From Acidimicrobiia bacterium (GTDB lineage: Bacteria; Actinomycetota; Acidimicrobiia; Acidimicrobiales; Acidimicrobilacustridaceae), in assembly GCA_020832495.1 (NCBI GenBank), contig JAFIEP010000080.1:1-38955 (forward strand): a DNA stretch of 38,955 nt, read 5' to 3'. Under the pieces are notes generated by a model. That model ran no database searches and was not told the origin of the DNA. It worked only from the letters and a program-made list of their open reading frames with translations. The translations under genes were made by a program, and so were the position numbers. Below are positions 1 through 38,955 of this stretch, one piece after another. Numbering within the stretch: position 1 is the first letter of the stretch; the number at the start of each line of letters is the position of its first letter.

Positions 1-32
1 CCCCCCCCCCCCCCCCCCCCCCCGCCCCCCCC
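1..32. repeat. Poly-C run at window edge
   Basis: Twenty-three consecutive C residues, one G, then eight more C residues open the window. Nothing else in the window has a homopolymer of this length. A run exactly at the edge is most simply a contig end with an assembly or sequencing artefact, although a real homopolymer cannot be excluded from the sequence alone. Confidence 0.8.
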
Positions 33-73
33 GCGGGCCCCACGTCCGCGTCTCGCCACCAGCGTGGACTCGC

Positions 74-79
74 TACGGT
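74..79 (+). promoter_or_regulatory. -10 box of a near-leaderless promoter for yajQ
   Basis: TACGGT fits the actinobacterial TANNNT -10 consensus and lies 8 bases before the ATG at 88. No Shine-Dalgarno sequence precedes that ATG, so a transcript starting at or just before the start codon is likely. No clear -35 is visible. Confidence 0.4.
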
Positions 80-87
80 GGACGACC

Positions 88-582
88 ATGCCCAGCTTCG
101 ACATCGTCTCCGAGATCGACCTGCAAGAGGTGCGCAACGCCGTGGACCAGGCGTCGCGCGAAGTGGCCACCCGCTTCGACTTCAAGGGGACCGACACCTC
201 GGTCACCCTCCACGAGAAGGAACAACGCATCGAGCTGCACTCCTCCACGGAGGATCGTTGCAAAGCCGCCCGACAGGTGCTCGAGGAGAAGCTGGTCAAG
301 CGCAAGGTGTCGCTGAAGTCGGTGGACTGGGGCGACATGGAGGAAGCCGCCGGCGCCACCGCTCGGCAACAGGCCCGGCTGGTGGCCGGCATCTCCTCGG
401 ACAAGGCAAAGGAGCTGAACAAGGCCATCAAGGCCATGGGGCTCAAGGGGGTGAACTCGCAGACCCAAGGGGAGCAGCTGCGCGTGTCGGCCAAGAAGCG
501 CGACGACCTCCAAGCGGTCATCGCCAACCTGAAAGAGGGCGACTACGGCATCCCGCTGCAGTTCAACAACTTCCGGGACTGA
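88..582 (+). CDS. yajQ: YajQ family nucleotide-binding protein
   Basis: Product of 164 residues, the usual length of the YajQ (UPF0234/DUF520) family, small cytoplasmic proteins with two ferredoxin-like domains. Members have been reported to bind cyclic di-GMP or other nucleotides. The N-terminus MPSFDIVSEIDLQEV, the segment TRFDFKG and the C-terminal GDYGIPLQFNNFRD are family hallmarks. An upstream in-frame start at 64 exists, but the family begins exactly at MPSFDIVSE, so the ATG at 88 is chosen. There is no Shine-Dalgarno; a TANNNT box lies 8 bases upstream. It converges with the HAD phosphatase gene. A c-di-GMP role would fit the diguanylate cyclase nearby, but that link is only inference. 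Confidence 0.93.
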   Translation: MPSFDIVSEIDLQEVRNAVDQASREVATRFDFKGTDTSVTLHEKEQRIELHSSTEDRCKAARQVLEEKLVKRKVSLKSVDWGDMEEAAGATARQQARLVAGISSDKAKELNKAIKAMGLKGVNSQTQGEQLRVSAKKRDDLQAVIANLKEGDYGIPLQFNNFRD

Positions 583-598
583 ACCACACGAGACCACA

Positions 599-622
599 CG
601 AGCGGCGGGACCGAGCCGCTCG
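599..622. terminator. Hairpin between convergent yajQ and phosphatase genes
   Basis: CGAGCGGC pairs perfectly with GCCGCTCG around an 8-base loop. It lies 16 bases after the yajQ stop and 30 bases beyond the stop of the convergent phosphatase gene, so it could end transcription from both sides. There is no T-tract, as is common in high-GC actinobacteria, so function is inferred from position and stem only. Confidence 0.5.
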
Positions 623-628
623 ATGCGA

Positions 629-656
629 CGATGCCGGTCAGTCGATGCCGGTCAGT
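629..656. repeat. 14-bp tandem duplication
   Basis: Two exact, adjacent copies of CGATGCCGGTCAGT. The second copy contains the stop codon of the phosphatase gene on the minus strand (652-654), so this is a local slippage-type duplication at the 3' end of that gene. Confidence 0.85.
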
Positions 657-1194
657 CGTAGTACCCGGAGTGGATGTAGATGCAAGGAACCCCTTCGGCG
701 TGGAACATCTCGACGTTGCGGCGGTCGTCCTCGAAGGCCAGCTTCGGCTCGAGACCCACGCTGCGCAGGTGGGCCACCACCCCCTGCTTGAACCGGCGGG
801 ACGCGCTGTAGTCACCCCAGTCCCGCATGATGAGCAGGTCCCAGCGGAGCCGGTACCGCTCGAGCCACCCCAGGGTGTGCGGCCGAACCCGCAGCGGTCG
901 GGCGGTGAGCAGGACCACCCGCAGGTCGTCGTCGAGCAGCGACAGCAAGGTGGCGACCTCATCGATGAGTTCGTCGTCGCCGCACGCCTCGAAGAAGGTG
1001 TCCCAGTCGCGCTGGGGCCACTCGAGGTAGTGCTGGCGGCCTGCCGCGTCGGACAGCACACCGTCCATGTCGAACACCACGCACGGTCCCGGCGCCACTG
1101 GGCCGGTCCGCCACCACCAGTGCTCGGGGACCGGTGCGTCGATCAACTCGACGGCGTCGGTGGGGCCGTCATCGGGTGGTCCGGGCTCGCTCAC
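652..1194 (-). CDS. HAD-family phosphatase resembling the PNKP phosphatase domain
   Basis: Cytoplasmic protein of 180 residues. HAD motif I is FDMDGVLSD (D42 and D44), motif II is VVLLTARP (T97), and motif IV is FEDDRRNVEMF near residue 154. The spacing, with TARP, a WLERY segment, LLIMRDWGD and a following lysine, resembles the 3'-phosphatase domain of polynucleotide kinase/phosphatase proteins. The true substrate is unknown and no kinase domain is attached. The GTG at 1194 is the natural start: a TANNNT box sits 8 bases upstream and the reading upstream of it is out-of-frame acs sequence. It lies just downstream of acs on the same strand with a 34-base gap. Confidence 0.75.
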   Translation of the reverse strand: MSEPGPPDDGPTDAVELIDAPVPEHWWWRTGPVAPGPCVVFDMDGVLSDAAGRQHYLEWPQRDWDTFFEACGDDELIDEVATLLSLLDDDLRVVLLTARPLRVRPHTLGWLERYRLRWDLLIMRDWGDYSASRRFKQGVVAHLRSVGLEPKLAFEDDRRNVEMFHAEGVPCIYIHSGYYD

Positions 1195-1202
1195 GACGCT
1201 GA

Positions 1203-1208
1203 ACCCTA
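1203..1208 (-). promoter_or_regulatory. -10 box, near-leaderless promoter for the HAD gene
   Basis: On the minus strand TAGGGT lies 8 bases before the GTG at 1194. It is one of seven such start-proximal TANNNT boxes in this window. No convincing -35 is seen; read-through from acs is also possible. Confidence 0.3.
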
Positions 1209-1228
1209 CCGCCGCCGGACGGGGTCGC

Positions 1229-3166
<1,938 letters not shown>

Positions 3167-3270
3167 GTCGTTCCCCCTGCTCGTGGTCGGCTGGATCGTG
3201 GTCGGCTGGGTGCTCGGTCGCCTGGCCGCCTCGAGCCAGACACTACCGGGCCACCGCATCGCCGGGGCAG

Positions 3271-3300
3271 GTGTCCGCACGTGGTGGCACGTCCGTACAC
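3271..3300. promoter_or_regulatory. Interrupted 30-bp dyad in the acs leader
   Basis: The pattern is GTGT-N4-ACGTG-N4-CACGT-N4-ACAC, an exact two-tier inverted repeat in which the 4-base spacers are not complementary. That suits a dimeric DNA-binding protein better than an RNA stem. It falls about 12-40 bases downstream of the predicted acs start site and touches the -35 of a weaker divergent promoter, so one regulator could act on both acs and the diguanylate cyclase. The binding protein is unknown. Confidence 0.45.
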
Positions 3301-3328
3301 GACAGCCCTGCAGAGAGCATGATATGAG
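3299..3328 (+). promoter_or_regulatory. Possible promoter for the diguanylate cyclase
   Basis: ACGACA and TATGAG are separated by 18 bases, each matching the sigma-70 consensus at four of six positions. The box pair overlaps the divergent acs promoter and the dyad at 3271-3300. Confidence 0.25.
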
Positions 3329-3348
3329 TCGATCGGACCATTCGTCAG
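3319..3348 (-). promoter_or_regulatory. Predicted acs promoter
   Basis: On the minus strand CTGACG (3348-3343) and TATCAT (3324-3319) are separated by 18 bases; the -10 matches TATAAT at five of six positions. The predicted start near 3312 leaves a leader of about 145 bases before the acs ATG. Confidence 0.45.
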
Positions 3349-3407
3349 CCGAGTCTCAACGCCCGAGTCCGCGCTGCCGATGATCTGATGACAGGTGAGG
3401 GAGGACG

Positions 3408-5450
3408 ATGGAGGCTCGCTCGGAGCGACCGCGACGTACCCGGCGCACCAAGAAAAAGCGCGTCCCCCTCGCTCGTCGATTCGTCGTGCGTTGCACCTTG
3501 GCGGTGGCACTCCTCGCCGTCGTGGTCGCCTGGGCGGTCGGTGGGTCCGAGCGCACCCTCGGTGACCTCGAGGTGCACACGACCCAGCTCACTGCCGCAG
3601 CAGACCAGCCGGGGCGGGTGCACCGGATCGCAGACTTGGCCACCAGCTTCGACCGCGCCGTGGCCGACGCAGATCCGCGCGCCTCGGAGATCGGCGGCAT
3701 GCTCCGCCAAGAAGCCACCCGGCTCCGCCAGGTGCAAGAGGGCCTGGTCAACGGCGACCCACAGTTGGGGCTTCCTCCCGTCGAGCTGAACGCCCAACTC
3801 GAGGAGCTCCACCTCGGCAGCGGTCGTCTCCTCAACCGGGTGGACGTCTACGCCTCCGAGGCGACGCGCATGACCAACCTCATCACCGCGGCCGACACCG
3901 ACCGTCGCGCCCAGGTGGCCAGGGAGATCGCCAACAACTCGCTGCAGTTGTCCGAAGACCTCGAGCAGGCCACCGCCGCCTACGCCAGCGCAGTCAACGA
4001 CAGCATCACCCAGCGGCGAGATCTGAACCTGCTGGTGGTGATGGCCGCACTCTCCGCTGTGGCCGTCGTCATCTTCGCCTTGTTCCGCCCGATGGCGCAG
4101 GCCATCCGCAGCGAGACGACACAGCTCGAGGCAGCGGAACGGCTGCAACGAGACAACAGCGAACGCCAGCGCTTCCGCAACGACTTGTCGCGAGCGCTCG
4201 AACACTGCGACGAGGAGATCGAGGTGCTCGCCGCTGTGGGCCGTGCCATGGCCGAGGTGACCGAGGATCGCCCAACGGAGTTGCTCATGGCCACTGAGGA
4301 CGAGCACGCACTCCGTCGGCTCGTGGAGCACCCGCTGGCGGGCGCCGCCCGGTGTCCCGTGGAGCACACCGAGTCCTGCGCCGCGCTGCGCGCCGGGCAG
4401 ACCATGGTCTACGAGAGCAGCCGCATGCTCAACGTCTGCCCGAAGCTGCCACAACACCATGACGCCCCGTGTTCGGCGGTGTGCGTGCCGCTGGTGTTCA
4501 ACGGACGCGCCATGGGGGTGCTCCACGCCACCGGTCCGGAGAACGGCGGCATCTCCCACATGCAGACCGAGCGTCTGAAGGCCCTCGGAGCCGAAGGCGC
4601 AAGCCGGATCGGCACCATCCGCATCACCAAGGCCACCGAACGCCTGGCTCGCAGCGACGTGCTCACCGACCTCGACAACCGGCGCACGCTCATGGAGCGG
4701 GTGGGTGAGTTGAACGCTCGCCACGTGCCCTTCGCCGTGGCCATCGCCGACCTCGACCACTTCAAGGACCTCAACGACACCTACGGCCACGAGACCGGTG
4801 ACCGGGCGCTGCAGCTCTTCTCCGACTGCCTGCGCCGCACGCTCCGCCCCGAGGACATCGTGGCCCGCTACGGGGGCGAGGAGTTCGTGGTCGTCCTACC
4901 CGACACACCCATTGCGCAAGCCGTCACGGCCATCGAGCGGGTCCAGGTGGGACTGGCCGAGATGATCAGCGAACGCAACAGCGTGCCCTTCACCGCCAGC
5001 TGGGGGCTCACTGCCTCCGACACCGCCGACAGCTTCGAGGACGCCCTCCGCGTGGCGGACCTGGCGCTGTACGAGGCCAAGGCCAACGGTCGCAACTGCC
5101 TCGTGGTGGACGGGGAGGCAGCCGCCCGCCACGCCGCAGCAGGACGACCGGCCACGCCGACCCGACCGGCACCGTCGCGTCCTACGGGCGACGGGGACCA
5201 CACTGCCGCTCCCCCGCCGCCTCCGCCACCCCCGCCGGCTCCTGTGACCCAGCCGGCTCCTGTGGCCCAGCCGGCTCCTGTGGCCCAGCCGACGACGGTG
5301 ACGCGGCCAGCCCGACCGGGCCGAGCAGTGCCGCCGACGCCCTCGCCGGCGCCCACCACCAGGACCACCTCGACGCCCTCGACGCCCTCGACACCCTCGC
5401 CGAGTCCAGCCACAGCCCCAGTGCCGCCGCCCCGCGTGCCGGACGCCTGA
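3408..5450 (+). CDS. Membrane-anchored diguanylate cyclase with Cys-rich GAF domain
   Basis: Product of 680 residues. A basic N-terminus leads into a membrane segment (about 26-45), an extracytoplasmic helical sensor region (46-205), a second membrane segment (207-226), a linker, a GAF-type domain (about 260-405), a GGDEF domain (about 413-568) and a Pro/Thr/Ser-rich tail (575-680). The active site is GGEEF at 489-493, with the metal region ADLDHFKDLND. The inhibitory I-site is intact: RPED at 480-483, five residues before GGEEF. It should make cyclic di-GMP from two GTP with product inhibition. The GAF domain carries C316, C324, C344, C355 and C359, a pattern that could bind metal or sense redox state. 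The ATG has a strong GGGAGGA Shine-Dalgarno. Signal and targets are unknown. Confidence 0.9.
   Translation: MEARSERPRRTRRTKKKRVPLARRFVVRCTLAVALLAVVVAWAVGGSERTLGDLEVHTTQLTAAADQPGRVHRIADLATSFDRAVADADPRASEIGGMLRQEATRLRQVQEGLVNGDPQLGLPPVELNAQLEELHLGSGRLLNRVDVYASEATRMTNLITAADTDRRAQVAREIANNSLQLSEDLEQATAAYASAVNDSITQRRDLNLLVVMAALSAVAVVIFALFRPMAQAIRSETTQLEAAERLQRDNSERQRFRNDLSRALEHCDEEIEVLAAVGRAMAEVTEDRPTELLMATEDEHALRRLVEHPLAGAARCPVEHTESCAALRAGQTMVYESSRMLNVCPKLPQHHDAPCSAVCVPLVFNGRAMGVLHATGPENGGISHMQTERLKALGAEGASRIGTIRITKATERLARSDVLTDLDNRRTLMERVGELNARHVPFAVAIADLDHFKDLNDTYGHETGDRALQLFSDCLRRTLRPEDIVARYGGEEFVVVLPDTPIAQAVTAIERVQVGLAEMISERNSVPFTASWGLTASDTADSFEDALRVADLALYEAKANGRNCLVVDGEAAARHAAAGRPATPTRPAPSRPTGDGDHTAAPPPPPPPPPAPVTQPAPVAQPAPVAQPTTVTRPARPGRAVPPTPSPAPTTRTTSTPSTPSTPSPSPATAPVPPPRVPDA
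5235..5288 (+). repeat. Three 18-bp repeats in the proline-rich tail
   Basis: Three adjacent 18-base units (the last two identical, the first differing by one base) encode the repeated peptide PAPVxQ in the C-terminal tail of the diguanylate cyclase. Copy-number change would keep the frame. Confidence 0.85.
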
Positions 5451-5511
5451 CTGCCGGCGCCCTGACGGCGGCCCGCTGCTCACTCCCCTTCCTGAACTCG
5501 CCGCCGCTCGT

Positions 5512-6774
5512 TCAGCACTCCCAGGTGAGCACGCCGAAGTCACCCAGGCCACCCACCTCGCAGAGCGCCTCGGCTTCCCGAATGCGGCTGCGGCCCTCGA
5601 TGGCCGCCAGGTCCCCGATGTGCGCCCGCTCGATCCATCGAGCGCGACCCTCCTCCACCAGCGCGTCGATGCCGTGACGGCCCAGGAACGCAGCCTGGGT
5701 CTCCTGGGTGTCGGGAGGGCGCACCCGCCCCAGTTGGTCGACGGCCACCTCGCAGGTGATGTCCTGGGTGCCGGGGTGGTCGAGCGGGTGGGTGCCGCGC
5801 TCGTGCACCCGATAGGTGCGCAGCCACTCTCGCCACGGGCGCGTCGCCAGGTCAGCGGTGGTCGCCGTGTAGTCGACCACCACCACCCGCCCACCGTCGA
5901 GGCTGTCGATGGCGCGGCGGAGCCACCGCGCGCTCTCCTCCTGCAAGGGCACCCGGGCACCGACCGGCGCCTCGGGCGCCGCTGCATCGGCCTGCTGGGC
6001 CACCGCGGCATCGCCGAGCGGTACCAGTTGCTCGACGAAGCGCACGGTCGGCGGGTCGGCGGGCTGGTTGGCGGGCTGGTTGGCGGCCGCCCGGGTCGCG
6101 GTATGGGGCTCGTCGAGGGCCACGTACAGTTCGGCCCAGCCCTGGTGGGTGCGCTCCACGATGCGTGTGGGCAGGTTGTCGAGCAGTTCATTGGCCAGCA
6201 CCACCCCGGTGAAGCGACCGGGTGGCATGGCGGCCAGCGAGACGAAGCGCGGACCGTCGCCGCGGGTCACCGCCGGCACGGTGTCGTCGACTGCTGGTTC
6301 CTGCTCGCCCGCTGCCCCCTGCGGCGGGAGGGCCAGCCACGGCTGGTGGAGCGGGAGTCGATCGGCGTGCAACGCCCGCTGTGCCTCGCTGCGCTCGACC
6401 AGCACCCAGGTCAACGCCGGGGCGCACGCCGGCGCCACTGCCCGCATGCTCCGAGCCAAGGTCCCTGGGCCGGCACCGGCGTCGACCACCACGAACGGGT
6501 CCGGGCGGCCCAGCTCGTCCCACCAGGCGTCGAGGGCCCGGCCCAGCACCCGGGCGAACAGCGGCCCCACCTCGACGCTGGTGATGAAGTCCCCGCCGGC
6601 GGTGCCCGCCCGACCACCTGCTGCGTAGAAGCCGGTCGGCTCGTGGTAGAGCGCGATCTCACAGAAGCGGTCGAAGCGCAACGGGCCCTGACGCCGGATG
6701 AGCGCCGCCACGACCTCGGAGACAGGCGTGTGGTCGGTGGGCGTGTCGTCGGTGGCTCGTGCGTCGGGATCCAC
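5512..6774 (-). CDS. MidA/NDUFAF7-family SAM-dependent methyltransferase
   Basis: Product of 420 residues (COG1565/DUF185). Family marks are GPLRFDRFCEIALYHEPTGFY, GGDFITSVEVGPLFARVLG and the SAM-binding motif VVVDAGAGPGTLA at about 95-107, then ANELLDNLP. In eukaryotes the family member NDUFAF7/MidA dimethylates an arginine in the 49-kDa subunit of complex I (the NuoD homologue) during assembly. Here the gene follows nuoN on the same strand with a 25-base gap, so co-expression with complex I is likely and the same job is a reasonable inference. Residues 200-280 contain a long Gln/Ala/Pro-rich insertion. The start is the GTG at 6774; an alternative start slightly downstream cannot be excluded. 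It is convergent with the diguanylate cyclase. Confidence 0.85.
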   Translation of the reverse strand: MDPDARATDDTPTDHTPVSEVVAALIRRQGPLRFDRFCEIALYHEPTGFYAAGGRAGTAGGDFITSVEVGPLFARVLGRALDAWWDELGRPDPFVVVDAGAGPGTLARSMRAVAPACAPALTWVLVERSEAQRALHADRLPLHQPWLALPPQGAAGEQEPAVDDTVPAVTRGDGPRFVSLAAMPPGRFTGVVLANELLDNLPTRIVERTHQGWAELYVALDEPHTATRAAANQPANQPADPPTVRFVEQLVPLGDAAVAQQADAAAPEAPVGARVPLQEESARWLRRAIDSLDGGRVVVVDYTATTADLATRPWREWLRTYRVHERGTHPLDHPGTQDITCEVAVDQLGRVRPPDTQETQAAFLGRHGIDALVEEGRARWIERAHIGDLAAIEGRSRIREAEALCEVGGLGDFGVLTWEC

Positions 6775-6799
6775 CGGTCGAAGTCCTGGCTTCTGCCGG

Positions 6800-8308
6800 T
6801 CAGAAGCCGAGGGTGAGGAAGCTCTCGGCGCCGGTGAACTGGTCGACCAGCGGCGGGTAGACGCCGATGGCCACGGTCAGCACCGCAGTGATGACCAGCG
6901 CCGAGGCCACCGACACCGGCACCCGCACCCGGGTGGTGTCACCGTCGGGCGCCGGATCGATCCACATGATGCGGGCGATCTTGGCGTAGTAGCCGAGGGC
7001 GATCACCGAGTTCACACCGACGATGATGGCCATCGAGTAGCCGAACCACGTGCCCGGTTGCACCAGCGCCAGGACCACGGCCAGCTTGCCGTACCAGCCA
7101 GCCAGGAACGGGATGCCGGCCAGGGAGAACACGAAGATGGTCATGGCCACCGTGAGGGCTGGGGCGTAGTTCAGCATCCCGCCGTAGCTCGACAGCTCGG
7201 CCGAGCCTGTCTTGCGGGCCATGGCGATGACGATGCCGAACGCCCCGAGGTTCATGGCCATGTAGATGACCAGATAGGTGGCGATGGCCGAGGTGGCCAA
7301 CTCGGCGCTGGTGGCCGAGTGTCCGGCGATGGCCAACGGCGCCAGCATGTAGCCGGCTTGGGCCACACCGGAGTAGGCCAAGAGCCGAACCATGTTGGTC
7401 TGACGCAGAGCGATGACGTTGCCCACGGTCATGGTGGCGGCGGCGAGGGCCCAGATGAGCGGCTCGAAGATCTCGGGCTGGGTGGGGAAGGCCACCAGTA
7501 CGACGGTGATGAGGGCCACGAAACCGGCGGCCTTGGAGGCCACGGCCACGAAGGCGGTGACCGGCGTGGGCGCCCCCTCGTAGACGTCGGGGGCCCACGT
7601 GTGGAAGGGCACGGCCGACACCTTGAACCCGAAGCCCACGATGGTGAAGACGATGGCCACGATGACCAGCGCCGGCGCCTCGCCCGACACGGCAGCGGCG
7701 ATGTCCACCAGGCGGGTGGAGCCGGTGAGCCCGTAGAGCAGCGACATGCCGTAGAGCAGCACGCCCGAGGCGAACACACCCATCAGGTAGTACTTGAGAC
7801 CGGCCTCATCGGAGCGGGACTCGCGCTTGCGCCACGCCGCCAGCATGTAGGCCGGGATGGAGATGGTCTCGAGGGCCACGAAGATGCCGATGAGGTCACG
7901 GGCCGAGGCCATGATCATCATGCCCAGGATCGAGGCCAACAACAGCTGGTAGTACTCACCCTCCCAGTAGTCGCCCTCGGCGATGTAGTTGGTGCTCAAC
8001 AGCACCACGATGTAGCCGGCCACCAGGAACAACGCCTTGAACAGCAGGGCGTAGTTGTCCACCACGTAGGCGGCGTCGAACATCGAACGCACCGCCCCGT
8101 CGACCGCCATGGTCACCACCGGGACGATGGCCACCAGCAGGCCGATGCTGGTGATCGACGAGATGGCCCACTTGCGATCCTCCCCGCCGAAGGCGTCGAC
8201 GAGGATGATGATGGCCAGCACCCCGAGCACGATCAGCTCGGGCGCGAGGGCATGCCAGTCGATCGGCGGATGGTCCACGCTGGCGAGCATGCTGGCGGCG
8301 AAGGTCAT
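6800..8308 (-). CDS. nuoN: NADH-quinone oxidoreductase subunit N
   Basis: Product of 502 residues, one of three antiporter-like proton-pumping subunits of the complex I membrane arm. It is almost entirely hydrophobic with about 14 membrane segments. Conserved pieces are FVALETISIPAYMLAAW (the key Glu of segment 5), GFGFKVSAVPFHTWAPDVYEG (Lys of segment 7) and RLLAYSGVAQAGYML (segment 8 region). The ATG at 8308 lies 6 bases after the nuoM stop. It is the last nuo gene of the operon and is followed by the MidA-type methyltransferase gene. Confidence 0.95.
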   Translation of the reverse strand: MTFAASMLASVDHPPIDWHALAPELIVLGVLAIIILVDAFGGEDRKWAISSITSIGLLVAIVPVVTMAVDGAVRSMFDAAYVVDNYALLFKALFLVAGYIVVLLSTNYIAEGDYWEGEYYQLLLASILGMMIMASARDLIGIFVALETISIPAYMLAAWRKRESRSDEAGLKYYLMGVFASGVLLYGMSLLYGLTGSTRLVDIAAAVSGEAPALVIVAIVFTIVGFGFKVSAVPFHTWAPDVYEGAPTPVTAFVAVASKAAGFVALITVVLVAFPTQPEIFEPLIWALAAATMTVGNVIALRQTNMVRLLAYSGVAQAGYMLAPLAIAGHSATSAELATSAIATYLVIYMAMNLGAFGIVIAMARKTGSAELSSYGGMLNYAPALTVAMTIFVFSLAGIPFLAGWYGKLAVVLALVQPGTWFGYSMAIIVGVNSVIALGYYAKIARIMWIDPAPDGDTTRVRVPVSVASALVITAVLTVAIGVYPPLVDQFTGAESFLTLGF

Positions 8309-8314
8309 GGTGGA

Positions 8315-9946
8315 TCAGCCCCCGAGTGCGGCGAGCGACTCGACGACGGCAGGGTTGGTGGTGTTGAACAGCAGGCCGGGCAGGAACCCGAGCACGACGA
8401 TGAGCACCAGCATGGGCAGCCAGGCCACCCACTCGAGGGGCTGCACGTCGGTGATCTCGGGATCGTTCTCGAACTCCTCCGACGGCACACCGAAGGCCAC
8501 CCGCTGGTAGAGCCACAGCAGGTAGCCGGCAGCGAAGACTGTGCCGATAGCGGCGATGACCATCATCGTGCGGAAGAAGGCCAGGTTCAGCCCTTCAGCG
8601 GGCTGGTACACCGACAGGATGGCCGGGAACTCACCCCAGAAGCCGGCCAGGCCGGGCAGGCCCAGCGAGGCCATGGTGCACAGGCCCAGGATCCACCCCA
8701 TGCGGGGTGCCTGCTTGAGCATGCCGCCGAGGCGGGCGATCTCGAGGGTGTGGTAGCGCTCCTTGGTGGACCCGGCGATGAAGAAGAGCATGCCGGTGAT
8801 GAGACCGTGGGCCACCATGCCGAAGATGGCAGCGTTGATGCCGAAGTCGGTGAGGCTGGAGATAGCCAGCATGGTGAAGCCCATGTGAGCCACCGACGAG
8901 AAGGCGATGAGCCGCTTCATGTCGGTCTGGGCCAGACAACACAGGGCGCCGTAGATGATGCCGATGACGGCCAACAGCGCGATCACCGGCGCCCAGGTCT
9001 TGGCCGCTTCGGGCAGGATGGGGATGGCGATGCGCACGAAGCCGTAGGTGCCGAGCTTCAGCAGCACGGCGGCCAGGATCACCGAGCCCACCGTGGGGGC
9101 CTGGGTGTGGGCGTCGGGCAGCCAGGTGTGGAAGGGGAACATCGGCACCTTCACGCCGAAACCGATGAACATGCCGCCGAAGATCCACAGCGCAGCGGTG
9201 GTCCCCACTCCCGCAGCGGCCAGGTCGGGCAGCAACGTCATGTCGAACGAGCCGATGAGGGCACCGTCCACCATCACCGGGTCGGACAGGAAGTAGAGGG
9301 CCAGGAAGGCCACGATCATCAGCGCCGAACCGAACAGCGTGTAGAGGAAGAACTTCAGCGAGGCGTACTTGCGGTCCGGACCGCCCCACACGCCGATGAG
9401 GAAGTACATGGGCAGCAACACGACCTCGAAGAACACGAAGAACAAGATGAGGTCGAGGGCGATGAACGACCCGATCATGCCGGTCTCGAGCACCAGGAGC
9501 AGCACGAAGAAGGCCTTCGGGTTGCCCGGGCTGGGGATGTGGTTCCACGAGTAGATGATGCACAGCGGCACCACGAACACGGTGAGGGCCAACAGCGGCA
9601 GCGAGATGCCGTCGATGCCCACGATGTAGCGGCTGTTGATCACCTCGATCCAGGGGATGTTGGCGAAGAACTGCTTGCCCGACTCGCTGTAGTCGAACTC
9701 GAGGAGCAGGTAGAGGCCCATGCCGAAGGTGAGGAGCGACGTGATGAGCGCCCCCAGCTTGACCAGCGCCTCGTTGCCCTTGGGCACCAGCAGGAGCAGC
9801 AGGGCTCCCGCCAGTGGCAGGAACACCGTGTAGGTGAGCGGATTCCAGAACGAGCCCGTGCTCTCCACGACGGGCACGCCGGCGGCGTCGACCTCGACCG
9901 GAGGTTGGAGCTGCGCTGCGAGTTGGAGAAGTTCGAATCTCATCAT
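8315..9946 (-). CDS. nuoM: NADH-quinone oxidoreductase subunit M
   Basis: Product of 543 residues, an antiporter-like membrane subunit of complex I. Diagnostic stretches are FFVFFEVVLLPMYFLIGVWG with the functional Glu, GFGVKVPMFPFHTWLPDAH with the channel Lys, and KRLIAFSSVAHMGF. The N-terminus carries about 35 residues before the first membrane helix. Two adjacent ATG codons (9946 and 9943) follow a GGGAAG Shine-Dalgarno; either could be used. The gene lies 16 bases after nuoL and 6 bases before nuoN, in one operon. Confidence 0.96.
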   Translation of the reverse strand: MMRFELLQLAAQLQPPVEVDAAGVPVVESTGSFWNPLTYTVFLPLAGALLLLLVPKGNEALVKLGALITSLLTFGMGLYLLLEFDYSESGKQFFANIPWIEVINSRYIVGIDGISLPLLALTVFVVPLCIIYSWNHIPSPGNPKAFFVLLLVLETGMIGSFIALDLILFFVFFEVVLLPMYFLIGVWGGPDRKYASLKFFLYTLFGSALMIVAFLALYFLSDPVMVDGALIGSFDMTLLPDLAAAGVGTTAALWIFGGMFIGFGVKVPMFPFHTWLPDAHTQAPTVGSVILAAVLLKLGTYGFVRIAIPILPEAAKTWAPVIALLAVIGIIYGALCCLAQTDMKRLIAFSSVAHMGFTMLAISSLTDFGINAAIFGMVAHGLITGMLFFIAGSTKERYHTLEIARLGGMLKQAPRMGWILGLCTMASLGLPGLAGFWGEFPAILSVYQPAEGLNLAFFRTMMVIAAIGTVFAAGYLLWLYQRVAFGVPSEEFENDPEITDVQPLEWVAWLPMLVLIVVLGFLPGLLFNTTNPAVVESLAALGG

Positions 9947-9962
9947 GCTTCCCGTGGGTGGA

Positions 9963-12266
9963 CTAGCTGTTGACGATCGCCTGGACGATCACGAACACGA
10001 TGCCGAGCAACACGGCACTCCCGAACAGGAGTGCGCCGTAGTGCTGGACCTTGCCCGTCTGGACCTTGCGGAATGCGTCGCCTGACTCGTTCGAGGCGGT
10101 ACCGGTGCTGTTGACGATGGTGTCGACCACGCCCTGGTCGACGTAGCGGTAGGTGACCTTGCCGACCTCGCGTGCGCCCACGCCGGCACCGTCGACGATC
10201 TTGTCGATGATGTTCTGGTTGACCCAGTAGGAGCCGCGGGCGATGCCGCCGCGCATGGCCTCGCCGAGACCGTCGTAGATGGCGTCGAGGTAGTACTTGT
10301 TCTCGAGCAGCCGGTAGCCGGCCCCGGCCACGGCGTTGCGCTGGGTCAGCCCACGTAACCCCTTGCCCAGGTCGTACTGGTAGTAGGAGAAGGACAGCGC
10401 GATGCCTCCGACCGCCAAGAGGACCGACAGGCCGGCGATCCAGTAGTTGAAGTCGGCCACCACCAGTTCGGGCGGGAACAGGAAGGTGGGTTGCACCATG
10501 TCCTCGAACCAGTGGGCCCCGATGCCCACCCCGTTGAACCAGTAGAAGGGGAAGTTGATGATCCCTGCGAACGTGGCGAACACCGACAGGATGATGAGCG
10601 GCACCGTCATCACCTTGGGCGACTCGTGGGGATGGGCGTGGCCTCGGTACTCGCCCCAGAAGGTCATCCAGTAGGCCCGGCCCATGTACGCAGCGGTGAG
10701 GAAGGCAGTGATGAGCCCCATGCCCAACATGAGGTGGTACGCCCCCGCACCCTGCCCCGCAGCGGCGCCGGCCAGGATCTCGTCCTTCGACCAGAACCCG
10801 GCGAACGGCACGATGCCGGCCAGGGCGAAGGTGCAGATGAGGAACGTGCCGTGGGTGATGGGCATCTTCTTGCGCAGCCCACCCATCTCGCGCATGTCGA
10901 AGGTGTGGTGGCAGGCATGGCTGACCGAGCCGGCCCCGAGGAACAGTGCTGCCTTGAAGAAGGCATGGGTGAAGAGATGGAACACGCCCGCGGTCCACGC
11001 ACCGACGCCGAGCGCCATGACCATGAAGCCCAACTGCGAGATGGTCGAGTAGGCCAGCACCTTCTTGAGGTCGGTCTGCACGAAGGCCAGCGACGCACCC
11101 ACCAAGGTGGTGAGACCGCCGATGAGGGCCACGTAGTGGATCTGGCTGCCCCCGATCTCGAGGCCCGACCAGAACACCGGGTAGAGGCGCGCAATGAGGT
11201 ACACGCCGGCCACCACCATGGTGGCGGCGTGGATGAGAGCGGACACCGGGGTGGGGCCGGCCATGGCGTCGGGCAACCAGGTGTGCAGCGGGAACTGGCC
11301 CGACTTCGAGGTGACGCCGGCGAACAGGCACAGCGAGCCGATGAGCAGCAGCGTGGTGTTGGCCTCACCGGAGAGGGCGTACTCGTTGAGGTGCAGCACG
11401 CTGAAGCTGGTGCTGCCCGCCGCGAAGAACAACAGGATGATGCCGATGAGCAGACCCATGTCGCCCACGCGGTTGGTCATGAAGGCCTTCAGCGCGGCGT
11501 CGGAGTTCTTGCGTTCCTCCCACCAGTGGCCGATGAGGCCGAACGAACACACGCCCACCAACTCCCAGCCCACCAGCATCTGCAGCGTGTTCGACGACAG
11601 GACGTAGAACAGCATGGCGGCGGTGAACAGGCTGAGGAAGGCGAAGTAGTGGGTGTGGCGCCGGTCGCCGTGCAGGTAGGCGGTGGAGAAGACGTGCACC
11701 AAGAGCGAGATGAGGGTGACGGTGAAGAGCATCATCACCGACAGACCGTCGACGTAGGTGCCGATCTCGAAGCTGATGGCGTTGCCGTCGGCGCCCATCC
11801 CGCTCTCGAACCAGGTGAGCGAGCACACGATGGGCGGCGTCGGGCCGTCGTCGTAGTCGGCGGCGAAGGCCGCCGGGCTGGTTGCCGGTGCCGAGGCGGC
11901 GTTCTCGCCCACCGACAACGGCGCGGCACCCTCGAGTGACTGCTCCTCGAGCGACTCCTCGAGCGAGGCCTCGGTCTCGGCCTCGAGCTCGGGGGACATC
12001 TCGAGCCCCACGTACAGCGGCTCCTGGAACTGCTCGTTGCCGCAGGCCACCACCTCGCGCCCGTCGCTGTGGTCGTTGACCCGCTCGACCCAGCCGAAGG
12101 CCACGATGCACGAGAGCACGAAGCAGACCGCCACCGCGGCAATGCCGATGGCCGCCCTGCCCATCTCGGGGAGGCGCTTGCCGACTGCCAGGATGGCCAG
12201 GAACGACCCGGCCATGATGGCCGGGATGATCCAGACGTTGGTCATCAAGGTCGTAGGAAGGTCCAT
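9963..12266 (-). CDS. nuoL: NADH-quinone oxidoreductase subunit L with acidic loop insertion
   Basis: Product of 767 residues, well above the usual 610-660. It is the distal antiporter-like subunit, with GWELVGVCSFGLIGHWW (segment 5 Glu), TSKSGQFPLHTWLPDAMAGPTPVSALIHAATMVVAG split across segments 7-8, and the C-terminal lateral helix region with further hydrophobic segments. The excess length comes mostly from a loop of about 100 residues (61-165) between the second and third membrane helices, expected to face outside. It is Glu/Ser/Ala-rich (LEAETEASLEESLEEQSLE) and is flanked by Cys75 and Cys148, which could form a disulfide. The core is intact. No good Shine-Dalgarno is seen before the ATG at 12266; translation may depend on coupling with nuoK, which ends 12 bases upstream. 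Confidence 0.95.
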   Translation of the reverse strand: MDLPTTLMTNVWIIPAIMAGSFLAILAVGKRLPEMGRAAIGIAAVAVCFVLSCIVAFGWVERVNDHSDGREVVACGNEQFQEPLYVGLEMSPELEAETEASLEESLEEQSLEGAAPLSVGENAASAPATSPAAFAADYDDGPTPPIVCSLTWFESGMGADGNAISFEIGTYVDGLSVMMLFTVTLISLLVHVFSTAYLHGDRRHTHYFAFLSLFTAAMLFYVLSSNTLQMLVGWELVGVCSFGLIGHWWEERKNSDAALKAFMTNRVGDMGLLIGIILLFFAAGSTSFSVLHLNEYALSGEANTTLLLIGSLCLFAGVTSKSGQFPLHTWLPDAMAGPTPVSALIHAATMVVAGVYLIARLYPVFWSGLEIGGSQIHYVALIGGLTTLVGASLAFVQTDLKKVLAYSTISQLGFMVMALGVGAWTAGVFHLFTHAFFKAALFLGAGSVSHACHHTFDMREMGGLRKKMPITHGTFLICTFALAGIVPFAGFWSKDEILAGAAAGQGAGAYHLMLGMGLITAFLTAAYMGRAYWMTFWGEYRGHAHPHESPKVMTVPLIILSVFATFAGIINFPFYWFNGVGIGAHWFEDMVQPTFLFPPELVVADFNYWIAGLSVLLAVGGIALSFSYYQYDLGKGLRGLTQRNAVAGAGYRLLENKYYLDAIYDGLGEAMRGGIARGSYWVNQNIIDKIVDGAGVGAREVGKVTYRYVDQGVVDTIVNSTGTASNESGDAFRKVQTGKVQHYGALLFGSAVLLGIVFVIVQAIVNS

Positions 12267-12278
12267 GGCGGTGCGGCG

Positions 12279-12578
12279 CTAGCCCTTCATCTCGTCGAGC
12301 GAGTCCACGTCGATACTTCGACGGTTCCGGTAGATCATGAGCACGATGGCCAACCCGACCGCCACCTCGGCGGCAGCGATGGGGATGACGAACAGCGCAA
12401 AGGCCTGCCCGGTGGCCTGCTGCAGGTGCGTACCGAAGGCCACCAGGTTGATGTTCACGGCGTTGAGGATGAGCTCGATGCTCATGAGCACCATCACGCC
12501 GTTGCGGCGCACGAGCACGCCATAGACCCCGATGCAGAAGAGCACCGCGCCGAGAAGGAGGAACTGGTTCAGCAGCAT
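12279..12578 (-). CDS. nuoK: NADH-quinone oxidoreductase subunit K
   Basis: Product of 99 residues with three membrane helices, the standard size. It contains the conserved membrane glutamates in [19 protein letters not shown] and in [17 protein letters not shown] that form part of the proton path next to NuoJ and NuoN. The ATG at 12578 overlaps the nuoJ stop by one base (TGATG), showing translational coupling. The C-terminal tail [14 protein letters not shown] is polar and cytoplasmic. Confidence 0.96.
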
Positions 12579-13114
12579 CAGTCGCGCCTCGCCAGGACGA
12601 TGGCGCCGGTCAGCGCCACGAGCAGGAGCACACCGACCACCTCGAATGGGATCAGGTAGGTGATGAACACCGAGTCGGCCACCTGGGCGGTGGTCTGGCC
12701 CAACTCGGCAGTGGTCTGGCCGGCGAGCGCCAACTGATCGTCGCCGTAGTAGTCGACCAGGCTGTAGGCCAACAGCCCGAGGAGCGCCACCGCCACCGCA
12801 ATGGCCACCGGACGCATCGGTTTGTTGTCGAGGTCGTCGGACTTGCCGAGCTTGGCCTCGGTCAACATGATGCCGAACAAGAACAGCACCACGATGGCCC
12901 CGATGTAGACGATGACCTGCACGATGGCGATGAACTCCGCCGCCAGCAGGATGTACTGGGCGGCCACGCCGGCGAGCACCATCACCAGGTAGAGCGCGGC
13001 GTGCATGACGTTGTCGGTGGTCACCACCCGAATGGCGGCGCCGACGATCATGAAGGCGATCACGGCGAAGCCGATGTTCTGGGCGACCATGAGTCCGGAG
13101 TCAGCGAGGATCAT
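12578..13114 (-). CDS. nuoJ: NADH-quinone oxidoreductase subunit J
   Basis: Product of 178 residues with about five membrane helices. The conserved segment [22 protein letters not shown] is the third helix that carries the pi-bulge important for coupling in complex I. The ATG at 13114 lies inside the end of nuoI, giving a 14-base overlap, and the stop overlaps the nuoK start. A loop with the repeated [11 protein letters not shown] sequence separates the last two helices. Confidence 0.95.
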
Positions 13115-13619
13115 ACGCTGGCACCTTCTTCGGCTTGGCTTCCGAGCCGGCCTCGTAGGGCTCGAACTCGGGCACGGTCTGCATCCACTCGCCGAGACGC
13201 TCCTTCTCGTGGAGCAGATCGGCGATGCGCACCTCGGAGAACTCGTACTCGGGGCTCCAGAACAGGGCGTCGAAGGGGCACACCTCGACGCAGATCCCGC
13301 AGTACATGCACAGGGAGTAGTCGATGGCGAAGCGGTCGAGGGCGTTCACCTGGCGGGGCTTGCCGCCGGCACGACGTGGCGGGGCCAGCGTCTTGTGGGC
13401 CTCGATGTAGATGCACCAGTCGGGGCACTCGCGCGAGCACAACATGCAAGCCGTGCAGTTGTCCTCGTGCAGGGCAATGACCCCACGGGCGCGGGCGGTG
13501 GGTTCTTCCTTGACGTGCGGGTAGGGCACCGTGACGGGACCACCGCTCGGCTTGAGCGTGTCCACCATCGTCTTGAAGGTGACCCCCAAACCCTTCACCA
13601 TGCCGGGCACTTTGGGCAT
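13101..13619 (-). CDS. nuoI: NADH-quinone oxidoreductase subunit I (two 4Fe-4S clusters)
   Basis: Product of 172 residues, a peripheral-arm ferredoxin-like subunit that carries clusters N6a and N6b between the input module and NuoB. Both motifs are intact: C55, C58, C61 and C65 in CTACMLCSRECP, and C104, C107, C110 and C114 in CMYCGICVEVCP. The ATG at 13619 has a very strong GAGGAGGTG Shine-Dalgarno. This is one of two consensus-like sites in the operon (the other is at nuoB), so expression of this subunit may be set separately after the 64-base gap from nuoH. Confidence 0.96.
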   Translation of the reverse strand: MPKVPGMVKGLGVTFKTMVDTLKPSGGPVTVPYPHVKEEPTARARGVIALHEDNCTACMLCSRECPDWCIYIEAHKTLAPPRRAGGKPRQVNALDRFAIDYSLCMYCGICVEVCPFDALFWSPEYEFSEVRIADLLHEKERLGEWMQTVPEFEPYEAGSEAKPKKVPAYDPR

Positions 13620-13683
13620 CAGCGCACCTCCTCGGGAACGGTTGCGCTGGCGAGCAGCGAGAACGGACGCAGGTTCGCAGCCA

Positions 13684-14721
13684 TCAGAACGCCACCACCA
13701 CGATGCCGGTGACGGTGATGTTCACCAGCGAGAGCGGGATCAGGTACTTCCAGGCAAAGGTCTGGAGTTGGTCCTCACGGAACCGCGGGTACGTGAAGCG
13801 GAACCAGAAGATGAGGAACGACACGAACATGATCTTGACGAACAGCGCGATGGGGCCGACCACGTTGGCCCACACGCTGTCGGGCGGGATGCCCGGCACG
13901 TACCAGCCACCGAGGAAGAGCGTGGCCGCGATGGCCGCAAAGGCGAAGGCGGTGGCGAACTCGCCCAGGAAGAAGAAAAGGAACCGGAAGCCGGTGTACT
14001 CGATGTGGTAGCCGCCGACCACCTCGGTCTCGGCGATGGGCATGTCGAACGGCGGCTGGGCCAGCTCGGCCTGCACGGCGGCCATGAACACGAAGAAGGC
14101 CAGGATCTGGGTGAGGATGAGCGGCAGGCCGATCCCGCCCCAGCCGAAGATCTCACCGGTGGCCTGGGCCCACACGATGTCCTGCATCGACAGCGAACCG
14201 ACCTGGATGACCACGCCGGTCACGGCCAGCACCAGCGGCAACTCGTAGGCGATGAGCTGGCCGGCCGCACGCAGACCGCCCATGAGGGCGTACTTGTTGG
14301 ACGACGCCCAGCCGGCCATGAGCACGCCGATGACCGACAGCGAAGACACCGCCATGGCGAAGAAGATGCCGGTGGGCAGGTTCTCGATGACCAGGTCGGG
14401 ACCGGCCGGTACCACCACGTAGGTGAGGAAGGTGCTGACCAGCACCACGATGGGGGCCGCCTTGAACACGAAGCGGTCGGCGGCGTCGGGGATGATGTCC
14501 TCCTTCTGGAGGAATTTCACGCCGTCAGCGAGCAACTGGAGCAGACCGCGGGGACCGGCCTCCTGGGGGCCCATGCGGCTCTGCATCCACGACATCATCT
14601 TGAACAGGAAGACGATGCCCAGAATGAGCGCGGTGGTGGGCACCAGGACCGCCATGACGGCGACCTTGATGGCCGTCTCCTGCCAGTAGGCAAGCTCGAT
14701 GGCGAGCAGCATCGGCATCAC
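13684..14721 (-). CDS. nuoH: NADH-quinone oxidoreductase subunit H
   Basis: Product of 345 residues with about eight membrane helices, the subunit that forms most of the quinone entry channel together with NuoB and NuoD. Typical motifs are QSRMGPQEAGPRGLLQLLAD near the N-terminus, YELPLVLAV, and the loop AELAQPPFDMPIAETEVVGGYHIEY with the conserved acidic residues of the quinone pocket. The GTG at 14721 makes a 4-base GTGA overlap with the nuoD stop and has GGGAGA nine bases upstream; an ATG three bases later is an alternative. It follows nuoD directly, in the position where nuoE, nuoF and nuoG would normally lie. Confidence 0.96.
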   Translation of the reverse strand: MMPMLLAIELAYWQETAIKVAVMAVLVPTTALILGIVFLFKMMSWMQSRMGPQEAGPRGLLQLLADGVKFLQKEDIIPDAADRFVFKAAPIVVLVSTFLTYVVVPAGPDLVIENLPTGIFFAMAVSSLSVIGVLMAGWASSNKYALMGGLRAAGQLIAYELPLVLAVTGVVIQVGSLSMQDIVWAQATGEIFGWGGIGLPLILTQILAFFVFMAAVQAELAQPPFDMPIAETEVVGGYHIEYTGFRFLFFFLGEFATAFAFAAIAATLFLGGWYVPGIPPDSVWANVVGPIALFVKIMFVSFLIFWFRFTYPRFREDQLQTFAWKYLIPLSLVNITVTGIVVVAF

Positions 14722-15893
14722 CGGTCGATGTCTCCCAGGATGAAGTAGAGCGACGCCAGGATGGTGACCATGTCGGGGACGAACACCCCGCGGGTCACCC
14801 AGGGCACGATCGAGATGTTGTTGAACGACGCCGAGCGGATCTTCACCCGGAACGGCACCAGGTCGCCCTTGGAGACCACGTAGTAGCCCATCTCGCCGAG
14901 GGGGTTCTCGGTGGCCACGTAGGCCTCACCCTCGGGCACCTTGATGATGCGCGGCACCTTGGCCATGACCGGACCCGAGGGGATGGCATCGAGGAGTTGG
15001 TCCACGATCAGCGTGGACTCGCGCACCTCCTGCAGGCGCACCCAGGTGCGGGCGAAGGAGTCGCCGTCGGGGTGGGTGTGCACCTTCCAGTCGGCCTTGT
15101 CGTAGGACAGCCCAGGCGGCACCGAGTCGCGACGGAGGTCCCAGTCGACACCCGAGCCCCGGATGTTGGCCCCGGTGAGGCCGTAGCTGCGAGCGACGTC
15201 GGGCGGGATGACGCCGATGCCCCGGGTGCGGGCCTGGAAGATCTCGTTGCCGAGCACGAGCGTCTCGAACTGGTCGCAGAACGTGCGCATGCGTTCCATG
15301 CAGCGCTTCGTCTCGGCGATCCACCCCTTGGGCAGGTCATCCTTCAGGCCGCCGATACGGTCGAAGTTGGGGTGGAACCGCCCGCCGGTGGCCGACTCGA
15401 TCTGGTTGAGCACGAACTCGCGGTCGCGGAAGGCGTAGAAGCCGATGGTGATGCCGCCGAGCTGGATACCGAGGTCGCCGAGGAAGAGCGACACGTTGGC
15501 CATGCGGGACAGCTCGAAGAGGATGGTGCGGATCACCTGGGCACGGGGCGGTGCCTCGATGTCCATCAGCTTCTCGGCGGCGAGGATGAACGGCACCTCG
15601 TTGGCGAAGCTGCCCAGCCAGTCGATGCGGTTCACCAGGGTGGTGACCTGCGGGTAGGTGCGGACCTCGCACAGCTTCTCGTAGCCCCGGTGCATGTAGC
15701 CGGGGTACGGCTCGGCGCGCACGACCTGCTCGCCGTCGAGCCGCACGATGATGCGTAGCGTGCCGTGGGTGGCCGGGTGCTGCGGGCCGATGTTCAGCGT
15801 CATGCCGTCGTCGGTCTCGAACTGCAGGTTCACCCGGGCGTCGGCGGCCTGGGCGGCCACGTAGGCGAGCTGTTGCGATTCGGTGAGGGTCAT
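14718..15893 (-). CDS. nuoD: NADH-quinone oxidoreductase subunit D (49-kDa type)
   Basis: Product of 391 residues, the quinone-binding core subunit of the peripheral arm. Family marks are MTLNIGPQHPATHGTLR (31-47), GYMHRGYEKL (65-74), PPRAQVIRTILFELSRMANV and the C-terminal DMVTILASLYFILGDIDR. Arg69 in YMHRG appears to align with the arginine of LLHRG in bovine 49-kDa subunit that is dimethylated by NDUFAF7; a homologue of that enzyme is encoded at the end of this operon. The ATG at 15893 overlaps the nuoC stop (ATGA) and has a strong AGGAGGAGGG Shine-Dalgarno. It is a stand-alone NuoD, not a NuoCD fusion. Confidence 0.97.
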   Translation of the reverse strand: MTLTESQQLAYVAAQAADARVNLQFETDDGMTLNIGPQHPATHGTLRIIVRLDGEQVVRAEPYPGYMHRGYEKLCEVRTYPQVTTLVNRIDWLGSFANEVPFILAAEKLMDIEAPPRAQVIRTILFELSRMANVSLFLGDLGIQLGGITIGFYAFRDREFVLNQIESATGGRFHPNFDRIGGLKDDLPKGWIAETKRCMERMRTFCDQFETLVLGNEIFQARTRGIGVIPPDVARSYGLTGANIRGSGVDWDLRRDSVPPGLSYDKADWKVHTHPDGDSFARTWVRLQEVRESTLIVDQLLDAIPSGPVMAKVPRIIKVPEGEAYVATENPLGEMGYYVVSKGDLVPFRVKIRSASFNNISIVPWVTRGVFVPDMVTILASLYFILGDIDR

Positions 15894-16633
15894 GCGCCCT
15901 CCTCCTCGTCCTCGCCCGGCATGGGCTCGGTGTCGACGATGCCCGGCCACGGCTTCACCCGGCGAGCGAGCAACGGGAAGTCCTTGCGCAGCGGGAAGCC
16001 CTCGAAGTCGGCCGGAAGGTAGAGCTTGCGCAGATCCGGGTGGTCGGTGAAGGAGATGCCGAACATCTCGTGAGCCTCACGCTCGTGCCAGTTGGCCCCC
16101 ATGAACACCGGCACCCAGGTGGGGGCCGACAGGTCGTCGTCGGGAAGGTCGCACTTGAGTGTCACGCCCAACCCACGGGAGATGGAATACAGCCGGGCCA
16201 GGAGCTGGAAGCGGGTGTCGCCCCCGGCGTAGCCGGTGACGAGCGCGCTGGCTTCGGGGTCGGCGTCGCTCTCGGTGGCGTCGACGGCACTGGCATCGGG
16301 CGCACCAGCCTCCGCAGCGCCGGCCAGGATGTCCTCTTGGGCATCCATGTCCCGACCGAAGGGCGACGGCAGCCAGTCGATGACCGACAGGAAATCGAAG
16401 AAGTCGAACGACATGCGGCGCGCCAGCAGCTCCGCTGCGGTGCGCCACGCGCTGCGATCCACACGGACCCACAGATCGTCGTCCACTCGGATGTGCGAGC
16501 CCACGACGGCGTCGCCCAACTCGGCGGTGATGGCGGCCAGGAGTTCCTCGCGCACCTCGTCGCGCGGGGCTTCCTCGGCCTCTTCCGCACCGTCTGCTGC
16601 GGCGTCGGTGGTGGGGGCCTCACTGGACGACAA
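15890..16633 (-). CDS. nuoC: NADH-quinone oxidoreductase subunit C (30-kDa type)
   Basis: Product of 247 residues, the peripheral-arm 30-kDa subunit that packs on NuoD. The conserved core is [14 protein letters not shown], then [10 protein letters not shown], and [28 protein letters not shown] with [10 protein letters not shown]. An acidic N-terminal tail and a 40-residue Ala/Asp/Glu-rich insertion (about 98-138) lie outside the core. Start choice: a GTG at 16642 is in frame, but the GGAGGG Shine-Dalgarno touches it, leaving no spacer. The TTG at 16633 sits 8 bases after that site and is preferred. The gene overlaps the end of nuoB by about a dozen bases. Confidence 0.93.
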
Positions 16634-17120
16634 TGGGATCACCCCTCCATCGTTCGCCCATGTCCTCGTGGGCGATGCGCTCCTGCAGCAGCACGATGCC
16701 CTCGAGCAGTGCCTCGGGCCGCGGCGGACAGCCGGGCACGTAGACGTCCACGGGAATGAGCTGATCGACGCCCTTGGTCACCGAGTAGGAGTCCCAGTAG
16801 GGGCCGCCGCAGTTGGCGCAGGATCCCATGGAGATCACGTACTTCGGGTCGGGCATCTGTTCGTAGAGCCTCAACACCGAAGGAGCCATCTTGTCGGTGA
16901 CGGTGCCGGAGATAACCACCAGGTCGGCCTGGCGAGGGCTGGCAGGGAAGGGGATGACGCCCAGGCGCATCACGTCGTAGCGAGGCGACGCGAAGGCCGA
17001 GCCCATCTCGATGGCGCAGCAGGCCAGGCCCCACTGGAACACCCACAGCGAGTACTTGCGGCTGAGGTTCAGCAGCGAGGTGAGCGGCTTGGGCATCTTG
17101 CCACTCTCAACGAGTCCCAT
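16620..17120 (-). CDS. nuoB: NADH-quinone oxidoreductase subunit B (PSST type, cluster N2)
   Basis: Product of 166 residues that binds the terminal 4Fe-4S cluster N2 and hands electrons to quinone. The ligands are the adjacent pair C34-C35 ([11 protein letters not shown]), C101 ([18 protein letters not shown]) and C131 ([16 protein letters not shown]). An extra C104 is present next to C101. The quinone-site segment [20 protein letters not shown] is intact. The ATG at 17120 has a near-perfect AAGGAGGTG Shine-Dalgarno. It is second in the operon, 42 bases after nuoA. Confidence 0.97.
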
Positions 17121-17162
17121 CGCACACCTCCTTCTGCACAGGCCGACTCGGCTCGTTCCAGG

Positions 17163-17630
17163 TCACATCCACCGCAGCACTCCCTTACGCCAGGCGTAAA
17201 CCAGCCCGAGGGCCAGCACCGCGATGAACAGGAACATCTTGATGAGCCCGATGGTCCCGTAGGGACCGAGGACCCCGAGCACCTCTCCCCCGCTGCCGAT
17301 CAGCTCGGTGTCGGCGTCGAGCCGGGTGGCCCAGGGAAAGATGAAGACGGCTTCCACGTCGAAGATCACGAACAGCAGAGCGAACACGTAATAGCGGACA
17401 TGGCTCTGGGACCAGTGCTCCCCGACGGGATCCACACCTGATTCGTACGTGACGTGCTTGTCGCCCTGGCGCCGCGACGGGCGCAGGAGTGCGCCCACAC
17501 CGAGCAGGGTACCGACGAGCGCCATCGCCAACCCGGCCATGATGACGACCGTGAGGTACTGACGAAGGAAATCGGAGTAGTCCTGGCCCGCGGTGGCGGC
17601 TGCGATGAGCACCGTGAGGGTCGGAGGCAT
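17163..17630 (-). CDS. nuoA: NADH-quinone oxidoreductase subunit A
   Basis: Product of 155 residues with three membrane helices. The family core is VTYESGVDPVG (the NuoA loop near the quinone channel), RYYVFALLFVIFDVEAVFIFPWA and the third helix IGLIKMFLFIAVLALGLVYAWRKG. The N-terminus and the loop TRLDADTELIGSGGEVLG make it somewhat longer than typical. It is the first gene of the nuo operon. The ATG at 17630 has no Shine-Dalgarno, but a TAGATT -10 box lies 9 bases upstream, so the operon transcript probably begins just before this codon. Confidence 0.95.
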   Translation of the reverse strand: MPPTLTVLIAAATAGQDYSDFLRQYLTVVIMAGLAMALVGTLLGVGALLRPSRRQGDKHVTYESGVDPVGEHWSQSHVRYYVFALLFVIFDVEAVFIFPWATRLDADTELIGSGGEVLGVLGPYGTIGLIKMFLFIAVLALGLVYAWRKGVLRWM

Positions 17631-17639
17631 CGTCTGGTG

Positions 17640-17645
17640 AATCTA
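17640..17645 (-). promoter_or_regulatory. -10 box of the nuo operon promoter
   Basis: On the minus strand TAGATT lies 9 bases before the nuoA ATG, which would start transcription 2-4 bases ahead of the codon. No strong -35 is seen. Confidence 0.35.
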
Positions 17646-17736
17646 GTGAACGGGCGCACAATCGACGAAATCCGAGAGCGGCAGGATGCAGCGACGCGTC
17701 GGACCGAGCAGTGAGGAGCACCCACAAAGGCACCGC

Positions 17737-17768
17737 AGAGCACCCGGGGAGCACCCGGGGAGCACCGG
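17737..17768. repeat. 11-bp direct repeats between nuoA and the SLH gene
   Basis: Three adjacent copies of the unit GGAGCACCCGG (first copy AGAGCACCCGG, last copy one C short), with a further partial copy near 17714. The 11-base period is about one helical turn. The array lies between the divergent nuo operon and the SLH-domain gene and could be an iterated regulator site or simple slippage. Confidence 0.7.
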
Positions 17769-17823
17769 AGAATAGATAGCCGACACATGCTCGGGCGCTC
17801 GGAGACGATCCTCAGGAGACCCC

Positions 17824-19416
17824 ATGGCTCACCGCATTCCTCGATCAACAGGGCACGACGCCGGGCGATGCGAGCGACAGCGGGTCAGACGGGCGCGCGC
17901 CGTCGCGCTCGCCGTGATGGCCGTGTGGATTGCGGTGATGGCCCCAGCAGCGGCCCACAACGCCGTAGCCGGGGCGGAGACACGGGCCGGGGCCAGCCAG
18001 CCTCGCTCAGAACAGACCTTGGTGGTCACCACCACCGATGACATCACCGATCCGGGCGACGGCCTGCTGTCGCTGCGGGAAGCGATCGTCGCCGCAGACG
18101 CCCACCCCAGCCCGTCCACCATCGTGCTCGCAGCGGGCGCCACCTACGGCCTCACCGACTGCTCGCTCCACAGCGGCCTGCTGTGGGCGATCGACGGCCC
18201 GGCCCTGACCATTGAGGGCAACGGTGCCACTGTGCAGCAGACGTGTGACGGTGGCGCCGTGCTGCGCTACACCGGCGGCGAGACACTGAACGTGCGCGAC
18301 GTCACCATCACCGGGGGCCGGCAAGGGGCTTCCTGCTGCGGCGGTGGGATCGGCGTGACCGGCACGTTCGTCGGCCAGCGAATCCAGGTCATCGGCAACC
18401 AGACCGACAACGACAGCGGCGGCGGCGGTCTGTTCATCGATGGGGACGCCACGGTGGTCGACTCGCTCATCGCCGACAACCGCTCGAAAGGTGGAGGCGG
18501 TGGCCTGCGAGTCACCGCGAGCGCCTCCATCGAACGCTCGTCGGTCCTGGGCAATCACAGCGACAGCTCGGGCGGCGGTGCGCTGCTCGACAGTGGTGGG
18601 ATGGTGCGCGACAGCACCTTCGCCGACAACACCGCCCACAACTCACACGAGATCAGCGGTTTCGGACCCGTCGACCTCCGCTCGACCACCGTGGTGGGCA
18701 CCCTGCCGTCGGGCACACATGTGAACGCAACGTCGCTCACCTTCGAGAACGCGGTGGTCGCCGTCCCCTCCACCGCAATTGGCTGTGGCGGCTCCTCGAA
18801 GTCCTCGCTCGGGGGCAACTACAGCACCGACGCCTCGTGCGCCGCCGGCGACGAAGACGCGACGAACGGGGCAGAGCCCAGGTTGCGGGTGCCATTCCGC
18901 AACGGGGGCCGCACCCCCACCATGTACCCCGCCGTCACCAGTCCACTGCTCGACGCCAGTCCGATCGCTGTGGCCTGCGGGACCACCGACCAGCGTGGTG
19001 TGGATCGCCCGCAGGGCAGCGCCGTCGACATCGGCTCGGTGGAGGTGGAACCGTGTGGCGGTCGGTTGGACGACGTCGCTGCGGATCATCCCTTCTGCTG
19101 GGAAGTCGGATGGTTGCTCGATGCCGAGGTGACCACCGGCTTCGGCGACGGCACGTACCGACCGGCGTCGGCGGTGACCCGTCAGGCCATGGCGGCCTTC
19201 ATGTACCGCCTGGCCGGCTCCCCGATGTTCGCCGCACCGGCCGAGCCCACCTTCACCGACGTCGACCCCACCCACCCCTTCCACACCGAGATCGAATGGC
19301 TCGCCGACGCCGGCATCGCCGGCGGATTCCCCGACGGCACCTACGGCGCAACCGCCGCAGTCAGCCGCCAAGCCATGGCCGCTTTCATGTACCGCCTGGC
19401 TGACGGCTGGGTCTGA
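17824..19416 (+). CDS. Secreted beta-helix protein with C-terminal SLH repeats
   Basis: Product of 530 residues. A basic start and hydrophobic segment (about 23-45) form a long signal peptide with a likely cleavage after the PAAA/AGA region. The next part (about 65-110) resembles the CSLREA domain (LLSLREAIVAAD). Glycine-rich repeats (about 125-310) should fold as a right-handed beta-helix. TDQRGVDRPQGSAVDIGSVE (388-407) is the choice-of-anchor Q motif. Two S-layer homology repeats follow (about 415-465 and 476-526), each ending in RQAMAAFMYRL. It is probably held on the cell surface, as an adhesin or carbohydrate-binding protein; no enzyme motif is visible. AGGAGA precedes the ATG. Only two SLH repeats are present where three are common. 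Confidence 0.85.
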   Translation: MAHRIPRSTGHDAGRCERQRVRRARAVALAVMAVWIAVMAPAAAHNAVAGAETRAGASQPRSEQTLVVTTTDDITDPGDGLLSLREAIVAADAHPSPSTIVLAAGATYGLTDCSLHSGLLWAIDGPALTIEGNGATVQQTCDGGAVLRYTGGETLNVRDVTITGGRQGASCCGGGIGVTGTFVGQRIQVIGNQTDNDSGGGGLFIDGDATVVDSLIADNRSKGGGGGLRVTASASIERSSVLGNHSDSSGGGALLDSGGMVRDSTFADNTAHNSHEISGFGPVDLRSTTVVGTLPSGTHVNATSLTFENAVVAVPSTAIGCGGSSKSSLGGNYSTDASCAAGDEDATNGAEPRLRVPFRNGGRTPTMYPAVTSPLLDASPIAVACGTTDQRGVDRPQGSAVDIGSVEVEPCGGRLDDVAADHPFCWEVGWLLDAEVTTGFGDGTYRPASAVTRQAMAAFMYRLAGSPMFAAPAEPTFTDVDPTHPFHTEIEWLADAGIAGGFPDGTYGATAAVSRQAMAAFMYRLADGWV

Positions 19417-19738
19417 TCCCGACCCTGGGTGCGGCCAGGTGACCCACGGTCAACCCATCGGCAGATGATGGGGCCAGACGACGACGGCCAGTTCCGGTAG
19501 ACCCGACGGGACCCGACGGGACCCGACCCAACGGCGTCCGACGTGCGCCGCCCGACCCGGTCCGGTGACCGTTCGGGGCGGTGGGCCCCAACCGGCGCCT
19601 CGGAGGTCGCCAGCTGCACGCAGTCGGACCGGCGCGGGCCACCGCAACCGCGACACCCCAGTGTCCTCGGGCGCGGCAGTTCGTCGGGGGGGTCGAGAGG
19701 CAGAGGTTCACGGTGATGGTGCGAGCCGACGGCCGCAC
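19417..19738. other. Intergenic region with 10-bp tandem repeat
   Basis: This 322-base stretch lies between the 3' ends of the convergent SLH gene and the DUF222-HNH gene. No coding sequence with typical codon bias was found on either strand. It holds a short 10-base tandem repeat (19501-19528, ACCCGACGGG nearly three times) and a weak CCTGG/CCAGG hairpin shortly after the SLH stop. No clear terminator or RNA gene is visible. Confidence 0.6.
19501..19528. repeat. 10-bp tandem repeat
   Basis: ACCCGACGGG is repeated twice exactly and continues as ACCCGACC. It lies in non-coding DNA and no function is apparent. Confidence 0.75.
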
Positions 19739-20448
19739 TCAGGGTGGGTCGGGTCCGGCTCGGGGGTCGCTGACGCTGTCGCCGTCACCATTAGTGGGGT
19801 TGCCCTCCCCGTCGGGTCCGGCTCGGGGGTTGGGGTTGGGGGTGTGGTGGCGTTGGGCCCACAGGGTTGTGCCGGTGGGGGTGGTCCACCGGTGGTGGGT
19901 GTGGCTGGTGTGGGGCTTGGTGGTGGTGTGGAGGTGCCAGTCGGGGCGGTGGGTGATGGTGTGGTGGTGGCGGCAGAGGTGGATGAGGTTCGCAAGGTCG
20001 GTGGGGCCGCCTGCGTGCCAGTGGTGGATGTGGTGGAGGTCGCACCAGGTGATGGGTTGGTCGCAGCCGGGGAAGCAGCAGCCGCCGTCGCGGACGGCTG
20101 CGGCGCGGCGTTGGTGTTCTGTTGCGTAGCGGACGGCGCGTCCGAGGTCGAGGGGGTGGCGGTCGGCGTCGGTGTGGAGGGGGTGGATGCGGGGGTCGCA
20201 GCACAGCACGGCGGCTGTGGTGGCGTCGATGGGGTGGCCGTCGAGGGTGGCGGCGGGGTGGGTGGGGTCGGTGGCGTCGATGATCACGACGACGTCGGAG
20301 GTGGCGCGGGCCTTGAGCTGGACTGGTGGCAGGAACCGTGGCTTCTGTGGTGGGGTGCGGTCGTCGTCCTCGTCGGGGTGGCCGTAGCGGGGGTCGTAGT
20401 CGAGGTGGTCGTAGCGGCGGTCGCCGCCGCCGTTCTCGCTGGCCCCCC

Positions 20449-20515
20449 GCTGCCGTGCTCGTCACCGTCGCTGGGTCCAGTGGCCTCGCCGCTGCCGTGC
20501 TCGTCACCGTCGCTG
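20449..20515 (-). repeat. 25-bp direct repeat, period 42
   Basis: Two identical 25-base copies (20449-20473 and 20491-20515) encode the repeated peptide SDGDEHGSG in the low-complexity linker of the DUF222-HNH gene. They lie next to the frameshift site at 20443-20448. Confidence 0.8.
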
Positions 20516-20639
20516 TTGGGCTCGTCGCCGCCGGGTCCGCCGCCGCCGGGTCCGCCGCCGCCGGGCCCGCTGTCGCTGTGTGAACCGTCGCCGTCGCTTT
20601 CGGTGGTGTCGTCGTCGTTGTCGGTGTCGCCGTGTGAAT

Positions 20640-20686
<47 letters not shown>

Positions 20687-21792
20687 TTGTCGGTGTCGTC
20701 GTCGTGGTGGTTGGTGGTGTCGGCGGGGTGGGTGGCGGCGCCGCGGGCGACGAGTTCGCACATGGCTTGTGCGTAGAGTTGGCGGTGGGACGGAACTTCG
20801 ATGTCGGGGCAATGGCGGGCGTCGCGTTGCCAGCGGCGGCGCAGCCGACGGGCTTCTGCTTCGACTGCGGCGGCGAATTCGACACCCCAGGCGCCGGTGA
20901 GCGTGGCTGCGAGGCGTATCCCGCCGTTGAGGTCGCGTTCGACCGTGGCGCGCATCTTGGGGTCCAGTCCGCCGGGTTGGAACGCGCCGTCGTCGTCGAG
21001 GATCGCCACCATGTCGGCCACCATGTCTTGCCACGCCCGAAACGTCCGTCCCGCCGCCATGTCCACCAGTCGGGGTGCCAACGCGGCGATGTCGCGGCGG
21101 ATGCGGGGGTTGGCTGCGTTGGCGAGCGCCCGGGCGTGATCGAACGAGATGCGTCCCGACTCGACGGCGGTGAGCACGTCGGGCAGGTCGTTGACCAACA
21201 CTCGGGCGACGTTCAGTCGTGCGGTGACTGCTGTGGTGGGCCGGTTCGACCACCAGCCCACCCACTGCGCCGTGCGACGCCCCTCGGCGATGTCGGTGAT
21301 GCCGCGGCGGTCCAACTCTGTGAGGAGGCGAGCATCGTTGACCATGGCCAGGTCCATGACACGCTGTGCGCCCAGCACGGCGTCGCACAGATCCTCATCC
21401 GACAGGGCTTCTCGGGCGTGATCGAGCACACCCGCCACCGCACTGGCGGCACCCAGCCGCTCGGCGTCGACCAACAGCCGGGCACAGCCCGCAGGGTCGA
21501 TTGACCCGTCGGCCACCCCCGCAGCGGTGCCGGCCATACGCGCTGGCTGCTCCCGATCAACCGACGCACGCTTGCGGGCCAACCGCTCCTCCGCCGTCTC
21601 CCGCCCCGACCGCCCACCACCACCAGCGCCGGCAGCACCGGCGGCGCCCGCAGCGTCACCGTCGGTGGCGTTTGTGTCGGTGTGGTGCTCAGCACCCGTG
21701 GCGTACATACGTTCGTAGTCTGCCAAAGGGGTACGACAACAACCCCGCCCCACCGCGGCCACCAACCGCACCATGCCAACCACGCCGTCGTG

Positions 21793-22467
21793 TCAGTGGG
21801 GCTCGGCGACACCTGCGATCAGACAGCACAGGTTGCGCAGCATGGCAGCGGTCGCCCCCCAGACGGTCTCGCCCTCGAGCTCGAAGAACCAGATCGGACG
21901 CTCGCCGATCGGGAGCTGCCACAACTCCTCGCGGTAGGCGCGGGGATCGAACAGCTCTGCGAGTGGCACGTGCAGGATGCGAGCCACCTCGTCGGGGTTG
22001 GCCACCAGCTCGGGACGGCTGGCCGTCGTCCCTACGTAGGGCACGATGAACGATCGGCTGGTCACCGTCCCGCGGTGATCGAGTTCGCCGATGATCTCGA
22101 CCGACCGGGGGTCGAGTGCCGTCTCCTCGTGCGCCTCGCGCAACGCCGTGGCCACCAGGTCAGGGTCATCCGGCTCTGAGGTGCCTCCCGGGAAGCTCAC
22201 CTCGCTGCGATGGCTCCGCAGGTGGTCAGCTCGACGAGTGAGCACCACGTGAGCCTCCCCGGCGTGCTCGTACAGCGGGGCCAACACCGCAGCGGCACGA
22301 GCATCGGGGCCAGCCAGCTCCCAGCGCGCCGCAGGTCCGGCCTGAGCCAGCCTGTGGCGCACATGGTCGAGACCGAGCGACGTCGGTGGGCGGTCGGCCC
22401 ACGGGGCCGGTGCGCCGGCGCGCGCCGATGGCGGCCGTGGGATGACCTGGTCACCCCCGCGGGGCAT
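21793..22467 (-). CDS. Nudix hydrolase, CoA-pyrophosphatase type
   Basis: Product of 224 residues. The segment VVLTRRADHLRSHRSEVSFPGG matches the signature of the CoA diphosphatase (NudL/NUDT7) subgroup, split here as LTRRADHLRSHRSEV and SFPGGTSEPDD, and the Nudix helix is ALREAHEETAL. The expected reaction is hydrolysis of coenzyme A or its derivatives to phosphopantetheine and 3',5'-ADP. The Nudix glycine before the last hydrophobic position is Ala, a tolerated change. The N-terminal 35 residues are Pro/Ala-rich and unlike the family core. The ATG at 22467 overlaps the stop of a small upstream ORF (TGATG), suggesting coupled translation. The next gene downstream is the DUF222-HNH gene. Confidence 0.85.
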   Translation of the reverse strand: MPRGGDQVIPRPPSARAGAPAPWADRPPTSLGLDHVRHRLAQAGPAARWELAGPDARAAAVLAPLYEHAGEAHVVLTRRADHLRSHRSEVSFPGGTSEPDDPDLVATALREAHEETALDPRSVEIIGELDHRGTVTSRSFIVPYVGTTASRPELVANPDEVARILHVPLAELFDPRAYREELWQLPIGERPIWFFELEGETVWGATAAMLRNLCCLIAGVAEPH

Positions 22468-22631
22468 CAGCGGGTAGCGGCTCGCCGCTGATCGACAAGT
22501 GCTCCGAGCAAGCCGGGAGCCCTACCGATGGCGGGGCAGGACGTCACCTCGCCGGTCGGAGCGCACCGGTACTCCCCCGCTCGGCGGGGGTCGCGGAGCG
22601 TCTCGAGGTCAGAGAGTGGGCGTCCGTCCAT
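22467..22631 (-). CDS. Possible 54-residue leaderless ORF upstream of the Nudix gene
   Basis: ATG at 22631 to TGA at 22467, 54 residues, beginning MDGRPLSDLETLRDPRR and containing two Cys (CAPTGEVTSC). I do not recognise it. Support is positional: its stop shares bases with the Nudix start (TGATG), and TAGTCT lies 6 bases before its ATG, a leaderless promoter layout. By my count about three quarters of third codon positions are G or C, lower than in clear genes here, so it could be a non-coding leader or a regulatory upstream ORF. Confidence 0.3.
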   Translation of the reverse strand: MDGRPLSDLETLRDPRRAGEYRCAPTGEVTSCPAIGRAPGLLGALVDQRRAATR

Positions 22632-22637
22632 GTCCAC

Positions 22638-22643
22638 AGACTA
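22638..22643 (-). promoter_or_regulatory. -10 box of the small ORF/Nudix unit
   Basis: On the minus strand TAGTCT lies 6 bases before the ATG at 22631, which places the expected transcription start on or next to that codon. Confidence 0.35.
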
Positions 22644-22750
22644 CCGCCGAGCGACCCTCAGCGGACGTGCCATCCGACCGACTCGCCATCGACCGATTCG
22701 ATGCGACACCCCGCCACGCCGGCACACCCAGCGCGCCGCCGACAACGACA

Positions 22751-22774
22751 GAGCCCGCCCCGAAGGGCGGGCTC
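22751..22774 (-). terminator. groEL terminator
   Basis: A perfect 10-bp stem, GAGCCCGCCC with GGGCGGGCTC, closed on the minus strand by a stable TTCG tetraloop. It begins 31 bases after the groEL stop. The sequence after it on the minus strand is only modestly T-rich (TGTCGTTGTC). Confidence 0.85.
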
Positions 22775-22805
22775 CTGCCGTTGTTCGTTCAGCCCGGGGG
22801 CTGGG

Positions 22806-24760
<1,955 letters not shown>

Positions 24761-24801
24761 GTGCACGCCCTCCGTTGGGGTGTCCTTGGTGGTCGACGGT
24801 G

Positions 24802-24828
24802 CTGGCACTCGATGTCGTCGAGTGCTTA
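24802..24828. promoter_or_regulatory. Second, degenerate CIRCE operator
   Basis: CTGGCACTC-N9-GAGTGCTTA matches the CIRCE consensus TTAGCACTC-N9-GAGTGCTAA at 15 of 18 arm positions with correct spacing. It shares its last three bases with the perfect CIRCE beside it, giving two operators 24 bases apart. Confidence 0.7.
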
Positions 24829-24852
24829 GCACTCTCTTTCTTCGAGTGCTAA
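24826..24852. promoter_or_regulatory. CIRCE operator (HrcA binding site)
   Basis: A perfect TTAGCACTC-N9-GAGTGCTAA inverted repeat 66 bases upstream of groES. HrcA is the known repressor of such sites and loses activity on heat stress. No hrcA gene lies in this window. Confidence 0.95.
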
Positions 24853-24880
24853 CGATGCCACATCGCACGGACGCGAGCAA
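24852..24880 (-). promoter_or_regulatory. Possible groES-groEL promoter
   Basis: On the minus strand TTGCTC (24880-24875) and CATCGT (24857-24852) are 17 bases apart. The -10 is weak, but the predicted start falls in the perfect CIRCE, the usual layout for HrcA repression. Confidence 0.35.
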
Positions 24881-24977
24881 CCCGCCGGGAACGAACGTCG
24901 GTTGACATTCCGGTGACCGGCGGACGGCACCTCTGCCCGGCGGGCCGACCGGTTGGCCGGTTGACCGGCGCGCTGGC

Positions 24978-25976
24978 CTAGTCGACGAGGGTCAACCGCA
25001 GGTTGGGGTCGGCACCCGTGTCGAGCGGCGACGGCCCGTACCGTTGCAGGTTCCACCACGCAGCGGCGGCCACCATGGCGGCGTTGTCGGTGCACATCGA
25101 CCGACTGGGCAGGAACGGGTGCACTCCATCGGCCATGGCCGCATCGAGGGCTGCCTCGCGCAACTGGGAGTTGGCTGCCACCCCGCCGGCGAGCACCAGA
25201 CCCTTGGCACCGTGCTCGGCCACGGCACGGCGGGTCTTGAGCACCAGCACGTCCACCACCGCCTGCTGGAACGACGCAGCGACGTCGGCAGTGGACACAT
25301 CGGGATTGCGCCGCACGTGGTTCACCACGGCGGTCTTCAGCCCCGAGAAGGAGAAGCGGTACTCGTCGTCGAGCATGGCACGGGGGAACGCAATGGCCTC
25401 GGGATCACCGGACATGGCCAGGTGGTCGATAGCCGGGCCACCCGGGTACCCCAGGCCCAGATAGCGGGCGACCTTGTCGAACGCCTCGCCGGCGGCGTCG
25501 TCGATGGTGGACCCCAGCAGTCGGTAGCGGCCGTGGTCCTCCATGAGCACCAACATGGTGTGGCCCCCCGACACCAACAGCACCACCACCGGGAGTTCCA
25601 GCTCGGGCTCTTCGAGAAAGGCGGCGTACAGGTGCGCCTCGAGGTGGTTGACCGCCACGAACGGCACGTCCCACACGAGCGAGAGGGCCTTTGCCGCACT
25701 CACCCCGACGAGCAGCGCACCCACCAGACCCGGCCCGACGGTGGCGCCGACCGCGTCCACGTGGTCGTCGTCGAGTCCCGCCTCCACCAGCGCCTGCGCC
25801 ACCACCGGCGTGAGCAACTCGACGTGGGCCCGACTGGCGATCTCGGGCACGACACCGCCGTAGCGAGCGTGCAGGTCGACCTGCGAGGACACGACCGAAC
25901 TGAGCACGTCGCGTGCGTCGGTGACCACGGCCGCAGCCGTCTCGTCACAGGAGGTCTCGATCCCCAGAATGCGCAT
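24978..25976 (-). CDS. tsaD: tRNA N6-threonylcarbamoyladenosine transferase TsaD
   Basis: Product of 332 residues of the Kae1/Qri7/YgjD family. It transfers the threonylcarbamoyl group to A37 of ANN-decoding tRNAs, together with TsaB and TsaE. Motifs: [17 protein letters not shown] at the N-terminus, the metal ligands H111 and H115 in [52 protein letters not shown], and metal ligand D297 in CTDNAAMVA. The ATG at 25976 overlaps the rimI stop (TGATG), so translation is coupled. Last gene of the unit; GC-rich dyads follow at about 24943-24968 but no clear terminator. Confidence 0.97.
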
Positions 25977-26551
25977 CAGCGTCGTTCCTCCACCACGATG
26001 GGCGGCTGCAAGGCCGCCTCGATCCGAGCCAGTCGATCGGCGTATTCCAGCGTGTCGACGCCGTTGGCCCACATGATGAGCGCGTCCTCGCCGTTGTCGG
26101 CGTAGTACCCGCCTCGCACCCCGGCGGGTGCGAACCCGAAGCGCCGGTAGAGCCCGATGGCGGCCTCGTTCGAGGCACGCACCTCGAGGGTCAGTGCCGT
26201 CGCACCGCGGTCGATGGCGCGACGGACCACCACGGCAAGCAACCGGGAGCCGACACCCTGCCGCCTCGCCACGTCGTCGACGGCCAGCGTGGTCAGGTGG
26301 CCCTCGTCCACCACATACAACATGCCGGCAAAGCCGAGGACGCGAGCGCCACGCCGAGCCACCAGGTAGTCGCGCTCGTCGCCGCGCTCGAGTTCGGCCA
26401 TGAACAACCCGAGCGACCAGCCGTCGCCGTCACGTTGGCCGTCGATGCGCAACACCTGGCGCAGGTGCCGCCGACGCATCGGTCCGATCACCACGGGAGG
26501 AGTCGACACCACAGCACCACCCCGTGCGACGCGCACCTCGGCCGCGCTCAC
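25976..26551 (-). CDS. rimI: N-acetyltransferase RimI-like (GNAT)
   Basis: Product of 191 residues with a GNAT fold. The acetyl-CoA-binding loop is VARRQGVGSRLL (pattern Q/R-x-x-G-x-G/A), followed by LEVRASNEAAIGLYRRFGFAPAG, the signature of RimI-type enzymes that acetylate protein N-termini such as ribosomal protein S18. The substrate here is not proven. The GTG at 26551 forms a GTGA overlap with the tsaB stop and has GGAGGG just upstream. Residues 165-191 extend beyond the family core. Its place between tsaB and tsaD is standard in actinobacteria. Confidence 0.88.
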   Translation of the reverse strand: MSAAEVRVARGGAVVSTPPVVIGPMRRRHLRQVLRIDGQRDGDGWSLGLFMAELERGDERDYLVARRGARVLGFAGMLYVVDEGHLTTLAVDDVARRQGVGSRLLAVVVRRAIDRGATALTLEVRASNEAAIGLYRRFGFAPAGVRGGYYADNGEDALIMWANGVDTLEYADRLARIEAALQPPIVVEERR

Positions 26552-27246
26552 CGGCCCTCCCGCACGGTCCAGTTGCTCTCGGCATCCGGCTTGCGCAGGT
26601 AGAGCGGTTGCAGGTCCCACGGCTTCACCCACTGCTCGCGCAGTGCCTGGGCGTGGGCCAGCATCACCAGCGACGCTGCCGACGGGTAGGCCCAGCCGGC
26701 CTCGGTGACCTCCACCTTGGCCAAGCCGTCGAACACCTCGCGATAGCGCAGCGAGCCATCGCCAACCATCAGGCACTCCTCGCCGATGGCCAGGATCTCC
26801 GAGGCCAGGTCCTCGGGGGAGCCGACCTGTGGCTCGCTCACCCGCTGCACACCGCCGGGCACCTGGCGATACAGCGCCGAGAAGACTTCCGAACGGCGGG
26901 CGTCCACCACGGCGGCGATCAGCTTCGGACTGAAGCGCACGGCGAACGCCAGCAGGTCGAGCGACGAGGCACCGATCATGGGGACCCGCAGGGCATGGGC
27001 CATCGCCTTGGCGGCGGCCACGCCGACGCGCAGGCCGGTGAAAAGCCCCGGTCCGAGGTCCACCGCCACCACGCTGATCTCGTTCAGGTCGATGCGAGCC
27101 TGTCGGCAGGTGAACTCGATCGCGGGGGTAAGGGTCTCGGCGTGCTGGCGCGCCCTGATGGAGTGCGTCGAGGCCAGCACCCCCTCGTGGCCGCCGACAG
27201 CGCACGACACCTGCGCGGTGGCGGTGTCGATCCCGAGAATCAGCAC
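26548..27246 (-). CDS. tsaB: t6A synthesis partner protein TsaB
   Basis: Product of 232 residues, an ASKHA-fold partner that dimerises with TsaD and is needed for t6A formation but lacks catalysis of its own. Family features: LILGIDTATAQVSCAV at the N-terminus, RQHAETLTPAIEF, VAVDLGPGLFTGLRVGVAAAK (the LGPGSFTGLRIG-type motif, with Leu for Ser), and VVDARRSEVFSALYR. The GTG at 27246 has GAGGAGGG just upstream and overlaps the tsaE stop by 7 bases. The C-terminal LQPLYLRKPDAE is also typical. Confidence 0.95.
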   Translation of the reverse strand: MLILGIDTATAQVSCAVGGHEGVLASTHSIRARQHAETLTPAIEFTCRQARIDLNEISVVAVDLGPGLFTGLRVGVAAAKAMAHALRVPMIGASSLDLLAFAVRFSPKLIAAVVDARRSEVFSALYRQVPGGVQRVSEPQVGSPEDLASEILAIGEECLMVGDGSLRYREVFDGLAKVEVTEAGWAYPSAASLVMLAHAQALREQWVKPWDLQPLYLRKPDAESNWTVREGR

Positions 27247-27746
27247 GTTCCCTCCTCGGCACCGTCGGTCACCAACCACGGGCCCAACACGGTGGCCAGC
27301 GCCCGGCGTCGAGCCCCCCACCGTGGCCCCACCGAGGCGAAGGTCAGCACCCGGTCGTCGTCGCCGTCGCCGAGCGTCAAGCTGATCTCGAGGAAGTCGG
27401 TGGGCAGGGCCGCCGCGATGGTGTCACCCCACTCGATGAGCGTGACCGCGCCTTCGTCGAGCAACTCCACCAGCCCGAGGTCAGCCACCTCGTCGAGCGC
27501 CTCGAGTCGGTAGACGTCGAGGTGGTAGAGCGGAAGTCGCCCGCCCCGGTACTGGCTGACCAGGGTGAAGGTGGGACTGGTGATGGGTTCCTCCACCCCC
27601 AGGCAGGCACCGAAGCCCTGGGCGAACGCAGTCTTACCCGCACCCAGGTCGCCGGCGAGCACGATGACGTCGCCCGGCCGGACGAGTTCGGCCACCGCAG
27701 CGGCCAGTTCTCGTGTGGCATCCACGGAGGACGTGGCGGCGATCAC
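27240..27746 (-). CDS. tsaE: t6A synthesis ATPase TsaE
   Basis: Product of 168 residues, a P-loop ATPase that drives the TsaB-TsaD cycle. The Walker A motif is GDLGAGKT (about 32-39), followed by ITSPTFTLVSQY, LYHLDVYRLE, and LIEWGD, all family hallmarks. The GTG at 27746 makes a 4-base overlap with the uracil-DNA glycosylase stop, so both are translated from one transcript. It overlaps tsaB by 7 bases at the other end. Confidence 0.95.
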   Translation of the reverse strand: MIAATSSVDATRELAAAVAELVRPGDVIVLAGDLGAGKTAFAQGFGACLGVEEPITSPTFTLVSQYRGGRLPLYHLDVYRLEALDEVADLGLVELLDEGAVTLIEWGDTIAAALPTDFLEISLTLGDGDDDRVLTFASVGPRWGARRRALATVLGPWLVTDGAEEGTC

Positions 27747-28309
27747 GCGTGCCCCTCGACCAGTTGACCGGCGCGCACGAGGTCGGCTCGGAGCTTGGCC
27801 AGTGGCTCCGCACCACCGCGCAGGGCATACGCCGGGTGGAACGTGGGCACGACGGTGGCCCGACCGTAGGAGTAGGTGCGGCCCCGCAGTCGGCTGATGG
27901 GGTCGGTGCGGTCGGTGAGCAGTTGCCCGGCGAACTTGCCGAGGGTGACGATGACGTCGGGGTCGATGAGGCCGATCTGCTGCTCGAGCCACGACCGGCA
28001 GGTGGCCACTTCGTCCGGCCGGGGGTCGCGGTTGCCCGGCGGACGGCACTTCACCACGTTGGCGATGTAGCACTGTTGGCGAGACGACCCCAGTTCCTCG
28101 GCAATGAGGCGGTCGAGGAGTTGGCCGGATCGACCGACGAACGGCTCTCCCAAGCGGTCCTCTTCGGCTCCGGGGCCCTCACCGACGAACATGAGTGCCG
28201 CCCGAGGGTCGCCCACGCCGAACACCACCTGGGTGCGCCCCTCGTGAGCCAGGGGGCAGCGGATACACGTCAGCGCGTCCTCCCGTAGGGCATCGAGGGT
28301 CACCGGCAC
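27743..28309 (-). CDS. Family 4 uracil-DNA glycosylase (4Fe-4S)
   Basis: Product of 188 residues that should remove uracil from DNA. Motif 1 is [20 protein letters not shown] (43-62), the middle motif is [13 protein letters not shown], and motif 2 is HPAYALR (H158). The four iron-sulfur ligands are C15 and C18 in CIRC, C88 and C104. This is the short type found in thermophiles and actinobacteria. The start is GTG at 28309 with TACCCT 6 bases upstream, a leaderless layout. It heads the tsaE-tsaB-rimI-tsaD unit, a link between repair and tRNA modification that may be only transcriptional convenience. Confidence 0.93.
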
Positions 28310-28315
28310 AGAGCA

Positions 28316-28321
28316 AGGGTA
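28316..28321 (-). promoter_or_regulatory. -10 box of the UDG-tsa unit
   Basis: On the minus strand TACCCT lies 6 bases before the GTG at 28309, predicting a leaderless transcript for the UDG-tsaE-tsaB-rimI-tsaD unit. The upstream P1 peptidase gene ends only 15 bases before the GTG, so read-through is also possible. Confidence 0.4.
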
Positions 28322-28324
28322 CCG

Positions 28325-29206
28325 TCAGTTCACACCGGTGGCGGCCCGGATCGCCCGCTCGACGGCGGCCGCAGACAGGTGCCGGACCAGGTCGAGCGAC
28401 ACGCCGCTCACCGCCCCGGTGGCCAGAGCCACCAGCGCGTCGCCGTCCACCATGGCGTGCGCCGGCCGCAACGCCCGGGCCAGCCCGTCGTGACCGGCTT
28501 GGGCCATCAGGTGACAGCCCACCTTGTCGAGTGCCGCGTCGGTGGCCACCACCCCGATGGTGGTGTTCTCGAGTGACTCGTCGAGGCCACCCACGAACCG
28601 GGCACCGTCGGGCATCACCGGATCATCGGGTCGGGCGGCCCCGCCGTAGGCGTTCACGGCGATCCAGGCGGCCACGCTGACCGACTGGTAGCGGACCCGG
28701 GCCCATCCCAAGCCGGCTGGCTGACGCGCCGCCTCACCACGCCACTCTCCGAAGGTGGCCCCCGTCCCCGCTCCCACCCGCGCCACGCCTTCCTCGGACA
28801 CGCCGTCGGCGAAGAACGGTGTGGCCTCCTCGGCTGCGTGGCGACCCTCCGCGGCGCCGGGTCGCACCGTCGGGTCGCCAACGGCGAGGTCGAACAGGCT
28901 CATGCCCACGACGATCGGCACGGCACCACCGATGGTGGGCACGCCCCGTCCGGCCGCTTCCAGGTGGGCCATCACACCATCCCCCGCAGCCAGACCGAAG
29001 GCTGATCCGCCGCTGAGTACCACGGCGTCGACACAGGTCACGAACTTCGTGGGCTCGAGCAGAGCGAACTCGCGGGTGGCCGGCGCTCCCCCTCGCACCT
29101 CGCCGGATGCCACCGTGCCCGGTGGGGGCAGCACCACGGTGCAGCCAGTGAGGGCCTCGTGGTCGCTCCAGTGACCGACACACACGGCGTCGAGTCCGTT
29201 CGACAT
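28325..29206 (-). CDS. P1 (DmpA-type) family peptidase
   Basis: Product of 293 residues of the DmpA/L-aminopeptidase D-esterase family (MEROPS P1), relatives of which self-cleave to give two chains. Visible blocks are DAVCVGHWSDHEALTGCTVVL, DAVVLSGGSAFGLAAGDGVM, VGAGTGATFGEW, and NTTIGVVATDAALDKVGCH. It resembles the mycobacterial Rv1333-type branch. The exact nucleophile cannot be fixed by eye; a Ser/Thr in or after the NTTIGVV block is the likely processing site. No signal peptide, so cytoplasmic. The ATG at 29206 has AAGGAG about 6 bases upstream. It is divergent from the baeRF-type gene across 65 bases and precedes the UDG-tsa unit. Confidence 0.85.
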   Translation of the reverse strand: MSNGLDAVCVGHWSDHEALTGCTVVLPPPGTVASGEVRGGAPATREFALLEPTKFVTCVDAVVLSGGSAFGLAAGDGVMAHLEAAGRGVPTIGGAVPIVVGMSLFDLAVGDPTVRPGAAEGRHAAEEATPFFADGVSEEGVARVGAGTGATFGEWRGEAARQPAGLGWARVRYQSVSVAAWIAVNAYGGAARPDDPVMPDGARFVGGLDESLENTTIGVVATDAALDKVGCHLMAQAGHDGLARALRPAHAMVDGDALVALATGAVSGVSLDLVRHLSAAAVERAIRAATGVN

Positions 29207-29271
29207 GTCAGCTCTCCTTGCGGGTAGCGATCGTGGTACGCATTGTGACACCGACATCCAGGAGGATCCCC

Positions 29272-30363
29272 ATGGAACTGCCCGAGCTGCACGCCGACGA
29301 GTGGTACGCCCGACCGGGCCCGATCCTCACCGTGTGGATCCCGGCCCCCGAGGCCAATGCCGACCCTCGCGAGCGGTTGCGACTCGAGTGGAAGCACGCC
29401 CGGGAACAGGTGCCGGATGCGCCGGCGGCCGCCATCTCGGCCATCGACGCCTTGGTGGATGCCGAGCGCCACCACGTCGAGTTCCACAGCCTCTTCCTGG
29501 TTGCCGATGCCGACGGCGCAGTGGCCGGCGCCCCGCTGCGCGACGGCCCCGACTCGGCCCGAGCCAGCTGTGACGAGCTGCCTCACCTCGGCCCGATCCT
29601 GCGCGCCGTGCAGGAGTTCGTGCCCCACGTCGTGGTGGTGACCGACCGGGTGGGTGCCGACATCCATCTGGTCGGCCTGGGCGAGGAGGAGACCGAGCAC
29701 GTCGACGGCGCCGAGTTGCACATTCACCGGGGCAAGCCCGGTGGATGGTCCCAGCGACGCTTCCAACAGCGCGCCGAGAACACCTGGGAGCACAACGCAA
29801 AGGGCGTGGCCGAAGAGGTCGACGCCGCCCGACGCAAGGTGGGGGCCCGCCTGGTGGCCGTAGCCGGGGATCCACGCGCCGTGCAGTTCCTCACCGAGCA
29901 CGCCTCGTCCGAGCTGGCCGCGGTGCTGCGTCACATCGAAGGTGCCGGCCGAAGCGATGCCGACCCGTTCGGGGAACTCGAACCCGAACTCGAGCGGCTG
30001 GTGGCCGACGTGGCTGCCAGCGACACGGTGGCCACCCTCGATGCCTTCCACGAGGCCCGCCAGACCGGCCACGCCGCCGACGGACCCGAGGCTGCCCTGC
30101 GGGCCCTCTCGGAAGGGCGCGCCGCCAACGTGGTCATCCACGACGACCCCGACGACGACCGCCAGGCGTACGTCGCCCGCGACGCGCGACAAGTCGCCAC
30201 CGAGGAATCGACGCTGCGGGAGCTCGGCCTCGAGCCACGACCTGCTCGCCTGGTCGACGCCGCACTGTGGGCGGCATTCACCACCGGTGCCGGCTACCGG
30301 TTGGTGCCGGCGGCGGGCCCCAAGGCGCCTCGCGACCGCATCGGCGCCGTGCTGCGGGGTTGA
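29272..30363 (+). CDS. Vms1/ANKZF1-like eRF1-family protein (baeRF, Rv2629-like)
   Basis: Product of 363 residues resembling mycobacterial Rv2629 and the bacterial eRF1 relatives (baeRF) that share a fold with Vms1/ANKZF1, the peptidyl-tRNA hydrolase that frees nascent chains from stalled 60S ribosomes. The loop PGGWSQRRFQQRAENTW (about 160-176) is the most conserved element and occupies the place of the GGQ-type catalytic loop. The C-terminal half is L7Ae-like (LVDAALWAAFTTGAGYRLVP). Function in bacteria is largely untested; ribosome rescue or stress response is inference. The ATG at 29272 has an AGGAGG Shine-Dalgarno. It is convergent with alr, with 36 bases between them. Confidence 0.82.
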   Translation: MELPELHADEWYARPGPILTVWIPAPEANADPRERLRLEWKHAREQVPDAPAAAISAIDALVDAERHHVEFHSLFLVADADGAVAGAPLRDGPDSARASCDELPHLGPILRAVQEFVPHVVVVTDRVGADIHLVGLGEEETEHVDGAELHIHRGKPGGWSQRRFQQRAENTWEHNAKGVAEEVDAARRKVGARLVAVAGDPRAVQFLTEHASSELAAVLRHIEGAGRSDADPFGELEPELERLVADVAASDTVATLDAFHEARQTGHAADGPEAALRALSEGRAANVVIHDDPDDDRQAYVARDARQVATEESTLRELGLEPRPARLVDAALWAAFTTGAGYRLVPAAGPKAPRDRIGAVLRG

Positions 30364-30399
30364 GACGACCGACGAGCCGGGGTTCGGACACCCGCCACC

Positions 30400-31515
30400 T
30401 CACGCGCCGCCGTACACCCGAGGCACCCGAGGACTGATGCCACACACGATCTCGTAGGCGATCGTGTCGGTCAGCGCTGCCCACTCGTCGGGACCGATCC
30501 GCTCGTCGCCCTGCGCGCCGAGCAGCACAACCTCGTCGCCGCGTTGGACCGCAGCGTCCGGTCCACAGTCGACCACGAGCTGGTCCATCGTCACCATCCC
30601 GGCGATGGGCACCCGTCGGCCACCTACGAGCGCCTTGCCGCCAACCATCCCCAGCCGGCGCGGCACCCCATCGGCGTACCCCACCGGCACGGTGGCCAAC
30701 ACCGTGTCGCACGGTGTCACGTAGCGATGGCCGTAGGACACACCTTCGCCGGCCGGGACACGCTTGACCATCGACACCTCGGACCGCAGGTGCATCGCCG
30801 GGCGGAGTGGCAGCCGGTCGGCCAGAGCCGGTGCCGGAGCGATGCCGTACACCGCGATCCCACACCGGACCAGATCCCGGCGACTCCGGGGGTGATCGAT
30901 GGCGGCTGCGGAGTTGGCTGCGTGGACGAGCGGCGGGCGCAACCCCGCACGGTCGAGGTCGTCGAGTACGGCGTCGAGCGCGTCGAGCTGACGGTCGGTG
31001 GTCGGGTTGCCCGGTTCGTCGGCCACCGCGCAGTGCGTCCAGATCGCTTCCAGCTCGAGCCACGGCGACTGGTCGACGAGCTGGGCCAGACCCACGATGT
31101 CGGTCGGCTCGGCTCCGACGCGCCGCATACCGGTGTCGACCTTCAGGTGCACTCGCCCCGCAACGCCCCGCCGGGCTGCGGCAGTTGCGAACGCCTCGAT
31201 GCTCGACCGTTGGTAGAGCCCGACGGCCACCTCGGCAGCGAGCGCCGCCGCCCAGTCCTCGTCGGTGGGCTCGGCCAACACCAACACGGGCACGTCGATA
31301 CCGGCGTCGCGCAGTTCGGCGGCCTCTGACACGAGCGCCACCGCCAGCCACCCCGCACCACCGGCGAGTGCTGCCTCGGCCACCGGAACCGCACCGTGGC
31401 CGTAACCGTTGGCCTTGACCACCGCACAGACCCCGGCGGGCGCGACGTGGTGGTGCAACAGGCCCACGTTGTGGGTGACTGCAGCGAGATCGACCTCCGC
31501 TCGCGTGGGGCGCAC
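30400..31515 (-). CDS. alr: Alanine racemase
   Basis: Product of 371 residues, the PLP enzyme that makes D-alanine for peptidoglycan. Lys34 in VCAVVKANGYGHGA binds PLP, and Tyr261 in VSYGHRYVT is the second catalytic base. VHLKVDTGMRRVG and CGIAVYGIAP are family blocks, and MVTMDQLVVD is the substrate-carboxylate region. The family starts at about RPTRAEVDLAAV, which selects the GTG at 31515, 13 bases after the upstream CBS gene; in-frame codons further upstream lie over that gene and are not coding. No strong Shine-Dalgarno is seen. It belongs to the glmM-to-alr envelope cluster. Confidence 0.96.
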   Translation of the reverse strand: MRPTRAEVDLAAVTHNVGLLHHHVAPAGVCAVVKANGYGHGAVPVAEAALAGGAGWLAVALVSEAAELRDAGIDVPVLVLAEPTDEDWAAALAAEVAVGLYQRSSIEAFATAAARRGVAGRVHLKVDTGMRRVGAEPTDIVGLAQLVDQSPWLELEAIWTHCAVADEPGNPTTDRQLDALDAVLDDLDRAGLRPPLVHAANSAAAIDHPRSRRDLVRCGIAVYGIAPAPALADRLPLRPAMHLRSEVSMVKRVPAGEGVSYGHRYVTPCDTVLATVPVGYADGVPRRLGMVGGKALVGGRRVPIAGMVTMDQLVVDCGPDAAVQRGDEVVLLGAQGDERIGPDEWAALTDTIAYEIVCGISPRVPRVYGGA

Positions 31516-31528
31516 GCGTGGCTGCCGA

Positions 31529-32074
31529 TCAGCCGTTCGTCGAGTCGGCAGCGGCGTCGCCGGCACTGGGTGCGGCGGTGGATGGTCCGTCGAGCGGGCC
31601 GTCGCCGGCGTCGACGATGGCGCGCACGACGTCCCCCCGGGCAATGAGGCCCACGAGGCGACCGTCGGCGTCCACCACCGGCAGCCGGGACACGTTGTGG
31701 GTGTGCATGGCCGTGGCCGCCGTCTCCACCGTGTCGTCGGGCCCACAGGTGATGGGATCGGGAGTCATGACCTTCCCGACCGTGGCTCCCAGCGCCTGTT
31801 CGAGGTCGCGCTCGAAACGACGGGCCTCGCCCGGCAACTCGATGGTGGCCCCCAGGATGGAGATGACGGTGGGGACGTGCAGCCGGCTCTCCTGCACGAT
31901 GAGGTCGCCAGTGGACAGCATGCCCACCACCCGGCCCTCGTCATCGGTCACCGGCCCGGCGTCGATCGCACGCTCGACCAGGCGGCGGGTGGCATCGCCG
32001 ACGTTGTCATCGGGGGAGAACGCCACCACGTCGGACGTCATGACCGAGGCAACCGGGGTGTCTCGCAGCAACAT
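31529..32074 (-). CDS. CBS-domain pair protein
   Basis: Product of 181 residues made of two CBS repeats (about 8-62, TSDVVAFSPDDNVGDATRRL to VVGMLSTGDLI; and 103-157, MTPDPITCGPDDTVETAATAM to LVGLIARGDVVRAIV), a module that binds adenine nucleotides. The linker and a Ser/Ala/Asp-rich tail (158-181) carry no other domain. It may be a stand-alone energy sensor. It lies between nnrDE and alr on the same strand, 13 bases before alr, so it may be co-transcribed with that gene; a regulatory effect on alr is not supported by the sequence. TGGAG precedes the ATG. Confidence 0.88.
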   Translation of the reverse strand: MLLRDTPVASVMTSDVVAFSPDDNVGDATRRLVERAIDAGPVTDDEGRVVGMLSTGDLIVQESRLHVPTVISILGATIELPGEARRFERDLEQALGATVGKVMTPDPITCGPDDTVETAATAMHTHNVSRLPVVDADGRLVGLIARGDVVRAIVDAGDGPLDGPSTAAPSAGDAAADSTNG

Positions 32075-32172
32075 GGGAACTCCAGGAACAGATGGGGTGA
32101 CGCTGGTCGCCCGGCCGCAGGGCAGAACGGTCAGGACACCACGAGCGGGACGGGACGATCAGGGAAGCGAAA

Positions 32173-33519
32173 TCAGGGAAGAACACGGGGCACGAGGTCG
32201 GGCAGATCGCCGGCCACGAAGCCATCGGCCCAGCCTAGAGCGGCCGCCCGTCCGTGCAGGTGCGCTGCCGCTGCCGCCGCTCGCCACGGATCGAGACCCC
32301 GGGCAACGAGCGCGGCCACCATGCCGGCCAGCACGTCCCCGGTGCCCGCCGTGGCCAGGCGGCTGTCACCAGAGGTCACCACGGCCACGGCACCGTCGGG
32401 AGCGGCCACCACCGTCGTCGGTCCCTTCAGGAGCAGCACCGCACCGAATCGTTGCGCTGCGCTGCGTGCCGCCTCGATGCGGTCCTCACCCGGTGGGGCG
32501 CCGACCAGCGCCTCGAACTCGCCATCGTGCGGTGTGAGCACCACGTGGGGCCCGAGCACGTCCTGGGGCTGCTCGCCGAGAAGTCGCAGTCCGTCGGCGT
32601 CGAGCACGACCGGACAGGTTGCGTTGCGCACCACGGTGCGCACCGCCTCGGCCGTGGACGCTGCTCGTCCGATCCCGTTGCCGAGCGCCAACGCACCGAA
32701 GCGGTCCAGGTCGGCCATGACGTCTGCGGCCCAGTCGCCGTCGGCCAAGGGGTGGCGTACCACCTCCACTGGTAACCCAGCGTCCGCTGCCAGATCGGCA
32801 CCAGGTGTGGAGCACCGCACGTAGCCGGCACCGGTGCGCTGCGCGCCGGCACAGGTGAGCGCGGCTGCGCCGGCCATCCCCGGGCTGCCGGCCACCACCC
32901 ACACGGCGCTGCGCCACTTGTGGGTCTCAGCCGGACGCCTCGGGAGCCACTGCGCCACGTCGGCGTCGGTGACCAGGTGGGTTCGTGCCCCGCTGACGTC
33001 CAGCCCGATGTCGGCCACGTGCACCGATCCGCTCAGCGCTGCGCCGTCGGCGAAGAGCAGTCCCGGCTTGACCGCCGCGAAGGTGACGGTGTGCACCGCA
33101 CGAAGAGCCCGGCTGTCGGCAGCCACCCGACCGGTGAGGCCGTCGACGGCGGAGGGAATGTCCACGGCCAGCACCGCCACGCCAGAGGGGATCTCCGGTG
33201 CGGACCACTTGCCACGGAAGCCGGTCCCGAAGGCGGCGTCGAGCACCAGATCACACTCGGGCAGCGGCGTCGGGTCGTCCGCCGCCTGCACCTGCACCCG
33301 CACCCCGCGACGCTCGAGCAACTCCCCCGCCACCCGGCCGTCGTTGCCGTTGTTGCCCTTCCCGGCGAGCACCACCACCCGTCGGCCGTAGGTCCCACCG
33401 AGCAGCTCGACCGCCTGGCGAGCCACGGCTGCCGCCGCCCGGCCGATGAGCACCTCGGTGGGTTCTGGAGCGGCGCGATCGATTGCCCCCATCTCCTCGG
33501 GCGTGACGACGGGGATCAC
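32173..33519 (-). CDS. nnrD: Bifunctional NAD(P)HX epimerase/dehydratase
   Basis: Product of 448 residues. The N-terminal half (about 1-205) is the NAXE epimerase domain, with VVVLAGKGNNGNDGRVAGEL and VLDAAFGTGFRG. The C-terminal half (about 215-448) is the ADP-dependent NAXD dehydratase of ribokinase fold, with HKWRSAVWVVAGSPGMAGAA, VVLDADGLRLL, VVLTPHDGEFEAL and SRLATAGTGDVLAGMVAAL. Together they repair hydrated NADH and NADPH. This is the YjeF/Nnr arrangement. The start is GTG at 33519, overlapping the acpS stop by 4 bases (GTGA); the upstream frame runs through acpS and is not coding. Both active-site regions look intact. Confidence 0.94.
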   Translation of the reverse strand: MIPVVTPEEMGAIDRAAPEPTEVLIGRAAAAVARQAVELLGGTYGRRVVVLAGKGNNGNDGRVAGELLERRGVRVQVQAADDPTPLPECDLVLDAAFGTGFRGKWSAPEIPSGVAVLAVDIPSAVDGLTGRVAADSRALRAVHTVTFAAVKPGLLFADGAALSGSVHVADIGLDVSGARTHLVTDADVAQWLPRRPAETHKWRSAVWVVAGSPGMAGAAALTCAGAQRTGAGYVRCSTPGADLAADAGLPVEVVRHPLADGDWAADVMADLDRFGALALGNGIGRAASTAEAVRTVVRNATCPVVLDADGLRLLGEQPQDVLGPHVVLTPHDGEFEALVGAPPGEDRIEAARSAAQRFGAVLLLKGPTTVVAAPDGAVAVVTSGDSRLATAGTGDVLAGMVAALVARGLDPWRAAAAAAHLHGRAAALGWADGFVAGDLPDLVPRVLP

Positions 33520-34013
33520 GACGGCTGTTCCCCCACCGAGGCTCCCACTCTGCCCACGCCTGGCCCCACCGCCGGGCCGGCTGGGGCGGCCAGGGCCACC
33601 ACGGTGGCCTGGGCCAGGTGGTCGGTGTGCGTGAGACTCACCAGCCAGCCGTCGACCCCCTGGGCAGCCGCCAGGGTCGCTGCACGGCCGGCGAGCGTCA
33701 GGTGCGGCCGGCCACTCGGGTCGTTGGTGACCTCGATGTCGGTGAACGCGGCGGCTCCCAGGCCCACCCCCAGGGCCTTGAGCGTGGCCTCCTTGGCCGC
33801 CCACCGAACGGCGTAGCGTTGCTCGGGCCGCCCACCTTGTTCGGCCCGCGCCCGTTCCCCATCGGTGAACACCCGCCGGGTGAAGCCAGCCGTTCGGTCG
33901 ATGGCGGCCTTGATGCGAGCCACGTCGACCAGGTCGACGCCGACCGACAGCACGGGTCGACCGATGGCCGCCACGACGCCGTGCGCCGCATCACCACCCA
34001 CCACCGTGGTCAC
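33516..34013 (-). CDS. acpS: Holo-[acyl-carrier-protein] synthase
   Basis: Product of 165 residues from the GTG at 34013, which transfers phosphopantetheine from CoA to acyl carrier protein. The motifs are VGVDLVDVARI with the Mg-binding Asp, and RWAAKEATLKALG with the Mg-binding Glu, followed by VSLTHTDHLAQATVVA. The family normally begins at about VLSVGVDLVDV, so the GTG at 33953 is a serious alternative and would give 145 residues. The upstream GTG is kept because it makes the 4-base GTGA overlap with the preceding gene seen elsewhere in this cluster. The C-terminal tail (about 147-165) is Gly/Pro/Val-rich and non-conserved. Confidence 0.93.
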   Translation of the reverse strand: MTTVVGGDAAHGVVAAIGRPVLSVGVDLVDVARIKAAIDRTAGFTRRVFTDGERARAEQGGRPEQRYAVRWAAKEATLKALGVGLGAAAFTDIEVTNDPSGRPHLTLAGRAATLAAAQGVDGWLVSLTHTDHLAQATVVALAAPAGPAVGPGVGRVGASVGEQPS

Positions 34014-37000
34014 GACGAGCGCCAGTGAGCAGCCAGGTCGGCGATGGGGGCGGTCATGAGCTCTACCACCGGCACCGACGCCAGCAGGTCGTTGCGGAAC
34101 GAGGGCTCGGTCTCCACCACAGCGTCGACCAGCGAGCTGTACCGGTCGCGGTAGCCCTCGAGCACCGAGCGCAGGACGGTGGCGTTGAGGTCGCTGGCCA
34201 ACTCGACGTGCAACAGGGTGATGCCCGTCGGCTGGTTGTCCTTGATCTCGGGCACGATGAGCACCGTGCGGCCGTCGGCCGCACCACGGGCCAACACCGG
34301 ACGTCGCTCCACGGCCACGCGGCGCTTCGTGCCTCGCAAGACCGGATTGTGCTCGGTCCGGCTGCGCAGCTCGCGTCCCAGCCCGCCTCGGTCGACCACC
34401 ACGGCGTGGGGCTCGTCGGGGCCGTCGAGGCGGCCGTCGATCCGGTAGCGCGTGTAGCCGAGCACCTCGGCCACCACCGGCTCGAGGTTGGCCAGGCTGC
34501 GCAGCGATTCGTAGGTGAGTCGGTCGCGAGCCACACCGGCGTCGAGCACCGAGCGGACCAGCGGCACCTGCAGCAGCGTCTCGTCGGAACGGGAGATCCC
34601 AACGGTGACCGTCTTGGCCTGGTGCTTGATGGCATCGACGGGACGGGTGAGTTCCTCGATGGCCCGGGTCAGTCCGTCGGTGAGGTCCTCCACCACCACA
34701 CTCGGGGTGCCCACCTTGCCGTACTCCATCTGATAGGCGTCGAGGCCGGCAACGCCCAGCGCGTAGCGCAGCAGCGAGGCCAACCGACTGGCGGTACTGG
34801 CCTCGAGGTGACCGTCGTACTCGCCGGAGCGCAGCCCGTCGAAGAAGCGAACAGCCGCTGGTTCGAGATCGGGTCGCAGCTCGGTCAACAGGTGGTCGCC
34901 GGCGTCGACCTCGTCGGCCCCCGATGCCACCACCCGCTCCACGGCCGCCCGTGCCTCACGCAACGGATGCGCCTGGGCATCGATGGCCAGTGCCGCCTCG
35001 TAACCGAAAAGGTGGCCAGCCATGGCCGAGAGCACGAACGCCAACCGGGGATGGGTGGCCGGCACCACGATGGCGTGCACCGCCGCGGTGAAACGCTCGT
35101 CGCCCTCGCTGGCGATGACGATCGGGGCCGCCTTGTGCGCCCGGTAGATGGCCACCTCCTTGGCCACGTCATCGGCGGTGGAACCCACCAGGCCCGCAGC
35201 GCACACCAAGATGAGCGGCTCCGAGGACAGGTCGATGTGCTTCTTGTCCTCGGTGGCGTCGCAGGCCATGGACTTGTAGCAGAGCTCGGAGAGCTTGATG
35301 CGCACCTCGTTGGCGGCGATGCGGTTGGGGCCGTTGCCCACCAACGCCCAGTAGCGACGGGACGGAGCGAAGCGCCTGGCGGCCTCGGCCACGCTGGGCC
35401 GCACCTCGAGCGTGCGCTCCATGAGGGTGGGGAGCTCTCGCAGCGACTGCAGCAGGTCCTGACGATCGGCGTCGTCGGCCACACCGACGGCATCGGCCAT
35501 GGCCGCCGCCAACAGGAAGCCGGCGGCGATCTGGCTGTAGAAGGCCTTGGTCGAGGCAACGCTCATCTCCACGTCGCGCCCGTCGGAGGTGTAGAGGACA
35601 CCGTCGGCCTTGTCAGTGAGGTCGGAGTTCCGCCGGTTCACGATGGCCACCACCGTGCCGCCACGAGCGCGCACCAAGTCGACCGTGCGGTTGGTGTCGG
35701 TGGTGGTCCCTGACTGGCTGATGGCCACCACCACCGTGTCGGACATGTCGTCGAGGAGTCCGAACCCGCTCAGTTCGGTTGCCGGCATGACGTCGCAGCG
35801 CAACGGGGCACCGCCGACCATGACGTCGAGTGCGGAGGCAAAGCTCTGGGCGGCGACCGCGGCCGTGCCCTGACCGATGCCGATGACCCGTCGCACCTCT
35901 CCCGAGGACAGACGCTGACGTAGTTCGGCCGGCAGCACGTCGTCGCCCAACGCCACCGTCATCGAGCCGTCGACCTCGACCAGCTTCCCGCGCAGGGTCT
36001 TGCGGAACGAGCCCGGAGCCTCGGCGATCTCCTTCAGGAGGTAGTGGGGGTTGTCGCCCCGATCGATGTCGCGGGTGGTGATCTGTGCGGTGGCCAGCTC
36101 GTCCTCGGTGACCGCCAGCGCCGAGCCGTCGTAGCTCTGGCGTTCGATGCCGTCCACCGTGCCGGCCAGTGCGCCACGTAGGCGCACGATCTGCCCGGCC
36201 GACGCCGGGTTGGTGGGGTCGGCCGGGGTCTCGCCGTCCATCCGGAGGTAACGGTCGGTCTCCTCCACCACGCCATAGGGCTCGCTGGCCACCACGAAGG
36301 TGTCCTCGGCCACACCGACGTACAGGGCCTGTCCGCTGCCCCGCAATGCGAGCAGGAGGTCGTCGGGCTCGGCGGTGGAACTCAGCGCCACCGCCACCGA
36401 CCCTTCCAGCAGGTTGGCGGTGCGCCGGAAGGCGTCCACCACCTCGACCCCGGCCCCGGCACGTCGCGAGGTCAGTGTGGGGATGACCTTGGCGTCGGTG
36501 GTGATGTCGTCGGCGATGCGAAGGCCTTCGGAGGCCTTCAGGTCGGCGAAGTTGTCCACGTCGCCGTTCAGCACCCCGACGGCATAGGGGCGATCGGTCC
36601 CTTCGGTGCCCTGGTCACCCTCGATCTCTTCGGAGTTCAGCGGATGGGCGTTGGCCTGGGAGATGATGCCGATACTGGCCCAGCGGGTGTGGGACAGCAC
36701 CACCACCCGCACGTCGGGACCCAACAGGGCTCGCCGGAGCAACTCGTCGGCTCGGACGGCGTCGCGCAGCACCCGGGTGTTGTCGCCCAACTCACCGATC
36801 TCGGCCGCCGCCTTGTAGACGAACGACACCATGCCGTCCACCACGCGCACCGAGCCCGAACCGAAGACCGGGTCGATCGAGCGAGCGATCACCTCGGCGG
36901 CCACCGACGGCGACTCGAGGTCCAGTCCGTGGTCGACGACGAGGAGGTGCAGACCAGCCGAGTCGCGCCCCCGCACCTCGAGGCGATCGAGGGCACTGAG

Positions 37001-37465
37001 CGTCTGCTGCACCGACAGGTAGGCGGCCACGCCCGCCCGCCCGACGTCGGGGCCGGCCAGATCGGCCACGGCATCGGCCGTGCGCAGACGGTCGCGGCAC
37101 AGTGACCACAGCGCGTCCTTGCACCGGACGATGGCGGCGTTCATCGCCTCGAGCGACGAGCCCGCCCCGGCCGTGCCCTCATCGAGGCTGCGCTCGATGG
37201 ACTCGACCTCGGCCAGCAGACCTCGGGCCCGCTCGGCAATCTCACTGGAGAGGGTGCGGTCAGCGAGGAGCGCCTCCAGGCCGGCCTGCCCCCGCAGCAG
37301 GCGATCGCACGACTCGACCAGCGGCGCCACCCGGCCCAGTCGGGTCAGTTCGTCGCCGGGCCCCTCCATGGCGGCCACGGCGGCGTCGAGCGGTGCCAGC
37401 ACCTCGTCGGTGGTGGGCGCGGAACGGGTGCTGGGGCGCCGGACCACGGCGACGATGCCACACAT
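34010..37465 (-). CDS. Enlarged GlmS-like glutamine amidotransferase/SIS protein
   Basis: Product of 1151 residues, nearly twice canonical GlmS (about 610), which makes glucosamine-6-phosphate from fructose-6-phosphate and glutamine. The Ntn glutaminase is recognisable: Cys2 (MCGIVAVV), RGRDSAGLHL at 165-174, LSHTRWASIG at 257-266, LNGDVDNF at 299-306 and TDAKVIPTL. A helical insertion of about 130 residues (15-150) splits it. HYLLKEIAEAPGSFRKTL (474-491) matches the GlmS linker. SIS1 has GIGQGTAAVA and ISQSGTTTDTNRT (583-595) and VASTKAFYSQ; SIS2 (about 700-800) keeps NEVRIKLSELCYK and TEDKKHIDLSS, where E739 and H743 may match the GlmS base and ring-opening His. About 290 residues follow (860-1151) of unknown fold. 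It sits next to glmM, where glmS is expected. TACACT lies 7 bases before the ATG. Confidence 0.85.
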   Translation of the reverse strand: MCGIVAVVRRPSTRSAPTTDEVLAPLDAAVAAMEGPGDELTRLGRVAPLVESCDRLLRGQAGLEALLADRTLSSEIAERARGLLAEVESIERSLDEGTAGAGSSLEAMNAAIVRCKDALWSLCRDRLRTADAVADLAGPDVGRAGVAAYLSVQQTLSALDRLEVRGRDSAGLHLLVVDHGLDLESPSVAAEVIARSIDPVFGSGSVRVVDGMVSFVYKAAAEIGELGDNTRVLRDAVRADELLRRALLGPDVRVVVLSHTRWASIGIISQANAHPLNSEEIEGDQGTEGTDRPYAVGVLNGDVDNFADLKASEGLRIADDITTDAKVIPTLTSRRAGAGVEVVDAFRRTANLLEGSVAVALSSTAEPDDLLLALRGSGQALYVGVAEDTFVVASEPYGVVEETDRYLRMDGETPADPTNPASAGQIVRLRGALAGTVDGIERQSYDGSALAVTEDELATAQITTRDIDRGDNPHYLLKEIAEAPGSFRKTLRGKLVEVDGSMTVALGDDVLPAELRQRLSSGEVRRVIGIGQGTAAVAAQSFASALDVMVGGAPLRCDVMPATELSGFGLLDDMSDTVVVAISQSGTTTDTNRTVDLVRARGGTVVAIVNRRNSDLTDKADGVLYTSDGRDVEMSVASTKAFYSQIAAGFLLAAAMADAVGVADDADRQDLLQSLRELPTLMERTLEVRPSVAEAARRFAPSRRYWALVGNGPNRIAANEVRIKLSELCYKSMACDATEDKKHIDLSSEPLILVCAAGLVGSTADDVAKEVAIYRAHKAAPIVIASEGDERFTAAVHAIVVPATHPRLAFVLSAMAGHLFGYEAALAIDAQAHPLREARAAVERVVASGADEVDAGDHLLTELRPDLEPAAVRFFDGLRSGEYDGHLEASTASRLASLLRYALGVAGLDAYQMEYGKVGTPSVVVEDLTDGLTRAIEELTRPVDAIKHQAKTVTVGISRSDETLLQVPLVRSVLDAGVARDRLTYESLRSLANLEPVVAEVLGYTRYRIDGRLDGPDEPHAVVVDRGGLGRELRSRTEHNPVLRGTKRRVAVERRPVLARGAADGRTVLIVPEIKDNQPTGITLLHVELASDLNATVLRSVLEGYRDRYSSLVDAVVETEPSFRNDLLASVPVVELMTAPIADLAAHWRSS

Positions 37466-37472
37466 GGCCTGA

Positions 37473-37478
37473 AGTGTA
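37473..37478 (-). promoter_or_regulatory. -10 box, leaderless promoter for the GlmS-like gene
   Basis: On the minus strand TACACT lies 7 bases before the ATG at 37465, and there is no Shine-Dalgarno. This suggests its own leaderless transcript despite only 24 bases from glmM. Confidence 0.4.
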
Positions 37479-37489
37479 GGGGAGCCAAC

Positions 37490-38896
37490 TCAGCGGTCGG
37501 CTGCGCCGCACGCCGTGCGCACCTCGCCCACGAGCCGCTCTGCGACCCCGTGCGCTTGCTCGATGGTCGGCGCCTCGACCATGACCCGCACCAGCGGCTC
37601 GGTCCCGCTCGCCCGCAGCAACACCCGACCCACACCCTCGAGCTCGGCCTCCGCAACCGCGATCGGCCCGGCCAGGAGCGAGGCCACGTCCGCCGGACGC
37701 TCGGCCACCGCCACGTTCTGCAGCACCTGCGGCAGGCGCGTCATGGCCCCTGCGGCCAGCGTCGACATCCGCTCGCCCGAGCGGACCAGCAGGTCGGCCA
37801 GCAACGCACCGCTGAGCACGCCGTCGCCGGTGGTGGCCACCTCAGCGAAGATGATGTGCCCCGATTGTTCACCCCCGAGGGACCAACCGTTGGCGTGGAG
37901 CGCCTCGAGCACGTAGCGGTCACCCACCGCGGTCTGGTGGACGGCGATCCCGCTGCGTTCCATGGCCTGGTGGAAGCCCAGGTTGGTCATCACCGTCACG
38001 ACGACGGTGTCGTCGACCAGCAGTCCTCGCCGATGGCGGTCCAGGGCGAACAGGGCCAACAAGTGGTCACCGTCGACCACGGCGCCGGTCTCGTCCACAG
38101 CGATCACCCGGTCGGCGTCGCCGTCGAAGGCCAGGCCCAGCGCGGCGCCGGCAGCGGTCACGGCGCGGCAGAGGTCCTCGGGGTGAGTCGACCCACAGCC
38201 GGCGTTGATGTTCTGCCCGTCAGGTGCGGCGTGGATGACGCCCACCTGGGCGCCGAGCGCCTCGAACACCTCTGGCGCGACGATGCTGGCTGCCCCGTTG
38301 GCACAGTCCACCACGACCGACAGACCCTCGAGGGAACGACCCCCGAGTGCACCCACCACATGCTGGCGGTAGTCGGCCAGCAAGCCGTCCGCCCGACTGG
38401 TCGGCGGGAGCAGGAAGTCGTCCTCCGCTCCCGTCTCGGCCAGCAACTCGCCGGTGGTGGCGGCGATGCGCGCCTCGGTGGCATCGGGGAGCTTCTTGCC
38501 CCCGGCGGCGAAGAACTTGATGCCGTTGTCGGTCCACGGGTTGTGTGACGCAGAGATCACCGCTGCGGGGCAGCGCCGGGCCGCGGCAGCGTGGGCCACC
38601 GCCGGGGTGGGCGCCACCCCGAGCAGGTGCGCCGCGCACCCCTCTCGGGCGAACCCCTTGGCCAGCGCGTCGGCGATGGCGCTACCCGATGCCCGGGTGT
38701 CGCGCCCGATGACGACGTCGACACCCTCGAGCACCCGTGCGGCAGCACGGCCGAGCGCCACCACGAACTCGTCGGTGAAGACGTCCGCAGGGCCACGCAC
38801 GCCGTCCGTGCCGAAACCGGGGAGCGACGCCGGAGAAGAAGGGCTGGACACGTCCCGCACCGTAGCCGGGGACAACGCCGACATAGGGAGCCCCAT
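37490..38896 (-). CDS. glmM: Phosphoglucosamine mutase
   Basis: Product of 468 residues from the ATG at 38896, converting glucosamine-6-phosphate to glucosamine-1-phosphate for UDP-GlcNAc. The phosphoserine is S117 in VISASHNPWTDNG; the Mg loop is AFDGDADR; the sugar-specificity loop is GGEQSGHIIF; and the phosphate loop is RASGTEPLVRVMVE. The conserved region begins only at GFGTDGVRG (27-35). Start choice is open: the ATG at 38896 lies in the loop of a strong hairpin, a second ATG is at 38884 inside its stem, and the GTG at 38851 lies 7 bases after a TACGGT box, which fits a leaderless start. It leads the glmM-to-alr cluster. Confidence 0.95.
   Translation of the reverse strand: MGLPMSALSPATVRDVSSPSSPASLPGFGTDGVRGPADVFTDEFVVALGRAAARVLEGVDVVIGRDTRASGSAIADALAKGFAREGCAAHLLGVAPTPAVAHAAAARRCPAAVISASHNPWTDNGIKFFAAGGKKLPDATEARIAATTGELLAETGAEDDFLLPPTSRADGLLADYRQHVVGALGGRSLEGLSVVVDCANGAASIVAPEVFEALGAQVGVIHAAPDGQNINAGCGSTHPEDLCRAVTAAGAALGLAFDGDADRVIAVDETGAVVDGDHLLALFALDRHRRGLLVDDTVVVTVMTNLGFHQAMERSGIAVHQTAVGDRYVLEALHANGWSLGGEQSGHIIFAEVATTGDGVLSGALLADLLVRSGERMSTLAAGAMTRLPQVLQNVAVAERPADVASLLAGPIAVAEAELEGVGRVLLRASGTEPLVRVMVEAPTIEQAHGVAERLVGEVRTACGAADR
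38859..38864 (-). promoter_or_regulatory. -10 box candidate within the glmM 5' region
   Basis: On the minus strand TACGGT lies 7 bases before an in-frame GTG at 38851. If used, glmM would begin 15 codons later than the first ATG, and the hairpin upstream would be outside the transcript. Confidence 0.3.
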
Positions 38897-38912
38897 GGGC
38901 TCCCGCTGTCGG
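38878..38912 (-). promoter_or_regulatory. Long hairpin enclosing the first glmM start codons
   Basis: On the minus strand CCGACA and then GGGAGCCC pair exactly with GGGCTCCC and then TGTCGG, separated only by a 2x2 internal loop (GC/TA). The 3-base loop is the ATG at 38896, and the ATG at 38884 straddles the internal loop and outer stem. The GGGAG that could serve as Shine-Dalgarno is inside the stem. It is either a translation-control hairpin or the terminator of the gene upstream of the window. Confidence 0.6.
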
Positions 38913-38955
38913 GGAGGTGTTGGCTACGCGGCCACAGCCGGGGCCGGCTGCGGCC
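38913..38955. other. Window-end segment upstream of glmM
   Basis: The last 43 bases are GC-rich, with an imperfect GGCCGCAGCCGG/CCGGCTGTGGCC dyad. They may be the 3' end of another gene, but too little is present to call it. Confidence 0.3.

Follow-up and report, generated by a model that had tools for sequence, protein, structure and literature searches.

The gene in the glmS position of the window (the whole stretch of DNA that was analysed, 38,955 nucleotides in length) probably encodes a functional, enlarged glutamine:fructose-6-phosphate amidotransferase (GlmS), whose extra parts may serve, as their most likely role, to position the catalytic tail; the genome yielded no other GlmS. The identity of the enzyme as GlmS is well supported. 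GlmS is well known from textbooks and is a target for antibacterial drugs. Among GlmS/GFAT enzymes, the solved examples have about 610-690 residues and the E. coli enzyme has 609, whereas the long form described here has 1151. This nearly doubled form appears to replace normal GlmS in much of a bacterial class and, by genome label, in a second phylum. A literature search yielded no paper in which it is described, and a whole class of GlmS enzymes would thus be undescribed in the papers found.

The long GlmS gene and its neighbors

The 1151-residue open reading frame (Table 1), which the original prediction had singled out as a GlmS-like protein, is confirmed as a real and conserved gene. It is not a chance reading frame, because full-length orthologues with 54-69% identity are present in many relatives; column identity averages 61% across 58 aligned long sequences (alignment A1). 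The long GlmS occupies the usual glmM-glmS-acpS slot, as expected from the position beside glmM that had been claimed for it: a gap of 24 bases separates the stop of glmM from the start of the long GlmS, and the GTG start of acpS overlaps its TGA stop. glmM lies no more than 1 kb upstream of the long form in 59 of the 67 loci with room for it, and acpS no more than 500 bases downstream in 50 of 58; at canonical glmS loci, glmM was just upstream in 7 of the 8 inspected. No glmM match was seen near the long form in any of 20 second-phylum loci (20/20). The neighbors at six of these loci are mixed (DegT aminotransferase, GH18 and others), locus L089 has a nucleotide-sugar dehydrogenase as neighbor, and no consistent partner gene was found. 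A glmS ribozyme was not found in the window, where no Rfam family reached threshold.

Table 1. Features of the long GlmS gene and its neighborhood (positions in the window; residues of the long form)
Feature	Position	Strand	Basis or remark
glmM, directly upstream	37490..38896	-	TIGR01455 473.6 bits, cut-off 447.55
Long GlmS gene, whole (1151 aa + stop)	34010..37465	-	ATG start, no internal stop
Catalytic Cys, residue 2 (Cys1 of mature GlmS), right after start Met	37460..37462	-	96/96
N-terminal helical insert, residues 9-137 (129), in glutaminase domain, between strand 1 and helix 1	37055..37441	-	Alignment and model
Second insert, residues 179-204 (26)	36854..36931	-	Alignment with E. coli GlmS
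N300-G301 (N98-G99; LNGD)	36563..36568	-	96/96
First SIS domain, residues 525-654	35504..35893	-	PF01380 E 2.7e-17; structure
Second SIS domain, about residues 695-829 (K724, E727, H743)	34979..35383	-	Structure and alignment
TEDKKHIDLSS, residues 738-748, with H743 (His504)	35222..35254	-	Alignment
Helical insert, SIS2 to catalytic tail, residues 832-942 (111)	34640..34972	-	Alignment and models
GlmS catalytic C-tail, residues 943-956, K951 (Lys603)	34598..34639	-	K in 96/96, 116/116
C-terminal extension, residues 957-1151 (195), PAS/GAF-like sheet and C-terminal helices	34013..34597	-	Predicted fold
acpS, overlaps glmS stop	33516..34013	-	TIGR00516 79.6 bits, cut-off 59.8
nnr-like gene (YjeF_N + Carb_kinase)	32173..33804	-	True start probably further in
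Alanine racemase, alr	30400..31746	-	True start probably further in

An internal catalytic tail

Like GlmS and GFAT, the long form has an N-terminal cysteine glutaminase, two SIS domains and a catalytic C-tail, with identical catalytic residues; it differs from them in having the inserts at residues 9-137 and 832-942 and an extension past the tail. The full-length predicted model (pLDDT 87.8, pTM 0.81) aligns with human GFAT-1 (6r4i; Z 40.3, 599 residues, 4.7 Å) and with E. coli GlmS (2j6h; Z 38.9, 588 residues, 4.5 Å), and both alignments run from residue 2 to residues 955-957 of the long form. Pfam detects the first SIS domain only, but both are found by structure (Z about 40). The helical insertion of about 130 residues that had been noted after the catalytic cysteine is the 129-residue N-terminal insert, in which E106 is kept in 111 of 116 sequences, D117 in 116/116 and W120 in 111/116.

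The C-terminal region had been thought to lack any recognised domain; in fact it contains the GlmS tail itself (QAKTVTV, with K951 in the place of K603). Canonical GlmS ends in this catalytic lysine tail, a free C-terminus that takes part in closing the ammonia channel, whereas in the long form it lies inside the chain, with a helical insert before it and the extension after it. A role for the GlmS C-tail in the ammonia channel is described in one report (PMC7948480). In the full model, pLDDT falls below 50 at residues 944-958; in a fragment model that omits the catalytic core, the tail lies within one long helix, in a block of pLDDT 70-89, and a mobile tail does not follow from the two models.

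The C-terminal extension

The best solved match to extension residues 967-1151 is the glutamate dehydrogenase of M. smegmatis (7jsr; Z 9.1, VIA), with an alignment of 163 residues to chain positions 174-359, a PAS-type/helical region, at 4.4 Å and 15% identity. GAF/PAS-type domains give Z 6.7-7.2 (VIA). Many of the matches ranked between the dehydrogenase and these domains are helical bundles (Z 7.1-8.7); they pair with the helical insert and were read as chance. Foldseek with the extension gave a best E of 4.8e-3 and nothing at E <= 0.001, and the BFVD structures gave no match at E <= 0.001. In the C-terminal part of the window's own long GlmS, Pfam gave no match; one of 37 members matched GAF_3 (E 7e-4). 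An HMM search of the domain against PDB sequences returned unrelated weak rows only, and a sequence-profile link to a known sensor family was not found. Six residues of the extension (G1003, Y1007, G1028, R1036, L1043 and G1045) are kept in 116/116.

Sequence homology between this domain and the PAS-type domain plus helical motif 1 (PAS+HM1) of the 180-kDa glutamate dehydrogenase, L-GDH180, was looked for by profile comparison and not demonstrated. With 38 versus 33 sequences hhalign gave a probability of 0.5%, and 0.8% for the ACT-region control; the whole-protein profile gave 0.3% with PAS+HM1 and 0.2% with the ACT control. With 116 sequences the score was 18.9. The 100 column shuffles averaged 13.3, with four above the real score (19.2 to 23.8); a reversed control gave 18.1 and an ACT-region control 15.4. 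A profile of 37 sequences gave P 0.048 over 25 columns. (Alignment A3 holds 38 of the 58 A1 rows; A6 holds 19 A1 rows and 18 of the 20 second-phylum rows, leaving out L199 and L200.) Because these profile scores fall short of significance, the likeness to L-GDH180, which is another enzyme, is claimed as structural only: its PAS-type domain and helical motif 1 resemble the predicted fold of the extension.

This predicted fold is what lends support to the words "perhaps regulated" in the original prediction, and it suggests, at a little short of an even chance, that the enzyme may be regulated through its C-terminal domain. The PAS/GAF-like domain and the helical inserts would then govern where the tail lies, and with it enzyme activity or coupling; if the added domain does regulate, the supply of cell-wall precursors would have a built-in control. 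A somewhat less probable reading is that the extra parts are architectural only, stabilising the dimer or the tail or holding partners such as GlmM, with no sensing. Helical inserts are common scaffolds, and this reading is also favored by sequence searches with the C-terminal part of the window's long GlmS, which turned up no sensor family, and by the co-location of glmM and acpS in the window's class. However, a predicted PAS/GAF-like sheet with six invariant residues exceeds the needs of a spacer, and the second-phylum loci keep the domains although glmM is not nearby. The regulatory proposal has a more ambitious version, which must be considered speculative and rather unlikely: that the long forms are a second ancient GlmS class of Actinomycetota and Planctomycetota, with a PAS-type sensor of the L-GDH180 kind attached directly to the active-site tail, through which a nitrogen or sugar-nucleotide metabolite would, within the enzyme, set entry into the synthesis of cell-wall amino sugars. 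This would be a bacterial counterpart, with another architecture, of the feedback on eukaryotic GFAT.

Catalytic residues and substrate

In the alignment to E. coli GlmS (26% identity, 600 aligned residues), all 96 distinct long sequences have identical residues at the 16 positions compared, and 14 of these positions remain identical in 116/116 when 20 second-phylum sequences are added. In the larger set S583 is Ser in 109 and Thr in 7, and the catalytic cysteine is present in 111, with gaps in the 5 whose start is unresolved. The isomerase residues Lys485, Glu488, His504 and Lys603 are kept in both sets. Catalytic roles are given for Cys1, Glu488, His504 and Lys603 in a report on GlmS (PMC9272926). 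Leu601 is replaced by Gln949 and Asn600 by His948 in 96/96 long sequences, and the ammonia channel may therefore differ; Ser303 is replaced by Ala535 in 96/96, and Ala is also found in 11 of 29 canonical sequences.

Among the glutamine-site residues, Arg73, Trp74, Asn98, Gly99 and Asp123 are each kept in 96/96. (Asn98-Gly99 is the glutaminase oxyanion motif.) The original prediction was correct about kept glutaminase residues and two SIS domains, and mistaken in treating LNGD as a diverged sugar-binding motif, since it aligns with Asn98-Gly99. The replacement of GELKHGPLALI by TEDKKHIDLSS is as it had described, yet the catalytic histidine within it is retained.

The long GlmS is very probably active as a GlmS. 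Glutamine would be hydrolysed by the N-terminal cysteine glutaminase, the ammonia would travel under the Trp lid (W262, equivalent to Trp74), and fructose-6-phosphate would be converted to glucosamine-6-phosphate (GlcN-6-P), for UDP-GlcNAc and peptidoglycan, by the two-SIS domain with its residues K951, E727 and H743. The low identity to E. coli GlmS, the motif changes near His504 and a long stem in trees might instead indicate a GlmS-related aminotransferase for another ketose phosphate, in line with the earlier suggestion of a new substrate. This is improbable: every checked isomerase residue is kept, canonical glmS is missing from nearly every genome with the long form, the slot after glmM is that of canonical glmS, and GlcN-6-P is required for peptidoglycan. 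Still harder to credit is a SIS-type deaminase or sugar isomerase with a non-working glutaminase. NagB-II and tagatose-6-phosphate isomerase share the two-SIS fold, and the SIS half does align with such enzymes (Z 26-34), but GlmS/GFAT structures give higher scores and align with both halves, the glutaminase residues are invariant, and the NagB-II deaminase model (NF046059) gives 52.8 bits, below its cut-off of 430. SIS-domain deaminases and isomerases of this kind are not known to have a glutaminase domain.

Distribution, near exclusion of canonical glmS, and origin

In the window's class (Acidimicrobiia), 119 of 296 genomes have the long form; it also occurs in nine genomes outside this class within the phylum sample and in 35 of 199 genomes from the same phylum as a MAG with the label Planctomycetota, so that "lineage-specific", as had been suggested, is wrong. 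(These surveys scored the best 2-3 candidates per genome; a profile search collected the 20 second-phylum long proteins.) The absence of canonical glmS was taken from TIGR01135 searches because those scored all candidates, and it is based on draft assemblies, a large number of which are MAGs. The long form nearly excludes canonical glmS: of the 110 genomes in which it was found whole or in pieces, 2 also contain a glmS that passes the NCBIfam cut-off. In the window's assembly no glmS lies above the TIGR01135 cut-off, and three further matches are confined to the glutaminase part; thus neither a second, normal glmS nor a loss of catalytic residues, the combination named at the outset as arguing against a GlmS role, was found. 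Canonical glmS is present in six of the 61 relatives, and precisely these six match the long-form query (P0001) only weakly, with matches of the canonical type. Alongside the long form, one genome (G568) carries another GlmS-like frame, split into two pieces that score below cut-off, at 151.8 and 117.6 bits.

In contrast to GlmS and GFAT, the long form scores below the curated glmS cut-offs (216 bits with TIGR01135, the 610-residue glmS equivalog, cut-off 418.05; 236.5 bits with NF001484, cut-off 381), and its genomes could therefore be read as lacking GlmS. No relative was seen in a scan of viral contigs, and none of the plasmid records reached 80% coverage of the long GlmS. An artificial two-gene fusion or an assembly or frame artefact, which has only the unusual length in its favor, is refuted by 79 distinct complete proteins of 1114-1183 residues (counted from the MCGI start; first 112 loci) from many separate assemblies. 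(The rows left out were two long loci with unresolvable starts, L024 and L026, partial reading frames, identical copies, and two canonical sequences, L158 and L159, whose start the pattern missed.)

The long form is read as an ancient enlarged GlmS. Trees with 27, 44 and 10 hand-picked long sequences separate its clade by a stem about 1.9-2.9 substitutions per site long, and with such a stem the placement may be a long-branch effect. An AU test of an in-situ origin, under which the long form would group with the canonical GlmS of its order mates, gave p = 0.17.

Occurrence and genomic slot of the enlarged GlmS

The window encodes a real, conserved, enlarged GlmS, here called long GlmS, which stands in for the usual one. 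Its gene starts 24 bases beyond the stop of glmM, which scores above the TIGR01455 cut-off. At the other end, its stop codon (TGA) overlaps with the start codon (GTG) of acpS, and nnr and then alr lie beyond. Of the 67 long loci that leave 1.2 kb or more of room, 59 have glmM on the same strand no more than 1 kb upstream, and in 6 of the other 8 it is 1.2-4.7 kb upstream. Downstream, 50 of the 58 long loci that leave 1 kb or more have acpS no further than 500 bases away; in 2 of the remaining 8 the distance is 3.8 kb. Among canonical glmS loci, glmM is just upstream in 7 of the 8 inspected.

The NCBIfam glmS equivalog model scores the window's long GlmS at 216 bits, below its cut-off of 418.05; in 14/14 named control genomes that cut-off is exceeded. 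Of the window's own genome and its relatives (61 genomes), 52 have the long form, whole or as pieces, and 6 others a glmS over the cut-off; neither was found in G020, G025, and G032. Canonical glmS also accompanies the long form in one (G101) of another 23 genomes with the long form from the phylum sample, and in one (G483) of 35 in a second phylum, that of G448, which is labelled Planctomycetota by the title of one metagenome-assembled genome (MAG). Overall, a glmS over the cut-off occurs in 2 of 110 genomes with the long form or pieces. G101 has 5% contamination, a possible source of its co-occurrence because the canonical gene occupies the glmM slot and the long gene lies elsewhere (L147, L148). 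Besides its long form, G568 carries another GlmS-like frame, split into two pieces that each score below the cut-off.

Features of long GlmS. Gene coordinates are those of the window; others are residues of its protein.
Feature	Position	Strand	Basis or remark
Long glmS ORF	34010-37465	minus	1151 residues, ATG start
GATase_6	255-395		Pfam
SIS	525-654		Pfam
Insertions	9-137, 179-204, 278-290, 411-422, 832-942		Alignment to E. coli GlmS
Tail extension	957-1151		Alignment to E. coli GlmS

Conservation of catalytic residues

All 96 distinct long sequences are identical at Cys1, Arg26, Arg73, Trp74, Asn98, Gly99, and Asp123, and at Ser347, Gln348, Ser349, Thr352, Lys485, Glu488, His504, Ala602, and Lys603 (E. 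coli numbering). At the Ser303 position all 96 have Ala, as do 11 of 29 canonical sequences. Asn600 and Leu601 are replaced by His and Gln, respectively, in every long sequence. The original prediction read the ORF as GlmS-like, with two diverged sugar motifs and an unrecognised C-terminal region. Alignment to E. coli GlmS identifies the motifs as the glutaminase Asn98-Gly99 motif and the His504 segment, both with their key residues kept, and places the GlmS catalytic tail inside the C-terminal region. In GlmS, Arg73, Asn98/Gly99, and Asp123 belong to the glutamine site, and Lys485 to the isomerase residues. Catalytic roles of Cys1, Glu488, His504, and Lys603 are described in PMC9272926. That long GlmS has the enzymatic role of a GlmS is well supported, by inference.

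Predicted structure and a putative sensor domain

The full AlphaFold2 model (58 sequences; pLDDT 87.8, pTM 0.81) aligns from residue 2 to about 957 with human GFAT-1 (6r4i; Z 40.3, 599 residues, 4.7 A) and E. coli GlmS (2j6h; Z 38.9, 588 residues, 4.5 A). Within it, the catalytic tail (residues 944-958) has a pLDDT below 50. A model of residues 828-1151 alone (pLDDT 94.2, pTM 0.68), from which the catalytic core is absent, draws the tail within one long helix (921-964; block pLDDT 70-89).

A Foldseek search of solved structures with this fragment gives nothing at E <= 0.001; the top match, at E 4.8e-3, is to the M. smegmatis 180-kDa glutamate dehydrogenase (7jsr). By VIA, residues 967-1151 are placed onto chain positions 174-359 of 7jsr (Z 9.1, 163 residues, 4.4 A, 15% identity), a Z that exceeds the next rows only modestly, and GAF/PAS-type domains match the same sheet with Z 6.7-7.2. 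In the relatives' dehydrogenases, Pfam places helical motif 1 directly after the stretch aligned to this sheet. Sequence profiles of the C-terminal domain against the dehydrogenase region score inside the range of shuffled controls. Because of these scores and the narrow lead in Z, the models are taken to indicate a structural likeness, and common origin is not claimed. G1003, Y1007, G1028, R1036, L1043, and G1045 are invariant in 116/116 sequences from both groups, and K1047, D1064, and H1086 are kept in 114, 115, and 113 of them, respectively.

Canonical GlmS is described as limiting ammonia leakage by a channel that runs between Trp74 and residues of the C-tail (PMC7948480). Feedback inhibition by UDP-GlcNAc is described for eukaryotic GFAT, and for bacterial GlmS inhibition by the product GlcN-6-P and post-transcriptional control through small RNA (PMC9272926). 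In long GlmS the catalytic tail is tethered at both sides, and the C-terminal domain would be a putative sensor acting on it; regulation of the enzyme through this sensor-like domain is a testable idea suggested by the models. No description of a GlmS of such size was found among the open-licence PMC papers searched, which is weak evidence of absence.

Distribution and possible transfer between phyla

Presence here means a match to the long form of more than 200 bits, with pieces counted. By this measure the long form occurs in 119 of 296 genomes of the window's class (weaker matches only in 161, none in 16), in 31 of 396 genomes of the phylum sample (9 outside the class), and in 35 of 199 of the second phylum. 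Long forms make up a single clade (support 99-100), in which sequences of the window's class nest among those of the second phylum; if labels and rooting hold, this nesting means that the long form has passed between phyla at least once. By tblastn, the window's glmM, acpS, nnr, and alr are unmatched in 20/20 stretches around second-phylum long loci. Origin in place in the glmM-acpS slot and displacement of an older gene are not distinguished (AU p 0.17).

Two second-phylum proteins (L199, L200) lack a Met right before their catalytic Cys, where the sequence is VVLSCGIAGV; their C-terminal domain is diverged. Three MAG records titled Bifidobacterium breve (L033, L084, L102) carry a long glmS at 53-66% identity; these titles are probably wrong.

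GlmU in the order of the window

In 58 of 61 genomes of the window's order, glmU has a main match of at least 160 bits, and in none of the 58 does it extend past position 362 of the 452-position model; three open frames, read by eye, span 372-405 aa (L240, at G000:C147:2179-3234 in the window's own genome, L242, and L243). GlmU thus looks cut short: it seems to lack its C-terminal acetyltransferase part, even where the genome has a canonical GlmS, and acetylation of the amino sugar may therefore fall to a different enzyme. A separate ORF in the window's genome (L241, G000:C42:14728-15150), of hexapeptide-repeat type by eye, matches GlmU positions 310-441 and adjoins an ORF resembling a DegT-type aminotransferase; its product might be a sugar acetyltransferase.
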